From assembly GCA_030525685.1 (NCBI GenBank), contig JAUNEG010000011.1, forward strand, positions 1-64,000: a stretch of DNA of 64,000 nt, in the 5' to 3' direction. Below the pieces are notes generated by a model. The model saw nothing but the letters and a program-made list of their open reading frames with translations. It was not told the origin of the DNA and searched no databases. The position numbers were made by a program, and so were the translations under genes. The number at the start of each line of letters is the position of its first letter. Within the stretch, counting starts at the first letter, position 1. This stretch comes from Atopobiaceae bacterium. Its GTDB lineage: Bacteria > Actinomycetota > Coriobacteriia > Coriobacteriales > Atopobiaceae. Below, piece after piece: positions 1 through 64,000 of this stretch.

Positions 1-2
1 GC

Positions 3-256
<254 letters not shown>

Positions 257-260
<4 letters not shown>

Positions 261-1261
261 CGTCCGCCGAGGTCCTGGCCGCCTACGCCCCCGCCGCCAA
301 GCTCGATCCCGCGCTTCCCGCCTGGGACGGCGAGCTCGCCGGCAGGCTGCTCATGGCGCCGATGGCCGGCGTCTCCGACGCGGCGTACCGCCTCATGGCG
401 CGCGCGGGCGGCGCGGCGCTTGCCTACTCCGAGATGGTCTCGTGCGCCGGGCTCCACTACGGCGAGAAGAGCTGGGAGCTCGTTGACCCCGACCCGGCGG
501 AGCCGGAGATCGCGGTGCAGCTCTTCGGCTCCAAGCCGGAGCTCTTCCGCGAGTCCGCGGAGCGCGTGGCGGCGCGTCTGGGCGAGAGGCTCGCGCTCAT
601 CGACGTCAACATGGCCTGCCCCGTTCCCAAGGTGACCAAGAAGGGCGAGGGCTCGGCGCTGCTGGAGAACCCCGCGCTCGCCGCGGAGATCGTGCGCGCG
701 TGCCGCGAGGGCGCCCCGGGAGTCGCCGTCACGGTGAAGATCCGTCGAGGCCGCTCCATGGGGCGGGAGGTCGCGCCCGAGTTCGCACGGGCGATGGAGG
801 ACGCGGGCGCGGCGGCCGTGGCCGTGCACGGGCGCTTTGCCACGCAGATGTACCACGGCGAGGCGGACTGGGGCGCCGTGAGCCGCGTCGTGGACGCGGT
901 GGGCATTCCCGTCATCGCCTCCGGCGACATCCTCTCGCACGACGCCGCGCGACGCGTGCTCGCGGAGACCGGGGCGACGGCCGTGATGGTCGCGCGCGGG
1001 ACCTACGGCAACCCGTGGGTCTTCTCGGGCCACGAGCCGAGCGTCGCCGAGAAGGTCGCGGCGTTCGAGTGCCACGTGCGCCTGCTCGACGCCACGGGTG
1101 CCCACCTCAAGCGCGCCCGCAGCCTTGCCGGCTGGTACTTCAGGGGCATGCCCGACGCCGCACGCTGGCGCAACGCCGCGATGAGCTGCGTGACGGCCGA
1201 CGAGTTCCTCGCCGTGGCCGCCGAGGTGCGTGCCCATGTCTGTCCCGAGATCCGCGGCTGA
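257..1261 (+). CDS. dus: tRNA-dihydrouridine synthase (DusB type)
   Basis: The 334-residue protein is a flavin enzyme that reduces uridine to dihydrouridine in the tRNA D-loop. Seen in order are the FMN-binding start MAPMAGVSD near residue 31, the catalytic-cysteine motif NMACP near residue 118, KIRRG, the HGR motif and the SGDI and ARGTYGNPW phosphate-binding stretches of the TIM barrel. The GTG at 257 is chosen because it overlaps the lepA stop and gives the family length; an upstream frame opening is only extra sequence antisense to nothing conserved. A gap of about 250 bases separates it from hemW. Confidence 0.9.
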
Positions 1262-1278
1262 CGTCTCGTCGAATCGGG

Positions 1279-1406
1279 TACAATGCAGGTGCCGGGAGTC
1301 GCGGCGTAGAATTCGGCTCACGTGTGCGTGTGGCTTCCGAGGGCGACGGGGCGCGCAAGCGTAGCATATCGTCCACGTGTTGCGGGGCCTGCCTGTGCGG
1401 GCCCCG
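1279..1406 (+). promoter_or_regulatory. Candidate hemW leader: -10 box and GC hairpin
   Basis: A TACAAT box at 1279-1284 could be a -10 element, but its -35 is poor. About 100 bases later a perfect 7-bp GC stem (1383-1389 with 1400-1406) is followed by TTGTCGT, so it could act as an attenuator or a processing hairpin in the hemW leader. Nothing matches an RNA family known to me. Function is inference. Confidence 0.3.
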
Positions 1407-1513
1407 TTGTCGTATGGGAGGACGATGAGACTCGCGATGGGCATGAGAGACTCGGCAAGCCGCGCTTCGCTGTTGATCTGGACAAGGCGCTCGAGCTGAT
1501 GGGGAGCATATGA
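1328..1513 (+). CDS. Doubtful small reading frame coupled to hemW
   Basis: A frame of about 61 codons ends in TGA overlapping the hemW ATG (ATGA), the arrangement used for translational coupling in many genes of this window. Its last 33 residues look protein-like, with charged residues ending in VDLDKALELMGSI. The only upstream start codons are GTGs at 1322 and 1328, neither with a ribosome binding site, and I recognise no family. It may be a relic, a leader frame or chance. An alternative 24-codon ORF with a better Shine-Dalgarno (GGGAGGAC) starts at ATG 1426 and ends at 1500. Confidence 0.2.
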   Translation: MWLPRATGRASVAYRPRVAGPACAGPVVVWEDDETRDGHERLGKPRFAVDLDKALELMGSI

Positions 1514-2730
1514 CAAGCGCCCTCTATCTGCACATGCCGTTCTGCGCGCGCAAGTGCGCGTACTGCGACTTCGCGTCGTGGGCGACGCCTTCGGGCGACC
1601 CGCTCATGGGCGCGTACGAGCGCTCGCTCGAGGCGCAGCTGGACGAGGTCGCGTCTCTCGGGCTGCTCGAGGGGTGCGAGACAGCCTACGTGGGCGGCGG
1701 CACGCCGACGCTTCTGGGCGAGAAGGACCTCGGCTCGCTGGTCGAGAAGATCATGGGTGCCGCACGACCCTCTGAGCTCACCTGCGAGGCCAACCCGGAC
1801 TCGCTCACCGACGCCGTCCTTCTCGCCGTGCGCGAGGCCGGGGCCACGCGGCTCTCGATCGGCGTGCAGAGCCTGGACGACGATGAGCTTTTCGAGCTGG
1901 GGCGCCTGCATGACGCGTCGTGCGCCCGCGAATGTGTGACGGCTGCGGTGGCGTCGGGCCTCGACGTCTCGGTCGACCTCATGTGTGCGACGCCGGGACA
2001 GACGGGGGAGAGCTGGAGGTGCTCGCTCGAGGGTGCGGCCGCGCTCGGCGTGGGTCACGTGAGCGTCTATCCCCTGCAGATCGAGGAGGGGACGCCGCTC
2101 GATCGCCGCTATGCGGACGACCCGTGCGCCTGGAATGCCCCTGAGGTCCAGGCTGAGAGAATGACACAGGCTCAAGTTGAACTCGAGGCTGATGGATATT
2201 GTCGCTATGAGGTGGCAAGCTATGCGTTCCCAGGTAAAGAATGTCGTCACAACAAAGTCTACTGGACAGGTTCACCCTACCTGGGTCTAGGCACCGGAGC
2301 CTCGAGCATGCTCGACCTAGCGGGCTACCTAAGACTTTCGCGCGCCTGTCCGCAGCTCCCGGCCGCCCCGTCAGATGCCCGTCGCGTCCGGCTCACGGTC
2401 GAGACGCCCCGTCGCGAGCTCGCCGCCGAGCCGCGCCTCTCCGCACTGTCCCTCTCGCTCGAGTTCCTGACCGAGGCCCAGGCCGTCGCCGAGGACCTCA
2501 TGCTCGGCGCGCGGCTCGTCGAGGGGCTGCGCCCCGAGCTTGTGTCGCGTGCCAGCGAGCTCTTTGGGACCCGTTTTGATGACGCAGTTGACGTTCTTCT
2601 CGCTCGCGGTCTTCTGGCCGAGAAGAACGGTCGGCTCGCGCCCACCCAGCAGGGCTGGCTCCTCGGCAACGAGCTCTACGGTGCCCTCTGGGACCTCGCC
2701 CCCGCCGAGGTCATCAGTGGTGAGTGCTGA
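1510..2730 (+). CDS. hemW: Radical SAM heme chaperone HemW
   Basis: The 406-residue protein opens with the family signature HMPFCARKCAYCDF, the CxxxCxxC motif that binds the radical SAM iron-sulfur cluster. GGGTPT follows near residue 60, then SIGVQS, and a C-terminal HemW domain with ECRHNKVYW. HemW-type proteins resemble coproporphyrinogen III dehydrogenase but act as heme chaperones; whether this one does either is unproven. GGGGAG lies just upstream of the ATG. Codons 217-265 or so (2155-2300) are markedly AT-richer than the rest, although the amino acids there are conserved. The gene ends 24 bases from the convergent DUF1287 gene. Confidence 0.9.
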   Translation: MTSALYLHMPFCARKCAYCDFASWATPSGDPLMGAYERSLEAQLDEVASLGLLEGCETAYVGGGTPTLLGEKDLGSLVEKIMGAARPSELTCEANPDSLTDAVLLAVREAGATRLSIGVQSLDDDELFELGRLHDASCARECVTAAVASGLDVSVDLMCATPGQTGESWRCSLEGAAALGVGHVSVYPLQIEEGTPLDRRYADDPCAWNAPEVQAERMTQAQVELEADGYCRYEVASYAFPGKECRHNKVYWTGSPYLGLGTGASSMLDLAGYLRLSRACPQLPAAPSDARRVRLTVETPRRELAAEPRLSALSLSLEFLTEAQAVAEDLMLGARLVEGLRPELVSRASELFGTRFDDAVDVLLARGLLAEKNGRLAPTQQGWLLGNELYGALWDLAPAEVISGEC

Positions 2731-2754
2731 GCGCGGGTGCGAACCGTGTCGCCG

Positions 2755-3441
2755 TTACTTCGGGGTCCATCGGAAGTGTCCGACGATTGCACCGCATCGC
2801 TCGAGCGCATCCTCTTCGTAGGCAAGCTGGAAGGGACTGGCGTGGTGGATGAGGTAGGGGACGCCGCGCATGGTGCGCCGGTCGGACACGATGCCCACGT
2901 GCCCCTCATAGAGGACGATGTCCCCGCCCTGCCACTCCTCGAGCTCGGAGGCGTCGCACGTGAGCGCTGTCGCGTGGCGGGCAAGGAACACCTCGAGGTT
3001 GGCGGTGCGCCTGAAGTCTATGGCGGCGTCTGGCGTCTCGATGCCATACGCCTCGGGCGTCGCGCTGACGTCGTCCGCGACGAGCGCCATCAGGTCGTAT
3101 CCGGCCGCGTGCAGCGCAAAGGCAACCACGTCGGTGCATACGCCAAAGCCGTCGCTGGGATAACCGCTCGCGTAGTACGTGCTGCGGTAGCGAGGCTTCG
3201 TTGCCACGTAGGAGAGCGCCCCGCGCAGGATGTCCTCTTGGTCGTCGACGCCGTCGCCATCATGGTCGACGGGACTTGCGTGCGCGGGGATGATTCCCGC
3301 GCAGTGGTCGGGAGGACGCGCCGTCGAGGTAATGTTGATGCCCCCCGAGCCAATGGCTGCGGCAAGCGCCGCCACGGCTGTCGCCGCACAGACAAAGACG
3401 GCAACAGCAACGAACAGCGCTCTTCTTCGCACATGCTTCAT
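2755..3441 (-). CDS. DUF1287 family exported or anchored protein
   Basis: The 228-residue protein starts with a basic segment and one hydrophobic helix (about residues 8-30), suggesting export or membrane anchoring. The remainder matches DUF1287 (YiiX/NlpC-like fold): STYYASGYPSDGFGVCTDVV carries the conserved cysteine, followed by PDAAIDFRR, GGDIVLYEGHVGIVSD with the conserved histidine, and a GHFRW end. DHDGDGVDD near residue 58 resembles a calcium-binding loop where most relatives have a simpler NGIDD. The start at 3441 is chosen over an upstream in-frame ATG because GAAAGG precedes it and the helix then becomes N-terminal. It stands alone between two plus-strand genes. Its substrate is unknown; a cell-wall peptide hydrolase role is only inferred from the fold. 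Confidence 0.75.
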   Translation of the reverse strand: MKHVRRRALFVAVAVFVCAATAVAALAAAIGSGGINITSTARPPDHCAGIIPAHASPVDHDGDGVDDQEDILRGALSYVATKPRYRSTYYASGYPSDGFGVCTDVVAFALHAAGYDLMALVADDVSATPEAYGIETPDAAIDFRRTANLEVFLARHATALTCDASELEEWQGGDIVLYEGHVGIVSDRRTMRGVPYLIHHASPFQLAYEEDALERCGAIVGHFRWTPK

Positions 3442-3625
3442 CGAAGGCCTTTCGCCGGCTTCCATCATAGCCGCTCCGCGGCATCCCAAACGGCCCGCGG
3501 AGGAACCCAGCGAGGGCCGCCTGTCGTCCCGCTCCGCCCCCAGCTCTTGCCACTGGTGCACAAATGCGGCATGCTAGCAGGACAAACGCGCGGAGCGGCC
3601 GCGCACCACACGAGAGGGGGGCGTC

Positions 3626-4096
3626 ATGCCGGGCAAGCGCACCGACGTCATCAGCTGGGACGAGTTCTTCATGCGCGTGGCCGTCGCGGCCAGCCTGCGC
3701 AGCAAGGACCCCAACACGCAGGTCGGAGCCTGCATAGCCGACACCAACCACCGCATCCTCTCGGTGGGCTACAACGGCACGCCCTCGGCGCTCAACGACG
3801 ACGAGTTCCCCTGGGGAACCGACGAGGACCCGCTTCACGACAAGCACAACTACGTCATCCACGCCGAGGCCAACGCGATCCTCAACTACCGCGGCTCGCT
3901 CAAGGACATGACCGAGGCCACGGTCTACGTCACGCTCTTCCCCTGTCACGAGTGCGCGAAGACCCTCGTGCAGGCCGGCATCGGTGAGGTCGTCTACCTC
4001 GACGACAAGTACGACGGCACCGAGGACAACCTCATCTCCAAGAACATCCTTCAGCGTTGTGGGATCGCCTGCCGCCAGATTGCGCTTTCTGAATAG
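3626..4096 (+). CDS. Deoxycytidylate (dCMP) deaminase
   Basis: This 156-residue zinc enzyme should convert dCMP to dUMP, feeding thymidylate synthesis. The zinc site is visible as HAEANAIL near residue 80 (His plus catalytic Glu) and PCHECAK near residue 110 (two cysteines). The N-terminal WDEFFMRVA and the NTQVGACI and GYNGTPS segments are characteristic of dCMP deaminases of the ComEB type rather than of free cytidine deaminases. GAGAGGGGGG lies upstream of the ATG. It appears to be a single-gene unit following the divergent DUF1287 gene; dut at 35.2 kb supplies dUMP by the other route. Confidence 0.88.
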
Positions 4097-4158
4097 AGGC
4101 TGTCGGGCGCGGTTATACTGTTAGGGTTCTGAGCACCGCGCATACGGGAGACCCGCAC

Positions 4159-5235
4159 ATGGCATCGATGAACGACAAGGACTACTACGCCATCCTGGGC
4201 GTCGAGAAGGACGCCTCCTCCGACGACATACGCAAGGCCTTCCAGCAGAAGGCGCGCAAGCTCCACCCCGACGTCAACAAGGAGCCCGACGCCGAGGAGC
4301 GCTTCAAGGAGGTCTCGGAGGCCTACGCCGTGCTCTCCGATCCCGAGAAGCGCCGGCGCTACGACGCCATGCGCTCCGGAAACCCCTTCGCCGGCTCCGG
4401 CGCGCCCACCCAGCCCGGGGGGTACGCCGACCCGTTCGGATTCGGCGGAAGCCCGTTCGGCTGGGGGCCCTTCGGCGCCGCGACCTCGCGCCGCCGCTCC
4501 CGCGCGTATCGCCCGCGCGCCGGCGCGGACGTCGTCTACGAGCTCACCGTCGACGCGGAGACCGCGGCCAAGGGGACCCGACGCGGCGTCACCTACCAGC
4601 GCTACGTCTCGTGCGATGCCTGCCACGGCTCGGGGTCGGTCGCCTCGGACCACGCCGCCACCTGCCCGACCTGCGGCGGGCGTGGCTCCATCACCGTCGA
4701 CACCGGCCTCTTCGGCGTCATGGCCATGACCTGCCCGGAGTGCGAGGGCACCGGCCGCGTCGTCGCGAGCCCGTGCTCTACGTGCGGCGGCTCCGGTCGC
4801 ACGATCTCCGCCAGCGAGGTCGTCGTGGACATCCCGGCGGGCTCGCATGACGGCGGCGAGGTCCGCGTCGCCGGGATGGGCAACGCCGGCACCAACGGAT
4901 CCACCGCCGGGGACTTCGTCTGCCGGGTCTGCGTGCCGGAGGAGCGCCTCAGCCGCGGGCAGGTGACCGGCTTCAACCTCATCGGCTTCGGGCTGCCGTT
5001 CCTGGCGCTCGGCCTGCTCACCTCGTCGCTTTCCGCCAACGCCGTGTTCCTCGTGATCCTGTTCGTGTTCGGCGCCTACCTCGTGGGGCGCGACGGTGTC
5101 AGGCTCGCGCCGCGCTGGTGGCGCAACGCCTGCGTGGCGACGCTCAACGGCCTCACCAACGGTCTCGTGATCGCGCTGTTCTTCGCCGCGATGTTCTCGT
5201 GCACCATGAGGCCTATGATGGGCTTCTACTACTAG
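4159..5235 (+). CDS. Membrane-anchored DnaJ-like protein with zinc finger
   Basis: The 358-residue protein has a J domain (residues 7-72, with HPD in LHPDVN), a short Gly/Pro/Phe-rich linker, and a complete four-repeat DnaJ zinc finger ([32 protein letters not shown]). A first substrate-binding domain ([17 protein letters not shown]) follows. There the resemblance to DnaJ stops. The second C-terminal and dimerisation domains are replaced by about 85 residues with three hydrophobic helices near 275-292, 295-312 and 329-347. It is thus a Hsp70 co-chaperone predicted to sit in the cytoplasmic membrane. A normal dnaJ follows 77 bases downstream. Start is ATG 4159 behind GGGAG; ATG 4168 is possible. 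Confidence 0.8.
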
Positions 5236-5246
5236 GTTTTTCTCGA

Positions 5247-5276
5247 CGCCCGGCCGCTCGCGCCTGGGCGCCTTTC
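5247..5276 (+). terminator. Weak hairpin between the two dnaJ genes
   Basis: A 7-bp stem with one wobble pair (CGCCCGG at 5247-5253, CCTGGGCG at 5263-5270) is followed by CCTTTCC. The poor T-tract makes it an attenuator at best. Confidence 0.3.
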
Positions 5277-5312
5277 CGTGGGTCGAGAGTTCGTTCAGGG
5301 AGATAGGGGAAC

Positions 5313-6524
5313 GTGGAACCGAAGAGGGACTACTACGAGGTGCTCGAGGTGCCTCGTGACGCCGACGCAAGGACCATCAAGCGCGCCTTTCTCAAGAAGG
5401 CCCGCACGCTGCACCCGGACGTGAACGACGCGCCCGACGCCGAGGAGCGATTCAAGGAGGTCAACGAGGCCTACACCGTGCTCTCCGACGACCAGAGGCG
5501 CGCCAACTACGACCGCTACGGCGACCCCAACGGCCCCGCCGGCTTCGGTTCCGACTACGTCGACGTCTCCGACATCTTCGGGGGCGGCGGGTTCGGCTTC
5601 GGAGACATATTCGACTCGTTCTTCGGCGGCATGGGCGGCCGCGGCGCCGCCCAGACGCAGCGGACGCGTGGTCGCGACATGGGCATCCGCCTCGCCATCA
5701 CGCTCGAGGAGGCTGCCGCCGGCTGCACCAAGACCGTCGCCTACACGCGCCTGGCCCCCTGCGAGGACTGCGGCGGCACGGGCGCGGCCGAGGGGGGCCA
5801 CCTCCGCACCTGCGGGCGCTGCCACGGCACGGGCCGCGTCGTCGAGGTCCAGCGCACCATCTTCGGGCAGATGCAGACCCAGGCCACCTGTCCCGCCTGC
5901 AACGGCCAGGGCCAGGTCATCGACCGGCCCTGCGAGACCTGCGAGGGCCAGGGGCGCACCCCGTCGCGCGAGAAGGTCGAGGTCGAGGTGCCCGCCGGCG
6001 TCCACTCGGGCCAGACCCTCACCATCGAGGGCAAGGGCGAGGCGGGGCTGCGCGGCGACGCCTGCGGAAGCCTCGTGGTCAGCGTCGAGGTCTCCGAGAG
6101 CGAGCGCTTCGAGCGCCAGGGCGACGATCTCTACTGCACCGTGACGGTCGACGCGCTGCAGGCGATCGTCGGCACCGCGGTGACCGTCGACGGCATCCTG
6201 GAGGGAGAGCAGGTCACCGTCTCCGTGCCCGCCGGCTGCCAGTTCGGGCAGCGCGTCGTGGTGGAGGGCCACGGCATGCCGCGCCTCGGCATGGCCGCCC
6301 GCGGCAACCTCGTCGCCGTCGTCCAGGTCGAGACCCCGCGCGACCTCACCCCCTCCCAGCTCGACGACATCGCCTCCATCGTCTCCGCCCGCGGCGGCGA
6401 CGGCCCGTCCGAGAGGGACCTCGAGCCCGAGGGCTTCTCCGCCGCGGCCGAGAACGCCGCCGAGCACTTCGCGCACGAGCGCTGGCGCGCACCCAAGAAC
6501 CCCTTCAAGGGTGGCCGCAGGTGA
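5313..6524 (+). CDS. dnaJ: Chaperone protein DnaJ
   Basis: The 403-residue protein has the full DnaJ layout: J domain with HPD at residues 4-70, a G/F-rich linker holding [15 protein letters not shown], four CxxCxGxG zinc motifs between about residues 150 and 215, and both C-terminal substrate-binding domains. It stimulates the ATPase of DnaK and delivers unfolded clients. Translation starts at a GTG preceded by AGGGAGATAGGGG. The stop overlaps the GTG start of mtaB by four bases, so the two are translated together. The dnaK-grpE locus is not in the window. The dnaJ-mtaB-phoH-ybeY order resembles Firmicutes-like heat-shock loci. Confidence 0.93.
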
Positions 6525-7801
6525 GCGAGGCCAACGGCGTCTCCCTCGTCAACCTCGGGTGCCGGGTCAACCGGGTCGAGCTCGACGCCATGGCGCTCGA
6601 GCTCGAGCGCGCGGGCGCGAGGCTCGTCGCGGAGCGCGACGCGCGCGTCGTGGTCGTCAACACCTGCGCGGTCACGGGTGAGGCGGAGGCCAAGACGAGA
6701 AAGGCGGTACGCCACGCGGCGTCGCTTCCCGGCCGGCCGCTCGTCATAGCCACCGGCTGCGTCGCCAACCTCTTCGCCGACGAGATGGCCGCACTCGCCC
6801 CCAACGTGCGCGTCGAGCGCGACAAGTCAGCCGTTGCCGCCCTCGCCCTCGCCGAGCTCGGGCTTGATGGGGCCGACGACGGCCCCGACGCCCCCGCCGA
6901 GGGCTGCGCGCCCACGCCGACACCGACCGGGCGAACGCGCCCCGGCATCAAGATCCAGGACGGCTGCGACAACCGCTGCACCTACTGCATCGTCTGGCGC
7001 GCCCGCGGCGCCGGGCGCTCCCTGCCCCCCGAGCAGGTCCTCTCGGCCGTGCGCGGCGCTCAGGCAAGGGGCGCCCACGAGGTCGTGCTCACGGGCATCA
7101 ACCTCGGCAGCTACCGGGCATCGGACGCGGCCGGGCGCGAGCTGCGCCTCCCCGCGCTTCTCGACCTGCTCCTTTCCGAGACCGACGTGGAGCGGGTCCG
7201 CCTCTCCTCGATCGAGCCGCCTGACGTCACGCCCGAGCTCTGCCGCACCATGGCCGCGGCGGGGGGGCGCGTGGCGCCCTTCCTCCACGTCTGCCTCCAG
7301 TCCGGGTGCGACGAGACGCTCAGGCGCATGGCGCGCGTGTATCGCACGGCCGACTTCCGGCGCGTCGTGGAGACCGTACGCGAGCACCTGCCGCACGTTG
7401 CGCTCGGTACCGACCTCATCGTCGGGTTCCCGGGCGAGACGGACGAGGGCTTCGAGCGCTCGCTCGACTTCTGTCGCGAGGCCCGCTTCGCGAAGATGCA
7501 CGTCTTCCGCTACTCGCGCCGTCCCGGGACCCCCGCCGCGACCATGGCGGGGCAGGTGGACCCGCACGTCATGGCCGAGCGCGGCGACCGTGCCCGCGCG
7601 CTCGCCGAAGAGCTGCGCCTTGCGGAGGCGAGCCGCCTGGTGGGCGAGAGGGACCTCGTCGTCGTCCAGTATCCCGGGCGCGGGGTTTCCGGCGGCCTGT
7701 TCGACGTCCTTCTCGACTCGTCGGTCCCCGTGGACAGCCTCGTCCCGGTGCGGCTCACCGACGTCCGCGACGACGCGACGCTCCTCGCGGAGCTGCTCTA
7801 G
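6521..7801 (+). CDS. mtaB: tRNA t6A methylthiotransferase MtaB
   Basis: The 426-residue radical SAM enzyme should convert t6A37 of tRNA to ms2t6A. The N-terminal UPF0004 domain shows the three cysteines of the auxiliary cluster ([20 protein letters not shown]), followed by the radical SAM motif CDNRCTYC near residue 153 and [10 protein letters not shown]. It is assigned to MtaB rather than MiaB or RimO because of GCRVN, the WRARGAGRS segment after the cluster, and its position after dnaJ. Both other family members occur elsewhere in the window (21.2 and 29.0 kb). The C-terminal TRAM domain is short and weakly conserved. Confidence 0.88.
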
Positions 7802-8133
7802 GTCCTTGGTCGACACTCTTTTCACGGTTTGGGTTCGCTTCCGGCGGCCGTGAACTTGAAGCGTCCGCAAAGCGGCTGGTAGTGGCGTCGTTCAAGATCA
7901 CATGCTTCATGTTGTCCGGCAATCCGAACCCAAACCGATTTCGGGTTTGGGTTCGGATTTCTAAGCGAGACGCCTAAGATGACAATTCGAAATCATATAA
8001 ACGCAGCTAGACGATTTGCTTCAATCTGAGTATGTCGTCTGCTGCCCAGCGCGCGAACCCAAACCGTGACGACGGCACCGCGCCTCCCGCGCTGATGGGC
8101 TATCATCGAGTCAGCACCCGTCCCAGGAGGAAC
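7802..8133. other. Intergenic region between mtaB and phoH
   Basis: I see no supported gene in these 332 bases. It contains four copies of the CGAACCCAAACC repeat described separately, and an AT-richer core around 7975-8035. A TATCAT at 8101-8106 could be a -10 element for phoH, but no clear -35 accompanies it. An in-frame upstream extension of phoH to 8032 is rejected because the ATG at 8134 has a perfect AGGAGG-type site. Confidence 0.6.
7826..8066. repeat. CGAACCCAAACC repeat cluster 1, with a perfect 16-bp palindrome
   Basis: Four copies of a 12-bp motif alternate in orientation: GGTTTGGGTTCG at 7826-7837, CGAACCCAAACC at 7925-7936, GGTTTGGGTTCG at 7944-7955, and CGAACCCAAACC at 8054-8065. 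The middle two form a perfect inverted repeat with 16-bp arms (7921-7936 and 7944-7959) and a 7-base loop GATTTCG. The same paired element with the same 19-base offset occurs at 39561-39590. It could be an operator, an RNA hairpin or a small dispersed element; the T-tract needed for a classic terminator is short. Confidence 0.8.
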
Positions 8134-9105
8134 ATGGAGCCAACGCAGGTCCGTTTAACCATTCCCGACTCCGTTGACCCGACCGTGCTCATGGGGCCGG
8201 CCGACTCCCTGCTCAGGCGCATAGAGGGCGGCTTCGACGCCATGGTCTCGGTGCGCGGCAACGTCGTGAGCGTCTCCGGCCCGGCCGACGTCGTCGACCA
8301 GGTGACCTCGGTCTTCTCACGGCTCATCCGGCTCGTCGACGCGGGCGAGACCCCGTCCGCCGGCGAGGTCGACGTCATAATCGACCAGGTCCGCCACGGC
8401 GCGGAGCGCGTCTCGCTCGCCGGCGACGACATCCTGCTCACGTTCCGCGGTCGCGCGATCCGGCCCAAGACCGCGGGCCAGAAGCGCTACGTCGACGCCA
8501 TCCGCACAAGCACCGTCACGTTTGGCCTGGGCCCGGCCGGCACGGGCAAGACCTACCTCGCCATGGCCATGGCCGTGGCGGCCCTCAAGCGCCACGAGGT
8601 CGGCCGCATCGTGCTCGCCCGCCCCGTCGTGGAGGCGGGAGAGTCGCTCGGGTACCTCCCGGGCACGCTCGCCGAGAAGCTCGACCCCTACGTGCGCCCG
8701 CTCTACGACGCACTCTTCGACATGACGGACATCGAGAAGGGCAACGTGCTCATCGAGCAGGGCATCATCGAGATCGCCCCGCTCGCCTACATGCGCGGTC
8801 GCACCTTCAACAACACCTTCGTCATCCTCGACGAGGCACAGAACACCACGCCCGAGCAGATGAAGATGTTCCTGACGCGCCTGGGCTTCTCGTCCACCTT
8901 CGTGGTGACGGGTGACGCCACCCAGCGCGACCTGCCCGGAGAGGGCGGCCTGGAGTCCGCCCGTCGCGTCCTCGAGGGCATTGAGGGCGTCTCGTTCGTC
9001 GACTTCGACCGAAACGACATCGTCCGGCACGCGCTCGTCGCCCGCATCGTGGACGCCTACGAGCGCGACGCCGCGGAGAGAGGGGAGGGCCGCGATGCCC
9101 GCTGA
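8134..9105 (+). CDS. phoH: PhoH family ATPase (PhoH-like, YbeZ type)
   Basis: This 323-residue P-loop ATPase begins with a small KH-like domain (about residues 1-100), which the family uses for RNA binding. The ATPase domain follows, with GPAGTGKT near residue 133, RPVVEAGESLGYLPG, and DEAQN (Walker B) near residue 232. PhoH-like proteins pair with YbeY in ribosome and rRNA quality control, and ybeY follows with an 11-base overlap, which supports that role. The start is fixed by AGGAGG seven bases before the ATG. The CGAACCCAAACC repeat cluster lies directly upstream. Confidence 0.9.
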   Translation: MEPTQVRLTIPDSVDPTVLMGPADSLLRRIEGGFDAMVSVRGNVVSVSGPADVVDQVTSVFSRLIRLVDAGETPSAGEVDVIIDQVRHGAERVSLAGDDILLTFRGRAIRPKTAGQKRYVDAIRTSTVTFGLGPAGTGKTYLAMAMAVAALKRHEVGRIVLARPVVEAGESLGYLPGTLAEKLDPYVRPLYDALFDMTDIEKGNVLIEQGIIEIAPLAYMRGRTFNNTFVILDEAQNTTPEQMKMFLTRLGFSSTFVVTGDATQRDLPGEGGLESARRVLEGIEGVSFVDFDRNDIVRHALVARIVDAYERDAAERGEGRDAR

Positions 9106-9604
9106 GTGCCACCTGGACGTCGAGGAGGGCGTCACGCCGCTGCTCGGCGAGGAGGAGCTCGTGCTGTGCTGCGACGCCGCGCTCGAGCACGAGGGCGTCG
9201 AGCGCGACTGCATGGTTTCCGTCTCCTACGTGAGCGAGGCGCGCATGCGCGAGCTCAACGCGCGGTGGCGCGACGTCGACGCACCCACCGACGTCCTCTC
9301 GCTCGAGTGCGAGCGTCCCGACGACCCCGACCTCGCGCCCGACGAGCCCTGCGAGCTCGGCGATATCGTGCTCGCGCCCGACTACGTGGCCCGCCAGGCC
9401 GCCTCCTTCGGCACGACCCCGGCCGACGAGGAGCGCCTGCTCGTCGTCCACGGCATGCTGCACCTGCTCGGCCACGACCATCTCGACGAGGTGTCGGCCG
9501 AGGAGATGGAGGACCTCGAGATGGAGGTCCTCGGCCGCGTCGCCACCGACGGAACGCTCACGCGCGTGGTGCTCACCCGCCATCGCGAGGAGGGCGACGC
9601 ATGA
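9095..9604 (+). CDS. ybeY: Endoribonuclease YbeY
   Basis: The 169-residue protein is a zinc-dependent single-strand endoribonuclease involved in 16S rRNA 3'-end maturation and ribosome quality control. The metal site is visible as HGMLHLLGHDH near residue 125 (HxxxHxxxxxH), and the family GDIVLAPD segment precedes it. The N-terminus is longer and more acidic than in E. coli YbeY. The start overlaps the end of phoH by 11 bases, behind GAGGGGAGGG. The stop overlaps the ATG of dgkA (ATGA), so phoH, ybeY and dgkA form one coupled unit. Confidence 0.92.
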   Translation: MPAECHLDVEEGVTPLLGEEELVLCCDAALEHEGVERDCMVSVSYVSEARMRELNARWRDVDAPTDVLSLECERPDDPDLAPDEPCELGDIVLAPDYVARQAASFGTTPADEERLLVVHGMLHLLGHDHLDEVSAEEMEDLEMEVLGRVATDGTLTRVVLTRHREEGDA

Positions 9605-9981
9605 TACCCGGATCCAAGAGCGACCACCCCGGATTCCGCAAAAGCTTCCTCTTCGCCATCCAGGGCTTCCGCACCGCGGTCGCCACCGAGCGCAACATCA
9701 AGGTCATGCTCGCGGTCGGCGCCTGCGCCGTCGTCGCCGGTCTCGCCCTGCAGATCGATCTGCTCAGCTGGGCCATCATCCTGCTCTGCTGTGGCGTGGT
9801 CATCATGGCCGAGCTGCTCAACACCGCGGTCGAGACGGTCGTCGACCTCGTCTCGCCGGAGTTCCACCCGCTCGCCGGCCGCGCCAAGGACATCGCGGCG
9901 GCCGCCGTGTGGGTGCTCTCGTGCCTCGTCGCCATCGTCGGCGTTCTCGTCTTCGCCAACGCGATCCTCGCGCGCCCGTGA
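9601..9981 (+). CDS. dgkA: Diacylglycerol/undecaprenol kinase family protein
   Basis: This 126-residue membrane protein has three hydrophobic helices (near residues 35-52, 55-72 and 99-120) and the family motif AELLNTAVETVVDL, whose Glu, Asn and Glu residues bind nucleotide and metal. Gram-positive relatives phosphorylate undecaprenol rather than diacylglycerol, returning carrier lipid to cell-wall synthesis. That substrate is inferred here from the lineage. It is translationally coupled to ybeY and followed 16 bases later by era, an order shared with many Firmicutes. Confidence 0.85.
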   Translation: MIPGSKSDHPGFRKSFLFAIQGFRTAVATERNIKVMLAVGACAVVAGLALQIDLLSWAIILLCCGVVIMAELLNTAVETVVDLVSPEFHPLAGRAKDIAAAAVWVLSCLVAIVGVLVFANAILARP

Positions 9982-9997
9982 TCTTCCAAGGAGTGGT

Positions 9998-10909
9998 ATG
10001 ACCGATAAGAACGTTCCCTTCACCAGCGGCTTCGTCGCCTTGGTGGGCCGCCCCAACGCCGGCAAGTCAACGCTTCTGAACGCCGTCATGGGCGAGAAGC
10101 TCGCCATCACGAGCCCCGTGGCGCAGACCACGCGCCGTCGCATGCGCGCCGTGGTGAACACCGACCACTCCCAGCTCGTGATCATCGACACGCCGGGCCT
10201 GCACAAGCCTAAGGACGCCCTCGGCTCCGAGCTCAACAAGAGCGCCCTCGGTGAGCTGGCGGACGCCGACGTGGTCGCCTTCCTCGTGGATGCGACCAAG
10301 CCCGTGGGCCGCGGCGACGAGTGGGTTGCCAGCCACGTTGCCCGCTCTGACGCCGACTACAGGCTGCTCGTGCTCACGAAGGCGGACGTTGCCAAGCCCG
10401 AGCAGGTCGCCGCCCAGCTCGAGGCTGCCCGGGTGCTCTGCGACTTCGACGACGAGCTCGTGGTCTCGGCGACCGAGGGCTTCAACGTGGACGCGTTCGT
10501 CGAGCTCGTCTCCGCGCACCTTCCCGAGGGCCCGCGCTGGTTCCCGGAGGACATGGACGTGGACGCCTCGCCCGAGGAGCTCGTCGCCGAGTTCGTGCGC
10601 GAGAAGCTCTTCCTGCACCTTCGCCAGGAGCTCCCTCACTCCGTGGGCGTCATCTGCGACGACATCGACTTCACCGACGACGACCACGCCACCATCGCGG
10701 CCACGATCCTCGTCGAGCGCGAGGGGCAGAAGGGCATCGTCGTCGGCCGCGGGGGCCAGATGATCAAGCAGGTGGGCATCGAGGCTCGCCGCGACATCGA
10801 GCGGCTGCTCAACTGCAAGGTCTTTCTCGACCTCACGGTGCGCGTCTCCCCGGCGTGGCGTCGCGACGAGCGGCAGATTCGCCGCCTCGGCTACTCCGTG
10901 GAGGAGTAG
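9998..10909 (+). CDS. era: GTPase Era
   Basis: The 303-residue ribosome-assembly GTPase binds 16S rRNA near its 3' end. The G domain shows GRPNAGKST (G1), a TSPVAQTTRRR switch (G2), DTPGL (G3) and TKAD (G4). The C-terminal KH domain contains GRGGQMIKQVG, the GxxG RNA-binding loop. The length matches the family. The ATG at 9998 follows AAGGAG. Together with ybeY and phoH it forms a 30S maturation group, and recO follows three bases after its stop. Confidence 0.95.
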   Translation: MTDKNVPFTSGFVALVGRPNAGKSTLLNAVMGEKLAITSPVAQTTRRRMRAVVNTDHSQLVIIDTPGLHKPKDALGSELNKSALGELADADVVAFLVDATKPVGRGDEWVASHVARSDADYRLLVLTKADVAKPEQVAAQLEAARVLCDFDDELVVSATEGFNVDAFVELVSAHLPEGPRWFPEDMDVDASPEELVAEFVREKLFLHLRQELPHSVGVICDDIDFTDDDHATIAATILVEREGQKGIVVGRGGQMIKQVGIEARRDIERLLNCKVFLDLTVRVSPAWRRDERQIRRLGYSVEE

Positions 10910-10912
10910 ACC

Positions 10913-11662
10913 TTGCCCGGCAGACGCACCTATCGGACGCGCGCGATCGTGCTCGACCGAACCAAGCTGGCCGAGCAGGACCTCATCTTGACGCTGCTTG
11001 CCGCCGACGGCAGCCAGGTGCGGGCCGTCGCGAAGGGCGCGCGCAAGCCGGGCGGCCGCCTCGCGGCGCGCGTCGAGCTCTTCTGCGAGACCGACTTCCT
11101 CCTCGCCGCCGGGCGCTCCCTCGACGTCGTGAGCGAGGCGCAGACCGTCGAGCCACACGTCGCCCTGCGCGGCGACTACGAGCGGGTCGCGGCGGCGAGC
11201 GCCGTCGCGGAGGTCGCGCGACTCACCTGCTACGAGGACGCCCCGGACGGTTTTCTCCGCCCGATCTGCTCGCGGGCCCTGCGCGCGTGCGAGGAGGCCG
11301 CCGACCGCGCCCATCTCGACCTCGTCGTCGCTGCGTACGCCATGAAGATGCTCGCCCACGGCGGATGGCGGCCCGAGCTCGCGGGGTGCTGCGCCTGCGG
11401 CGACCCGGCCGTCTCGTACTTCTCGGCCGCCGCGGGCGGCGTCCTCTGCGCGAGCTGCGCCCGCGAGGTCGCCAGGGCCCGCGAGCTCTCGAAGCCCCAG
11501 GTTGCCTGGCTGCGCGCGTTGCTGGGCCTCACTTTCGACGAGCTCCTCGCCGCGCAGATTGACGCCGAGACCGAGATCGCGCTTCTCGGCACGGCCCATG
11601 TCTGGGCCGCCACCCACCTCGACGCGCGCCTCCGCGCGACGGAGTTCTACCTAGGGTTATAA
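10913..11662 (+). CDS. recO: DNA repair protein RecO
   Basis: This 249-residue protein loads RecA onto SSB-coated single-stranded DNA in the RecFOR pathway. It has an N-terminal OB-fold (RTRAIVLDRTKLAEQDLILT) and a helical C-terminal domain with a zinc site made of CCACGDP near residue 163 and CASC near residue 183. Translation starts at TTG behind GGAGTAG, three bases after era, as in many genomes. A low-GC gap follows before the rpsO promoter. Confidence 0.9.
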   Translation: MPGRRTYRTRAIVLDRTKLAEQDLILTLLAADGSQVRAVAKGARKPGGRLAARVELFCETDFLLAAGRSLDVVSEAQTVEPHVALRGDYERVAAASAVAEVARLTCYEDAPDGFLRPICSRALRACEEAADRAHLDLVVAAYAMKMLAHGGWRPELAGCCACGDPAVSYFSAAAGGVLCASCAREVARARELSKPQVAWLRALLGLTFDELLAAQIDAETEIALLGTAHVWAATHLDARLRATEFYLGL

Positions 11663-11896
11663 GCGTTTCCCGTTTGACGGCCGCAATCGACCTTTACGGT
11701 AGGTTGACTGCGTTCGTATCGACTGACGCGTACTTTATTACGACTGAGCCAGTCGAACCTGAACATCAAATCATTATGAATCCGACGCTGCGGGAGCCAC
11801 TGGGTACGAGTCGGGGTGAGCGTTGGTAGTCGGGACCCGCAGTCGTGGAGAAGCCGCGCAGGCGAGAGGGAACTCACCTCCGTCGCTCGTCTGTGC
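11663..11896. other. Intergenic sequence after recO
   Basis: I see no gene here. The first 130 bases are clearly AT-richer than the surroundings and carry no hairpin-plus-T-tract that would end recO transcription. The rpsO promoter and leader start at the right end of this gap. Confidence 0.5.
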
Positions 11897-11902
11897 TATA
11901 CT
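11894..11902 (+). promoter_or_regulatory. rpsO extended -10 promoter
   Basis: TGCTATACT is an extended -10 element (TGn followed by TATACT at 11897-11902), placed 91 bases before the rpsO ATG. No good -35 is visible, which extended -10 promoters tolerate. The transcript start would be near 11909, leaving a leader of about 85 bases. Confidence 0.55.
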
Positions 11903-11924
11903 GCCGCAGGTCAGTACCCCGTAC

Positions 11925-11959
11925 CTGGTGGCCCGTCGACTGCCCGACGGCCATCCCAG
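11925..11959 (+). promoter_or_regulatory. rpsO leader hairpin, candidate S15 autoregulatory element
   Basis: The leader folds into a stem of about 13 base pairs: CTGG, TGGCC and GTCG on the left side pair with CGAC, GGCCA and CCAG on the right, leaving a loop of about six bases and small bulges. It lies between the promoter and the GAAAGGTGG ribosome binding site. S15 represses its own mRNA through unrelated leader structures in several lineages, so the position is right. No direct match to a described S15 leader was recognised. Confidence 0.45.
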
Positions 11960-11992
11960 TTCGGGGCGAATCTATGTGAAAGGTGGTTTGAC

Positions 11993-12271
11993 ATGGCAGT
12001 TTCCAAGGAGCGCAAGGCCGAGCTCGTCGCCCAGTACGGCAAGGGCGAGAAGGACTCCGGTTCCGCCGAGGTGCAGGTTGCCCTGCTCACCGAGCGCATC
12101 AAGGGCCTCACCGAGCACATGAAGGTCCACCCGAAGGACTTTCACACCCGTCGCGGCCTGCTGATGCTCGTCGGCAAGCGTCGCCGCCTGCTGTCCTACA
12201 TCAAGGCTCGCAACATCGAGGAGTACCGTACCCTCATCAAGAGCCTCGGCATCCGCGACAACATCCAGTAA
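11993..12271 (+). CDS. rpsO: 30S ribosomal protein S15
   Basis: The 92-residue protein is a small-subunit protein that binds 16S rRNA at a three-way junction and organises the platform. The conserved core is clear: [32 protein letters not shown] and [11 protein letters not shown]. The start follows GAAAGGTGG. It is followed by a strong terminator-like hairpin and then pnp, the rpsO-pnp order found very widely. The hairpin would lower but not abolish transcription into pnp. Confidence 0.97.
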
Positions 12272-12285
12272 AGCGGTTCTTCGGA

Positions 12286-12312
12286 GGGGCGCCCGCGGGC
12301 GCCCCTTCTTTG
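12286..12312 (+). terminator. rpsO terminator or attenuator
   Basis: A perfect GC stem (GGGGCGCCC at 12286-12294 with GGGCGCCCC at 12297-12305) is followed by TTCTTTGG. It probably ends most rpsO transcripts, with read-through into pnp. Confidence 0.8.
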
Positions 12313-12316
12313 GTTT

Positions 12317-12384
12317 GTCCGCGAGAAGCGCGGACGGGCGGCCGGGAGGCCGCCGAGACGGCCCGCCTGCAACGGGGCAGGCGG
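12317..12384 (+). promoter_or_regulatory. pnp leader with serial hairpins
   Basis: Three adjacent stems occupy the pnp leader: GTCCGCG/CGCGGAC at 12317-12335, a GGCGGCC/GGCCGCC stem right after, and CGCCTGC/GCAGGCG at about 12364-12383. In enterobacteria a hairpin here is cut by RNase III and lets PNPase repress itself. Serial stems in the same place suggest a similar control, but this is inference. Confidence 0.35.
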
Positions 12385-12400
12385 AGATAAGGGAAAAGAA

Positions 12401-14632
<2,232 letters not shown>

Positions 14633-14659
14633 CGCGACGTCATCCTCTGACGTGTAAGG

Positions 14660-14727
14660 GCGGCCCGGGTGTTCCTACGAGAAGTGCGCTTCGCGGAACT
14701 TCTCTTCGGAACACCCGGGCCGCTTTG
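14660..14727 (+). terminator. pnp terminator, long two-part hairpin
   Basis: Perfect 16-bp arms (14660-14675 and 14708-14723) enclose a second stem GAGAAGT/ACTTCTC closed by a TTCG-like loop, and the outer stem is followed by TTTG. It is unusually long for a terminator. Confidence 0.85.
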
Positions 14728-14812
14728 TCGGTCGACTGGGGCGCTTACCTGAGGGGTGAGGCCGCGCGTTCTTCTCGGGCCTCGTGCTCCCGTGGAACCA
14801 TCGTGGAACCTC

Positions 14813-14840
14813 TTGGGTTGACGTGCTTCTCGTTTACAAT
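14813..14840 (+). promoter_or_regulatory. Candidate rnj promoter
   Basis: TTGGGT at 14813-14818 and TACAAT at 14835-14840 are 16 bases apart, 75 bases before the rnj ATG and downstream of the pnp terminator. The -35 is imperfect. Confidence 0.45.
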
Positions 14841-14914
14841 CGAACCATATGCGCATTGGCACGGCCACGGGCCGTCTGACATAGCTGGAAGCTGACGAAA
14901 GGATCCACCCCGGA

Positions 14915-16579
14915 ATGCCCAAGAAAGACATCGCGCTCAAGATCATCCCGCTGGGGGGCTTGGACGGCATCGGCAAGAACATGACCGCCTTCGAGTACGG
15001 AGACGACATGGTCCTCGTCGACGCCGGTCTCATGTTTCCCGACGAGGCCCAGCCCGGCATCGACCTCATCCTTCCCGACTACACCTACGTGCTCGAGAAC
15101 GAGGACAAGCTCCGCGGCATCATCATCACGCACGGTCACGAGGACCACACCGGCGCCCTGCCGTACCTCCTCGCCGACCTCACCCGCAAGGTCCCCGTCT
15201 ACTCGAGCAAGCTCACCCTGGGCATCATCCAGGGCAAGTTCGACGAGCACAACATCAAGAACCCCAAGACGCGCGAGGTGAGCGACGGCACCACGATCAC
15301 GCTCGGCGCGTTCACGATCACGTTCTTCTCGATGACGCACTCCATCCCCGCGGCGTTCGGCATCTTCATGTCCACGCCTGCCGGCACGGTGATGCACACC
15401 GGAGACTTCAAGTTCGACCAGACGCCGATCGACGGCCGCCGCCCCAACTTCCACGCGATCAACAAGTTCGGCGCCTCGGGCGTCGACCTGCTGCTCTCGG
15501 ACTCGACCAACGCCACCAGGCCGGGCTTCACGCCCTCAGAGGCCGCGGTGGGCCGCGACCTCCGTCACGTCATCAAGAACGCCAAGGGACGCGTCTTCGT
15601 CGCGGCCTTCTCGAGCCACATCCACCGCCTCCAGCAGATCTGCGACGCCTCGGTGGCCGTCGGCCGCAAGGTCGTCGTCACGGGCCGCTCGATGCTCACC
15701 AACACCCGGGTCGCGCGCGAGCTCGGCTACCTCAGGATCGCCGAGGACGACATCATCGACGCCTACGACGTCGACCGCATTCCGGACGAGAAGGTCGTGG
15801 TGCTGTGCACCGGCAGCCAGGGCGAGCCGCTCTCCGCGCTCGCGCGGATGGCCACGGGCGAGCACAAGTCCCTCTCCATCCACGAGTCCGACACGGTGAT
15901 CATCTCCGCCACGCCGATCCCGGGAAACGAGAAGAGCGTGCAGTCGATTGTCAACTCGCTCTCCAAGATCGGGTGCGAGATCTTCGACAAGTCGAAGGGC
16001 ACGGTCCACGTCTCCGGTCATGCCAGCCAGGAGGAGCTCAAGCTCATGCTCGCCATGGCCCGCCCGCGCTACTTCATGCCGGTCCACGGTGAGGCCCAGC
16101 ACCTGCGCGCCCACGCCGAACTCGGCGTCCAGATGGGCGTGCCCGCCGGCAACGTCTTCGTGCTCGACAACGGCGACTCGCTCGAGATGGTCAAGCACAA
16201 GGTGCGTCGCGGCCGAGCCGTCGAGTCCGGCGTCGTCTACGTCGACGGCGGGACCGTCACCGAGGCCAACCCCGTGGTCCTGCGCGACCGCCAGAAGCTC
16301 GGCGCCGACGGCGTCATCACCGCCAGCGTCGTCGTCTCCAAGCGCGGCGGCTCCGTCGGCGCCGTCGAGGTGCTCGGGCGCGGCCTCTCCTCCTCGGCGG
16401 AGGGCCTGCTCGCCTCCGAGGGGCGCGAGGCGGTCCGCTCCCAGGTCACCAAGCTCATGGCCGGTGACGGGGCGAGCGTCGACGCGCTCAGGCGCGGCGT
16501 TCGCAACTCGCTCTCCAACCTTCTCTGGAACAAGACGCACACGCGGCCGATGATCATACCGGTCGTCATGGAGGTCTAG
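14915..16579 (+). CDS. rnj: Ribonuclease J
   Basis: This 554-residue metallo-beta-lactamase/beta-CASP nuclease combines 5'-to-3' exonuclease and endonuclease activity in mRNA decay and rRNA maturation. The zinc motif THGHEDHTG is at about residue 71, SMTHSIP and MHTGDFKFDQTP follow, and the beta-CASP part shows TGSQGEP, PGNE and SGHAS; HGEAQHL near residue 390 completes the site. The C-terminal domain is of normal length. With PNPase just upstream and RNase Y at 26 kb the window holds most of the degradation machinery. The ftsK start lies four bases after the stop. Confidence 0.95.
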   Translation: MPKKDIALKIIPLGGLDGIGKNMTAFEYGDDMVLVDAGLMFPDEAQPGIDLILPDYTYVLENEDKLRGIIITHGHEDHTGALPYLLADLTRKVPVYSSKLTLGIIQGKFDEHNIKNPKTREVSDGTTITLGAFTITFFSMTHSIPAAFGIFMSTPAGTVMHTGDFKFDQTPIDGRRPNFHAINKFGASGVDLLLSDSTNATRPGFTPSEAAVGRDLRHVIKNAKGRVFVAAFSSHIHRLQQICDASVAVGRKVVVTGRSMLTNTRVARELGYLRIAEDDIIDAYDVDRIPDEKVVVLCTGSQGEPLSALARMATGEHKSLSIHESDTVIISATPIPGNEKSVQSIVNSLSKIGCEIFDKSKGTVHVSGHASQEELKLMLAMARPRYFMPVHGEAQHLRAHAELGVQMGVPAGNVFVLDNGDSLEMVKHKVRRGRAVESGVVYVDGGTVTEANPVVLRDRQKLGADGVITASVVVSKRGGSVGAVEVLGRGLSSSAEGLLASEGREAVRSQVTKLMAGDGASVDALRRGVRNSLSNLLWNKTHTRPMIIPVVMEV

Positions 16580-16582
16580 CGC

Positions 16583-19060
16583 ATGCCCGCAAACCGCACC
16601 TCAAACGCACCTAAAAAGGGCAACTCCAAGTCTCGCTCCCGCTCGGTGGGGACGCGCGTGGGATCTGGCGTGCTCATCGGCACCGTGCGTGGTGACATCG
16701 TCGGCATCGTCCTCGTCGTTCTTGCCTGCGCCCTGCTCGCGGCCCTTCTCGTCCCCTCCACGGCCGTCGTCACGAGTGCCGTCCGCGACTTCCTCGCGCT
16801 CTCCTTCGGCGTCGCGGCTGCCCTCGTCCCCTGCGCCGTCCTCGCCTTCGCATGCACCTTCTTCGTCGACGGCGAGCAGGGGCTGCCCGGGCGCATAGCG
16901 CTCGGCCTGGGACTCGTCGTCATCGCCGTCCTTGCCATGGTCTCGCTCAACGCCCCCGGAGCCGCCGCGAGCCCCGAGTCCGTCTTCGACCCCGAGGTCG
17001 CCCGCGCGACGGGCGGCTACGTCGGCGGCGCCCTCGCGTGGGCGCTGCTCACGCTCCTGGGCACCGTCGTCGGCAACATCCTGCTCGTCGGCGTGATCCT
17101 CGCCGGCGTCGTCGTCTGCGGCTTTTCTGTGTCCGGCGCCGTCTCGCGCGCCCGCGATCGCCTCTCCGCTGCCGCGGCGGCCCACGACCAGCGGGTCCGC
17201 GAGCGCCGCGAGCGCGAGATCATCGACGCGGCGGCCGACGATGACCTCGTCGCCGCCCCCGCACAGTCGCTCTTCGACGCCCCCGCTCCTGAGGAGGAGG
17301 GGGCGACCACCTTCATCGGCAACAGGAAGACGACGGTCCTCAAGCGCGGCGCGCGCGGTCGGGCCCAGGGGCGCGCAGCCCTTCTCGACCCGGGCCAGGA
17401 CCCCGCGCCGACCGCCGTGCTCGAGCACGGCACATCCCCTGAGGCGCAGCCTGCGGTCGAGGCGGACGCCTCCGCGGTGCCCGCGTTTCTCGGCGCCGCC
17501 GCTGAGAAGGGGAAGGGGAGGGCAAAGAAGGGCCAGCAGGCCGTCTCGAAGGAGCCGCCCGCGACGCTCAGCCGCCCGGGCGACGGCGACGAGAGCTATC
17601 AGCTCCCGCCACTCTCGATTCTGCGCGAGAACCCCGACGCCGGCGCCTCGTTCACCGGGGATGCCGAGCTCAGGGCCACCGCAGAGCGCCTCCAGGGTAC
17701 GCTTGAGGAGTTCGGACTCACCTCTCGCGTCGCCGGTTGGATCGCCGGCCCCTCGGTAACCACGTTCAAGATCTCCATGGGCGAGGGCGAGCGCGTGAGC
17801 AAGATCGTGAACCTCGAGGACGACATCGCCCTCTCGCTCGCGGCCAAGTCGGTGCGCATCTTCGCGCCGATCCCGGGCACCTCGCTCGTCGGCATCGAGA
17901 TCCCCAACGAGAAGCCCCAGCCGGTGTTCCTCTCCGACGTGCTGCCCTACGCGACCGGCGGCCCGCTCGACTGCGCCTTCGGCCGCGACTCCGAGGGTCG
18001 TCCCATTGTCGTCGACCTCGCCGGCCTCCCGCACCTTCTCGTCGCCGGCACCACCGGCTCGGGCAAGTCGGTGCTGCTCAACGCCATCATCATGTCCATG
18101 CTCATGCGCGCCGCGCCCGAGCAGGTGCGCCTCATCATGGTCGACCCCAAGCGCGTCGAGTTCACGGGCTACGCGGGCCTGCCGCACCTCTACGTGCCGG
18201 TCGTCACCGAGCCCCGCCAGGCCGCGAGCGCCCTGCAGTGGGGAGTCACGGAGATGGAGCGCCGACTCAAGGTCTTTGAGCACTACAAGGTGCGCGACAT
18301 CAAGACCTTCAACAAGAACGTCGACGGCGACAAGTACGCGGACATCGAGAACCCGCCGAAGCACATGCCGTACTTCGTCATCGTCATCGACGAGCTCGCC
18401 GACCTCATGATGGTCGCCGGCAAGGACGTCGAGTCGTCGATCGTGCGCATCGCACAGCTTGGTCGCGCCGCGGGCATCCACCTCATCGTCGCCACGCAGC
18501 GTCCCTCCGCCGACGTCGTCACCGGCCTGATCCGCGCCAACATCGACAACCGCGTCGCGCTTTCCGTCGACAACTCCATCAACTCGCGCATCATCCTCGA
18601 CCAGAAGGGCGCCGAGCAGCTCCTCGGAAAGGGCGACATGCTCGTCAAGCTCCGCGGCAAGAAGCCCCGGCGCGCCCAGGGCTGCTGGGTCTCGGACGAG
18701 GAGATCGAGAAGACCGTCGCGTTCATACGCGAGCAGGTCGTCGCCGACTACCACGAGGACATCCTCACGGCCGTAGTCCCCAACTCGCCCGGCGGTGCCG
18801 ACGGGGGCGCGCGTTCCGACGACGACCCGCTGATCTGGGAGGCCGCGCGCATCGTCGTGGACTCCCAGCTCGGCTCGACTTCGGGCCTGCAGCGGGCGCT
18901 CTCCGTCGGATACGCGCGCGCCGGCCGCATCATGGACATGCTCGAGGCGAAGGGCGTCGTCGGACCTGCCAACGGCTCCAAGCCGAGAGAGGTCCTGCTG
19001 GACAAGGACGGCCTTGAGGAGCTGAGGGTCGCCGAGGAGACATACCGGGAGGTCGAGTAG
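16583..19060 (+). CDS. ftsK: DNA translocase FtsK
   Basis: This 825-residue septal protein pumps chromosomal DNA and aids dimer resolution at division. About four hydrophobic helices lie in residues 30-190, followed by an acidic/Ala-rich linker to about 340. The motor domain carries GTTGSGKS near residue 489 and VIVIDELADLMM (Walker B) near residue 598. A winged-helix gamma domain (QRALSVGYARAGRIMDMLE) that reads orienting DNA sequences lies at the C-terminus. The ATG follows GGAGG at the end of rnj. It opens a run of closely spaced genes that ends at recX. Confidence 0.95.
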   Translation: MPANRTSNAPKKGNSKSRSRSVGTRVGSGVLIGTVRGDIVGIVLVVLACALLAALLVPSTAVVTSAVRDFLALSFGVAAALVPCAVLAFACTFFVDGEQGLPGRIALGLGLVVIAVLAMVSLNAPGAAASPESVFDPEVARATGGYVGGALAWALLTLLGTVVGNILLVGVILAGVVVCGFSVSGAVSRARDRLSAAAAAHDQRVRERREREIIDAAADDDLVAAPAQSLFDAPAPEEEGATTFIGNRKTTVLKRGARGRAQGRAALLDPGQDPAPTAVLEHGTSPEAQPAVEADASAVPAFLGAAAEKGKGRAKKGQQAVSKEPPATLSRPGDGDESYQLPPLSILRENPDAGASFTGDAELRATAERLQGTLEEFGLTSRVAGWIAGPSVTTFKISMGEGERVSKIVNLEDDIALSLAAKSVRIFAPIPGTSLVGIEIPNEKPQPVFLSDVLPYATGGPLDCAFGRDSEGRPIVVDLAGLPHLLVAGTTGSGKSVLLNAIIMSMLMRAAPEQVRLIMVDPKRVEFTGYAGLPHLYVPVVTEPRQAASALQWGVTEMERRLKVFEHYKVRDIKTFNKNVDGDKYADIENPPKHMPYFVIVIDELADLMMVAGKDVESSIVRIAQLGRAAGIHLIVATQRPSADVVTGLIRANIDNRVALSVDNSINSRIILDQKGAEQLLGKGDMLVKLRGKKPRRAQGCWVSDEEIEKTVAFIREQVVADYHEDILTAVVPNSPGGADGGARSDDDPLIWEAARIVVDSQLGSTSGLQRALSVGYARAGRIMDMLEAKGVVGPANGSKPREVLLDKDGLEELRVAEETYREVE

Positions 19061-19064
19061 GGAG

Positions 19065-20639
19065 ATGGCCATTCCCCGATTCAGCGAGATTCTCGCCTCG
19101 CGCCGCCGTGAGCTCGGGCTCACGACCGCGCAGGCGTCGCGCGTGCTCAAGCTGCGCGAGGACGTTCTGCTCGCCTTCGAGAACGGCGACTTCGAGCACA
19201 TGCCTCAGAGCGGCTACGCCCAGGGCATGCTCTCGAGCTATGCGCGCTACCTCGGGCTCAACGCCCGCGAGCTCGTCGACCTCTTCACCGAGGAGCTCTA
19301 CGAGTACCAGCACGGGACGTCCTCGCACGAGCTCAGGCGCCGCACCCGTCACACGCAGTCCGGCCGCATCATCTCCGGGTACGAGACCCCCAACGAGGTC
19401 GAGTCCCGCCCGAAGGCCTACGTCGAGTATCGGCCGCTGCTTCCGAGCGGCGGTGGTCCCGCAGGCGACCTCGGCGACTTCGCGACCACGGCGACCGCAC
19501 GCCCGCGCATGTCGGTGCCCCTCGCCGGCTCCGGGACGGCAGCTCCCGGTACGCGGGGCTACGTCGGCGCCCCGGCCCGCGATGACGAGCGCCCGGTTCG
19601 TCACGGCTCCGGACGCCCCTACAACGCGCCGTCTTCGCGCGAGCGCGAGTCTTCAAGCACGGCGCGGCGCAGGCCGCCCGCCTCGCGTCGGCGCGGCATC
19701 GACCAGACCGCGCGCCTCGACGGCGCCCGCCGCTATCCCGCCCAGGGCACGCGAGGTGCCGACGGTTCCGTCTACATGCGCGACGACGTGAGCACGCGTC
19801 GGGTGCGTGCGGGGGAGTACACCGACGACCTGCGCCTCGACGATGAGGCGCGCCCGTCGGTCTCGGCCGCCACCGCGTCGGGCCGTCGCTCCTCTCGCAA
19901 CATCGCCAGCGTGGAGCGCCCCAACGTCCGTCGCCGCACGCCACGAGCGCAGGCCGACGGCTCGCGCGGGCGCCGTCCCCCGGTGCGCCGCGGCCTCGTG
20001 GGACAGTTCCTCTCCGACCCCCGCAGGGCGCTCTTCGCGCTCATCCTGCTGCTCGCCGTGGTGCTCACGGCCGTCCTGGTCTTCTCGGTGAGCTCCTGCG
20101 TGAACGCTCGCAACCAGCCGGCGACCGGGCAGGTCGTCCCGGTCCAGAGCACGGACGGAACCCAACCGGACGACGAGGAGCCGACCGGTGACGACGCCGC
20201 CGACTCCGACGAGCCCACCGCGGACGACACCGAGGACAAGGATGCTGACGCCGCCGATGAGCCCTCCGAGGGCGCCGCCGGCGCCGCGGCCGAAGACGGC
20301 AAGGACGCCAAGGCCGATGAGCCCACCGAGACGGTCGTCGAGGTGAGCGTTTCCGAGGGCTCCGTCTCCTGGGTCGAGATTACCTGTGACGGAAAGAGCG
20401 AGGTTGCCGAGAGCGTGACCGGCCCCTGGACCAAGTCCTACACCGTCGAGGACGCGATATCGATCCAGGTCGCCAACCCGGACGCCGTGACCGTCACCAA
20501 GAACGGCGAGAAGGTCACCCTCTCGCAACGCGCGGGCGGCCTCGGCTCCGTCAAGATCGACGGCACGCCCGCAGCCAAGGCCGACGCCTCCGCCGACGAG
20601 GGCACCACCGACGACGCCGCCGCCGACGAGGGCGAGTAG
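19065..20639 (+). CDS. RodZ-like helix-turn-helix membrane protein
   Basis: This 524-residue protein has a RodZ-type HTH_25 domain (residues 1-75, including YAQGMLSSYARYLGL). A long disordered, Arg- and Ser-rich cytoplasmic region follows, then one transmembrane helix near 323-345, an acidic linker, and a C-terminal beta domain like DUF4115 (residues about 425-490). RodZ links the cell-shape cytoskeleton to the envelope; in many actinomycetes a HTH protein of this kind sits between ftsK and pgsA. The role here is inferred from architecture and position. The start follows GGGAG four bases after ftsK. Confidence 0.75.
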   Translation: MAIPRFSEILASRRRELGLTTAQASRVLKLREDVLLAFENGDFEHMPQSGYAQGMLSSYARYLGLNARELVDLFTEELYEYQHGTSSHELRRRTRHTQSGRIISGYETPNEVESRPKAYVEYRPLLPSGGGPAGDLGDFATTATARPRMSVPLAGSGTAAPGTRGYVGAPARDDERPVRHGSGRPYNAPSSRERESSSTARRRPPASRRRGIDQTARLDGARRYPAQGTRGADGSVYMRDDVSTRRVRAGEYTDDLRLDDEARPSVSAATASGRRSSRNIASVERPNVRRRTPRAQADGSRGRRPPVRRGLVGQFLSDPRRALFALILLLAVVLTAVLVFSVSSCVNARNQPATGQVVPVQSTDGTQPDDEEPTGDDAADSDEPTADDTEDKDADAADEPSEGAAGAAAEDGKDAKADEPTETVVEVSVSEGSVSWVEITCDGKSEVAESVTGPWTKSYTVEDAISIQVANPDAVTVTKNGEKVTLSQRAGGLGSVKIDGTPAAKADASADEGTTDDAAADEGE

Positions 20640-20679
20640 CAAACGTTCGGGGCGCCGCCCCCGGGAACAGGAGTTGAGC

Positions 20680-21177
20680 ATGGCAAAGGAATCCAGCTTC
20701 GACGTCGTCTCGGTCGTCGACATGCAGGAGGTCGACAACGCGTGCCAGCAGGCCGCGCGCGAGCTCACGCAGCGCTACGACCTCAAGGGCACGGGCGCCG
20801 CGCTCGAGCTCTCCAAGAAGGAGGGCGTCTTCAAGATCTCGGCGCCCTCCGAGTTCGTCGCCTCGCAGGTGCGCGACATCCTCGGGTCCAAGCTCGTCAA
20901 GCGCGGCGTCGACCTCACCGCGGTGCGCTGGGCGGACCCGGTCGCCGCGTCCGGCATGAGCGTCCGACAGACGGGCACCGTCATCCAGGGCATCGACCAG
21001 GACACGGCCAAGAAGATCGCCAAGGACATCCGCGACCTCAAGCTCAAGGCCAAGGCGACCGTCGAGGGCGACAAGCTCCGCGTGAGCTCCGCCTCGAAGG
21101 ACGTGCTCCAGTCCGTCATCGCCGAGCTCAGGCAGCGCGACTACGGCCAGCCGCTCCAGTTCGCCAACTACCGCTAG
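20680..21177 (+). CDS. yajQ: YajQ family nucleotide-binding protein
   Basis: The 165-residue protein matches the YajQ/UPF0234 family, which has two ferredoxin-like domains and binds cyclic di-GMP or other nucleotides and RNA in studied cases. SFDVVSVVDMQEVDNA at the N-terminus, RYDLKGT and the terminal QFANYR are family hallmarks. ATG 20680 is preferred to an upstream in-frame TTG because AGGAG lies six bases before it. The role in this organism is unknown. It sits between the RodZ-like gene and rimO in the ftsK run. Confidence 0.9.
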   Translation: MAKESSFDVVSVVDMQEVDNACQQAARELTQRYDLKGTGAALELSKKEGVFKISAPSEFVASQVRDILGSKLVKRGVDLTAVRWADPVAASGMSVRQTGTVIQGIDQDTAKKIAKDIRDLKLKAKATVEGDKLRVSSASKDVLQSVIAELRQRDYGQPLQFANYR

Positions 21178-21190
21178 CGAGGGGAGCATC

Positions 21191-22501
21191 GTGCGCTTTC
21201 TCATCGTCACGCTCGGCTGCGCCAAGAACGAGGTCGACTCTGACCGCATGAGGGCCCTGCTGCTCGCGGGCGGATTCGAGGAGACCGCCGACGTGGCCGA
21301 CGCCGACGTGGCCATCGTCAACACCTGCTCCTTCCTCGCCTCCGCCACCGAGGAGTCCGTCGAGGCGACCCTCTCCCTCGCCGAGGAGCGCGCTGAGGGC
21401 GTCCGCGACCTCCCGATCGTGATGTGCGGGTGCGTCCCGTCGCGCTACGGAGACGCGCTCGCCTCCGAGCTGCCCGAGGTCGCCGCCTTCGTCCGCGCCG
21501 AGGACGAGGACGGAATCGTCGCCGTCGTTCGTGACGTGCTCGGCCTGGGGGATGCCGGGACTGACGAGGCGCCCGAGACGCTCCGCACCGTCGAGGGTAC
21601 CAGCGCCTTCGTGAAGATCTCCGAGGGCTGCGACCGGTTCTGCGCCTTCTGCGCGATACCCTACATCCGCGGGCGCTACCACTCGCGCCCCGCCGACGAG
21701 ATCGTCTCCGAGGTGCGCTCTCTCATGGAGGGCGGCGTCCGCGAGGTCGTCCTCATCGGCCAGGACACCGGCGTCTGGGGCTGCGACCTCGGCGAGGGGG
21801 AGACGCTCGCCGTGCTGCTCAGGAGCGTCGCGGAGGCCGTCCGTCCCTACGGCGGCTGGGTACGCGTCCTCTACCTCCAGCCCGAGGGCATGACCGACGA
21901 GCTCATCGGCACGATTCGCGACGTGCCCGAGGTGCTTCCCTACATCGACATCCCCATCCAGCACTGCTCCGCACGCGTGCTCAAGGCGATGGGTCGCTCC
22001 GGCTCCCCCGAGGAGCTGCGCGCGCTCTTCGCACGCCTGCGCTCGGAGATCCCCGGCATGGTCCTGCGAACCACGGGCATGGCGGGCTTCCCCGGCGAGA
22101 CGGACGACGAGGCGGACGAGCTCTACGAGTTCATCGCCGAAGAGGCCTTCGACTACTGCTCGGTGTTCGCCTACTCCCAGGAGGACGGCACCGCGGCCGC
22201 CCGCATGGCCGACCAGGTGGAAGAGGGCGTCAAGCTCGAGCGCACGCAGCGCCTGATCGACCTCACCGAGCAGCTCGGCTTCTCCGCGACCGCCGCCCAC
22301 GTGGGCGAGCGCGTCCGCGTCATCGTCGACGGTGTCGAGGAGGGCGCGGACGGCCTCGAGCTCATCGGTCACGCCTGGTTCCAGGCGCCCGACTCCGACG
22401 GTGCCGTGCACATCCCGTACGGCGAGGCCACGGTCGGCGACATCGTGACCGTCGACCTCGTCGACTCGTTCTGCTACGAGCTCGTGGGGGAGGGTGAGTG
22501 A
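21191..22501 (+). CDS. rimO: Ribosomal protein S12 methylthiotransferase RimO
   Basis: This 436-residue radical SAM enzyme should add a methylthio group to an aspartate of ribosomal protein S12. LGCAKNEVDS carries the first auxiliary-cluster cysteine, the others are in NTCSF and CGCV, and the radical SAM motif CDRFCAFC is near residue 151. The C-terminal TRAM domain ends near the stop. LGCAKN with CAFCAIPYIRG assigns it to RimO rather than MiaB or MtaB. Translation starts at a GTG behind GAGGGGAG. The stop lies one base before the pgsA ATG. Confidence 0.93.
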   Translation: MRFLIVTLGCAKNEVDSDRMRALLLAGGFEETADVADADVAIVNTCSFLASATEESVEATLSLAEERAEGVRDLPIVMCGCVPSRYGDALASELPEVAAFVRAEDEDGIVAVVRDVLGLGDAGTDEAPETLRTVEGTSAFVKISEGCDRFCAFCAIPYIRGRYHSRPADEIVSEVRSLMEGGVREVVLIGQDTGVWGCDLGEGETLAVLLRSVAEAVRPYGGWVRVLYLQPEGMTDELIGTIRDVPEVLPYIDIPIQHCSARVLKAMGRSGSPEELRALFARLRSEIPGMVLRTTGMAGFPGETDDEADELYEFIAEEAFDYCSVFAYSQEDGTAAARMADQVEEGVKLERTQRLIDLTEQLGFSATAAHVGERVRVIVDGVEEGADGLELIGHAWFQAPDSDGAVHIPYGEATVGDIVTVDLVDSFCYELVGEGE

Positions 22502-22502
22502 C

Positions 22503-23096
22503 ATGGCCGGCGAGAAGGACACCTGGACGCTCGCGAACATCGTGACCTGCGTGAGAATCGCCCTCATCCCGGTCTTCATGTTCGTAGCCGCCGTCGCGGA
22601 CATCCGCGACGACGCCTCTCTGGCCGTGGCAGCATTCGTCATCTACGTGACGCTCTCGCTCACGGACAAGCTTGACGGACACCTCGCGCGCTCGCGTGGC
22701 GAGATCACCGACTTCGGCAAGTTCCTCGACCCCATCGCCGACAAGCTCCTGGTCTTCTCGGCCCTGCTGCTCCTGCTCTCGCATGGCCACGTCTCCGTGT
22801 GGGTCGTCTTCATCATCCTCGCGCGTGAGTTCCTCGTGAGCGCGCTGCGCATGGTCGCCGCCTCAAACGGCGAGGTGATAGCTGCCGACAAGCTTGGCAA
22901 GGCGAAGACTGCCGTCACGATGGTGTCGCTCTGCGCGTACTATCTTTGGCTCGCCCTGGAGGCCGCGGGCAGCTATGACCTTTCCGGACCCGTGTGGCTC
23001 CTCGCCTGGGTCCTCATGATGGTCGCCGTCGTGCTCACCGTCGTCTCGGGCGCCCAGTACTTCTGGAACGCCCGCCATGTCGTCTTCGGGAGGTAG
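22503..23096 (+). CDS. pgsA: CDP-diacylglycerol-glycerol-3-phosphate 3-phosphatidyltransferase
   Basis: This 197-residue membrane enzyme makes phosphatidylglycerol phosphate, the first step of anionic phospholipid synthesis. The CDP-alcohol phosphatidyltransferase signature is complete: DKLDGHLAR, then G and D in FGKFLDPIADK, giving the four metal-binding aspartates. About five hydrophobic helices follow the N-terminal WTLANIVTCVRI. ATG 22503 is spaced correctly from GGGGGAGGG. A second family member is encoded at 45.6 kb; this copy is the likelier PgsA because of the ftsK-pgsA-cinA-recA order. Confidence 0.88.
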   Translation: MAGEKDTWTLANIVTCVRIALIPVFMFVAAVADIRDDASLAVAAFVIYVTLSLTDKLDGHLARSRGEITDFGKFLDPIADKLLVFSALLLLLSHGHVSVWVVFIILAREFLVSALRMVAASNGEVIAADKLGKAKTAVTMVSLCAYYLWLALEAAGSYDLSGPVWLLAWVLMMVAVVLTVVSGAQYFWNARHVVFGR

Positions 23097-23098
23097 CG

Positions 23099-23620
23099 AT
23101 GGGGGAGCGTTCGATCTTCTCGCATGACCCCGATCTCCACGGCGCCTGCTCCGAGCTTCTCGACCTCGCGCGCGAACGCGGCGTCACCGTCGGGACCGCC
23201 GAGTCGTGCACCGGCGGGCTCGTCTGCGGCGCGCTCACGTCCGTCCCGGGCTCGTCCGACGTCGTGCGCGGCGGCGTCGTGAGCTACGCCATCCCCGTAA
23301 AGCGCGAGGTCCTCGGCGTCTCGGGCGACGTTCTCGACGACCCTTCCCTCGGCGCCGTCTCCGCGGAGTGCGCCGAGCAGATGGCCTCGGGCGCGCGGGG
23401 GGCGCTCGGGTGCGACTACGCGGTGTCCGTCACCGGCATCGCCGGACCGGGCGGCGAGGAGCCGGGAAAGCCCGTGGGAACCGTCTGGATGGGCGTCGCG
23501 GGCCCGACCGGGGTCGTCTCGCGGCTTTTTCGCTTTGACGGGGACCGTGCGGGCGTGCGCCACGCCGCAGTCTCCACCGCGGTTGGTCTCCTCCGTGCCG
23601 CGGTCATGGAGAGCCTGTGA
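23099..23620 (+). CDS. cinA: CinA C-terminal domain nicotinamide-nucleotide amidohydrolase
   Basis: The 173-residue protein is the PncC/CinA-C domain alone, which deamidates nicotinamide mononucleotide for NAD recycling. The active-site motifs TAESCTGGL near residue 34 and SVTGIAGPGG near residue 110 are intact. The N-terminal molybdopterin-binding-like half of full CinA is absent, as is common. It is translated from ATG 23099 behind GGGAGG, right after pgsA. Its place just upstream of recA is conserved in many bacteria. Confidence 0.9.
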   Translation: MGERSIFSHDPDLHGACSELLDLARERGVTVGTAESCTGGLVCGALTSVPGSSDVVRGGVVSYAIPVKREVLGVSGDVLDDPSLGAVSAECAEQMASGARGALGCDYAVSVTGIAGPGGEEPGKPVGTVWMGVAGPTGVVSRLFRFDGDRAGVRHAAVSTAVGLLRAAVMESL

Positions 23621-23788
23621 GCCTGGCTTCTCCCGTTCTGGACGCCGCGCGACGGTGAGAATTCAGGCCGGGCTCGCTGCCTTGGTCCTCACGGCGCGCC
23701 GCAGTCGGCCTGGCAGCCTCCGGTCAGCCCGCGGGGAGCGAACGTCATTTTGGCGCAAGAGACCCCCGATACGCTTTTCCCAAACCCG

Positions 23789-23817
23789 TTGACACAGAAC
23801 GGGTGTTCGTATACCAT
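23789..23817 (+). promoter_or_regulatory. recA promoter with LexA (SOS) box
   Basis: TTGACA at 23789-23794 is a perfect -35, with a TATACC/TACCAT -10 region at 23810-23817. Between them lies GAAC-GGGT-GTTC at 23797-23808, a perfect match to the Gram-positive LexA half-sites with four bases between. LexA bound there would block the promoter, and lexA itself is at 33.4 kb. Confidence 0.85.
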
Positions 23818-23846
23818 CGCATCGGAACGCGAGCAAGGGAGCAGGA

Positions 23847-24953
23847 ATGGCCAAGAGCAAGGGCATCACCAAGGAGATTCGTCCCCGCACCACCGGTGAG
23901 GAGCGTCAGAAGGTAATCGACGACACCACCAACGAGATCGAGAAGAAGTTCGGCAAGGGCGCCATCATGCGCTTCGGTGACGACGGCCCCAGTCTCGAGG
24001 TCGAGGCCATCCCGACGGGCTCGATCGCGCTCGACGCCGCGCTCGGCATCGGAGGCGTCCCCCGCGGTCGCATCGTCGAGATCTACGGCCCCGAGTCCTC
24101 CGGCAAGACCACGCTCTCCCTCGAGATCCTCGCCGAGGCCCAGGCCATGGGTGGCGTCGTCGCGTTCATTGACGCCGAGCACGCGCTCGACCCGGGCTAT
24201 GCCGCCCGCATCGGCGTGGACATCGACGAGGTCCTCATCTCCCAGCCGGACACCGGCGAGCAGGCGCTCGAGATCTGCGACATGCTCGTCCGCTCCGGGG
24301 CCATCGACGTCGTGGTCGTCGACTCCGTCGCGGCGCTCACCCCACGCGCCGAGATCGAGGGCGAGATCGGCGACTCCACGGTCGGCCTGCAGGCCCGCCT
24401 CATGAGCCAGGCGCTGCGCAAGCTCGCCGGCTCGCTCTCCAAGTCCAACACCACCTGCATCTTCATCAACCAGCTGCGCGAGAAGATCGGCGTCATGTTC
24501 GGCAACCCCGAGACCACCCCGGGCGGCCGCGCGCTGAAGTTCTTCTCGTCCGTCCGCATGGACATCCGCCGCATCGACTCCATCAAGAACAAGGACCAGG
24601 CCATCGGCAACCGGGTCCGCGTCAAGGTCGTCAAGAACAAGGTGGCCCCGCCCTTCAAGCAGGCCGAGTTCGACATCATGTACGGCCAGGGCATCTCCAA
24701 GGAGGGCTCCATCCTCGACATGGCCGTCGACTACGAGGTCGTGAACAAGTCCGGCGCCTGGTACACCTACGGGCAGGAGCGCCTCGGCCAGGGCCGCGAG
24801 GCCGCGAAGGAATTCCTCGCCTCCAACCCCGACCTCATGGACGAGATCGACCACAAGGTCCGCGTCGCATGCGGGCTCGAGCTCGGAGACGAGCGCGTGG
24901 GCGAGATCGTTGAGGGTGTCGAGGTCCCCGGCCTCGACGGGGACTCCCTCTAG
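23847..24953 (+). CDS. recA: Recombinase RecA
   Basis: This 368-residue protein forms nucleoprotein filaments for homologous recombination and triggers LexA self-cleavage. Walker A is [10 protein letters not shown] near residue 77; [17 protein letters not shown] and the L2 segment [19 protein letters not shown] with [12 protein letters not shown] are fully conserved. A short basic N-terminal extension precedes the usual start of homology. It is under its own SOS-box promoter although it continues the ftsK-cinA series. The TAG stop shares a base with the recX GTG start. Confidence 0.98.
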
Positions 24954-25630
24954 TGTCTGCTCCTGCCTTCTCCTGGGAGATCCGTCTGCCCGAGCGCGGC
25001 TCGAGGGCACCCATGGCCGGAAAGACCCCTCGCGCCACCCTGTTCGTCTCCGCTGCCGACCACGGCGACGAGACCTTCTCGATTCCCGTCGTCGTGGGAA
25101 GGCGGCTGGAGACTCTCTTCGCGGCTGACCGTCGCGCGCCCTCCTGCCGTGCAGAGCTGCTGCATGAGGTCAGGGAGATCTCGCGCTCGTGCGCGCACGA
25201 GCGCATGGAGGGCCTCGTCGGACGACGCGACTACTCACGAGCCGAGCTCTCCGAGCGTCTTCTTCGCGACGGCTATCGCTCCGAGGTCGTGGAGGAGCTC
25301 GTCGAGCGCGCCGTAGAGGTCGGCATCGTCGACGACGCCCGTTACGCCGCCGCCTTCGCCCGCTCCAAGGTGATGGCCGGGTGGGGGAGGATGAAGATCG
25401 AGCGCGAGCTCTCCCGACGCGGGATCTCGCCCATCGACGTCCCCGGCTGGCCGGAGGACTTCGTCACCCTCGACGACGAGCGCCAGCGTGCCCTGTCCCT
25501 TGCCTCGAGGCGTCGTCTGACCGGAAGGAACGACTACCAGAGGCTCGTTCGCTTCCTGTGCTCTCGCGGCTTCTCGGTTGGCATCTCCACGTCCGTCGCG
25601 CGCGAGGTTCTCGGCCAGGCGGAGGGGTAG
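24953..25630 (+). CDS. recX: Regulatory protein RecX
   Basis: The 225-residue protein belongs to the RecX family, which binds RecA filaments and limits their activity. Conserved are YSRAELSERLLRDGY, a VGIVDDARYAAAFARSKV segment near residues 120-138, and a GWGRMKIERELSRRGI helix. The first 75 residues are lineage-specific. Translation begins at GTG overlapping the recA stop by one base, so recX output is tied to recA and should follow its SOS control. Confidence 0.88.
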   Translation: MSAPAFSWEIRLPERGSRAPMAGKTPRATLFVSAADHGDETFSIPVVVGRRLETLFAADRRAPSCRAELLHEVREISRSCAHERMEGLVGRRDYSRAELSERLLRDGYRSEVVEELVERAVEVGIVDDARYAAAFARSKVMAGWGRMKIERELSRRGISPIDVPGWPEDFVTLDDERQRALSLASRRRLTGRNDYQRLVRFLCSRGFSVGISTSVAREVLGQAEG

Positions 25631-25948
25631 CGGCTTTCCGCGCGCAGAAGGTCGTATAAAACGTGACTCGTCTCGCCCCTCAGTCGAGCATTCCGTCGAC
25701 TCCGGGACGTCGGCGGGGTCCTACCTGCGGCGCATTTGACAGAATCCTTACAACGGGGCTAGGATAGTACTGCTCGTGGAGCGCATTCTCTCGCTGGTCT
25801 GCCAGCTGCCGATTATGTTTCTCTGTACGTCACGATAGCTGCCATAGCCGCTCATGCGGCAAGCGTCAGACGCACCTCCACGGCGGGTTCCGTCGCGCTC
25901 GCGCACGGTCTCCTGAACCCACTGATGAACTGAACCTGAGGAGCAGAC
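25631..25948. other. Intergenic region and leader before rny
   Basis: This 318-base gap contains the rny promoter at 25736-25765 and a leader of about 175 bases. A 20-codon hydrophobic frame (GTG 25776 to TAG 25838) lies in the leader but has no Shine-Dalgarno, so I do not call it a gene. No terminator for recX was seen. Confidence 0.5.
25736..25765 (+). promoter_or_regulatory. rny promoter
   Basis: A perfect TTGACA -35 at 25736-25741 and TAGGAT -10 at 25760-25765 are 18 bases apart. The transcript would carry a leader of about 175 bases before the rny AUG. Confidence 0.6.
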
Positions 25949-27511
25949 ATGACAGACCCCATTACCATCGTCGTCGGGGCGGTTTGCCTCGTCGTCGGCG
26001 CCGCACTCGTCTATTTCTTCTTGGCCGGCAAGAGCGGCTCCAAGCTCAGGGACGCAGAGGCGCGCCTCGCCTCCGCTCAGTCCGAGGCCGAGCGCATCGC
26101 CCAGGAGGCTGCGCACCAGGCAGAGAACGCCAAGAAGGAGGCCGTCCTGGAGGCCAAGGAGGAGATCCTCGCGCTCAAGCAGACCTCCGAGGCTGAGGAG
26201 AAGAAGCGCAAGAGCGAGCTCCAGTCACTCGAGAACCGCATCATGCAGCGCGAGGAGTCCCTCGACCACCGCAACGACGCCCTCGACCGCCGCGAGCACC
26301 AGCTTTCCAGCCTCCAGGGACAGCTCGACCGTCGCAAGGGCGACCTCGACGAGCTCTTCGACCGTCAGAGCGCCGAGCTCGAGCGCATCGCCGGGCTCTC
26401 CTCCGACGAGGCCCACGACGAGCTGCTCGCCCGCGTCCGCTCCGAGTCCGTGCGCGAGGAGGCCCAGATCCTGAGGGAGTCCGAGCAGCGCGTCCGCGCC
26501 CAGGCCGACAAGACCGCCCGCGAGATCATCTCCACCGCCATCCAGCGCTGCGCCGCCGACCAGGCCGGCGAGATCACGGTCACCTCGGTCCACATCCCCT
26601 CCGACGACCTCAAGGGTCGCATCATCGGCCGCGAGGGGCGCAACATCCGCACCTTCGAGCAGGTCTCCGGCGTCTCGCTCGTCATCGACGACACGCCCGA
26701 GACCGTCGTCCTCTCGAGCTTCGATCCCGTCCGTCGCGAGACCGCGCGCGTCGCCCTCGAGAACCTCATCGCCGACGGCCGCATCCACCCGGCCCGTATC
26801 GAGGAGCTCTACAAGAAGGCCGAGGCCCTCGTCGCCGAGCGCGTGCGCGAGGCCGGCGAGCAGGCAGCGTTTGACGCTGGCATCCACGACCTGCACCCGG
26901 AGCTCGTAAAGACCCTCGGCGCCCTGCGCTATCGCACTTCGTTCGGCCAGAACGTCCTCCAGCACTCCATCCAGGTCTCCGCGCTCTGCGGCATCATGGC
27001 CTCCGAGCTCGGTCTTGACGAGGCACCCGCCAAGCGCGCCGGCCTTCTCCACGACCTCGGAAAGGCCATCGACCACGAGGTCGAGGGCCCGCACGCCGTC
27101 ATCGGCGCCGACCTTGCCCGTCGTCACGGCGAGCGCCTCGAGATCGTCCACGCCATCGAGGCCCACCACGCCGACGTCGACCCCGACACGGTCCTCGACG
27201 TCCTCGTCATGGCCGCCGACGCCATCTCTGCCGCACGTCCCGGCGCCCGACGCGAGTCCGCCGAGAACTACATCAAGCGCCTCGAGAAGCTCGAGGAGAT
27301 CTCCAATGCCCACGAGGGCGTCGAGCGCACCTACGCCATGCAGGCCGGTCGCGAGCTCCACGTCATGGTCGAGCCCGAGAAGATCTCCGACGCCCAGGCG
27401 ACTGTGCTCGCGCACGACATCGCCAAGCAGATCGAGGACGAGATGGAGTACCCCGGTCAGGTGCGCGTCGTCGTGATTCGCGAGTCCCGTGCCGTCGACG
27501 TCGCCAAGTAG
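25949..27511 (+). CDS. rny: Ribonuclease Y
   Basis: This 520-residue membrane-bound endoribonuclease starts mRNA decay in Gram-positive bacteria. It has an N-terminal transmembrane helix (residues 5-25), a long charged coiled coil (about 30-180), and a KH domain with GRIIGREGRNIR near residue 227. The HD domain has HDLGKAIDHE near residue 367 and the second-sphere IEAHHADVDPDTV. Length and layout match the family exactly. GAGGAGCAGAC precedes the ATG. The unassigned ATPase gene begins four bases after the stop. Confidence 0.96.
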   Translation: MTDPITIVVGAVCLVVGAALVYFFLAGKSGSKLRDAEARLASAQSEAERIAQEAAHQAENAKKEAVLEAKEEILALKQTSEAEEKKRKSELQSLENRIMQREESLDHRNDALDRREHQLSSLQGQLDRRKGDLDELFDRQSAELERIAGLSSDEAHDELLARVRSESVREEAQILRESEQRVRAQADKTAREIISTAIQRCAADQAGEITVTSVHIPSDDLKGRIIGREGRNIRTFEQVSGVSLVIDDTPETVVLSSFDPVRRETARVALENLIADGRIHPARIEELYKKAEALVAERVREAGEQAAFDAGIHDLHPELVKTLGALRYRTSFGQNVLQHSIQVSALCGIMASELGLDEAPAKRAGLLHDLGKAIDHEVEGPHAVIGADLARRHGERLEIVHAIEAHHADVDPDTVLDVLVMAADAISAARPGARRESAENYIKRLEKLEEISNAHEGVERTYAMQAGRELHVMVEPEKISDAQATVLAHDIAKQIEDEMEYPGQVRVVVIRESRAVDVAK

Positions 27512-27515
27512 GGCC

Positions 27516-28604
27516 ATGTCCGGCGCCTCAGACCTCGCTGGCTTCGTCTCCACCATGGGCGGAGACCGCGCCCTGCGCGTCGAGGAGAGCCTTGGCGAGG
27601 GCTTCGTCAGGCTCCGCGTCGCTGAGGCAGAGCGCCGTCAGGCCAAACACGACGTACGGTGCGTCGAGGACGCGCTCATCGAGATGCTCCGCAACGCCCG
27701 TGACGCCGGCGCTCGACACATCTACGTCGCCACCTCCCGCGAGGGGGACCGTCGCACCACCTGCGTGCTCGACGACGGGTCCGGTATCCCCGAGGACATG
27801 CACGACCGCGTCTTCGAGGCCCGCGTCACCTCCAAGCTCGAGTCGGTCCACATGGACCGCTGGGGCGTCCACGGGCGCGGCATGGCGCTCTTCTCCATCC
27901 GCGAGAACGCCGTCTCGGCCGAGGTCATGTCCTCGGCCCCCGGCAAGGGGTCAGCCCTTCGCGTGGTCACCGACGCCACGGTCCTCCCGGAGCGCGCGGA
28001 CCAGTCGAGCTGGCCCGCGCTTGGCGTGGATGAGGACGGCAACGAGACGTGCGTGCGCGGGCCTCACAACATCGTGCGCACCTGCTGCGAGTTCGCGCTC
28101 GAGGAGCGCGGGACCTGCGAGGTCCACCTCGGCTCGCCGGCCGAGGTCGCCGCGACGGCCCGCGCCCGTGCGCGGCAGACCGTCGAGGGTGCGGACCTGC
28201 TTTTCCTGGACTCCCTCGAGGAGCTGCCCGTGGTGGAGCGCCTGCGCGCGGCCTCCGACGCCCGCGAGCTTCGCGAGCAGGCGATGGCGCTCGGCCTCGA
28301 GATGTCCGAGCGCACGGCCCACCGGATCGTCTCCGGCCAGATCGCGCCGCTCAGAAGCGTCCTCGCGCGACTGACGCGTTCCTCCGCGGGTCCCGGCGCC
28401 GCCTCGGCCCACGAGGTCGACCTCACTCGTGACCGACGCGGCCTCAGGCTCGCCCCCGCGGACGTCGACGAGTTCTCCCGCGTCATGGAGCGTGACTTCG
28501 GCCTTCTCGCGGACAGGTACTACCTCTCGCTCGCCGGCGAGCCGCGCGTCCGCGTCACGGGCAACCGCCTGACCGTGACCTTCGACCTCAGGCCCTCAGA
28601 CTAG
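27516..28604 (+). CDS. GHKL-fold ATP-binding protein of unknown role
   Basis: The 362-residue protein has the Bergerat ATP fold of gyrase, Hsp90, histidine kinase and MutL. The N box is in EDALIEMLRNARDAGA (residues 51-66), the G1 box is LDDGSGIPE near residue 89, and a G2 lid, GVHGRGMALF, is near residue 119. There is no phosphoacceptor histidine domain, no transmembrane segment and no MutL or Hsp90 C-terminus. The second half is helical and unrecognised. It is coupled to rny by a four-base gap and followed by spoVS, so a role tied to RNA decay or to SpoVS is a guess from context. I do not recognise a named family. Confidence 0.65.
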   Translation: MSGASDLAGFVSTMGGDRALRVEESLGEGFVRLRVAEAERRQAKHDVRCVEDALIEMLRNARDAGARHIYVATSREGDRRTTCVLDDGSGIPEDMHDRVFEARVTSKLESVHMDRWGVHGRGMALFSIRENAVSAEVMSSAPGKGSALRVVTDATVLPERADQSSWPALGVDEDGNETCVRGPHNIVRTCCEFALEERGTCEVHLGSPAEVAATARARARQTVEGADLLFLDSLEELPVVERLRAASDARELREQAMALGLEMSERTAHRIVSGQIAPLRSVLARLTRSSAGPGAASAHEVDLTRDRRGLRLAPADVDEFSRVMERDFGLLADRYYLSLAGEPRVRVTGNRLTVTFDLRPSD

Positions 28605-28638
28605 CTGCTCCGCACTTCTCAGCACGGCCGACAACCTC

Positions 28639-28644
28639 TAAAAT
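28639..28644 (+). promoter_or_regulatory. Candidate -10 box for spoVS
   Basis: TAAAAT lies 59 bases before the spoVS ATG in the 98-base gap after the ATPase gene. The -35 (TTCTCA) is poor. Confidence 0.35.
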
Positions 28645-28702
28645 CGAACGACAGACCAGCAACGAAGCACTAACGTCGTAGCAACGCAACGGGAGTTTTC
28701 AC

Positions 28703-29011
28703 ATGGACTATCTGAAGGTCTCGAGCAAGTCCTCGCCGGCGTCGGTCGCCGGCGCGATCGCCGGGCTCGTCAAGGACGGCATCCCCGTCAACATCCAGTG
28801 CATCGGCGCGGGCGCGGTCAACCAGGCCATAAAGGCGATCGCGATCGCGCGCGGCTTCCTCATCCCCACCGGCATCGACATCTCCTGCGCCCCGACCTTC
28901 TCCGACGTAGAGATCGGCGGCGAGAGCAGAACGGCCATCCGCATCGCCGTCTACGTGCACCGTATCACCGCCCCCGCCACCCCTGCGGGCGTCGAGGCGG
29001 TCGAGGCCTGA
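28703..29011 (+). CDS. spoVS: Stage V sporulation protein S (SpoVS) family
   Basis: The 102-residue Alba-fold-like protein matches SpoVS closely: LKVSSKSSPASVAGAIAG, IGAGAVNQAIKAIAIARG and GIDISCAPTFSDVEI. In Bacillus it affects septation and spore coat formation, but it occurs in many non-sporulating bacteria, where it probably binds nucleic acid. Nothing else in the window suggests sporulation. A GGGAG site precedes the ATG. The stop overlaps the miaB ATG (TGATG), so the two are translationally coupled. Confidence 0.92.
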   Translation: MDYLKVSSKSSPASVAGAIAGLVKDGIPVNIQCIGAGAVNQAIKAIAIARGFLIPTGIDISCAPTFSDVEIGGESRTAIRIAVYVHRITAPATPAGVEAVEA

Positions 29012-30378
29012 TGGAGCACCCCGTCGAGCTCGTCGGAAAGACGTACTACGTAAGGACCTTCGGCTGCCAGATGAACCTCCACGACTCCGAGCGCGTCGCC
29101 GGCGTGCTCGACGAGTGCGGGTGCGTCTGCGTGGACGACCCCGACCAGGCCGACATCGTCGTCTTCATGACGTGCTGCGTGCGCGAGAAGGCGGACCAGC
29201 ACCTCTACGGACAGGCCTCGGCCATGGTGAGCGCCCCGGTGCCTCCCTCGGGACGCCGCGTCGTCGCCATCGGCGGCTGCATCGCCCAGCGGGACGGCGA
29301 GAAGATCCGCGAGCATGTCGCCTGCGCCGACGTCGTGTTCGGCACGAGCGCCCTTGCGAGCCTTCCGACGCTGCTCGCGGACGCGTTCGTCGGCGACGGT
29401 TCGCGCGTGGCCGTCGACACGGTCGAGGAGGACCGCCCCTTCTCGACCGACCTTCCCAGCCATCGCGCCCAGCGCTTCCACGCGTGGGTGCCCATCATGA
29501 CGGGCTGCAACAACTTCTGCACCTACTGCATCGTTCCCCACGTCCGCGGGCGCGAGAAGAGCCGCACCATGGAGGGTATCGTCGCCGAGGTGGAGCAGCT
29601 CGTCTCAGACGGCGCGCGCGAGGTCACGCTGCTCGGCCAGAACGTCAACTCCTACGGGCGCAACATCTACGGCGAGCCGAGGTTCGCCGAGCTCCTGCGT
29701 CGCGTCGCCGCAACCGGCATCGAGCGCATCCGCTTCACCTCCTCCAACCCCAAGGACCTCGACGACGAGGTCATCCGCGCCATGGCGGAGACCCCTGCGG
29801 TGATGCCGCACCTGCACCTCGCCGTCCAGAGCGGCTCTACGCGCGTGCTCAGGGCCATGAACCGTCGCTACACGCGCGAGGGGTACCTCGAGCTCGTCGG
29901 TCGCCTGCGCGCCGCCATGCCCGACCTCGCCCTCTCCACCGACATCATCGTCGGCTTCCCGGGCGAGACCGAGCAGGACTTCGAGGACACCCTCTCGCTC
30001 GTCCGCGAGGCCGGCTTCTCCTCCGCCTTCACCTTCATCTACTCCCCGCGTCCCGGCACGCCCGCCGCCGAGATGCCGGACGACACGCCCCGCGAGGTGA
30101 TCCAGGAGCGCTTCGACCGGCTTGCGGAGCTCGTCGCCCAGCAGGCGCACGACGCCAACCAGTCGGACCTCCACCAGCTCGTGAGCGTGCTCGTCGAGGG
30201 CAGCTCCAAGAAGGACGGCGGCGTTCTCGTCGGGCACAGCGAGAAGAACCGCACGGTGCACTTCTCGCTTCCCGAGGGACATGCGGCCGAGGGCCTGGTC
30301 GGTCGCATCGTCGACGTCCGCGTCGAGGAGGCAAGGACCTGGTACCTCCGCGGCAGCGTGGAGGGCGGACCTCGGTGA
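29011..30378 (+). CDS. miaB: tRNA-2-methylthio-N6-dimethylallyladenosine synthase MiaB
   Basis: This 455-residue radical SAM methylthiotransferase adds the methylthio group to i6A37 of tRNA. FGCQMN near residue 18, MTCCVR and GGCIAQRDG carry the auxiliary-cluster cysteines; the radical SAM motif is CNNFCTYC near residue 167, followed by VPHVRGREKSR. A TRAM domain ends the protein. FGCQMNLHDSER distinguishes MiaB from MtaB and RimO. miaA, which makes its substrate, starts at a GTG overlapping the miaB stop. Confidence 0.95.
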   Translation: MEHPVELVGKTYYVRTFGCQMNLHDSERVAGVLDECGCVCVDDPDQADIVVFMTCCVREKADQHLYGQASAMVSAPVPPSGRRVVAIGGCIAQRDGEKIREHVACADVVFGTSALASLPTLLADAFVGDGSRVAVDTVEEDRPFSTDLPSHRAQRFHAWVPIMTGCNNFCTYCIVPHVRGREKSRTMEGIVAEVEQLVSDGAREVTLLGQNVNSYGRNIYGEPRFAELLRRVAATGIERIRFTSSNPKDLDDEVIRAMAETPAVMPHLHLAVQSGSTRVLRAMNRRYTREGYLELVGRLRAAMPDLALSTDIIVGFPGETEQDFEDTLSLVREAGFSSAFTFIYSPRPGTPAAEMPDDTPREVIQERFDRLAELVAQQAHDANQSDLHQLVSVLVEGSSKKDGGVLVGHSEKNRTVHFSLPEGHAAEGLVGRIVDVRVEEARTWYLRGSVEGGPR

Positions 30379-31307
30379 GAGGGCTTCCCGTCGTCTGCGT
30401 CGTGGGCCCCACGGCGTCCGGCAAGAGCGCGCTCGCCGAGCTCGTCGCGACGCGCCTGGGGAGCTCCGTCGTCTCCGTCGACGCAATGCAGGTGTATCGG
30501 GGCATGGACGTCGGCACCGCCAAGACGCCCGTTGCGGAGCGCCGCTGCCCGCTCCTGATGGTCGACGTCGTCGACCCCGACGAGGACTACTCCGTCCAAC
30601 GCTTCCAGACCGACGCCCGTGCCTGCGTCGACGCGCTCCTCGCCGAGGGTCACACGCCCGTGCTCTGCGGCGGCACGGGACTCTATCTCAATGCCGTTAT
30701 CGACGAGATGACGTTCCCCGTCGGCGAGAAGGACGGCGGCGTCCGCGAGCGCTATGAGCGCATCGCCGCTGAGCGGGGCGCCGACGCCCTGCATGCGCTT
30801 CTCGCCGAGCGCGACCCCGAGAGCGCCGCGCTCATCCACCCCAACAACGTCAGGCGCGTCGTGCGCGCGCTCGAGATGTCCGACGAGGGCGTCTCCTATG
30901 CCCGCCACCACGAGGGCCTCCATGAGCGCGCGGCCCACTACCCGGCCCGCATATGGGGCCTCTCGTGGCCACGAGAGGACCTCTACGCTCGCATCGACGC
31001 CCGCGTGGACCAGATGGTCGAGGCCGGCCTCGTGGAGGAGGTCCGTGCCCTCGCCGGTCGGGGCCTTGGCTCGGACGTCACCGCAGGACAGGCGATCGGC
31101 TACAAGGAGATCCTTGAGGCGCTCTCCGGGCGCGTCGAGCTCAGGGAGGCCGTCGAGCTCGTCAAGCGCCGAACGCGCCGCTATGCCAAGCGCCAGCTCT
31201 CGTGGTTCCGCCACGACGGGCGCGTCAGGTGGCTCGAGATGGGCGAGCTGGGTCTCGAGGAGGCCTGCGAGCGCATCGTCTCCGACCTCGCGCGAGGGGA
31301 GGGCTAG
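30375..31307 (+). CDS. miaA: tRNA dimethylallyltransferase MiaA
   Basis: The 310-residue enzyme transfers the dimethylallyl group to A37 of tRNAs reading UNN codons; MiaB then methylthiolates it. GPTASGKSALA at residue 11 is the P-loop, SVDAMQVYRGMDVGTAK the substrate-binding stretch, and GGTGLYLNAV and AIGYKEI are conserved. Translation starts at GTG overlapping the miaB stop (GTGA), so the two pathway enzymes are coupled. hflX follows immediately, as in many genomes where miaA, hfq and hflX are linked; no hfq is present. Confidence 0.95.
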   Translation: MRGLPVVCVVGPTASGKSALAELVATRLGSSVVSVDAMQVYRGMDVGTAKTPVAERRCPLLMVDVVDPDEDYSVQRFQTDARACVDALLAEGHTPVLCGGTGLYLNAVIDEMTFPVGEKDGGVRERYERIAAERGADALHALLAERDPESAALIHPNNVRRVVRALEMSDEGVSYARHHEGLHERAAHYPARIWGLSWPREDLYARIDARVDQMVEAGLVEEVRALAGRGLGSDVTAGQAIGYKEILEALSGRVELREAVELVKRRTRRYAKRQLSWFRHDGRVRWLEMGELGLEEACERIVSDLARGEG

Positions 31308-32606
31308 ATGGCGCGCTTCGAGCCGTTCTCTACCGCACCGGTCCCCGAGCGGGCCATCCTCGTCGGCGTCGACCTCGGTCGCTCCGACTGGAGCTGCGAG
31401 GAGTCCCTCGCGGAGCTCGCCCGTCTCGCCGAGACCGACGGGGCCGAGGTCGTCCTCACCATGACGCAGCGCCTCGACGCTCCCGTACCCAAGACCTTCA
31501 TCGGGAAGGGCAAGGTCGAGGAGCTCTGCTCCTACGTGCGAAGCCTCAACGCCGACGTCGTGATCTTCGACGACGAGCTCACGCCCTCCCAGCAGGCGAA
31601 CCTCGAGCGGGCGGTGGGGGAGCCCGTCAAGATAATCGATCGCACCGCCCTCATCCTCGACATCTTCGGCGTGCACGCCAAGACGCGCGAGGGGCGCCTT
31701 CAGGTGCAGCTCGCGCAGCTCCAGTACGTGCTGCCGCGCCTGCGAGGCATGTGGAGCCATCTCGTCGGCGAGCAGACGCGCGGCGGCATCGGAAGCCGCT
31801 TTGGCCAGGGCGAGAGCCAGCTCGAGGTCGACCGTCGCCTCGTCCGCGCTCGCATCTCCACGCTTCGACGCGAGCTCGAGCGCCTCGAGAGGCGCCGTGG
31901 CGTCCAGAGCAAGGCGCGCTGGGACTCCGGCGTCTACCGCGTGGCGCTCGTCGGCTACACCAACGCGGGAAAGTCCACGCTGCTCAACCGTCTCACCGGG
32001 GCTGGCGTCTACGTGCGAGACGAGCTCTTCGCGACGCTCGACCCGACGACGCGCGCCCTCGACCTCGAGGAGGGCCGCAAGATCACCGTCACGGACACCG
32101 TCGGCTTCATCCAGAATCTGCCGACGATGCTCGTGGAATCGTTCAAGTCGACCCTAGCCGAGGTCCGGGCCGCGGATCTCGTGCTGCTCGTGGTCGACGC
32201 CGCGGACCCGCATCGCGAGCTCGAGATCTCGGCGGTCCGCTCCGTTCTCGAGGAGATCGGCGCCGACCGCATCCGCTGCGTCGAGGTCATGAACAAGTGC
32301 GACCTGCTCGACGCCGACGAACTGCGCGACGTCCGCGTCGCCCATCCCGACGCGCAGTTCCTCTCCGCGCTCTCGGGAGAGGGCGTCCGTGGCCTGCTCT
32401 ACCGGATCGCTCAGGAGGCGAGCGCCGACAGCGTCTCGTTGACGGTGCTGGTCCCCTACGACAAGGGACTGCTGCTCAAGATGGTCCACGAGCGCTGTCA
32501 GGTCATTCGAGAGAGCTACGTGCAGGAGGGTCTCCTCGCCACCGTCCGCGCCGACGCCCGTATGGCGGCCTCGCTCGCCCCGTACTCCGTCGAGGGGGAG
32601 GGCTAG
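31308..32606 (+). CDS. hflX: GTPase HflX
   Basis: This 432-residue ribosome-binding GTPase splits stalled 70S ribosomes under stress. The HflX-specific N-terminal domain has GKGKVEELC and FDDELTPSQQANLE, then RGMWSHLVGEQTRGGIG..GQGESQLE in the linker. The G domain carries GYTNAGKSTL near residue 210, DTVGFIQNLP (G3) and NKCD (G4). The ATG directly abuts the miaA stop. The gene's TAG overlaps, tail to tail, the stop of the DUF1624 gene on the other strand through a shared CTAG. Confidence 0.95.
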   Translation: MARFEPFSTAPVPERAILVGVDLGRSDWSCEESLAELARLAETDGAEVVLTMTQRLDAPVPKTFIGKGKVEELCSYVRSLNADVVIFDDELTPSQQANLERAVGEPVKIIDRTALILDIFGVHAKTREGRLQVQLAQLQYVLPRLRGMWSHLVGEQTRGGIGSRFGQGESQLEVDRRLVRARISTLRRELERLERRRGVQSKARWDSGVYRVALVGYTNAGKSTLLNRLTGAGVYVRDELFATLDPTTRALDLEEGRKITVTDTVGFIQNLPTMLVESFKSTLAEVRAADLVLLVVDAADPHRELEISAVRSVLEEIGADRIRCVEVMNKCDLLDADELRDVRVAHPDAQFLSALSGEGVRGLLYRIAQEASADSVSLTVLVPYDKGLLLKMVHERCQVIRESYVQEGLLATVRADARMAASLAPYSVEGEG

Positions 32607-33385
32607 CCCACGAGGGAGCAGAGGGCGAGAAGGACGGGCTGGTGGATCACGTAGACGGCCAGCGCGTGGCGCCCGACGAAGTTCAGGGGCGCGACGTTGG
32701 CCAGCCTTGCCCATTCCGGATAGCCGCGCCTTGACCACCAGGCGCCCATCGATGCTCCGCAGAGATACAGGGCGAGGTAGGGGAGCAGGGGATAGTAGTC
32801 TCCCGAGGCAAAGGCGGCGTCGGGCAGGCCAAGCCATGACAGCCAGGGCGTCGCGTACAGCTCCCCGGGCAGCTCGAGGGAGAGGGCCCCGAAGCCCACG
32901 ACCCCGTCCGAGAGCCCCTGAAGCGCCAGGAACGCCACGAGAAGGACGAGGGCGGCGAGAGGTCCCCGGGGCAGCAGCCCAACACGGCCGAGCGCCCATG
33001 CGACGAGCGTGCAGGATGCCATGCAGTAGATGATGCCGAAGGATATCGGCGTGTCCACGGAGGCGATGGAGGTGACGACCCATATGGCGAGCGCGACCAG
33101 TCCGTACTGGGCGGCGCGGCGCAGGTTGCTGCGCGACAGGGGGCACATGCAGCCCGCGACGAAGAGAAACGTCCAGGAGATGCTGCAGCGCCAGACGTCC
33201 TGCAGGGGAGGGGCGAACCAGTCCATGGGGCTCTCGAACCGCGCTATGAATCGGAGGTCGTAGCAGAGGTGGAACAGGACCATGGATATGACGGAGATGC
33301 CCCGCACAAGGTCGAACACGCCGATGCGCCCGCCGCTGGTGGCGACGGGCGCATCGTCAGACGAGCCGTGGGTCACAGCCGTCAT
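32603..33385 (-). CDS. DUF1624 membrane protein (acyltransferase-like)
   Basis: The 260-residue protein is strongly hydrophobic, with about seven to eight membrane helices. It opens with the DUF1624 signature RIGVFDLVRGISVISMVLFH, in which the conserved Asp and Arg precede the first helix. DUF1624 is related to heparan-alpha-glucosaminide N-acetyltransferases and acts on surface sugars where studied; substrate here is unknown. Its ATG overlaps the lexA stop (ATGA), so it is cotranscribed and coupled to lexA and should be SOS-inducible, which is unusual. Its own stop overlaps that of hflX. Confidence 0.75.
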   Translation of the reverse strand: MTAVTHGSSDDAPVATSGGRIGVFDLVRGISVISMVLFHLCYDLRFIARFESPMDWFAPPLQDVWRCSISWTFLFVAGCMCPLSRSNLRRAAQYGLVALAIWVVTSIASVDTPISFGIIYCMASCTLVAWALGRVGLLPRGPLAALVLLVAFLALQGLSDGVVGFGALSLELPGELYATPWLSWLGLPDAAFASGDYYPLLPYLALYLCGASMGAWWSRRGYPEWARLANVAPLNFVGRHALAVYVIHQPVLLALCSLVG

Positions 33386-34029
33386 GAGACGGAACGGATG
33401 AGGGCGGTGACGCGCCCGAGGATGACGGGATCCTCCACGTAGATCGGGGCCATGGTGTCGTTCTCGGGCTGGAGGCGCACGCGGTCCTTCTCGCGATAGA
33501 AGGTCTTGACCGTGGCGGAGTCGTCAATGAGGGCGACGACGATCTCTCCGTCATGCGCGTCCTGCTGCTCCTTGACGACGATGTAGTCACCGTCGAATAT
33601 GCCTGCGTTGATCATGGACTCGCCCCTCACGCGCAGGATGAAGGAGCTTGCGTCGCCCACGATCGAGGTGGGCAGGGCAAGCGTCTCCTCGACGTTCTGC
33701 TCCGCGAGGATGGGGACGCCGGCGGCCACGCGGCCGACGAGGGGGAGGCGAATGACGTTGTCGTTGAGGCCCTGGGTGACACGTGCGAGGCCGCCTGCGG
33801 GCTCCTCCTGCTTGTCCATGACCTCGATCGTGCGCGGCTTCTTGGAGTCGCGCTTGATGAGCCCCTGCTCCTCGAGAACCTTGAGGTGCATGTGGACGGT
33901 GGAGGGGGAGGCGAGGCCCACGGCGGAGCCGATCTCCCTCACCGAGGGCGGGTAGCCATGCTCGTCCGAATAGGAGCGGATGAATTCATAGATGGCCAGC
34001 TGCCGCTTACCGAGCTTTCCCTTTGCCAT
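33382..34029 (-). CDS. lexA: SOS repressor LexA
   Basis: The 215-residue repressor has an N-terminal winged helix (KRQLAIYEFIRSY, SVREIGSAVGLASPSTVHMHL). Its autoprotease domain has the Ala103-Gly104 cleavage site in VAAGVP, catalytic Ser138 in RGESM and Lys175 in TVKTF. RecA filaments stimulate self-cleavage and so derepress SOS genes. The start at 34029 follows GGGAGGTACCC; an upstream in-frame ATG lacks a site. The promoter region is shared with the divergent LysM gene and has three LexA-type boxes, implying autoregulation. Confidence 0.97.
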   Translation of the reverse strand: MAKGKLGKRQLAIYEFIRSYSDEHGYPPSVREIGSAVGLASPSTVHMHLKVLEEQGLIKRDSKKPRTIEVMDKQEEPAGGLARVTQGLNDNVIRLPLVGRVAAGVPILAEQNVEETLALPTSIVGDASSFILRVRGESMINAGIFDGDYIVVKEQQDAHDGEIVVALIDDSATVKTFYREKDRVRLQPENDTMAPIYVEDPVILGRVTALIRSVS

Positions 34030-34081
34030 GGGTACCTCCCTTGTCCTTGGTCCCATACTACGACACCCGGCACCCGGGCGC

Positions 34082-34156
34082 AAACATTTGTTCTAAATAT
34101 CTCTTGACACGAACATCTGTACTCACATAATAGGGTACAGATGTTCTGGTTTGCAA
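34082..34156. promoter_or_regulatory. Divergent lexA / LysM-gene control region with three LexA boxes
   Basis: The rightward promoter is TTGACA at 34104-34109 and CATAAT at 34126-34131 (16 bases). The leftward lexA promoter reads TTGCAA (34151-34156) and TATTAT (34127-34132) with 18 bases, so both -10 boxes coincide. LexA-like sites are AAACATTTGTTC at 34082-34093, GAACATCTGTAC at 34111-34122 and GTACAGATGTTC at 34135-34146. The last two are exact inverted copies flanking the shared -10, each with one deviation from GAAC-N4-GTTC. Confidence 0.8.
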
Positions 34157-34220
34157 GGGGCAATTGTTGTCCGCCTCGGTCGGTATAACTGACCCAGACC
34201 AGAAGAGAAAGGGGACAGAG

Positions 34221-34661
34221 ATGACCACAAGCACCATGATCGCCGCGCAGGCCTACGACGGCAACGCCGCCCTCGAGACCCGCACGTACCCCCATCTCGT
34301 CCTCATCGAGGGCGGGCTCTCACGTGAGGCCGCCCACCGATCCGAGCGCCCCGTGCGTCTGAGCCTCAGCCAGCGCGTCTGCGCCGCCCTCTGCTGCACG
34401 CTCGTCATCGCCTCGCTGTGCATTGCAAGCCTCGTCACGGACGCCCTCGGCGCGGCCGCTCGCACCCAGGCCCTCGACCAGCTCCCCGAGCGCACAGTCG
34501 TCGTAGACGACGGAGACACGCTCTGGGGAATCGCCGAGTCGCTCGGCGTGGACGGGGTCCCCACGCGCGACATCGTCACCTGGATCACCGAGAGGAACGG
34601 TACCGACGCCGCCCTCGTCGCCGGTCAGACCCTCGTGGTCCCCTCGACCGTCCTGGGATAG
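34221..34661 (+). CDS. LysM membrane protein, probable SOS division inhibitor (YneA/DivS/ChiZ-like)
   Basis: This 146-residue protein has a cytoplasmic N-terminus of about 50 residues, one membrane helix (about 51-73) and an external LysM domain (about 92-141: VDDGDTLWGIAESLGV and AGQTLVVP) that binds peptidoglycan. Small LysM membrane proteins divergent from lexA are the SOS division inhibitors YneA in Bacillus, DivS in Corynebacterium and ChiZ in Mycobacterium, which also precede nrdR in the actinomycetes. Function is inferred from architecture, position and LexA boxes; overall sequence similarity to those proteins is low. GAAAGGGG precedes the ATG. Confidence 0.75.
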   Translation: MTTSTMIAAQAYDGNAALETRTYPHLVLIEGGLSREAAHRSERPVRLSLSQRVCAALCCTLVIASLCIASLVTDALGAAARTQALDQLPERTVVVDDGDTLWGIAESLGVDGVPTRDIVTWITERNGTDAALVAGQTLVVPSTVLG

Positions 34662-34777
34662 TCTCGAGCCGCCTCGTACGGGGCGCGGTCTTTCCAAATG
34701 GTTACCAACACGGTTGCCGAAGGCAAGTTTGTGCGTTTTGTGATACCTTGTCCTCTGCGAATTGCGGAGGAGGTTCG

Positions 34778-35227
34778 ATGCGCTGTCCCAGATGCGGCTG
34801 CGAGGAGTCCAAGGTCGTTGACTCTCGTCCCTCGGAGAACAACGATGCGATACGTCGTCGCCGCGAGTGCGCGGGATGCGGCTTCCGCTTCACGACGTAC
34901 GAGCGCTGCGAGGAGATGCCGATCGTCGTCGTCAAGCGAGACGGACACAAGGAGCCGTTCGACCGGCAGAAGCTCCTGAGGGGCCTTCTCACGGCCACGG
35001 TGAAGCGTGACATCCCCATTTCCACGCTCACGGGCCTCATCGACGACGTAGAGGCGAGCTTGCGCGACGGCGGGACCCTCGAGGTGTCCTCCGTCGACGT
35101 CGGCAGCATGGTGCTCAAGCGCCTCATCTCCATCGACAAGGTCGCCTACGTCAGGTTCGCCTCCGTGTACCGCGACTTCAAGGACGTCGACGAGTTCAGC
35201 GAGGAGCTGAGGAGTCTCAATGACTGA
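34778..35227 (+). CDS. nrdR: Transcriptional repressor NrdR
   Basis: The 149-residue protein senses ATP and dATP through an ATP-cone domain and represses ribonucleotide reductase genes. The N-terminal zinc ribbon is complete ([11 protein letters not shown] and [13 protein letters not shown], four cysteines) and the ATP cone follows from about residue 49 ([17 protein letters not shown]). GGAGGAGG precedes the ATG. The gene overlaps dut by eight bases, joining dNTP regulation with dUTP removal. No ribonucleotide reductase gene lies in the window. Confidence 0.96.
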
Positions 35228-35666
35228 CGACCGCATAGAGCTGCCCATCAAGCGCCTCGACCCCTCCGTCGAGCTTCCCTCCTACGCCTACGAGGGCGAC
35301 GCTGGTCTCGACCTGAGGGCGAACGAGGACGTCACCCTCGCGCCCCACGAGCGCCGGCTGATCTCAACCGGGCTCGCGGTCGCCATTCCTGAGGGCTATG
35401 CCGGCTTCGTGCAGCCCAGGAGCGGGCTCGCCCTCAAGCGCGGCCTCTCCATGGCCAACACGCCCGGCCTCATCGACTCGCACTACCGCGGTGAGCTCAA
35501 GGTCTGCGCCGTCAACCTCGATGACGCCCAGCCGATCCACATCGAGCGAGGCGAGCGCATCGCCCAGCTCGTCATCCAGAAGGTCCCCGTGATCGAGCTC
35601 GTCGAGGTCGACGAGCTCGATGAGACCGACCGCGGTGCCGGCGGCTTCGGCTCGAGTGGCGTCTAG
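35220..35666 (+). CDS. dut: Deoxyuridine 5'-triphosphate nucleotidohydrolase (dUTPase)
   Basis: This 148-residue trimeric dUTPase removes dUTP and supplies dUMP. All five motifs are visible: [39 protein letters not shown], and the C-terminal Arg/Gly arm [10 protein letters not shown] that closes over the substrate. The ATG lies inside the end of nrdR, behind GAGGAGTC. Its function complements the dCMP deaminase at 3.6 kb in producing dUMP for thymidylate synthesis. Confidence 0.96.
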
Positions 35667-35737
35667 CTCTGATCTTGTCGCCGCTCTCGGCGTCTGAGAT
35701 ACGTTCTGCACGTACGGTAAGAAAGGGATGGCTCTTA

Positions 35738-37057
35738 ATGGAGAAGTTCTTCAAGATGCAGGAGAGGGGATCGAGCGCCGGCCAGGAGGTTCGCGCCGGT
35801 CTCACCACGTTCCTGGCGATGGCCTACATCATCATCGTCAACCCCAGCATCCTCAGCGGTGCGATGCCTGACGTTTCCCCCAGCGCGATCGTCACGGGCA
35901 CCTGCCTCGGCGCCGCCATCATGACCGTTTGCATGGGCCTCTTTGCGAACAGGCCCCTTGCCTGCGCCTCTGGCCTGGGCGTCAACTCCATGATCGCCGC
36001 CGCTGCCGCTGGCGTTTGCGGCGGGGACTGGCACGCCGCCATGGCCATCATCTTCGTGGAGGGCATCGCCATTCTCCTGCTCGTTCTCTGCGGCCTGCGC
36101 GAGGCGATCATGGACGCGATTCCCGTCTCGCTGCGTCGCGCGATCTCCGTCGGCCTCGGTCTGTTCATCGCGATGATCGGCCTCTCCAATGCCGGCATCA
36201 TCGTGAATGACAAGGGAACGCTTCTCGCCCTCGGCACCATCACCGAGCCCATGTTCATCGTCGGCATCATCTCGATCGTCGCTACGGTTGTCCTGGAGGC
36301 CTTCCACGTCAAGGGATCCATCCTGCTCGGCATCATCGTTGCCGTCATCTGCGGCATTCCCCTGGGTGTGACCACCGCTCCGACCGGCATCGTCTCCACC
36401 CTCGACTTCGCGACCTTCGGCGCGCCCTTCCTGGCCGACGAGAACGGCATCATGGGCATCGCAAAGGTCGTCACCAACCCGACGATGCTCATCCTCGCCT
36501 TCTCGCTCATGATGTCCGACTTCTTCGACACCATGGGTACCGCCATGGCTGTCGCCAAGCAGGGCGAGTTCCTCACCGAGGACGGTAACGTCAAGGACAT
36601 CAAGCCCATCCTGATCGTCGACTCCGCGGCCGCCGCAGTCGGTGGCCTCGTCGGAGCCTCCTCCGTCACCACCTTCGTCGAGTCTGCCTCCGGCGCCGCC
36701 GACGGTGGTCGCACCGGCCTGACCTCCATCACCACGGGCGTACTCTTCCTGCTCGCCGCGTTCCTCTCGCCGCTCATCGCCTGCGTCAACTCCGCGGCGA
36801 CCTGCGGTGCCCTCGTGTACGTTGGTTACCTCATGATGAGCGAGGTTGCGGGCGTTGACTGGGCCGACATCCTCGACGGCTTCCCCGCCTTCATGATCGT
36901 CGCCGGCATCTGCATGACCTATTCGATCTCCGCCGGCATCGGCCTCGGCTTCATCGCCTACGTCGTCGTCGCCGTCGTCACCGGTCAGCTCAAGAAGGTC
37001 AGGCCCCTGATGTGGGTCGCGGCAATCGCCTTCCTGATCTACTTCCTCGTTGCCTAG
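35738..37057 (+). CDS. NCS2 purine permease, AzgA/PbuG type
   Basis: This 439-residue protein has about 12 membrane helices and imports hypoxanthine, guanine or adenine with protons, judging by subfamily. GLTTFLAMAYIIIVNP near residue 22 and SDFFDTMGTAMAV near residue 266 are the AzgA-type signatures. GASSVTTFVESASG carries the second substrate-site segment. The start at 35738 follows AAGAAAGGGATGG; a longer frame upstream has no site. It is followed by its own terminator and then by a second NCS2 permease of the uracil type. The salvage enzyme apt is at 42.6 kb. Confidence 0.88.
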   Translation: MEKFFKMQERGSSAGQEVRAGLTTFLAMAYIIIVNPSILSGAMPDVSPSAIVTGTCLGAAIMTVCMGLFANRPLACASGLGVNSMIAAAAAGVCGGDWHAAMAIIFVEGIAILLLVLCGLREAIMDAIPVSLRRAISVGLGLFIAMIGLSNAGIIVNDKGTLLALGTITEPMFIVGIISIVATVVLEAFHVKGSILLGIIVAVICGIPLGVTTAPTGIVSTLDFATFGAPFLADENGIMGIAKVVTNPTMLILAFSLMMSDFFDTMGTAMAVAKQGEFLTEDGNVKDIKPILIVDSAAAAVGGLVGASSVTTFVESASGAADGGRTGLTSITTGVLFLLAAFLSPLIACVNSAATCGALVYVGYLMMSEVAGVDWADILDGFPAFMIVAGICMTYSISAGIGLGFIAYVVVAVVTGQLKKVRPLMWVAAIAFLIYFLVA

Positions 37058-37065
37058 CAGCCACG

Positions 37066-37095
37066 GGCCCGGGCGTCTTGCCCGGGCCTTTTTCT
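37066..37095 (+). terminator. Terminator after the purine permease
   Basis: A perfect 9-bp stem (GGCCCGGGC at 37066-37074, GCCCGGGCC at 37080-37088) with a five-base loop is followed directly by TTTTTC. This is a textbook intrinsic terminator. Confidence 0.92.
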
Positions 37096-37127
37096 GTATC
37101 TGTTGTCCCCAGAAGGGAGTGTGAGAC

Positions 37128-38390
37128 ATGAGCGCACACGAGCGTGAGGTCATCGGCGTCGACGACCGCGTCTCCGTGGGGCGTGCCATCCCGCTGGGCA
37201 TCCAGCACATGATGAGCATGTTCGGCTCCACGGTGCTCGTGCCCGTCCTCACCGGGCTCAACCCCAACGTCGCCATCATGTGCTCGGGCATCGGCACGAT
37301 CTGCTATCTGCTCGTCACGAGGAACAAGATTCCGAGCTATCTTGGAAGCTCCTTCGCCTTCATCAGCCCCATCCTAGCCGTCGGCGCAACGCAGGGACTC
37401 GACGCCGCCATGTCGGGCGTCGTCGTGGCTGGCCTGGTCTTCCTGGCCGTCTCCGGCATAATCCGGCTCGTCGGCACGGGCTGGCTCGACCGGCTTCTGC
37501 CTCCCGTGCTCGTCGCCTCCGTGATGGTCGTCATCGGCGTCGGCCTGGCCGCCACGGCCGCCGACATGGCCTTCATGACGACCGACGACGCCGGGGCGAG
37601 CGTCTTCTACGGCACCGGTGCGATCGTCGCCTTCGTGACCCTCGCCGCGGCCGTCGTCTTCTCGAGCATGGGCGGCATCGTCGGGACCGTTCCCGTCCTT
37701 CTCGCCATCATCGTCGGCTACCTCGTCTCGCTCGCGCTCGACCTCGTGGACTTCGCCCCCGTTGCCGAGGCGGCGTGGATCGGACTCCCGCAGATGTCCA
37801 TGCCCCGCTTTGACCCGGGCGCCATCGCCCTGGTGGCCCCCGTGGCCGTCGTCGTGGTGATCGAGCACATCGGCCACCTCCTCGCCGTCGGTGAGATCGT
37901 CGGCAAGGACTACCGCGAGATGCTCCCGCGCTCGCTGGCGGGCGACGGCATCTCCACGGTCATCTCCGGCTTCCTCGGAGGCCCCCCGACGACCACCTAC
38001 GCCGAGAACATCGGCGTCATGAGCGTCACGCGCGTCTACTCGACCCAGATCTTCTGGTACGCCGCCGGATTCGCGCTGGTCGTCGGCGGCTTCTGCCCCA
38101 AGCTTGCGGCGCTCATCCAGTCGATCCCGAGCCCGGTCATGGGAGGCGTGAGCCTGCTGCTCTTCGGCCTCATCGCCTCCAACGGCCTGCGCATGCTCGT
38201 CTCCAACCGCGTTGACTTCGACGTCAACCGCAACCTGATGATCGCCTCCGTCGTGATCATCCTGGGTGTCGGCATGGAGACGTCGGGCATCTCCATCCCC
38301 CTTGGTGACTACACGCTTCCGGGCATGGCCACCTCCACGCTCGTCGGCATCCTCATGAACCTCGTCCTGCCCAGGCCGAAGGAGTCCTAG
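37128..38390 (+). CDS. uraA: NCS2 uracil/xanthine permease (UraA type)
   Basis: This 420-residue transporter has about 13 to 14 membrane helices. The N-terminal IQHMMSMFGSTVLVPVLTG and the EHIGHLLAVGEIVGKD segment (near residue 246) with GGPPTTTYAENIGVM place it in the UraA/PyrP uracil branch of NCS2, which holds nucleobase and proton in this core. Uracil is the likeliest substrate; xanthine cannot be excluded. AGAAGGGAG precedes the ATG. It lies between two strong terminators, so it is probably its own unit, although no clear promoter is seen in the 32-base gap. Confidence 0.87.
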   Translation: MSAHEREVIGVDDRVSVGRAIPLGIQHMMSMFGSTVLVPVLTGLNPNVAIMCSGIGTICYLLVTRNKIPSYLGSSFAFISPILAVGATQGLDAAMSGVVVAGLVFLAVSGIIRLVGTGWLDRLLPPVLVASVMVVIGVGLAATAADMAFMTTDDAGASVFYGTGAIVAFVTLAAAVVFSSMGGIVGTVPVLLAIIVGYLVSLALDLVDFAPVAEAAWIGLPQMSMPRFDPGAIALVAPVAVVVVIEHIGHLLAVGEIVGKDYREMLPRSLAGDGISTVISGFLGGPPTTTYAENIGVMSVTRVYSTQIFWYAAGFALVVGGFCPKLAALIQSIPSPVMGGVSLLLFGLIASNGLRMLVSNRVDFDVNRNLMIASVVIILGVGMETSGISIPLGDYTLPGMATSTLVGILMNLVLPRPKES

Positions 38391-38422
38391 TTCCTCGGCG
38401 GGGGAGAGTTCGGCGCGTTCAG

Positions 38423-38458
38423 GGCGGCGGCTCAAATGCGAGTCGCCGCCTCTCATTT
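38423..38458 (+). terminator. Terminator after uraA
   Basis: An 11-bp stem with one wobble (GGCGGCGGCTC at 38423-38433, GAGTCGCCGCC at 38440-38450) is followed by TCTCATTT. Confidence 0.8.
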
Positions 38459-38515
38459 AGACTAGAATGTCAGAAACTGGGTATTCAGTAGGCAGCGAGC
38501 CGAGAGGGGAGAGCC

Positions 38516-39460
38516 ATGAGCGAGCACGTCCATGACCTCGTTATCGTCGGCGGGGGCCCTGCCGGGCTCTCCGCCGCCATCTACGCGAGCCGATCCATGC
38601 TCGACGCCGTGACGCTCGAGCGCGAGGCGCTCGGCGGCCAGGTCATCCTCACGACGGAGATCGACAACTACCCGGGGGTGCCCCATGTCGACGGCTTCTC
38701 GCTGGTCGAGGCGATGCGCGCCCAGGCAGAGGACCTCGGGGCAAGAATCGTCATGGACCCCGTCACGTCGATAACGCGAGGCGGGTCTGACCTCTTCAAG
38801 GTCAGCGGCCTCGAGTCCACCTACGTCTCGCGAGCCGTCGTGGCCGCACCAGGGGCGCGGCCCCGACCGGCCGGCTTCGAGGGCGAGTCTGAATATGTTG
38901 GCAGGGGAGTATCATATTGTGCCACCTGCGACGGCATGTTCTATCGGAACAAGCACGTCTACGTCATTGGCGGCGGCAACTCGGCTGCCGAGGAGGTGCT
39001 CTTTCTGGCGAGGATCGCATCCCGGGTCACGGTGGTCGTGAGAAAGGACCACATGCGAGCCCAGCGCGCGCTCGTCGAAGAGCTCGAACGAAACGACAAG
39101 GTCGAGCTGAGGTATCTGACGAGCGTCGTGTCCGTCTCCGGCGGCGCGCTGCTAAGCCGCATGACGCTTCGTGACAACGCGACGGGCCGAGAGTACGCCG
39201 AGAGCTTCGAGGAGGGCTCGCGCGGCGTGTTCGTGCTCGTGGGCCGCGTGCCCGAGACCGAGGCCCTGAGAGGCCTCGTGAGGCTCGACGAGAGCGGATA
39301 CGCCATAACCGACGAGACCATGGCCACCGAGACGCCAGGGCTCTTCGTGGCCGGCGACGCGCGTCGCAAGCCGCTCAGGCAGATCGTGACGGCGGCATCG
39401 GACGGCGCCATGGCCGCCACGAGCGCGGCGGCGTTTCTCGGCCTGCCTGTCGAGGGCTGA
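38516..39460 (+). CDS. trxB: Thioredoxin reductase
   Basis: The 314-residue flavoprotein transfers electrons from NADPH to thioredoxin. The FAD site GGGPAGLSAAIYA is near residue 12, the redox-active pair is in CATCDG near residue 138, and GGGNSAAEEVLFL is the NADPH-binding stretch. DNYPGV and the late GLFVAGDARRKPLRQI are also conserved. GAGAGGGGAG precedes the ATG, and TAGAAT at 38463-38468 could be its -10. No thioredoxin gene is adjacent. The CGAACCCAAACC repeat cluster begins six bases after its stop. Confidence 0.93.
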   Translation: MSEHVHDLVIVGGGPAGLSAAIYASRSMLDAVTLEREALGGQVILTTEIDNYPGVPHVDGFSLVEAMRAQAEDLGARIVMDPVTSITRGGSDLFKVSGLESTYVSRAVVAAPGARPRPAGFEGESEYVGRGVSYCATCDGMFYRNKHVYVIGGGNSAAEEVLFLARIASRVTVVVRKDHMRAQRALVEELERNDKVELRYLTSVVSVSGGALLSRMTLRDNATGREYAESFEEGSRGVFVLVGRVPETEALRGLVRLDESGYAITDETMATETPGLFVAGDARRKPLRQIVTAASDGAMAATSAAAFLGLPVEG

Positions 39461-39465
39461 TCAGA

Positions 39466-39590
39466 CGAACCCAAACCCTGAGGGTCAGCGAGAGGGCCCG
39501 GAAGGGTCTGGGTTCGAAATCCGGGCTTATGCTGCTCAGCAGTCAGAACGAGCGCCGATTCGAACCCAAACCGAATTCGACTTTGGGTTC
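39466..39590. repeat. CGAACCCAAACC repeat cluster 2
   Basis: Four copies alternate in orientation: CGAACCCAAACC at 39466-39477, GGTCTGGGTTCG at 39505-39516, CGAACCCAAACC at 39561-39572 and a partial TTTGGGTTC at 39582-39590. The last two form an inverted pair with the same 19-base offset as cluster 1 (7925 and 7944) and nearly the same spacer (GAATTCG here, GATTTCG there). The cluster lies between trxB and the 3' end of the chloride channel gene. Confidence 0.78.
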
Positions 39591-39688
39591 TATACAACCG
39601 CGATAATATATCTTATGTAAAGTGAGGGTGAGTTCGCAAACAGCTGCATAACAGGGCGATTCCCGACCACCCGTTCATCCCACTCCCC
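39591..39688. other. AT-rich stretch after repeat cluster 2
   Basis: Bases 39591-39620 are the most AT-rich in the neighbourhood and hold promoter-like TATACA and TATAAT-like sequences, yet no gene is supported before the minus-strand ClC gene. It could feed a small RNA or be a relic. Confidence 0.35.
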
Positions 39689-41278
39689 CTATGAGGGTCT
39701 TACGCGTTGTTCGCACATGAGCGCGAGCTTCAGACGCGCGTCGTCAAGCGAACCGGACCTAGAGACAAACAGAAGCTCGTCCGTCGCGCAGATTCTCGTG
39801 TCACCCGTCGGGATGACATGCTCGCCGGCACGCTCGATCATGAGGACGCGCACGCCGTCCGGCCAGGGAACCTCCCGCACGAGCATCCCCTCGAGACGGC
39901 TCCCCGACCCCACCCGAACGGTCGCGAGGTCCTTCTCGGCCCGATTGACGTCTGCAATCCGCCTCTCAGGCTGTGAGCCCAGCAGATCAGCGAGCAGGTG
40001 CTCGTAGAAGGCGTCGACCTTCGTGAGGCTGGAGACGACGTAAGCGAGGACCGAGACGATCGAGACGGAGAGCAAGGCGTCCAGGGAGCCCGTCAGCTCG
40101 AAGACGAGCACGACGGCGGTCACCGGCGCACGAACGACGCCAGCGAAGAGCCCTGCTACGCCGAGCGCTATGAAGTTGGGGCTGAACATGGCCGGCAGGC
40201 CGAGCCTCACCGCGAGAACCGCGAACGCGGCGCCCACGAGGCCGCCGAGCACCACAAGCGGAAAGAGGGTCCCTCCCGGGGCCCCGGAGCCGAAGCAGAG
40301 CGCCGTGAAGGCGTACTTTGCGAGAAGGAGCGCAAGCAGCGCCGCGAGCGATGGGAAGGCGGAGTTCCTGAGCAGCTCCACGATCGCATCTCCGCCGCAC
40401 ATGAGCTCGGGCCACGTGAAGGCAACGATGCCCGCGGCGACGAACGGAATCGCCAGGCGGAGGCCGGCGAGCCGCTCGGGGATACGCGCGTAGAGCCCTT
40501 GGGCGGCGAACATCCCCCGGTTATGGAGGGCGCCGAGGAGCCCGCAGAGGAGCCCGAGCGTCACGACGAAGAGATAGTCCACATGAGGCAGGTTCGTCAC
40601 GAACGAGAGGCTCACCACCGGCGAGATGCCCACGACCTGCGAGACGAGGAAGTCGGAGACGACGGCCGAGCACATGACCGAGATGATGAGCGGCGCGGTG
40701 AACTCCTTGTGGATCTCCTCGAGGGCGAAGAGCACGCCCGTGAGCGGCGCGTGGAAGGCGGCCGACATTCCCGCGGCCGCGCCGCAGGTGACGAGCAGGC
40801 GCTCCTCTCCCCTCCTGCGCCCGAGCGCGCGCGAGACGGCCTTTCCCGACATGCCGCCGAGCTGGACCGAGGGGCCCTCGCGCCCGAGCGAGAGACCGGA
40901 GAGCGCGACCAGCGTCCCCTCGAGGAACTTAGCGGGTACGACCCGCGCCCAGGGGGCGTCGTAGCGGCCGATGACCTCGGCGTCGATCTGCGGGATGCCG
41001 GACCCCGAGGTCGCCGGCTCCCAGAGAGTGAGATGCCTGACCAGCAGAAACGCAACTGCGAGAAGAACGAGCCACCCGAGCATGGGGAGAACGTGGCCTG
41101 CCGCGGCCCCCGTGGCCGCGCGAAGCGTATCCTCGGCTAGCGAGAGGGCCAGCCGGTAGAGCGTCACCACTCCCCCACCGACGAGGCCGACTAGCGCGCC
41201 CTCCCAGACGAGAGTCACCTGGAAGCGACGGGAGAGCCGTCGCCTGACGGGTTCGTTTACAGACGCCCTCTCACCCAT
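39689..41278 (-). CDS. ClC family chloride/proton antiporter with TrkA-C domain
   Basis: This 529-residue protein carries the ClC signatures: GSGIPQIDAE, GREGPSVQLGG with the gating glutamate, and GGTLFPLVVLGG. GVLFALEEIHKEF holds the internal glutamate found in proton-coupled exchangers, so antiport is more likely than channel activity. About the last 80 residues form a TrkA-C/RCK_C-like regulatory domain. The start at 41278 is chosen because upstream sequence is non-conserved and overlaps the NlpC gene. It begins only 10 bases after the NlpC/P60 stop, so they share a transcript. Confidence 0.87.
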   Translation of the reverse strand: MGERASVNEPVRRRLSRRFQVTLVWEGALVGLVGGGVVTLYRLALSLAEDTLRAATGAAAGHVLPMLGWLVLLAVAFLLVRHLTLWEPATSGSGIPQIDAEVIGRYDAPWARVVPAKFLEGTLVALSGLSLGREGPSVQLGGMSGKAVSRALGRRRGEERLLVTCGAAAGMSAAFHAPLTGVLFALEEIHKEFTAPLIISVMCSAVVSDFLVSQVVGISPVVSLSFVTNLPHVDYLFVVTLGLLCGLLGALHNRGMFAAQGLYARIPERLAGLRLAIPFVAAGIVAFTWPELMCGGDAIVELLRNSAFPSLAALLALLLAKYAFTALCFGSGAPGGTLFPLVVLGGLVGAAFAVLAVRLGLPAMFSPNFIALGVAGLFAGVVRAPVTAVVLVFELTGSLDALLSVSIVSVLAYVVSSLTKVDAFYEHLLADLLGSQPERRIADVNRAEKDLATVRVGSGSRLEGMLVREVPWPDGVRVLMIERAGEHVIPTGDTRICATDELLFVSRSGSLDDARLKLALMCEQRVRPS

Positions 41279-41288
41279 GGAGCCCACG

Positions 41289-42434
41289 CTAGTAGGGGCC
41301 GCCGCCGAGGATCGAGCCCCCGTAGAAGCTGTTAACGTTGCTCTGGATGACGCCGACGCCGTAGTTGGAGGCGTGGACCATCTCGCCCCCGCCAAGGTAG
41401 ATGCCCACATGCCCGCTGTGCGGGAAGATGAGGTCGCCGTAGTTGAGCTGGGAGAGCTTCGTCTTCCAGTCGCCCGTCTTCTTGAGGTTCTCGATCATCT
41501 GGTAGGTGGTGCGGCCACGGGCGCGTCCGTAGCAGTAGCAGACGAGACCAGAGCAGTCGAAGGCATCCGGGCCCGTCGCAGCCCACTCGTAGGGCTTGCC
41601 GATCATTGCGAGCGCGGTAGCCACACCGCCGCCGGAGGGCGCATGGCCGCCGCTGCCGCCGGTGTTCCCACCGCCACCAACGGAGCTGTCGTCATCGTCA
41701 TCGTCGTCATGGGTCGGCTCGCGGTCGGAGTCGTGGTTGTTGTCGGTGTTCCCACCACCGTTCCCGCCGCCGCTCTGCCGCTCCTCGCGCTCAGCGGCCT
41801 CGAGCGCAGCTTGAATCTCGGCGTTGCGTTGCGCCTCGAGCTCCGCCTGGAGCTGTGCGTCGAGGGAGTTGTACACCTCGCGCGCCTCGGCGACACGGGA
41901 CTGGTAGTCGCTGACCTGGGAGTTGAGCGCGTCGACCTGGTCCTGCTGGTCGGCCTTCTGCTCCTCGAGGTCGGCCATGTCCTGCTCGAGCTTGGCAGCG
42001 AGGTTCCTCACCTCGTCGATGGCAGCGGACTCGCTCTCGGAGATGCTGTCGAGATAGTAGACGCGCGTGACGAGCTCCTCGAAGCTGGCGGCGCTGAGAA
42101 CGAAGTCGAGCATCGAGGTCCCGCCGGTCTTGTACGAGGCCTTCATGAGCTCGCCGAGACGGGCCTGCTTGTCCGAGAGCAGGACGCGCTGCTCGTCGAT
42201 CTGCGCGCTCTTCTCGCCGATGGCGTAGTCGGTCTCCTCGAGCTTGGTAGTGGCCGACGCGAGCTGCGACTGCATGCTCGAGAGCTCGGCGCCAAGGGAC
42301 TCGAGCCGCGCCTGCGCGGCCGCAAGCTCGTCGGCGGTGTCGGCGCGGGCGATGTCGTTTGCGCAAAGTATGGAAGCTGCCACGGCGGGCAGCGAAATCA
42401 GTCCGGAGAGGACGGCTCTTCTCGAGAGGTTCAT
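41289..42434 (-). CDS. Secreted NlpC/P60 peptidoglycan hydrolase with coiled coil
   Basis: The 381-residue protein has an N-terminal signal with a SRRAVLSG pair of arginines before a hydrophobic stretch and an ADT end, so either Tat or Sec export is possible. A coiled coil of about 200 residues is followed by an Asp-run and Gly/Ser-rich linker. The NlpC/P60 catalytic domain has Cys in DAFDCSGLVCYCYG and His in SGHVGIYLG. Family members cut D-Glu-diamino-acid bonds in cell-wall peptides; the coiled-coil layout resembles RipA and PcsB-type division hydrolases. The start follows GAAGGGAT. Confidence 0.88.
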   Translation of the reverse strand: MNLSRRAVLSGLISLPAVAASILCANDIARADTADELAAAQARLESLGAELSSMQSQLASATTKLEETDYAIGEKSAQIDEQRVLLSDKQARLGELMKASYKTGGTSMLDFVLSAASFEELVTRVYYLDSISESESAAIDEVRNLAAKLEQDMADLEEQKADQQDQVDALNSQVSDYQSRVAEAREVYNSLDAQLQAELEAQRNAEIQAALEAAEREERQSGGGNGGGNTDNNHDSDREPTHDDDDDDDSSVGGGGNTGGSGGHAPSGGGVATALAMIGKPYEWAATGPDAFDCSGLVCYCYGRARGRTTYQMIENLKKTGDWKTKLSQLNYGDLIFPHSGHVGIYLGGGEMVHASNYGVGVIQSNVNSFYGGSILGGGPY

Positions 42435-42462
42435 GTCATCCCTTCGTTGGCGTACGAGCCCC

Positions 42463-42493
42463 ATTATAGGAGCAACCCACCGCAGGTACGCAA
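42463..42493 (-). promoter_or_regulatory. Promoter for the NlpC/P60-ClC unit
   Basis: On the minus strand a perfect TATAAT occupies 42463-42468, with TTGCGT at 42488-42493 as a possible -35, 19 bases away. It lies 29 bases upstream of the NlpC/P60 start and beyond the apt terminator. Confidence 0.6.
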
Positions 42494-42509
42494 GCACCAT
42501 ACGATGGGC

Positions 42510-42531
42510 ACAAGGCCGAATGCGGCCTTGT
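42510..42531 (-). terminator. Hairpin after apt
   Basis: A perfect 9-bp stem (ACAAGGCCG/CGGCCTTGT) with a four-base loop lies 20 bases past the apt stop. No T-tract follows on the minus strand, so termination may be inefficient. Confidence 0.5.
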
Positions 42532-42551
42532 CGTGCGTCCAGGAGGACGGA

Positions 42552-43085
42552 TTAAGAAACCTTGACCAGCGTGAACACGTCCTGCGGGTAGTCACGTGCG
42601 ATGACCTCGCGCGGGTTGAGGAAGCTCAGCTCCAGGATGAAGGCAAAGCCGGCTACGCTGGCACCGGACTGCTCGACGAGGCGGGCCGTGGCGACGGCCG
42701 TCCCGCCGGTGGCGACCAGGTCGTCGACGAGCAGGACGCGGTCCTCCGAGGTGAGGGCGTCCCGGTGAATCTGCAGCTCGTCGGTGCCGTACTCGAGCGA
42801 GTAGGACTCGGAGTAGACCTCGCGGGGGAGCTTGCCGGGCTTGCGGGCGGGAACGAAGCCGCAACCGAGGCGGTAGGCGACGGGGGCGCCGACCACGAAG
42901 CCTCGCGCCTCGGCGCCGACGACCTTCGTGATGCCGGCATCCGCGAAGCGCTCGCAGATCGCGTCGACGACCGCTCGCAGGGCCTCCGCGTCGTCGAAGA
43001 GCGGGGTGATGTCCTTGAAGACGACGCCGGGCTCGGGATAGTCAGGGATGTCGATGATGCGGCTCTCGAAGTCGAAGGTGTCCAT
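42552..43085 (-). CDS. apt: Adenine phosphoribosyltransferase
   Basis: The 177-residue salvage enzyme makes AMP from adenine and PRPP. The PRPP loop VLLVDDLVATGGTAVA near residue 117, the N-terminal IIDIPDYPEPGVVFKDITPL and GAEARGFVVG are conserved, and the length is typical. GGGGAGGACC precedes the ATG. It begins 10 bases after the MerR gene and may be cotranscribed from the FHA gene. It fits with the two nucleobase permeases upstream on the chromosome. Confidence 0.95.
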   Translation of the reverse strand: MDTFDFESRIIDIPDYPEPGVVFKDITPLFDDAEALRAVVDAICERFADAGITKVVGAEARGFVVGAPVAYRLGCGFVPARKPGKLPREVYSESYSLEYGTDELQIHRDALTSEDRVLLVDDLVATGGTAVATARLVEQSGASVAGFAFILELSFLNPREVIARDYPQDVFTLVKVS

Positions 43086-43094
43086 GGTCCTCCC

Positions 43095-43862
43095 CTATCG
43101 GGCCCCGGCGTTCTTCTCGGGCCCCTTGTTCTGGAACGGTTTGGCGACGCGTCGGGCGATGAGCTCGTCTCGGACGGCGTTGGTGAGGCCGAGCATGCGC
43201 GAGAACGCCTGCTCGTACCTGCTGCGCGCGACCTCGGTGTCACCTATCTCCACCCCGCCTGCCTTGGCGGCGTAGACGACGAGCGCCTGCTCGAACATCG
43301 AGGACTCACGGTTGGCGGCGATCACGTACTGCCTGAGGTTCTTGGGACCGATCCCGAAGTGCCTGAGCTCGTCGCAGATCCGGATGAGGCCGAGATCGCG
43401 CCCGTCCACGAGGTCGCGACCGTGCGGCGAGCGCGTGAGCTTGATGACCCCCGCCTCGGAGAGCTGCCTCACGAAGCTGGCGGAGACGCCGGTGAGCTCG
43501 GGTACGCGGTCGAGCGGGTGGAGCTTGTCGATCGTCTCCTCGTCGTCGACGGGGAGCGTGATGGTGTCCGCGAGACGGTCCGATCCGGTCTCGGAGGCGG
43601 CGCTCGGCTGTCCGGCGTCGGAGCGCTCGAGCTCCTCCTTGATGACGGAGAGCGGCAGGAACCGGTTCTTCTGGAGATAGAGGATCGTCTCGAGGCGACG
43701 CACGTCGCGCTGCGAGTAGAGGCGGTAGCCGCTCGGCGTGCGGGACGGGTTGAGCAGCCCCTCGTCCTGGAGGTAGCGCACCTTAGAGATCGAGAGGTCG
43801 GGATACTGCTGCTGCAGCTTCTTGACGACCTTGCCGATTGTCAGGTAGCCGGCGTCGGGCAT
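43095..43862 (-). CDS. MerR family regulator, FtsR/Rv1828-like
   Basis: The 255-residue protein has an N-terminal MerR winged helix (YLTIGKVVKKL, ISKVRYLQDEGLL, PSGYRLYSQRDVRRLETI). A second HTH-like half starts near residue 113 (PELTGVSASFVRQLSEAGVI), the two-part layout of the actinobacterial FtsR (Rv1828) group. In Corynebacterium FtsR activates ftsZ. The gene just upstream is a GarA-like FHA protein, the same pair as Rv1827-Rv1828. Regulation of division is inferred from that synteny. Start and the FHA stop are six bases apart. Confidence 0.8.
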   Translation of the reverse strand: MPDAGYLTIGKVVKKLQQQYPDLSISKVRYLQDEGLLNPSRTPSGYRLYSQRDVRRLETILYLQKNRFLPLSVIKEELERSDAGQPSAASETGSDRLADTITLPVDDEETIDKLHPLDRVPELTGVSASFVRQLSEAGVIKLTRSPHGRDLVDGRDLGLIRICDELRHFGIGPKNLRQYVIAANRESSMFEQALVVYAAKAGGVEIGDTEVARSRYEQAFSRMLGLTNAVRDELIARRVAKPFQNKGPEKNAGAR

Positions 43863-43868
43863 GGTGGC

Positions 43869-44288
43869 TTATGCCTCTGTGTCGATCCGACGCGGGCGGG
43901 CGTTGGTGTGGAAGACCATGCGGAAGGTTCCGATCTGGATCGTGGAACCGTCCTTGAGCGCCGCGCGCGTGGTGATGGCGCCGTCGACCCAGGTGCCGTT
44001 GAGCGACCCGAGGTCCTCGATCGTGGCCTGGCCGGAGCCCGCGGGACCGAGCTCCATGCGGGCGTGGCGACGCGACACGGTCATGTCGTTCAGGAACACG
44101 CTGTTGTGCGGGTCGCGCCCGAGCGTGATCTGCGGCGAGTCGAGCTCGAACACCTCGCCGATCTGGGGGCCCTTCACGATGGTGAGCGTGGGGTGAGCCG
44201 GACGGTGGGCGCCCATGAGGTCGGGGACCGTGGCGTCGGCGGGCGACATACGGAAGATCTCGGTCGCGTCAGGGTTGGCTGTGGGCAT
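43869..44288 (-). CDS. GarA-like FHA domain protein
   Basis: The 139-residue protein has a FHA phosphothreonine-binding domain at about residues 45-120: LGRDPHNSVFLND, VSRRHARMEL and LGSLNGTWVDG hold the binding Arg, Ser, His and Asn. The N-terminal tail has DATEIFRM, a weak counterpart of the kinase-target ETTSVF tail in GarA, which switches 2-oxoglutarate enzymes. It heads the FHA-MerR-apt group. Function as a metabolic switch is inferred. GAGGGGAGAG precedes the ATG. Confidence 0.8.
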   Translation of the reverse strand: MPTANPDATEIFRMSPADATVPDLMGAHRPAHPTLTIVKGPQIGEVFELDSPQITLGRDPHNSVFLNDMTVSRRHARMELGPAGSGQATIEDLGSLNGTWVDGAITTRAALKDGSTIQIGTFRMVFHTNARPRRIDTEA

Positions 44289-44331
44289 GTCTCTCCCCTC
44301 GTTGGGTTAGCTCACTCAATAATAGCGCGGT

Positions 44332-44712
44332 TCAGCGGCAGGCGACGCAGTCCATCTCAATGAGTGCGCCGAGCGGCAGCTCGTTCACGCCGACGACGGC
44401 TCCTGCGGGCGTCGGCGTTGAGAAGCGGCGCGCGTACACCTCGTTCATGGCGGCCATGTCGTCGAGGCTTGCAAGGTAGACGGTGGTCTGAGCGACGTCG
44501 GAGAGGGTGCAGTCGACCTCGGACAGGATGTCCTCGATGATGTCGATGACGCGCTCGGTCTGCTCGCGGATGCCTCCGTCGACGAGCCGCCGGTTGTCCT
44601 CGCGCGAGATCGGCAGCTGTCCGGAGGCGAAGACGAGGCGCCCGGCGGTGGTGCCCTGCGAATAGGGTCCGAAGGCCTCCGGCGCCTTCCTGGCGTTGAT
44701 CGAGTACTTCAT
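44332..44712 (-). CDS. RidA family protein lacking the catalytic arginine
   Basis: The 126-residue protein is a YjgF/YER057c/UK114 trimer-type protein: EAFGPYSQG near residue 12, FASGQLP, and a C-terminal beta strand. RidA hydrolyses reactive enamine/imine intermediates using an arginine in the PAR motif. Here that position reads TPAGAVV, so the arginine is a glycine, as in Rid subgroups without imine deaminase activity. The role is therefore open. It sits after the GcvT-like gene, 27 bases away. GAGAGGGGACGCG precedes the ATG. Confidence 0.85.
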   Translation of the reverse strand: MKYSINARKAPEAFGPYSQGTTAGRLVFASGQLPISREDNRRLVDGGIREQTERVIDIIEDILSEVDCTLSDVAQTTVYLASLDDMAAMNEVYARRFSTPTPAGAVVGVNELPLGALIEMDCVACR

Positions 44713-44739
44713 CGCGTCCCCTCTCTCGACTGAAGACGG

Positions 44740-45582
44740 CTATGCCAGCGCTCGGCCGCCCACGAAGTCGCCCCCGTCCCTCACGAGGCCCCAGCGGACG
44801 AGTCGGTCGCGGCTGACGCGCTCGGGGCCGGCCCCGACGGACAACTCCCCCCAGGGAAGGGCGCCCGCGAGAATGCCTGCGAACGCGGGCACGCCAACGG
44901 GAGAGACCTCGGTGAAGGAGAGCAGGCTCCTCCATAGTACGCGAGCGCGCGCGGGCGGGACGAGCACGACGATGACGTCCTGGGCGAGCGGTGCGCCCGG
45001 CCGCACGACGACGACGCCGATGGCGTCGAGCCGCAGCTGGCGAACCTGTCCCGGCGCCGGGAGCGAGACGCCGTGGAGGTAGTCGGAGAGCACGTGCTCG
45101 GCTGCCGGGCCGCAGAGCGCGAGCGGGACGAGCATCTCGCTCGCGTCACAGATGGAGACGAGCGGGAAGGCTCGGACGCCGTCGGACTCGGCTCGTGCGA
45201 GAAGCCCCGTCCAGGCCGCGAGCGCCTCCCCGCGCGGAGACGGGTCGATGACGACGAACTCGGTGTCGCCGCAGCGGGCGACCAGCGGCATGGAGAGCAG
45301 CGCGCCGTCGCCCGAGAGCGTCGCCGAGAACGCACACTCGCCTACCGGCAACGGCGACCCGGCGAAGGCCGCGTACGCGAGAGGCTCCGCGTCCGACCCG
45401 CTCAGGAGGAGGTAGGCAGCGCCGGTGAGGTCGGTGAGCCTCGCCTCCCCCGCGGCGGGCGCGCAGGCGGCCTCGCGTGCGTAAGAGCGGACGGCGAGCA
45501 GGCCCGTCGTCTCGGAGGGTTCGAAGGAGGCGCCGAGGAGCGCGTGCTCCTCGTGCAGGACGCCGGTGCGCGCGTCGCTCAT
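44740..45582 (-). CDS. GcvT/YgfZ-like folate-binding family protein (tentative)
   Basis: This 280-residue protein has the general layout of the glycine-cleavage T-protein family: an N-terminal EARLTDLTG segment where GcvT has its DLS motif, a central domain with FVVIDPS, and a late GVPAFAGIL stretch. It is shorter than GcvT, and no glycine cleavage genes are nearby, so it may be a YgfZ-type repair protein or a divergent relative. Identity rests on weak motifs only. Its ATG overlaps the stop of the phosphatidyltransferase gene (ATGA), and a stronger start is not visible upstream. Confidence 0.5.
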   Translation of the reverse strand: MSDARTGVLHEEHALLGASFEPSETTGLLAVRSYAREAACAPAAGEARLTDLTGAAYLLLSGSDAEPLAYAAFAGSPLPVGECAFSATLSGDGALLSMPLVARCGDTEFVVIDPSPRGEALAAWTGLLARAESDGVRAFPLVSICDASEMLVPLALCGPAAEHVLSDYLHGVSLPAPGQVRQLRLDAIGVVVVRPGAPLAQDVIVVLVPPARARVLWRSLLSFTEVSPVGVPAFAGILAGALPWGELSVGAGPERVSRDRLVRWGLVRDGGDFVGGRALA

Positions 45583-46298
45583 CGCTGCGCCCTGCTGCCG
45601 CGGACGATCCTGACGCCCTCGACGGTGTAGACGATCGCTGTGGCGAAGGAGCAGATGACGCCCGCGTAGACGAAGAAGATGCCGACAGCGGCGCTCAGGT
45701 CGTTGAGGCCGGGCAGCCACGCGACGTCCACGAGCCCGAGACCCTCGACCACGGGAAGCCCGAGCAGGAGGTCGCAGAAGCCGAACATGAGCAGTGCCGT
45801 CGCCGCCTTGCCGACGTAGGCGACGTCGACGGGACGACGGCGGTAATGCTGCAGCACAAGGCTCCCGACGGCGAGATAGACGTCACGGCCGATGACGAAG
45901 ACGGGCACCCAGAGCGGGAGCTCGCCGACGATGAGCAGCCCCAGCACGCCGGTGAACAGCAGGATGCGGTCCATGATGGGGTCCATGATCTTCCCGAGCC
46001 AGCTCACGGTCTGCGTCCGGCGCGCCACCTGTCCGTCCAGGAAGTCCGTGGTCGCCGCCACGACGTAGCAGACGAGCGCGATGGTGCGCTCGTGGCCGGC
46101 GGCAAAGAGCAGGAGGAACGCGATCGTGAGCCCGAGGCGGCAGAACGTGATGACGTTGGCGACGGTGAAGACCTGCGTCGAGGGGTTATCGGAGGTGCCC
46201 ACCAGGGCATCGGCGCGACCGTTTGCCTGGCGCTCGGCCGCATCGGCGTCGGCGATGTTCTTGAGGAGATCCTTCGTGCGGTCTACTCTCTCTGACAC
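45579..46298 (-). CDS. CDP-alcohol phosphatidyltransferase family protein
   Basis: This 239-residue membrane protein carries the full family signature: DFLDGQVARR, G in WLGKIMDPIMDR, giving the metal-binding aspartates. About five hydrophobic helices follow a 40-residue charged N-terminus. It is a second copy beside pgsA at 22.5 kb; cardiolipin synthase or phosphatidylinositol-phosphate synthase-like roles are possible. The GTG at 46298 is chosen because GAGAGGG lies just upstream; a longer GTG start at 46337 has no site. Confidence 0.8.
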   Translation of the reverse strand: MSERVDRTKDLLKNIADADAAERQANGRADALVGTSDNPSTQVFTVANVITFCRLGLTIAFLLLFAAGHERTIALVCYVVAATTDFLDGQVARRTQTVSWLGKIMDPIMDRILLFTGVLGLLIVGELPLWVPVFVIGRDVYLAVGSLVLQHYRRRPVDVAYVGKAATALLMFGFCDLLLGLPVVEGLGLVDVAWLPGLNDLSAAVGIFFVYAGVICSFATAIVYTVEGVRIVRGSRAQR

Positions 46299-46405
46299 GT
46301 GCGCCCTCTCAGCTCGAAGTTGTCTGAAGCCATTCACAGGCTACCCATGTTAGCGCAAATCGATACGCCCCCGGGGCCTCCGCGCGTCAGCGCATCATCA
46401 GCCGT

Positions 46406-47809
46406 CTAGAGCACGGTGCGCTCGAGAAGGGCGAGAAGGACGCGGATGCCCTGGGCGTACACGCGGCGCGATATGCGCTCGTTCAAGCCGTGAAGGCCGC
46501 GCGCAAGCTCGTCGTGCGCGGGGCGGAAGGGCGTCATGCGCAGGAGCTTGCCGCAGACGCGCTCGTAGCGGACGGAGTCGGTGCCTCCGCACATGATCGA
46601 CGGGACGACGAGGGTCCCGGGGTGGTAGCGACCCATCACCCCGACGAGCTCGTCGTAGCCCGGCCCGCCTGACTCGTCGACGCGGCCCGCGGGCGTGGCG
46701 TGCAGGACCTCGACCTCAACCTCCGGTCCAACGAGGCCGCCCGCCCAGGCGAGCACGTCCTCGACCGTAGTCCCCGGCAGGAGGCGGAGGTTCAGCGTGG
46801 CGGTCGCGTCGGCCGGCATGACGTTGGGGGCGGGCGAGCTTCCGCCTATCTGGTCGACGGCCATGGTCGAGCACACGAGCGGGTGGAGCTCGCGCACCGA
46901 GGCGGCGAGACGTGCGAGCTCGTCCGCATTGCCCTCGACGTCTGCGACGAGCGAGCTGACGGGCTCGGTCGAGACCAGCGGCGCGAGGGTCGCGAAGGTG
47001 CTCGCGACCGGGCCTATGAGCCTCGGCGGGAGCGGGTGCTCCGCAAGCCGGGCGATAGCCACGCAGAGCCGCTCGAGCGAGGTGCCGCCGAACGGGTTGG
47101 AGGAGTGGCCCCCCTCGCCGCGCACGGTCAGGCGCAGGTCGAGATATCCCTTCTGGGAGAGACAGACGTCCGAGACCACCGTTCCGGGGGCACCGTAGGG
47201 CGCGGCGTCGGCAAACGTGCTCACGCCCTCGTCGAGCGAGAATGCCGCGTGGACGCCCCGCCTCTCGAGCTCCGCCGCCAGTGCGGTCGCACCGAGGCTG
47301 GTCACCTCCTCGTCCTCGCCGAACGCGAGGATGATGGTCCTTCTCGGCCGCCCATGGAGCGAGAGGAGGTGCTCGAGCGCCTCGAGCTCGCCCATGAGCA
47401 TCTCCTTGATGTCGAGGGCGCCCCTTCCCCAGACCCACTCCTCGTCGACGTGCCCGCCGAAGGGGTCGTGCTCCCAGAGCTCCTCCGTCCCGGGGACGAC
47501 GTCAACGACGTCCTGGTGCGCGAGGAGCAGCGCGGCGGGCAGCTCTTGATCCGTGCCGCTCACAGTTATCAGGATGGAGTGACCAACCCGCTCCGTGCGC
47601 CCGTGACGCGAGATCAGCGGGAAGGAGGAGCAGATGAGGTCATAGAGCGCGTCAAAGGGCGCGAAGTCGGTGGTCTGCGGCGTGTCGTAGACGGTGCGCA
47701 GCGCGAGCGCGGCCCCGAGGCGCCGTGCGGCGCCCTCGAGGTCGAGCCCGGGATAGTCGTCCTCGTGCGCGAAGTGGGCGCAGGGGTCCTTCTCGGGAAG
47801 GCCGCTCAC
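46406..47809 (-). CDS. M20 family metallopeptidase (CPS1/PM20D1-like)
   Basis: The 467-residue zinc hydrolase has LLLAHQDVVDV with the first zinc histidine, WGRGALDIKE with the bridging aspartate, FGEDEEVTS with the catalytic and zinc-binding glutamates, and the late HGLNERI histidine. A dimerisation domain is inserted (about residues 210-330). The long form resembles carboxypeptidase S and PM20D1, which act on N-acyl amino acids or peptides. Substrate is not predictable. It starts at GTG 11 bases after serA, so it is cotranscribed with the serine genes. Confidence 0.85.
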   Translation of the reverse strand: MSGLPEKDPCAHFAHEDDYPGLDLEGAARRLGAALALRTVYDTPQTTDFAPFDALYDLICSSFPLISRHGRTERVGHSILITVSGTDQELPAALLLAHQDVVDVVPGTEELWEHDPFGGHVDEEWVWGRGALDIKEMLMGELEALEHLLSLHGRPRRTIILAFGEDEEVTSLGATALAAELERRGVHAAFSLDEGVSTFADAAPYGAPGTVVSDVCLSQKGYLDLRLTVRGEGGHSSNPFGGTSLERLCVAIARLAEHPLPPRLIGPVASTFATLAPLVSTEPVSSLVADVEGNADELARLAASVRELHPLVCSTMAVDQIGGSSPAPNVMPADATATLNLRLLPGTTVEDVLAWAGGLVGPEVEVEVLHATPAGRVDESGGPGYDELVGVMGRYHPGTLVVPSIMCGGTDSVRYERVCGKLLRMTPFRPAHDELARGLHGLNERISRRVYAQGIRVLLALLERTVL

Positions 47810-47820
47810 TCGGGCCCCCG

Positions 47821-48996
47821 CTAGGCCTCGCGGGCGATGACGCGGACGCGCGTCACGTGGTCGAGGGCGGCGAGCTCGGCCCCCGTCTCGGGAGACACCG
47901 CACCGCTCACCTCCACGAGCGTGTACGCGTACGCGCCGCGACTCACGTTGCTCATGTTCTCGATGTTGAGGCCGCTGTTGGCGAGGACCTGCGTGAGCCG
48001 GCCGATGACGCCCTGTGCGTTGTCGTGGAAGAGCGCGACGCGCGACCCCTCGCCGAGCGGCCCGAGGTCGACGTGGCCGTAGTTGACCGAGTTTGCGATG
48101 TTGCCGTTCTCGAGGTAGTCCCGGAGCTGGCGCGCGGCCATGACGGCGCAGTTGTCCTCGGCCTCCCCGGTGGAGGCGCCGAGGTGCGGCAGGACGATGG
48201 CGTTCTTCATGTTGGCGGATGCGGGGTTGGCGAAGTCCGTCACGTAGCGTGCGAGGTGACCGTCGTCGAGCGCCTCGGCAAGCGCCTGCTCGTCGACGAG
48301 GGCGTCACGGGCGAAGTTGAGCAGCACCGCGCCGCGCTTCATGTGGGCGATCGCCTCGGCCGAGATCATCCCGCGCGTCTCGTCGGTCGCGGGTACGTGC
48401 AGCGTCACGAAGTCGCAGGCGGCGAGGAGGTCGGAGAGCTCGGTCGCGTGCTCGATGCGGCGGTCGAGGCCCCAGGCGGCGTTGATCGAGAGGTACGGGT
48501 CGTATCCCATGACCTCGGCCCCGAGGGCGATGAGGACGTCGGCAACCTGTGCGCCGATGGCGCCGAGACCGATGACGCCCACGCGCTTGCCGGCGAGCTC
48601 GCAGCCCGCGAAGCGCTTCTTCGCCTTCTCGGCGCGCTTGGCGATCTGCGGGTCGTCGCTCGCCTCGTGGACCCACTCCACGCCGCCGATGACGTCTCGG
48701 CATGCGAGGAGCATGCCGCAGATGACGAGCTCCTTGACGGCGTTGGCGTTGGCGCCCGGGGTGTTGAAGACGACGATGCCGCGCTGGGCGCAGCGCTCGA
48801 CGGGGATGTTGTTCACGCCCGCGCCCGCGCGCGCGATGGCGAGGAGCCCGGCCGGTGCCTCGATCTCGTGGAGGTTGGCGCTGCGCACCAGCCAGGCGTC
48901 GGCCCTGTCAGGGTCGTCGACGAACTCGTAGCCGGCCCGCTCGAGGGCCTCGGTGCCCACGGTCGAGATGTTGTTCATGCAGTGGACGGCGTACAT
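47821..48996 (-). CDS. serA: D-3-phosphoglycerate dehydrogenase
   Basis: This 391-residue enzyme oxidises 3-phosphoglycerate, the first step of serine synthesis. RSANLHEIE and NIPVERCAQRGI form the substrate domain; GLGAIGAQVADVLIALGAEV near residue 143 is the NAD fold; the catalytic His is in LPHLGAST near residue 273. A C-terminal ACT domain (about 320-391) suggests feedback by serine. GGGGAGGGG precedes the ATG. serC, the next pathway enzyme, lies 10 bases upstream, so serC-serA form an operon. Confidence 0.95.
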   Translation of the reverse strand: MYAVHCMNNISTVGTEALERAGYEFVDDPDRADAWLVRSANLHEIEAPAGLLAIARAGAGVNNIPVERCAQRGIVVFNTPGANANAVKELVICGMLLACRDVIGGVEWVHEASDDPQIAKRAEKAKKRFAGCELAGKRVGVIGLGAIGAQVADVLIALGAEVMGYDPYLSINAAWGLDRRIEHATELSDLLAACDFVTLHVPATDETRGMISAEAIAHMKRGAVLLNFARDALVDEQALAEALDDGHLARYVTDFANPASANMKNAIVLPHLGASTGEAEDNCAVMAARQLRDYLENGNIANSVNYGHVDLGPLGEGSRVALFHDNAQGVIGRLTQVLANSGLNIENMSNVSRGAYAYTLVEVSGAVSPETGAELAALDHVTRVRVIAREA

Positions 48997-49006
48997 GTCC
49001 CCTCCC

Positions 49007-50089
49007 CTAGCGCGCGTTGCGCGTCTCGAAGTCCTTCATGAAGCTCACGAGCGCCTGGACGCCCTCGCGCGGCATGGCGTTGTAGATCGACGCGCGCATG
49101 CCGCCGACGGAGCGGTGGCCCTTGAGGTTGACGAGCCCGTGCCCGGAGGCCTCCTTGACGAAGGCGGCGTCGAGGTCCTTGTCGCCCGTGACGAAGGGCA
49201 CGTTCATGAGCGAGCGGCAGGACGGGTCAACCGTGGACGAGAAGAGCGTGGACTCGTCTAGGAAGTCGTAGAGCACCTTGGCCTTCTCGGCGTTGCGCTC
49301 CCCCATCGCCGCAAGGCCGCCGTTCTTCTCGATCCACTCGAAGACGAGGCCGCAGACGTAGATTCCCCAGCAGTTGGGCGTGTTGTAGAGCGAGCCTGCG
49401 TCGGCCTGCGTCCTGAGGCGCAGCATGGTGGGCACGCCGGGCAGGTCCTCGGGGATGAGGTCCTCGCGCACGATCACGATCTGGACGCCCGCGGGGCCGA
49501 CGTTCTTCTGCACGCCGGCGTGGATGAGGCCGTAGCGGGAGACGTCGACGGGCTCGGAGAGGAACATCGAGCTCTGGTCGGCGACGAGCACGTGGCCCTT
49601 GGTGTTGGGCAGCTCGGGGAACTTGGTGCCGTAGATCGTGTTGTTCTCGCAGATGTAGAGGTAGCTCGCGTCATCGCGGATGGGCAGGTCGGAGCAGTCG
49701 GGGATGTAGGAGAAGTTCCTGTCCGCAGAGGAGGCCACGGCCGCGGCGTCGCCGAGGATCTGTGCCTCCTGGAAGGCCTTCTTGGCCCAGTTGCCCGTGA
49801 TCACGTAGTCGGCCTTGCCGTTGGTGGCGAGGTTCATGAAGACGGTCGAGAAGAGCAGCGAGTCGCCGCCTTGCGTGAAGATCACCTTGTAGTTGTCGGG
49901 GATGTCCATGAGGGAGCGCAGGCGCGCCTCCGCACCCTCGATGATGCCCGTGAAGGCGGAAGATCGGTGGCTCATCTCCATGACGCTCATGCCGCAGCCG
50001 GCGTAGTCGAGCATCTCGTCCGCGCACTGCTTGAGGACGCCCTCGGGCAGCACGGCGGGACCGGCGGAGAAGTTGTACACGCGTGCCAT
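49007..50089 (-). CDS. serC: Phosphoserine aminotransferase
   Basis: The 360-residue PLP enzyme converts 3-phosphohydroxypyruvate to phosphoserine. VYNFSAGPAVLP opens the protein, EMSHRSSAF and FTQGGDSLLFS are conserved, and the PLP lysine lies in HAGVQKNVGPAG near residue 196. The start is at ATG 50087-50089 behind GGAGG; a frame four codons longer is less likely. It is the promoter-proximal gene of serC-serA-M20 peptidase. No serB was seen. A TATGAT at 50124-50129 may be its -10. Confidence 0.95.
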   Translation of the reverse strand: MARVYNFSAGPAVLPEGVLKQCADEMLDYAGCGMSVMEMSHRSSAFTGIIEGAEARLRSLMDIPDNYKVIFTQGGDSLLFSTVFMNLATNGKADYVITGNWAKKAFQEAQILGDAAAVASSADRNFSYIPDCSDLPIRDDASYLYICENNTIYGTKFPELPNTKGHVLVADQSSMFLSEPVDVSRYGLIHAGVQKNVGPAGVQIVIVREDLIPEDLPGVPTMLRLRTQADAGSLYNTPNCWGIYVCGLVFEWIEKNGGLAAMGERNAEKAKVLYDFLDESTLFSSTVDPSCRSLMNVPFVTGDKDLDAAFVKEASGHGLVNLKGHRSVGGMRASIYNAMPREGVQALVSFMKDFETRNAR

Positions 50090-50180
50090 AAGATCCTCCA
50101 ATGGTTGGTCTTACCGTGAGAACATCATAGGCTCGGCGCGGTATGCGGATGGCGTTGTGCACGAGACGTTTGCTTGCCTG

Positions 50181-50215
50181 AAACGAAAAGAGGCCAGGGA
50201 CTGCCCCCTGGCCTC
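50181..50215 (-). terminator. tRNA-Pro terminator
   Basis: On the minus strand a perfect 10-bp stem (GAGGCCAGGG/CCCTGGCCTC) is followed by TTTTCGTTT, nine bases downstream of the tRNA 3' end. Confidence 0.9.
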
Positions 50216-50223
50216 GAAAGTGC

Positions 50224-50300
<77 letters not shown>

Positions 50301-50353
50301 TCGTGCGAGGAAGAACTATAGCATCCCGTCGTGCGGCGTGCAAGCGAGAATGG

Positions 50354-50545
50354 TCACCTTCCAAAGTGCTCGGCGATTTGGCGCATGCGCTCGGATTGGG
50401 CGACGCCAAACGGGCAGCGGATGTCGCAGTGGCCGCAGCAAATGCATTCGCTCGCGTGGTGCTCGAGGTTGTGGTAGTGCTCAACGGCAAGCTCATCGTT
50501 AACGAGCGCGAGGTCGTAGTACTTGTTCACCTGCCCGCGCATGAG
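50354..50545 (-). pseudogene. Aldo/keto reductase relic, C-terminal iron-sulfur part only
   Basis: The open frame on the minus strand ends in a clear C-terminus of the COG1453 aldo/keto reductases: KYYDLALVNDELAVEHY followed by CICCGHCDIRCPFGV, a 4Fe-4S motif, and ERMRQIAEHFG. Intact proteins have about 300 further residues containing the barrel and catalytic Tyr, all missing here. Upstream of about 50545 the sequence turns into LysR coding sequence on the other strand. This is a truncated, presumably dead gene. Confidence 0.75.
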
Positions 50546-50762
50546 CGCTGGGGCGCCTTCATGCGCGAGGACGACCCGCTCGCGGAGCTTGCCTGCGTGA
50601 CTCCGGCTGACCTGGCAAGTCGCTCGCTCATTCTCTCCGAGCAGGCCAGCCGGGAGATGGGCGATCTCGGCGGATGTGTTCATCGCCTGGAAGCGCTACC
50701 AGTCCCTCTCCCCCGCCGCCGAGGCGTTTCTCGGAGCCGTGCGCGAGCGCTGGGGCGCGTGA
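50536..50762 (+). pseudogene. LysR family regulator relic with internal deletion
   Basis: The plus strand encodes HLPAHERWGAFMREDDPLA and TPADLASRSLILSEQ, typical of the LysR effector-binding domain. It then shifts frame at about 50650-50670 into FIAWKRYQSLSPAAEAFL and a normal LysR C-terminus with TGA at 50760. The DNA-binding half and about 70 middle residues are missing. It points away from the aldo/keto reductase relic, the usual arrangement of a LysR gene and its target, so one deletion removed both 5' halves and their shared promoter. Confidence 0.65.
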
Positions 50763-50787
50763 AGCGCCACCCGAGCCGTGAAGAGGG

Positions 50788-51345
50788 CTACGCCAGGGCA
50801 GCCTCCAGCTCGGCGACGGTCACGAGCTCGGAGCCGTAGCACTTCTCGCAGTGCTCGAGCGCGCCCTCCTGCGTGCCGCAGAGGAAGGTCATCGTGGCGT
50901 CGGTCACCACGACGGAGGCGTAGTTGTTGAAGTAGGCGTCGGCAAGGGTGTGCAGGACGCAGATGTTGGTGTCGGCGCCCGCGGCGATGACGGTCTTGAC
51001 GCCGAGCTCGCGCAGGGTGAGGTCGAGGTCGGTCTGGAAGAAGCCGGAGTAGCGGCGCTTGGGGATGGTGATGTCACCGGGAGCCTGCTCGATCTCGGGG
51101 AAGACGCGGACCTCGCCGGCGACGCCGTGCTCGCCCCAGAGGTCGAGCTCGCGGTCGAGGCCGCGGACGTGCGCGTCGTTGCAGTAGATCACCGGGATGC
51201 CGGCCGCGTGGCAGGCGGCCACGGAGCGTGCCACGGCGGCACGATAGGCGGCGGTCGCTGCGTCAGGGTCATAGAGCGAGTCGTCGCCAACGGCCTCGAT
51301 GGCGTCGATGACGAGCAGGGCGGTAGTGTTCTTGTCGAGCTCCAT
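50788..51345 (-). CDS. Isochorismatase-like cysteine hydrolase
   Basis: The 185-residue protein belongs to the isochorismatase/nicotinamidase superfamily. The catalytic triad is visible: Asp in LLVIDAIEAV near residue 14, Lys in IPKRRYSGF near residue 97, and Cys in GADTNICVLHT near residue 128, with a cis-peptide motif before it. Substrate (nicotinamide, isochorismate, N-carbamoyl compounds) cannot be told. ATG 51345 is chosen over a longer frame because GGAGGGAG lies just upstream. It is divergent from the MGMT-like gene across a gap with an inverted repeat. Confidence 0.82.
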   Translation of the reverse strand: MELDKNTTALLVIDAIEAVGDDSLYDPDAATAAYRAAVARSVAACHAAGIPVIYCNDAHVRGLDRELDLWGEHGVAGEVRVFPEIEQAPGDITIPKRRYSGFFQTDLDLTLRELGVKTVIAAGADTNICVLHTLADAYFNNYASVVVTDATMTFLCGTQEGALEHCEKCYGSELVTVAELEAALA

Positions 51346-51664
51346 GATGCTCCCTCCGATTGACGTCACGAGGACGTTACCACGACTATAGTTCATGCGA
51401 GGCATCCGCAGCAGAATGGAAACCTCACGCTCCAAGGCAGAATACCCACCCACCTGTGTCACAATTTGGCTCTGCTGAGTGGGGGTCTTGGACGAGTCTC
51501 TTCGACATGAATCCCACAGGCGGATTATTCCTGCGAATACTCTTCCACCATTGTTCAATCTGCTGAAGTTTACAAAAACATTCACACACACGGCGCATAT
51601 AGTGACACAGGTGGGGCCGAAATCTGCCTTTGAGGTCTTCCTGGGATTATGGGGTGAACATCGC
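51346..51664. other. Divergent control region with inverted repeat
   Basis: This AT-richer gap of about 320 bases separates two divergent genes. It contains the inverted repeat listed next and TTTACA and TATAGT promoter-like sequences near 51569 and 51599. No small gene is supported. Confidence 0.5.
51437..51627. repeat. Inverted 14-bp repeat with extended similarity
   Basis: CCCACCTGTGTCAC at 51449-51462 is repeated exactly inverted as GTGACACAGGTGGG at 51602-51615. On the outer side each copy is followed at the same distance by TCTGCCTT and a nearby GAG, so the repeated unit is about 33 bases with a variable 7-base middle. One copy faces each divergent gene, which suggests paired operators or duplicated promoter-proximal elements. 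Confidence 0.7.
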
Positions 51665-51979
51665 ATGGAGGAGTCGTTCTTCGAACGCGCGTGGGACGTG
51701 GTGCGCCAGATCCCCGAGGGGCGCGTGGCCAGCTACGGTCAGGTCGCGCGGCTCATGGGCGCGCCACGCCGTGCCCGTCAGGTGGGCTACGCCATGCACG
51801 GAAGCCCCGGGGTCGCCGGCGGCGTCCCGTGCCATCGCGTCGTCTTCGCGGACGGCTCGCTGGCGCCGGGATTTGCCTTCGGAGGGCCTGGCGAGCAGAG
51901 GCGCATGCTCGAGGCAGAGGGCGTGTCCTTCCGACCCGACGGTCGCGTGGACATGAAGAAGTCCGCCTGGGAGGTCTAG
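51665..51979 (+). CDS. MGMT family DNA alkyltransferase-like protein
   Basis: The 104-residue protein consists of the C-terminal O6-alkylguanine-DNA alkyltransferase domain only. It has GRVASYGQVARLMG, the arginine finger region PRRARQVGYAMHG, and GGVPCHRVV with the alkyl-accepting cysteine (residue about 56). Most proteins this short are alkyltransferase-like proteins with Trp in place of Cys; retention of Cys suggests real transfer activity. GGGGTGA precedes the ATG. It is followed by a truncated flavodoxin gene. Confidence 0.85.
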   Translation: MEESFFERAWDVVRQIPEGRVASYGQVARLMGAPRRARQVGYAMHGSPGVAGGVPCHRVVFADGSLAPGFAFGGPGEQRRMLEAEGVSFRPDGRVDMKKSAWEV

Positions 51980-52007
51980 TCCCCGCCAAACGGGAACAAG
52001 AACGCCG

Positions 52008-52385
52008 GTCGCCGATGCCGACCTCGTGCTGGTGGGCTCCTGGACCGACAAGGGCGGCATGGACCCCGCGCTCGACAGCCGCCTCGGGGCGCTCGACGGC
52101 AAGAGGGTCTTCCTCTTCGGCACCTGCGGCTTCGGCGGCAGCCAGGCGTACTACGACTGCGTGTTCGACCGTTTCCAGTCCGCGCTTCCCGAGGGCGCCC
52201 AGGTCGTGGGTCGCTTCATGTGCCAGGGCCAGATGCCGCCCGCCGTCCGCGAGCGCTGCGTCAAGATGGCCGAGCAGGAACCGAAGAGGTTCGAGCCGAT
52301 GATTGAGAACTTCGACCGTGCGCTGGGACATCCCGACACGACCGACCTTGACGCCTTCGAGGCCGCCCTTCGCTCCGCACCATGA
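52008..52385 (+). pseudogene. Flavodoxin-like gene truncated at the 5' end
   Basis: The frame encodes DADLVLVGSWTDKGG and KRVFLFGTCGFGGS, the second half of a flavodoxin-like fold, and continues to a plausible C-terminus. The N-terminal 45 or so residues, with the FMN phosphate loop, are absent: upstream in-frame sequence runs into the MGMT-like gene without an ATG. An internal GTG at 52026 could start a 119-residue product that could not bind FMN normally. I read it as a decayed gene. Confidence 0.65.
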
Positions 52386-52412
52386 TTCAAAGGGCTGCAG
52401 CTCCCTTTCTAA

Positions 52413-54221
52413 TCATTCGATGCCGAGACGGTCGGAGAGCTCGAGCCACTCGTCCTCGAGGGCCTCGCGCTCGGCGAGACACGCGTCCAGCGCCTCCTGT
52501 GCGGCCATGAGGGCGGCGTAGTCGCTCGCGTCCACGGATGCCATATCGGCTCTCAGGCGCTCGGGCTCCCCCGCCGTCTTCTCCAGCCTGCGGCTCACCG
52601 CGTCGAAGCGCTTCTTGAGCTCGCGTCGCTCCTGGTTGGAAAGACCGCTTTCGATTGGCCGAGAAGGACCATCTGCCTGCGGCTCGTTTGTGGTGACAGG
52701 CTCAGCATCGCTGCCCTTCTCGCCCAGCAGGCGAAGGTACTCGTCCACGCCGCCAGGAACGTGGCGCACATGGCCATCCAGCAGCGCGAACTGGTCGTCG
52801 GTCACGCGCTCCATGAGGTAACGGTCGTGGCTCACCACCAGAAGCGTCCCAGGCCAGCTGTCGAGAATGTCCTCCATCACGGCGAGCATGTCCGTGTCGA
52901 GGTCGTTGCCCGGCTCGTCGAGGACGAGCACGTTGGGCTCCTCCAGAATCACGCAGAGGAGCGCGAGGCGCCTACGCTGTCCGCCGGAAAGGCCCTTGAT
53001 GAAGTTCTGCAGCTCGAGCTGCTCGAAGCCCAGGCGCTCGATGAGCTGCGTGGGGCTCTGCATCTTGCCGCCCACGAGGTAGCTCCGCTTGTAGCGACCC
53101 AGCACCTCGAGCACGCGCCAGTCGCCCTTCTCGTCCAGCGCGTCGAGATGCTGGCTCATGAAGCCAAAGTGCACCGATGCACCGATCTTCACGGAGCCGG
53201 ACGTGGGCACAAGGGCGCCCGTCATGAGCGCGAGCAGCGTCGACTTGCCGGCACCGTTGGCGCCGAGGATGCCATAGCGGTCGCCGGGGCCAATGATCCA
53301 GTTCACGCCATCAATCACGCGTGGGCCGTTCGCGTAGGTAAAGCTCACGTCTTTCATTTCGATGACCTGCTTGCCCAGGCGGCTCACGGCGAGGCGCTTG
53401 AGCTCGAGTGGGTTTCTGAGCGGAGGGTCGTTGGCGATGAGGGCCCGTGCCGCCTCCACGCGGAAGCGCGGCTTGCTCGTGCGCGCCTTGGCGCCGTGCG
53501 CGAGCCAGTTGAGCTCCTTGCGCAGCGTGTTCTGGCGGCGCTCCTCCATGACGGCGGCCTGGCGCTCGCGCTCCACGCGCTGCTGGATGTAGGCGGAGTA
53601 GCCGCCCTCGAAGGGCTCGATGCGGCGGTCGTGGACTTCCCACATGTGCTCGCAGACCTCGTCGAGGAACCAACGGTCGTGCGTGACCACGAGAAGCGCG
53701 CCCTCCCCCGCCGGCCAGCGACGCCTGAGGTGGCCCGCCAGCCACTCGATGGCAGCGAGGTCAAGGTGGTTGGTTGGTTCGTCCATGAGGATGACGTCCC
53801 AGGTGTGGCAGAGCACGCGGCAGAGGTCCACGCGGCGGCGCTGACCGCCGGAGAGCTCGCCCACGAGGCCGTCAAGGTCGAGGTCGCCAACGAGCTCGTC
53901 CAGGATCGCGCGGATGCGGGCGTCGGAGGCCCAGGTGTACTCGGGAACGTCACCGAATATCGCGCGGCGGACGGGGTCCCCGTCATCCAGGTCGTCCGCC
54001 TGTCCGAGGTAGCCGACAGTGATTCCGCGCCGCCATGTCACCGTGCCGGCGTCCGGTTCCAGCACGTGGCCGACAATCTCCAGCAGCGTGGACTTGCCGT
54101 CCCCGTTACGGCCGACGATGCCGATGCGCTCGCCCTCGTTGATGCCTATGGTCTGATCATCGAGCACGCGCTTGCCGGGCCACTCGTGCCCCACGCGCTC
54201 GAGACCTATGAGGATTCCCAT
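52413..54221 (-). CDS. ABC-F family ATPase (Uup-like)
   Basis: This 602-residue cytoplasmic protein has two ABC domains and no membrane segments. Walker A motifs are GRNGDGKST near residue 37 and GANGAGKST near residue 317; signatures LSGGQRRR occur in both halves; DEPTNHLD and DEPGNDLD are the Walker B regions. A linker of about 80 residues joins them, and a coiled coil (about 535-602) ends the protein, as in Uup. ABC-F proteins act at the ribosome E site on stalled translation; a drug-resistance role is not indicated. A minus-strand TATAAT at 54257-54262 may be its -10. Confidence 0.88.
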   Translation of the reverse strand: MGILIGLERVGHEWPGKRVLDDQTIGINEGERIGIVGRNGDGKSTLLEIVGHVLEPDAGTVTWRRGITVGYLGQADDLDDGDPVRRAIFGDVPEYTWASDARIRAILDELVGDLDLDGLVGELSGGQRRRVDLCRVLCHTWDVILMDEPTNHLDLAAIEWLAGHLRRRWPAGEGALLVVTHDRWFLDEVCEHMWEVHDRRIEPFEGGYSAYIQQRVERERQAAVMEERRQNTLRKELNWLAHGAKARTSKPRFRVEAARALIANDPPLRNPLELKRLAVSRLGKQVIEMKDVSFTYANGPRVIDGVNWIIGPGDRYGILGANGAGKSTLLALMTGALVPTSGSVKIGASVHFGFMSQHLDALDEKGDWRVLEVLGRYKRSYLVGGKMQSPTQLIERLGFEQLELQNFIKGLSGGQRRRLALLCVILEEPNVLVLDEPGNDLDTDMLAVMEDILDSWPGTLLVVSHDRYLMERVTDDQFALLDGHVRHVPGGVDEYLRLLGEKGSDAEPVTTNEPQADGPSRPIESGLSNQERRELKKRFDAVSRRLEKTAGEPERLRADMASVDASDYAALMAAQEALDACLAEREALEDEWLELSDRLGIE

Positions 54222-54256
54222 GTGAGACAGCCTCTCGGTTGAGGTTTTCGTCCCAC

Positions 54257-54262
54257 ATTATA
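54257..54262 (-). promoter_or_regulatory. Candidate -10 box for the ABC-F gene
   Basis: TATAAT on the minus strand lies 35 bases upstream of the ABC-F start. The -35 (TTCTCG, 16 bases away) is poor. Confidence 0.45.
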
Positions 54263-54301
54263 CGGGCTCAAACCCAGGCGAGAAGGACGACGGTCCGCAC
54301 C

Positions 54302-55031
54302 TCAGAAACGGGACCCGCGGCGAAGGAGCTCCCCGGCTACGATCGCGAGCGCGCCTATGGCGAGCGGCGTCACGGCACTCGTAGACCTGTTCGTGGGTCG
54401 TCTTCGTGCAAGTCGGAGTCGAATGGGTGCAGTTCTCCCACTCGGTATAGGCGCAGCCTTCGCTCGTGCGGCTGCGGCTGCGCTGTCCGTTGGTCCCCTT
54501 CTGGTACGCACCGAGCACATGCCCGGTACTCGCCGCCTTGATTTCATACCGACACTCATCGCACGTCAGAGCCGTTGTATGGCCTTCACGGTCACGGAGG
54601 ACCCGGACACCGTGACCGTGGTGCTCGCCGAGGACGCGTTGCCAAACGTTGCGCTACCGCTAGAGCGTCGGATACACCACGCCATCGAACTCCGTTGGTT
54701 TCCCGTGGGCGAGATAGTAAGCGTCTGCAGGGCGTTCATGAACTGTTTCGACGATGGTCTGTGTTACCGCAAGCTATTGGGCGCCATTGACGATCTGCCC
54801 GGTCATGCGGATGTGGTCGCCCTGATTCCCCTCGTCCATGTCGCCCTGAACCGCCGTAACCTCGAACTCGTACTGGTCGAGATCGCTGCCGTTGGCCCAG
54901 AGATTGCCAGAACCGTCGAGGCTGAACGCGGTGGTTGACGTGCCCTGCTGATACGCGGGAATGAACGCGTCTGCCGTCAGGAGCCTATCCGCAGTATCCG
55001 TTTTGGTGAGGTTGTTGCTGACCCCCTGCAA
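54302..55031 (-). pseudogene. Decayed cell-surface protein
   Basis: One minus-strand frame reads as protein from 55031 to about 54320 but is broken by stops at 54774 and by two more near 54660. Its parts look like a surface protein: YEFEVTAVQGDMDEG and EFDGVVYPTL in beta-rich modules, a Cys-rich stretch (TCDECRYEIK, GCAYTEWENCTHSTP, THEQVYEC), and in a shifted frame a hydrophobic PLAIGALAIVAGELLRRG end like a membrane anchor. A Ser/Thr-rich segment (SSASTTVTVSGSSVTV) also sits in a second frame. No ATG start remains. Family unknown. Confidence 0.5.
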
Positions 55032-55155
55032 GCAGGCGTGCTACGTCCACTCAAACGTGATGTCTCAAAAAACCGTAGGGTAATCAGGTCCGTCCGCCAT
55101 CACCCAAATCCAGAGAAAAATGGGTGACGGGTCGATTCAGTGCCCGTGCGTCAGT
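55032..55155. other. Gap after nfo
   Basis: A small hairpin (TCACCCA/TGGGTGA around 55098-55124) and a TTTTTT-like tract near 55069 on the minus strand could end nfo transcription but are not contiguous. No gene is seen. Confidence 0.3.
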
Positions 55156-56013
55156 TTACGTTGTGGCGAGGTGGTCGCTCTTGAGGCCACGAAGCATCGC
55201 GATCTCCGCGGCCCAGCCGTCAAGGCCCGTCTGCGGGGTCTCGAGGATCATGGGAAGGCCCTCGAGGCGCGGGTTCGTGACCACGGCGCGGAAGGTCTCG
55301 AGGCCAAGCGTGCCCTCCCCTATCCGCTCGTGTCGGTCCTTGTGAGAGCCGAGCGGATTCTTGGAGTCGTTCAGGTGCAGGGCGCGCAGGCGCCCCAATC
55401 CGATCACGCGGTCGAACTCGTCGAGCACGCCGTCGAGGTCGCCCACGATGTCATAGCCCGCATCGGCAACGTGACAGGTGTCCAGGCACACGCCGAGCAG
55501 CTCGTCGTGAGTGACACCCTCGATGATGCGGGCCAGCTCCTCGAAGGAGCGCCCGACCTCGGTGCCCTTGCCGGCCATGGTCTCGAGAAGCACCGTGGTG
55601 CGGTGGCCGGGCTCCAGCACCTCGTTCAGGCCCTCGCAGATGAGGCGGACGCCAACGTCTGCGCCCTGCTTGACGTGCGCACCGGGATGAAAGTTGTAGA
55701 GGTGGCCGGGCATCCGCTCCATCCGCTCCAGGTCCTCGCGCATCGCGCGACGCGCGAACTCCACGGTCTCGGGCTTGGCCGAGCACAGGTTATAGGTGTA
55801 GGGCGCGTGAGCGACGAGCGGGCCGATTCCGTGCTCCTCGAGCGTCGCGAGAAACGCGGCGAAGTCCCCCTCGTCGAGCTCGCGCGCGTTCCCGCCGCGA
55901 GGGTTGCGCGTGAAAAACGCGAACGTGGTGGCGTTGATGGAAACAGCGTCGGCCGCCATGGCGGTATAGCCGTTGGACGTTGAGAGGTGACAGCCTATGA
56001 GCAGCTCGTTCAT
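55156..56013 (-). CDS. nfo: Endonuclease IV
   Basis: This 285-residue AP endonuclease uses three zinc ions to cut DNA at abasic sites. The metal ligands are present in order: HAPYTYN, NFHPGAH, LLETMAG, CLDTCHVADAGYD, HLNDSKNPLGSHKDRHERIG and ETP. The start at 56013 follows AGGAAC and matches the family's N-terminus (LLIGCHLSTSNGY). It is preceded by a strong terminator after coaBC, so it is transcribed separately. No LexA-type site is seen upstream. Confidence 0.95.
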   Translation of the reverse strand: MNELLIGCHLSTSNGYTAMAADAVSINATTFAFFTRNPRGGNARELDEGDFAAFLATLEEHGIGPLVAHAPYTYNLCSAKPETVEFARRAMREDLERMERMPGHLYNFHPGAHVKQGADVGVRLICEGLNEVLEPGHRTTVLLETMAGKGTEVGRSFEELARIIEGVTHDELLGVCLDTCHVADAGYDIVGDLDGVLDEFDRVIGLGRLRALHLNDSKNPLGSHKDRHERIGEGTLGLETFRAVVTNPRLEGLPMILETPQTGLDGWAAEIAMLRGLKSDHLATT

Positions 56014-56093
56014 GGTAGTTCCTGTCGACAAGCGATAAACGCGGGTCAATACTACGGGGTCTTCCGTCAGCCGGGGCATGACTCAAAGAGAAC

Positions 56094-56145
56094 CTGCCTT
56101 CAAAGCCGACTTCTAAACCTGTTCAGAAGTCGGCTTTGAGGGCAG
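56094..56145 (-). terminator. coaBC terminator
   Basis: Arms of about 20 bases (56094-56114 and 56125-56145) pair with a single wobble around a 10-base loop; the inner 15 bp are perfect. On the minus strand it is followed by GTTCTCTTT. The near-symmetrical form might also act in the other direction. Confidence 0.8.
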
Positions 56146-56157
56146 AAACGTCGCGGG

Positions 56158-57354
56158 TCACCGCCTGGAGGTGCGATGCCGGACCCAGTCAAGGATGACG
56201 TCGGCCACGTTCGCGAGCGGCATGGTCTCAAGCTGCTCCACGCCCTCCGCGCTCACGAGAGCGACGCGGTTGGTGTCCGCTCCGAAGGTGGACTCGGGAC
56301 GGCTCACGTCGTTGGCCACGACAAGGTCGGCGCCCTTGTGGTCGAGCTTCTCCCGCGCGTGGGCGAGAAGGTCGTCCGTCTCGGCGGCGAATCCCACCAC
56401 GAGGCGACCGCCCTTCGCGGCGCAGAGGTCGGCCAGGATGTCGGCGGTCTCCGTGAGCCTGATCGCGTCCAGGTGCTCGCGGCTCTTCTTGAGCTTGCGG
56501 TCGGCGGGTGCCGCGGGCGTGTAGTCGGCCACCGCCGCGCTGCAGATGGCAACGTCGGCGGCGTCGAACGCAGCGAGCATGGCATCGTGCATCTGCGCCG
56601 CACTCTCGACGTCGATGCGACGCACGCCAGCTGGCGTGGCAAGCGACGTGGGCCCAGAGACGAGCGTCACCTCCGCCCCGCGCCACGCGGCGGCGGCTGC
56701 GATGGCGTAGCCCATCTTGCCGGTGGAGCGGTTTGCGATGTAGCGGACCGGGTCGATGGCCTCGTGCGTGGGACCGGCGTCCACGAGCACGCGCAGCCCG
56801 ACAAGGTCGCGCGGGGCGAGAAGCGCGAGCGCGGCCGCCACCATCTCGTCGACGCCCGCGAGCTTGCCCTCGCCCACGTCCCCGCAGGCGAGCCGCCCGC
56901 TGTCGGGACCGACGAAGCGAACCCCGCGCTCGCGCAGCGTGGCGACGTTGGCCTGCGTGGCGGCGTTCCGCCACATGTGGACGTTCATGCCCGGTGCCAC
57001 GAGAACGGGGCACGAGCAGGCCAAAAGCGTCGTCGTGAGGCAGTCGTCGGCGATGCCGCAGGCCATCTTCGCCATCACGTTGGCGGTGGCGGGCGCCACC
57101 ACGGCGACGTCCGCCCACTCGGCGAGCTCGATGTGCGGGATGGCGGATCCGGGATAGTCATAGAGCGAGGTGGCAACGGGCGAGCCGGAGAGCGCCTCGA
57201 AGGTCGCGGCTCCGACGAAGCGCGTCGCGTCATCGGTCATGGTCACGCGTACCTCGCAGCCCGCCTTCTGAAGGCCGCGCAGCACCTCGCAGGCCTTGTA
57301 GGCGGCGATACCGCCACAGACGGCGAGCAGGACGCGACTCTTCTCGGCTCCCAT
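56158..57354 (-). CDS. coaBC: Bifunctional phosphopantothenoylcysteine decarboxylase/synthetase
   Basis: The 398-residue enzyme performs two steps of coenzyme A synthesis. The CoaC half (1-190) has CGGIAAYKACE, the active His in PHIELAEWADV, APGMNVHMW and the ACGDVGEGK cysteine loop. The CoaB half starts at about 195, with DAGPTHEAIDPVRYIANRS, GKMGYAIA, and the AAVADY and KLKK substrate motifs. The ATG lies three bases after the zinc-ribbon stop, behind GAGGAG. Confidence 0.95.
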   Translation of the reverse strand: MGAEKSRVLLAVCGGIAAYKACEVLRGLQKAGCEVRVTMTDDATRFVGAATFEALSGSPVATSLYDYPGSAIPHIELAEWADVAVVAPATANVMAKMACGIADDCLTTTLLACSCPVLVAPGMNVHMWRNAATQANVATLRERGVRFVGPDSGRLACGDVGEGKLAGVDEMVAAALALLAPRDLVGLRVLVDAGPTHEAIDPVRYIANRSTGKMGYAIAAAAAWRGAEVTLVSGPTSLATPAGVRRIDVESAAQMHDAMLAAFDAADVAICSAAVADYTPAAPADRKLKKSREHLDAIRLTETADILADLCAAKGGRLVVGFAAETDDLLAHAREKLDHKGADLVVANDVSRPESTFGADTNRVALVSAEGVEQLETMPLANVADVILDWVRHRTSRR

Positions 57355-57356
57355 GC

Positions 57357-58073
57357 CTACTCCTCCTCTGAGGTGACGAGGATGCGGTGGCAGTACGGGC
57401 ACTCGGTGATCTCCCCATGCTGCGCGAGGTCGTGGAACTGGCTTGGCTGGAGGCTCACGCGGCACACCGACGGCACGTTGCCGCGCAGGCGCTCCACCCC
57501 AAGCCCCTTGAAGCGCTTGCGAGCTGCCTCGTAGCGCTCGAGAAGCGCGGCTGGGAGCTCGGCGGCCACCTGCTCGCGCTCGTGGGACAGGGTCACGATC
57601 TGGGCGCGCAGGTCGCGCGACGCCTCCTCGAGCTCGGCCTGCGTCGTCGCCCGCTCGGCCTCGAGGCGATCGGCCGTGAGCCGGGCGTTGCGCTCGGCGC
57701 GCTCCAGGCGCTCCAGGCGCTCGCGCAGGGGCCCGAGGGTGAACTCGGACTTCTCGATGCGCTTGGCGAGCGAGGTGAGCTGCTGCTCGAACGAGCTGAT
57801 CTCGCGGTGGGTGTGCTCGCCGGCGTCCGCCTCGGCCTGGACCTCAGCGGTCTTGGTGCGATAGTGCGCGAGCGCCTCCTCGGCCTCGGTCACGTCGGTC
57901 TGCGCGTCCTTGCGCTGCCCTACGATGCCCTTGAGCTCTGAGGCGACCTTGCGGCTCGCGAGCCCGATCGTCTGCAGGCGCTTGCGCTGCGGCATGGCGG
58001 AGAGCGTGGAGGCGTGCTTGAGCAGCTCGAGGTCGAGCTCCTGGAGCCTCATGAGGGCGGCGGGTTCGGTCAT
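57357..58073 (-). CDS. Coiled-coil zinc-ribbon protein (C4-type, DUF164)
   Basis: This 238-residue protein is a long antiparallel coiled coil (residues about 5-175) with a C-terminal zf-RING_7 ribbon. The ribbon ends in ECPYCHRIL, but the first cysteine pair is reduced to one (VPSVCRVSL), leaving three of four ligands; a nearby His could replace it. Family members of this type bind nucleic acid or protein partners, and the function is not established. It lies between the cysteine desulfurase and coaBC with short gaps, so it shares their transcript. Confidence 0.8.
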   Translation of the reverse strand: MTEPAALMRLQELDLELLKHASTLSAMPQRKRLQTIGLASRKVASELKGIVGQRKDAQTDVTEAEEALAHYRTKTAEVQAEADAGEHTHREISSFEQQLTSLAKRIEKSEFTLGPLRERLERLERAERNARLTADRLEAERATTQAELEEASRDLRAQIVTLSHEREQVAAELPAALLERYEAARKRFKGLGVERLRGNVPSVCRVSLQPSQFHDLAQHGEITECPYCHRILVTSEEE

Positions 58074-58085
58074 CGGTACCTCTCT

Positions 58086-59267
58086 CTAGCGGTTCGAGCG
58101 ATGGGTGCGCTCGGAGACGACGTTCAGGAGCGTTGCGGCAAAGCGGTCGAGGTCCTCCTCGGCGACGCGCTCGTCGAACGAGACGCGCAGTGAGCCCAGG
58201 GCCTCGTCGCGCGGGATGCCCATGGCGAGCAGGACGTGGCTCGCCTCGAGCGACCCCGAGGAGCAGGCGGAGGCGGCGGAGACCTCGAAGCCCGCCTGGT
58301 CGAGGGCGAGGATGAGGGTCTCCGAGTCGAGCCCGGGCACCATGACGCTCACGATGCCGGGGAGGCGCCCCTCGTCGACCGAGGCCGAGACGGTCGGCAC
58401 GACGCCGGTCCCCGTCGCGCAGAGGCGCTCGTAGAGCCTGTTCGCGCGCCTCGAGACGAGCTCCCGCACGGGTTCCAGCGAGGCCTGGCACGCCCGGGCC
58501 GCAGCGGCGAAGGCGAGCGCTCCCCGCACGTCCTGGGTGCCCGCGCGACGACCGGCCTCCTGCCCGCCGCCGAAGCTCTGGGGGCGCAGCGGCACGCGCC
58601 CACGCAGGGCGAGCGCGCCGACGCCGACCGGGCCGCCGATCTTGTGCGCGGCCACGCTCACGGCGTCGACGTCCCCGAGGTCGAGGCGGACGTGCCCGAA
58701 CGCCTGGACGGCGTCGGTGTGGAAGAGGGCGCCGACGGAGTGGGCTGCTCGCGCGAGCTCGGAGACCGGCTGGATCGCACCCGTCTCGTTGTTCGCGCAC
58801 ATGACGGAGACGAGCGCGCAGGCGTCGTCGAGAAGCGGGGCGAGAGCGTCGGCGCCCACGACGCCGGAGCGGTCGGGGCGCGCCAGGTCTACCTCGAACC
58901 CGCGCTCGCGCAGCGGGCCCACGAGGTCGAGGACGGAGTCGTGCTCGATGGCCGAGACGACCACGCGCCTCCGGCGGCTCGAGCGCGCCCGGACTCCCTC
59001 GGCGATGCCAAGAAGGGCGAGGTTGTTCGACTCGGTACCGCCCGAGGTGAACGTGACGTCGGAGGGACGGAACCCGCCGCCGAGCGCGCGCGCGAGGTCG
59101 GTACGCGCCCCGTCCAGCGCCCTGGCCGCCAACCGGCCGAGCGTGTGGAGCGAGTTGGGGTTCGCGCCGGCATACGAAGCCTCGTCGTAGGCGCCCATGG
59201 CCTCGAGGGCCTCGGGGCGCAGCGGCGACGAGGCCGCGTAGTCGAGGTATGTGAGCCTCTCCGTCAC
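58086..59267 (-). CDS. Cysteine desulfurase (NifS/IscS family)
   Basis: The 393-residue PLP enzyme removes sulfur from cysteine for iron-sulfur clusters or thiolation of tRNA. LDYAASSPLRPEALEAM opens the fold, TSGGTESNNLAL and HDSVL bind PLP, the PLP lysine is in SVAAHKIGGPVGVG near residue 208, and the active cysteine is in SAASACSSGS near residue 333. Translation starts at a GTG with AGGGGCG upstream, seven bases after rpe. No iscU or mnmA is adjacent, so the sulfur acceptor is unknown. Confidence 0.9.
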   Translation of the reverse strand: MTERLTYLDYAASSPLRPEALEAMGAYDEASYAGANPNSLHTLGRLAARALDGARTDLARALGGGFRPSDVTFTSGGTESNNLALLGIAEGVRARSSRRRRVVVSAIEHDSVLDLVGPLRERGFEVDLARPDRSGVVGADALAPLLDDACALVSVMCANNETGAIQPVSELARAAHSVGALFHTDAVQAFGHVRLDLGDVDAVSVAAHKIGGPVGVGALALRGRVPLRPQSFGGGQEAGRRAGTQDVRGALAFAAAARACQASLEPVRELVSRRANRLYERLCATGTGVVPTVSASVDEGRLPGIVSVMVPGLDSETLILALDQAGFEVSAASACSSGSLEASHVLLAMGIPRDEALGSLRVSFDERVAEEDLDRFAATLLNVVSERTHRSNR

Positions 59268-59274
59268 GGCGCCC

Positions 59275-59952
59275 CTAGGCGGTCTTGGAGACGGCCGCGA
59301 CGGCGTTGGCGCGGATGTCCTCGATGGCCGCGGCGCGGTCGGCGGAGCCGAACACGGCGCTGCCAGTCACGAAGACGTTGGCGCCGGAGGTCGTGACCTC
59401 GGCGACGTTTCGTGCGGAGATGCCGCCGTCGACCTCGACGAGCGGGCTCACGCCGTGCTCGTCGCACATGCGGCGGAGGCGACGGAGCTTGCGGAGGGTG
59501 GACTCGATGAACGTCTGGCCGCCAAAGCCGGGGTTGACGCTCATCACGAGGACCATGTCGAGGTCGTCCAGAATCGGCTCGAGCACGCTCACGGGCGTGG
59601 CGGGGTTGAGCGCGATCGAGGCCTTGGCGCCGCGGTCCTTGATCAGCTGCACGAGGCGATGCGCGTGCGGCGCGGCCTCGTAGTGGAAGGAGACGATGGA
59701 GGCGCCCGCGTCGAGGTACTTCTCGGTCACCTCGTCGGGGTTGGAGACCATCAGGTGGGCGTCGACCGGCAGGTCGCTCGCCGCCGCGACGGCGCGGAGC
59801 ATGTCAGGGCCGAACGTCAGGTTGGGGACGAAGTGGCCGTCCATGACGTCGAAGTGGATCAGGTCTGCGGAGGAGACCTGCTCGAGCTCGTCGGAGAGGT
59901 GCAGGTAGTCGGCGGAGAGGATGGACGGGGCGATGAGAACGCTGTCGGACAT
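59275..59952 (-). CDS. rpe: Ribulose-phosphate 3-epimerase
   Basis: This 225-residue TIM-barrel enzyme interconverts ribulose-5-phosphate and xylulose-5-phosphate. IAPSILSADYLHL at the start, HFDVMDGHFVPNLTFGP, DAHLMV, MSVNPGFGGQ and VDGGI are all conserved and carry the metal and catalytic residues. The ATG overlaps the plsY stop (ATGA on the minus strand), so the genes are coupled. GGAGGAGAC lies upstream inside plsY. Confidence 0.96.
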   Translation of the reverse strand: MSDSVLIAPSILSADYLHLSDELEQVSSADLIHFDVMDGHFVPNLTFGPDMLRAVAAASDLPVDAHLMVSNPDEVTEKYLDAGASIVSFHYEAAPHAHRLVQLIKDRGAKASIALNPATPVSVLEPILDDLDMVLVMSVNPGFGGQTFIESTLRKLRRLRRMCDEHGVSPLVEVDGGISARNVAEVTTSGANVFVTGSAVFGSADRAAAIEDIRANAVAAVSKTA

Positions 59953-60626
59953 CAGTGCGTCTCCTCCTTGTCAGAGCGGTGGAACGAGAAGCGGCGCTCC
60001 TCATGGCGGGCGAGCCGACGCACGTTCTCGCGGTGAGACCAGATCACCACGACGGCTGCGACGGCGACGGGGGCGATGGCGGCCGCGGGGAAGCCGAAGA
60101 CGACGCACCACACGGGCAGCGACGCCGCGGCGAAGACGGAGCCGAGGGAGACGTAGCGCGTGGGGACGGCGAGCACGAGAAACACAGCGAGGGCGGCGAG
60201 GCCGATGGGCCAGTAGAGGCCGAGGGCCGCGCCGAAGCCGGCGGCGATCCCCTTCCCACCGTGGAGGCGAAGGTAGGGCGAGAAGACGTGACCGCAGATG
60301 CACCCGAGGAAGACGAAGGCGAGCGACGCCCCGAAAGCGGTGGTGTGGTCGAGCGCGGCGACGTCGCCGCCGAGGGCGAGCGCCGCAACGGCGTAGCGGG
60401 CGACGAGCATCCACACGAGGCCCTTGCCCAGGTCGAGCAGGAGCGTCGCCGCAGCGGCGCCCTTCCCGACGGAGCGCGCGACGTTGGTGGTGCCGATATT
60501 GCCCGAGCCGACCTCGCGAACGTCGACGTGGCCCATGAACCGGGCAACGACAAGGCCGAAGGGGATGCCGCAGACGAGGTAGGCGCCGAGCGTGAAGACG
60601 GCCGTCCAGAGCGCAAGCCCCTGCAT
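59952..60626 (-). CDS. plsY: Glycerol-3-phosphate acyltransferase PlsY
   Basis: The 224-residue membrane enzyme uses acyl-phosphate to acylate glycerol-3-phosphate, the first step of phospholipid synthesis. Its three motifs are present: GSGNIGTTNVAR near residue 41, LHGGKGIAAGFG near residue 121, and HRENVRRL near residue 198. About six hydrophobic helices fit the fold. It overlaps der upstream and rpe downstream by four bases each. It makes the precursor used by PgsA. Confidence 0.93.
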   Translation of the reverse strand: MQGLALWTAVFTLGAYLVCGIPFGLVVARFMGHVDVREVGSGNIGTTNVARSVGKGAAAATLLLDLGKGLVWMLVARYAVAALALGGDVAALDHTTAFGASLAFVFLGCICGHVFSPYLRLHGGKGIAAGFGAALGLYWPIGLAALAVFLVLAVPTRYVSLGSVFAAASLPVWCVVFGFPAAAIAPVAVAAVVVIWSHRENVRRLARHEERRFSFHRSDKEETH

Positions 60627-61957
60627 CAGCGCTCGCCCCCCTCGGTGGAGCGACGGAACTTCAGCCGCACCGGCGTGCCGGTGAGGTCGAAGCGCTGGCG
60701 CAGGCGGTTCTCGAGGAACCTTTCGAAGTTGTCGTCAACGAGGTCGGGGGCGTTGCACCAGAGGGAGATGACGGGGGGCTCTGTGCCGGTCTGCGTAGCG
60801 TAGCGGATCTTGAGGCGGCGGCCCTTCTCGCTGCGCGTGTGGCCCCCTTCGCGGATCTGGGCGAGGAAGTCGTTGAGCTCGGTGGTCCTGAGCTGGGACG
60901 AATGCGCCTCGGCGGCACGGACGGCGAGCTGCAGGACCTTGTCCGTGGCGCGCCCCGTGAGGGCGGAGACGTTCACGGAGGGAATCCAGGGCGCGAAGGC
61001 GAGGCGCTTGTCGATCGAGGCAACGATCTCGTCGCGCTGCTGCTCGGCCTCCACGAGGTCCCACTTGTTGAGGACGAGCACGAGCGCGCGGCCGCGGTCG
61101 ATGGCCATGCCGGCGACCTTCTGGTCCTGCTCGGTGAGGCCGACGGTGGCGTCGACGACGAGCAGGCAGACGTCGGCGCGCTCGATGGCCTGGAGGCCGC
61201 GGACGAGGCTGTAGTACTCGACGTCCTCGTGGACCTGGGACTTCTTGCGCATGCCGGCCGTGTCGACGAGGCGGATGGTCTGACCCTGCCACTCGATCAT
61301 GGTGTCGATCGCATCGCGCGTGGTGCCGGCGACGTCGGAGACAATCGAGCGCTTCTTGTTGGCGAGGCGGTTCGCGAGGCTGGACTTGCCGACATTGGGT
61401 CGGCCGATGATGGCGAGCGAGAGGACGTCGTCCCCGGGCTCCTCCGCCTCCTCCTCGGGGAACGCGGCGACGATCTCGTCGAGCAGGTCACCGGTACCGT
61501 GGCCGTGGCCGGCCGAGAGCGGGCGCGGCTCGCCGACGCCGAGGGCGTAGAAGTCCCAGAGGCCGTCCTGCTCGGTGGCGGGGTCGTCCTTCTTGTTCAC
61601 CACGAGGAAGACGGGCTTGTCCGTGCGGCGAACGATGCGGGCGACCTCCTCGTCCTCGTCGGTCACGCCGGTCCTGCCGTCGACAACGAAGACGATGACG
61701 TCGGCCTCCTCGCAGGCCATGAGGGCCTGCTCGCGAATGCGCGGGGCGAAGACGTCCTTGGACTTGACGGACTCGATGCCGCCGGTGTCGATGAGGGTGA
61801 ACTCGCGTCCGTTCCAGTCTGCCTCGTGATAGGAGCGGTCTCTCGTCACGCCGCGCGACTCGTGCACGATGGCGTCGCGACTCACTGCGATGCGGTTCAC
61901 GAGCGTGGACTTGCCGACGTTGGGCCGGCCGACCACGGCGACTACGGGTTTGGGCAT
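60626..61957 (-). CDS. der: GTPase Der (EngA)
   Basis: The 443-residue protein has two tandem G domains and a C-terminal KH-like domain and is needed for 50S ribosome assembly. The first domain shows GRPNVGKSTL, DTGGIES and NKKD; the second GRPNVGKSSL near residue 190, DTAGMRKKSQ and NKWD. Its stop overlaps the plsY start. The ATG follows GAGGAGAC, and a TAAGAT at 61989-61994 could be a -10 of its own. The DUF512 gene upstream is 189 bases away. Confidence 0.97.
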   Translation of the reverse strand: MPKPVVAVVGRPNVGKSTLVNRIAVSRDAIVHESRGVTRDRSYHEADWNGREFTLIDTGGIESVKSKDVFAPRIREQALMACEEADVIVFVVDGRTGVTDEDEEVARIVRRTDKPVFLVVNKKDDPATEQDGLWDFYALGVGEPRPLSAGHGHGTGDLLDEIVAAFPEEEAEEPGDDVLSLAIIGRPNVGKSSLANRLANKKRSIVSDVAGTTRDAIDTMIEWQGQTIRLVDTAGMRKKSQVHEDVEYYSLVRGLQAIERADVCLLVVDATVGLTEQDQKVAGMAIDRGRALVLVLNKWDLVEAEQQRDEIVASIDKRLAFAPWIPSVNVSALTGRATDKVLQLAVRAAEAHSSQLRTTELNDFLAQIREGGHTRSEKGRRLKIRYATQTGTEPPVISLWCNAPDLVDDNFERFLENRLRQRFDLTGTPVRLKFRRSTEGGER

Positions 61958-62146
61958 CTCGTCTCCTCGCTATTCGATTTGCGGGGAAATCTTACCACGA
62001 ACGGTCGGTTTTACCCGGTAGACGCGAGAAATTCATGGGGTGTCCGCCCGCGCCGGCAGGACCGGTATCCGGCGCTCGGACAGCCTGGCGCCGAGGACGC
62101 GCCAAGAACTCGCGGCGGACGCTCGTCTCGCCGGCGCGAGCTGGTG
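61958..62146. other. Gap between DUF512 gene and der
   Basis: This 189-base GC-rich gap holds the possible der -10 at 61989-61994. An open frame on the plus strand here is unsupported. Confidence 0.4.
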
Positions 62147-63556
62147 TCACGGACTTGTCGGCGCGCGGCGGCCAGTCAGACCGAGGATGGCGAGAAGGGC
62201 GTCGAGGTAGTCGCCTGGGTTGGGGACGCTCACGGTCACGAGGGCGCCGCGGGCTCGCAGCGCGTCGAGGATGCGCGCCTCGGTGTCCCCGTCGAGGGTG
62301 AGCTTGTCGAAGTTGAACATCACCTCGGGGAGCACGACGAGCGTGTCCTCAAGCTCATCCGGCATCTGGGCGAGCAGGTCCTCGGACACGATGAGGCCGG
62401 TCACGTTGACGTCGCCGCCGAAGTAGTCGTTCCGGATCGAGCGGGTGCGAGCTCGGCCGGCGGGCGAGAGGGCGCAGCAGAAGGCGCCGATCGTCTCGGA
62501 CGCCGCCTCGCCGCAGACGAGCTCCGCGCGCAGGCCCCTCTCGGTAAGCGCCTCGTCAACGCGTCGCAGGTCGCAGGCGCGCTCACGTGCGACGAGCGCC
62601 GTCTCGTCGAGGAAGCTTCGGAGCATGCCGATGCCGTCGTAGAACTGCGGGTAGCCGTCGTAGGTCTCCGCCGGCGGGACGGGCAGGTCGGCGTCGACGT
62701 AGAACTCGTCGGAGAGCTGGAAGCGCGTGATGCCGAGCGTCCTTCTCGCCCGCTGCTGATAGGGCTCGAGCAGACGGACCACGGCACGGGAGGCCTCGGG
62801 GTCGTCGGAGTAGGAGCTCTTGAAGCGGCGGCTGTGCTTGGTGTAGCCGAGCGGCACGATCGCGAGGGAGGTGATGCCGGGGCGCGCCTCGACCCAGTCG
62901 AGCGTGGCGGCGAGCTCGGCGCCATCGTTGATGCCCGGGCAGAGGACGATCTGGGCGTGCACCTCGATGCCGCCCGCGAGCAGGCGCTCGAGCACCTCGA
63001 TGCCGCGGCCCGCTCGGCGCCCGATGAGGCTTTTGCGCACCTCGGGCGTGATCGCGTGGATGGAGACGTTCATCGGCGAGAGCCCGCAGGCGACGATGCG
63101 CGCGGCCTCCTCGTCGGAAACGTTCGTGAGGGTCACGAAGTTGCCCTGCAGGAAGGAGAGGCGGTAGTCGTCGTCGCGCAGGGTGAGCGTGGCGCGCGCC
63201 TCCGGCGGCAGCATCGCCATGAAGCAGAACTGGCAGGCGTTCACGCAGGTGCGGATGCCGTCGAAGAGGACGTCGGTGAAGTCGACGCCCCAGTCCTGAC
63301 CGGGCTCGCGCCAGAGCTCGCAGGGGGTCGTGGTGCCGTCGCGCGGATCAAAGACCTCGAGCTCGCAGGTTCCGCCGTCTGCCTCCCAGCGCCAGTCGAT
63401 GAGGTCGCGCGGCACGACTCCGTTCACGCGCTCGACGCGCATGCCCGGCTCGATCCCTGCCTCCCAGGCGGGGCTCCCCTCCTCCACGGCGGCGACCCAC
63501 GCGCCCAGGGAGCGCTCCCGCGTCGAGGCGTAGTCCGCGCGCCTCTGCTCGGCCAT
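62147..63556 (-). CDS. PDZ/radical SAM protein of the DUF512 family
   Basis: This 469-residue protein has a N-terminal PDZ-like region (WVAAVEEGSPAWEAGIEPGMRV), a radical SAM part with CVNACQFCFM near residue 108, a NVSIHAITPEVRKSLI stretch, and a C-terminal DUF512 domain. The family is widespread and conserved next to der, but its chemistry is unknown to me. The start at 63556 is behind GGGGGTG. A nearby GTG or longer frame would add non-conserved sequence. It is probably co-regulated with der despite the 189-base gap. Confidence 0.85.
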   Translation of the reverse strand: MAEQRRADYASTRERSLGAWVAAVEEGSPAWEAGIEPGMRVERVNGVVPRDLIDWRWEADGGTCELEVFDPRDGTTTPCELWREPGQDWGVDFTDVLFDGIRTCVNACQFCFMAMLPPEARATLTLRDDDYRLSFLQGNFVTLTNVSDEEAARIVACGLSPMNVSIHAITPEVRKSLIGRRAGRGIEVLERLLAGGIEVHAQIVLCPGINDGAELAATLDWVEARPGITSLAIVPLGYTKHSRRFKSSYSDDPEASRAVVRLLEPYQQRARRTLGITRFQLSDEFYVDADLPVPPAETYDGYPQFYDGIGMLRSFLDETALVARERACDLRRVDEALTERGLRAELVCGEAASETIGAFCCALSPAGRARTRSIRNDYFGGDVNVTGLIVSEDLLAQMPDELEDTLVVLPEVMFNFDKLTLDGDTEARILDALRARGALVTVSVPNPGDYLDALLAILGLTGRRAPTSP

Positions 63557-63640
63557 GCCGCACCCCCGATCTTCTCGCCCGACGACTCCCGCGCACCAGT
63601 AACGTACACAATCAAGCACAACAATCTATATGCCCAGTTG

Positions 63641-63674
63641 AAAATAACGCACAGGTACGATTTTGTGCGTTATT
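63641..63674 (-). terminator. ispH terminator
   Basis: A perfect 11-bp AT-rich stem (AATAACGCACA at 63643-63653, TGTGCGTTATT at 63664-63674) with a 10-base loop lies 30 bases after the ispH stop; on the minus strand it ends in TTATTTTC. Confidence 0.85.
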
Positions 63675-63703
63675 CGCCGTGGGGCGAGAAGGACGTCCGG
63701 TCG

Positions 63704-64000
63704 CTACTCCCCCACCATTGCGGCTATGGCGTCGCGCACGGCCTCGATCTGGCTCGCGGGCGTACTGGCGCCCGCGGTGATGCCGATCAGGCCCGCACCC
63801 TCGAACCACTCCGGCCTCAGCTCGTCGTCGCCCTCCACGTGATGGGTGCGCGGGCAGCGCGCCGCCGAGATCTCGGCCAGGCGCGTCGTGTTGGCGGAGT
63901 TGCGCCCACCGATCACGACCATGACGTCGGCCTCGCGGGCGAGCTCGTCGGCGGCGGACTGATGGCCGGCCGTGGCCTCGCAGATCGTGTTGATGACGCG
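63704..64000 (-). CDS. ispH: 4-hydroxy-3-methylbut-2-enyl diphosphate reductase, C-terminal fragment
   Basis: Only the last 98 codons are in the window; the gene runs off the right edge. NTICEAT, the VVIGGRNSANTTRL stretch and GITAGASTPASQIEAV are diagnostic for IspH, the iron-sulfur enzyme that releases IPP and DMAPP in the methylerythritol phosphate pathway. The first cluster cysteines lie outside, but the third is in NTICEAT. A strong terminator separates it from the DUF512 gene. Confidence 0.95.
   Translation of the reverse strand, partial: RVINTICEATAGHQSAADELAREADVMVVIGGRNSANTTRLAEISAARCPRTHHVEGDDELRPEWFEGAGLIGITAGASTPASQIEAVRDAIAAMVGE

Follow-up and report, generated by a model that had tools for sequence, protein, structure and literature searches.

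REP-like repeats of bacteria are usually ascribed to Y1 transposases. In REPIN/RAYT systems, the closest described arrangement, inverted copies of a repeat that is also dispersed elsewhere lie on the flanks of a gene (PMC3116915, PMC2817692). Here, we describe arrays of short inverted sites, and a gene linked to them, from a genome placed in the Thermophilibacter/Olsenella group of the Atopobiaceae (G000). Two of these arrays lie in the window, that is, the whole 64-kb stretch of DNA that was analysed. Our main reading, to which we assign a probability of about 0.6, is that the arrays are dispersed cis-elements of a REPIN/RAYT-like gene-plus-repeat system, in which an unrelated enzyme with a nuclease fold acts on looped double-stranded DNA.

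A sequence-only reading of the window had reported eight copies of a 12-bp motif, four in the mtaB-phoH gap and four in the trxB-ClC gap, and no other complete copy. Six of the eight were found to be exact and correctly placed (Table 1), and these are all the exact copies that the window holds, against 0.007 expected per 64 kb from base composition. Of the other two, one carries a mismatch, and the last, which had been placed at 39582, is both misplaced and degenerate. The geometry described for the convergent pairs was reproduced in full, including the 19-base offset, the spacers GATTTCG and GAATTCG, and the perfect 16-bp arms at 7921-7959. In Array 1, the left and right copies of a second motif, termed the core below, lie on the same strand and are thus direct repeats.

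Table 1. Positions of the arrays and their component sites in the 64-kb window.
Feature	Position	Strand	Basis or distance	Remarks
Array 1, mtaB-phoH gap	7826..8065	.	site scan	Outer half-site, core, palindrome, core, outer half-site; same array in the orthologous T. gallinarum gap
Array 1, outer half-site S1	7826..7837	-	-108 centre to palindrome centre	Exact
Array 1, left-arm core motif	7863..7886	-	EM motif search over arms, log-odds 10.9	Minus strand reads GCCACTACCAGCCGCTTTGCGGAC
Array 1, central palindrome	7921..7959	.		Two perfect 16-bp arms around a 7-bp spacer; contains half-sites S2 7925-7936 (+) and S3 7944-7955 (-), both exact
Array 1, right-arm core motif	7991..8014	-	EM motif search over arms	Minus strand reads TCGTCTAGCTGCGTTTATATGATT
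Array 1, outer half-site S4	8054..8065	+	+120 centre to palindrome centre	Exact
Array 2, trxB-ClC gap	39466..39591	.		Partly degenerate; stops 5 bp before dif-like site; orthologous counterparts in G004 and G023, relic of one site in G003
Array 2, half-site	39466..39477	+	site scan	Exact
Array 2, half-site	39505..39516	-	site scan	One mismatch, CGAACCCAGACC
Array 2, left half of palindrome 2	39561..39572	+	site scan	Exact
Array 2, right half of palindrome 2	39580..39591	-		Three mismatches, AGAACCCAAAGT

The sequence adjoining Array 2, ACCGCGATAATATATCTTATGTAAAGT at 39597-39623, occurs once in the window and resembles a dif (XerC/XerD) site; a 22-bp part of it recurs unchanged next to trxB in 18 genomes. 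At this position, both GC skew and gene direction flip, which suggests that it marks the replication terminus. The orthologous arrays of G004 and G023 likewise end 5 bp from a dif-like site.

Across the source genome, the half-site is present in 47 exact copies (25 forward, 22 reverse), against 0.21 expected and none for the reversed-word control. A scan for the paired form, CGAACCCAAANC-N7-GNTTTGGGTTCG with up to three mismatches, returned 18 palindromes and no control match; what the sequence-only reading took for a real element is a genome-wide family. Each of the 18 arrays is centred on a 31-bp palindrome, CGAACCCAAACC-N7-GGTTTGGGTTCG, and most have one additional outer half-site per side, in nearly constant orientation (minus strand on the left, plus strand on the right). 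The centre distances of these outer sites cluster near 88, 99, 109, and 120 bp, with next to nothing in between. For 156 arms from this and other genomes, the Rayleigh R of the helical phase was 0.92 at 10.5 bp; for the arms of the source genome alone, the observed R of 0.916 was reached by 0 of 200,000 random draws. The arrays are therefore spaced by whole helical turns in one shared phase, which argues for a protein-binding geometry on double-stranded DNA.

An EM motif search revealed the core, a directional motif (nACCTGSGGTTTTG) located between the inner and outer sites of most arms, the positions of which also move in helical-turn steps. The remaining spacer sequence is unrelated between different arrays of the source genome. 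In an all-against-all comparison of its arms, only the core exceeded shuffled arms and nothing else was shared; thus, recent copying is not visible. Because 13 of the 18 arrays occupy the same location in Thermophilibacter gallinarum, the arrays are old or functional rather than fast movers. Between these 13 orthologous pairs, identity amounts to 98.3% in the half-sites (590/600) and 85.0% in the spacers (1810/2129), a comparison in which the half-sites appear to be under strong constraint relative to the spacers. No clean case of an empty site with a target duplication was found, and the trxB-ClC gap of T. gallinarum holds another insertion. This locus (L328) contains no array; the gap measures 920 bp, and the insertion in it is AT-richer, carries an apparent coding sequence, and adjoins the dif-like site.

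Gene calls from a codon model, checked with Pfam, placed the palindromes of the source genome between genes at every locus with identified flanking genes (L046 left out). Their neighbours include argG, ffh, relA/ferritin, tilS/hpt, pta, tmk, fba/deoR, tyrS/U32 peptidase, and purA/purD, in addition to mtaB/phoH and trxB/ClC, and the gaps are of all three kinds (co-directional, convergent, and divergent). The lack of a common function among flanking genes, first remarked on at the two loci of the window, extends to the other loci, where unrelated housekeeping genes are found. A transcription-factor regulon was therefore rejected, given the functionally unrelated neighbours and the presence of all three gap orientations. 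Of the operator-like array that had been proposed, the intergenic position and the helically phased, protein-binding geometry stand, but the regulon does not.

The route to the linked gene led through a different repeat. Several units with a CCTGCGGATATAT core bracket a gene for an uncharacterised protein of ~370 aa; with this protein as a query, each of the searched genomes of the genus yielded 3-13 paralogs, and one of the paralogs adjoins a CGAACCCAAACC array. The array-linked protein is ~345 aa long (349 aa in G000). Its gene in G000 lies outside the window (contig 4, 28821-29867), 25 bp from an array; the T. gallinarum ortholog is at 6564-7610 of locus L112, on the minus strand. Housekeeping genes, ffh and an L,D-transpeptidase-like gene, lie on either side of the gene. 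Among 80 genomes, orthologs of this paralog were detected only in G000, G025, G023, G004, and G024, at 61-100% identity, and in G045, a member of another genus, at 44%. The same six genomes are those with at least eight arrays (Fisher p=3e-9), although the five in-genus cases are not fully independent because they fall in one subclade of the phoH tree, the branching of which is unsettled and on which the array trait takes four changes. Palindrome counts in these six are 18 (G000), 15 (G025), 34 (G023), 21 (G024), 8 (G004), and 9 (G045, where the site is a one-base variant, CGAACCCAAATC); of the other genomes, G006 has two, G014 and G030 one each, and the rest none. Adjacency of gene and array was read in five of the six gene-bearing genomes: two arrays enclose the gene in G023, G004, and G045, and a single array adjoins it in G000 and G025. 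The array-linked proteins, including the G045 member, form one clade (support 99/98). A REP-associated transposase had been envisaged next to the repeats; a cognate gene flanked by arrays does exist, but its predicted product is a Vsr/DUF559-like nuclease-fold protein rather than a Y1/HUH transposase.

This protein belongs to a large, unnamed family of the Coriobacteriales, the C-terminal domain of which carries Vsr/DUF559-like PD-(D/E)XK residues. Invariant or nearly invariant positions in 70 paralogs are S180, E183 (69/70), G198, N207, D228 (70/70), Y252 (69/70), H257 (70/70), and R269, and residue 251 is E, D, or N. The conserved E, D, (E/D)xxG, and H are thus all present, in an order that we take to be that of Vsr/DUF559-like PD-(D/E)XK nucleases, and the predicted order of strands and helices fits a beta-beta-alpha-beta core. 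The linked proteins have no significant matches in Pfam or NCBIfam; for two paralogs, profile matches to REase_MTES_1575 (E=0.0067) and DUF559 (E=0.23) were obtained, both below the curated cut-off. A profile search against solved structures gave no match. AlphaFold models built from four sequences are of low confidence (pLDDT 45 for the whole, 57 for the C-terminal part), and the best structural neighbours are weak, with scores that by themselves prove nothing: I-Bth0305I (Z 4.7), VRR_NUC (Z 3.2), and TnsA (Z 3.1), all PD-(D/E)XK proteins. In our reading, the linked protein is a putative Vsr/DUF559-like nuclease that may cleave DNA.

A scan of genome contigs recovered 73 array stretches outside the source genome, from T. 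gallinarum, Olsenella sp. An270, 'Atopobium' UBA1382, Candidatus Olsenella stercoravium, and uncultured relatives. The spacings are kept in these stretches. Close sister species are without both the gene and the arrays. At trxB-ClC, the arrays of G000, G004, and G023 have diverged spacers, one site is left in G003, a genome without the linked gene, and the other listed genomes have no array, including G024 despite the presence of the gene. At mtaB-phoH, a degraded version of the array is found in G006, another genome that lacks the linked gene. These relics in gene-less genomes fit a decay of the arrays after gene loss. The gap upstream of phoH holds quite different inverted units, or none, in sister species; in two cases at the mtaB-phoH gap (L169 in G013 and L164 in G005), long near-perfect hairpins with no obvious core were seen, which may represent further repeat families.

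Other paralogs are likewise accompanied by repeats of their own. When the 400 bp upstream and the 400 bp downstream of each of 77 sampled paralog genes were compared, 37 loci had a repeat of at least 15 bp common to both flanks, as against 0 of 400 swapped flank pairs; about half of the 77 are without a long flanking repeat. In a second family, inverted units of CAGTTTTAGGCAGTTT lie ~109 bp apart. Its sites number at least seven per strand in G006 and G024, are few in G023, and occur as scattered singles elsewhere, and the gene linked to this second family was found at 89% identity or above in G023 and G006 only. In G024, the gene is a broken remnant (contig 63, 5507-6247) with the repeats still on its flanks, and about ten CAGTTTTAGGCAGTTT units persist elsewhere in that genome. 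All 12 orthologs of this gene that were checked have an inverted unit of ~100-115 bp on at least one side, and the unit sequences differ from lineage to lineage, indicating that repeat and protein change together. Helical phasing is present within families and is not uniform when pooled over all of them (R 0.11-0.17).

The CCTGCGGATATAT core, found in some of the phoH-gap units, is strongly enriched in the genus, with up to 24 copies against 0-1 for the reversed control. Its units are ~76 bp in size with long inverted ends, and their sequence varies from unit to unit while the pairing is conserved. At L234, L238, and L224 (G016 and G018), short units with this core lie on the flanks of a paralog gene; at L224 in G018, both units are kept around a C-terminal gene fragment alone, possibly through loss of the gene between them. 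At L222 (G018 contig 1, 244000-247100), two opposed core units bracket a gene with RHS-type repeats and not a nuclease-like paralog. At L323 (G018 contig 5), several 24-bp palindromes, GGACCCAAATCCGGATTTGGGTCC, surround a paralog gene at intervals of ~134-136 bp.

In the mechanism we propose, the linked protein would bind the 12-bp half-sites, as a dimer on the palindrome and with further subunits on the outer sites. Subunits at the inner and outer sites would meet, forming loops of ~80-110 bp with all sites on one face of the DNA, and loop closure would bring the directional core of each loop up to the nuclease domain. If the DNA were then cut or nicked and afterwards repaired or copied, the half-sites could be kept uniform and arrays could occasionally be seeded in intergenic gaps; the arrays would decay once the gene is lost. 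The earlier suggestion of a REP-like mobile unit is right in direction insofar as the dispersed arrays are linked to a gene of their own, which they border; its mobility, together with binding, looping, and cleavage by the linked protein, we infer.

The main rival, a domesticated architectural role, is compatible with most of the data. Here, the protein would be a domesticated DNA-bridging paralog, its nuclease domain unused for spreading, and the arrays would be looping sites that serve the host in transcription insulation, supercoiling, or chromosome folding. Strict phasing, strongly constrained half-sites, the orthologous location of most arrays in two species, and the invisibility of recent copies all suit such a role; however, it accounts poorly for the patchy presence of gene and arrays (both missing from close sister species), the fast evolution of repeats along with each paralog, the coexistence of many paralog families, and the retention of active-site-like residues across 70 paralogs. 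We consider it unlikely, albeit a serious contender. A system of defence or self-marking, in which the nuclease is aimed at incoming DNA and is tethered or inhibited by the host arrays, appears distinctly improbable. In its favour are the nuclease-like family, the many paralogs per genome, and the rapidly changing specificities, but the flanking genes that were read included neither a partner methylase nor defence neighbours, the linked genes match nothing in Pfam or NCBIfam, and the position between ffh and the L,D-transpeptidase-like gene is a housekeeping setting rather than a defence island.

The idea of an RNA hairpin, raised by the sequence-only reading, fared worse. As terminators or stabilisers between genes, RNA elements would match the intergenic location, and the inverted pairs of the short-unit families do fold well as RNA; yet helical phasing of 80-110-bp spacers is meaningless for single-stranded RNA, convergent and divergent gaps are occupied as well as co-directional ones, an Rfam search over 18 loci gave confident matches to tRNAs only, and the link to a DNA-nuclease-like gene is tight, so that we regard RNA elements as very improbable. 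Least probable of all are ordinary MITEs or REP/BIMEs served in trans by a known DDE or RAYT transposase: inverted ends, dispersed intergenic copies, and a RAYT-REP layout (PMC2817692, PMC3116915) are offset by the co-occurrence with and flanking of a nuclease-like gene, by linked proteins without a Y1_Tnp or other transposase domain in Pfam or NCBIfam, by an interior not common to the copies, and by the absence of a GTAG head.

Pfam, NCBIfam, Rfam, and the literature searched yielded nothing that matches the linked protein family or the repeats. The restriction of numerous arrays to genomes with one nuclease-like gene, which adjoins its own copy of the array, suggests a bacterial repeat system not described so far. 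More tentatively, and at slightly less than even odds, the paralogs may constitute a new Coriobacteriia class of gene and repeat, in which Vsr-like nucleases, several per genome and each with its own specificity, maintain and spread their own helically phased intergenic arrays through action at the common core of looped, double-stranded DNA. If an unrelated protein with a nuclease fold does follow the gene-plus-repeat logic, this lifestyle has more than one evolutionary origin. Such a finding would also offer numerous natural pairs of protein and site specificity, with a phased geometry testable in vitro, explain a good part of the unusual palindromes that lie between housekeeping genes of gut Coriobacteriia, and open a functional way into a multi-copy protein family outside the coverage of Pfam and NCBIfam.

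Among nucleases, the linked protein resembles the DUF559/Vsr-like and REase_MTES_1575 PD-(D/E)XK families and the EDxHD homing endonuclease I-Bth0305I in the residue order E ... PD ... (E/D)YxG ... H, and through weak profile and fold matches. It differs from these in falling below Pfam cut-offs, in its long N-terminal region without an assigned fold, and in the gene-specific repeats that bracket the linked genes; to our knowledge, such flanking repeats are not a described trait of any of these three groups. Among repeats, MITEs and BIMEs are similarly short, intergenic, and numerous, with inverted ends. In contrast to these, the arrays share only the ~15-bp core and no other interior, and have spacers that vary in helical-turn steps; no target duplication was found, with no clean empty/filled pair at trxB-ClC in which to look for one.

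The likeness to REPIN/RAYT goes further. In both, a single gene is bracketed by inverted copies of its own repeat, the repeats are extragenic, dispersed, and mostly inverted doublets, and the repeat sequence varies by gene lineage and accompanies the presence of the gene. The array-linked protein, however, is a putative Vsr/DUF559-like PD-(D/E)XK protein and not a Y1/HUH transposase (PF01797); the 12-bp half-site lacks both self-complementarity and a GT(A/G)G head (logo, 156 outer sites); the sites are helically phased over 80-120 bp, presumably on a loop of double-stranded DNA, with a second, directional core between them; and many paralogous nuclease-like systems coexist in one genome. Because enzyme class, site, and geometry differ, the array system is not a member of REPIN/RAYT, which is nevertheless the nearest known kind; the proposed Coriobacteriia class, if real, would be the nuclease-driven counterpart of RAYT/REPINs.
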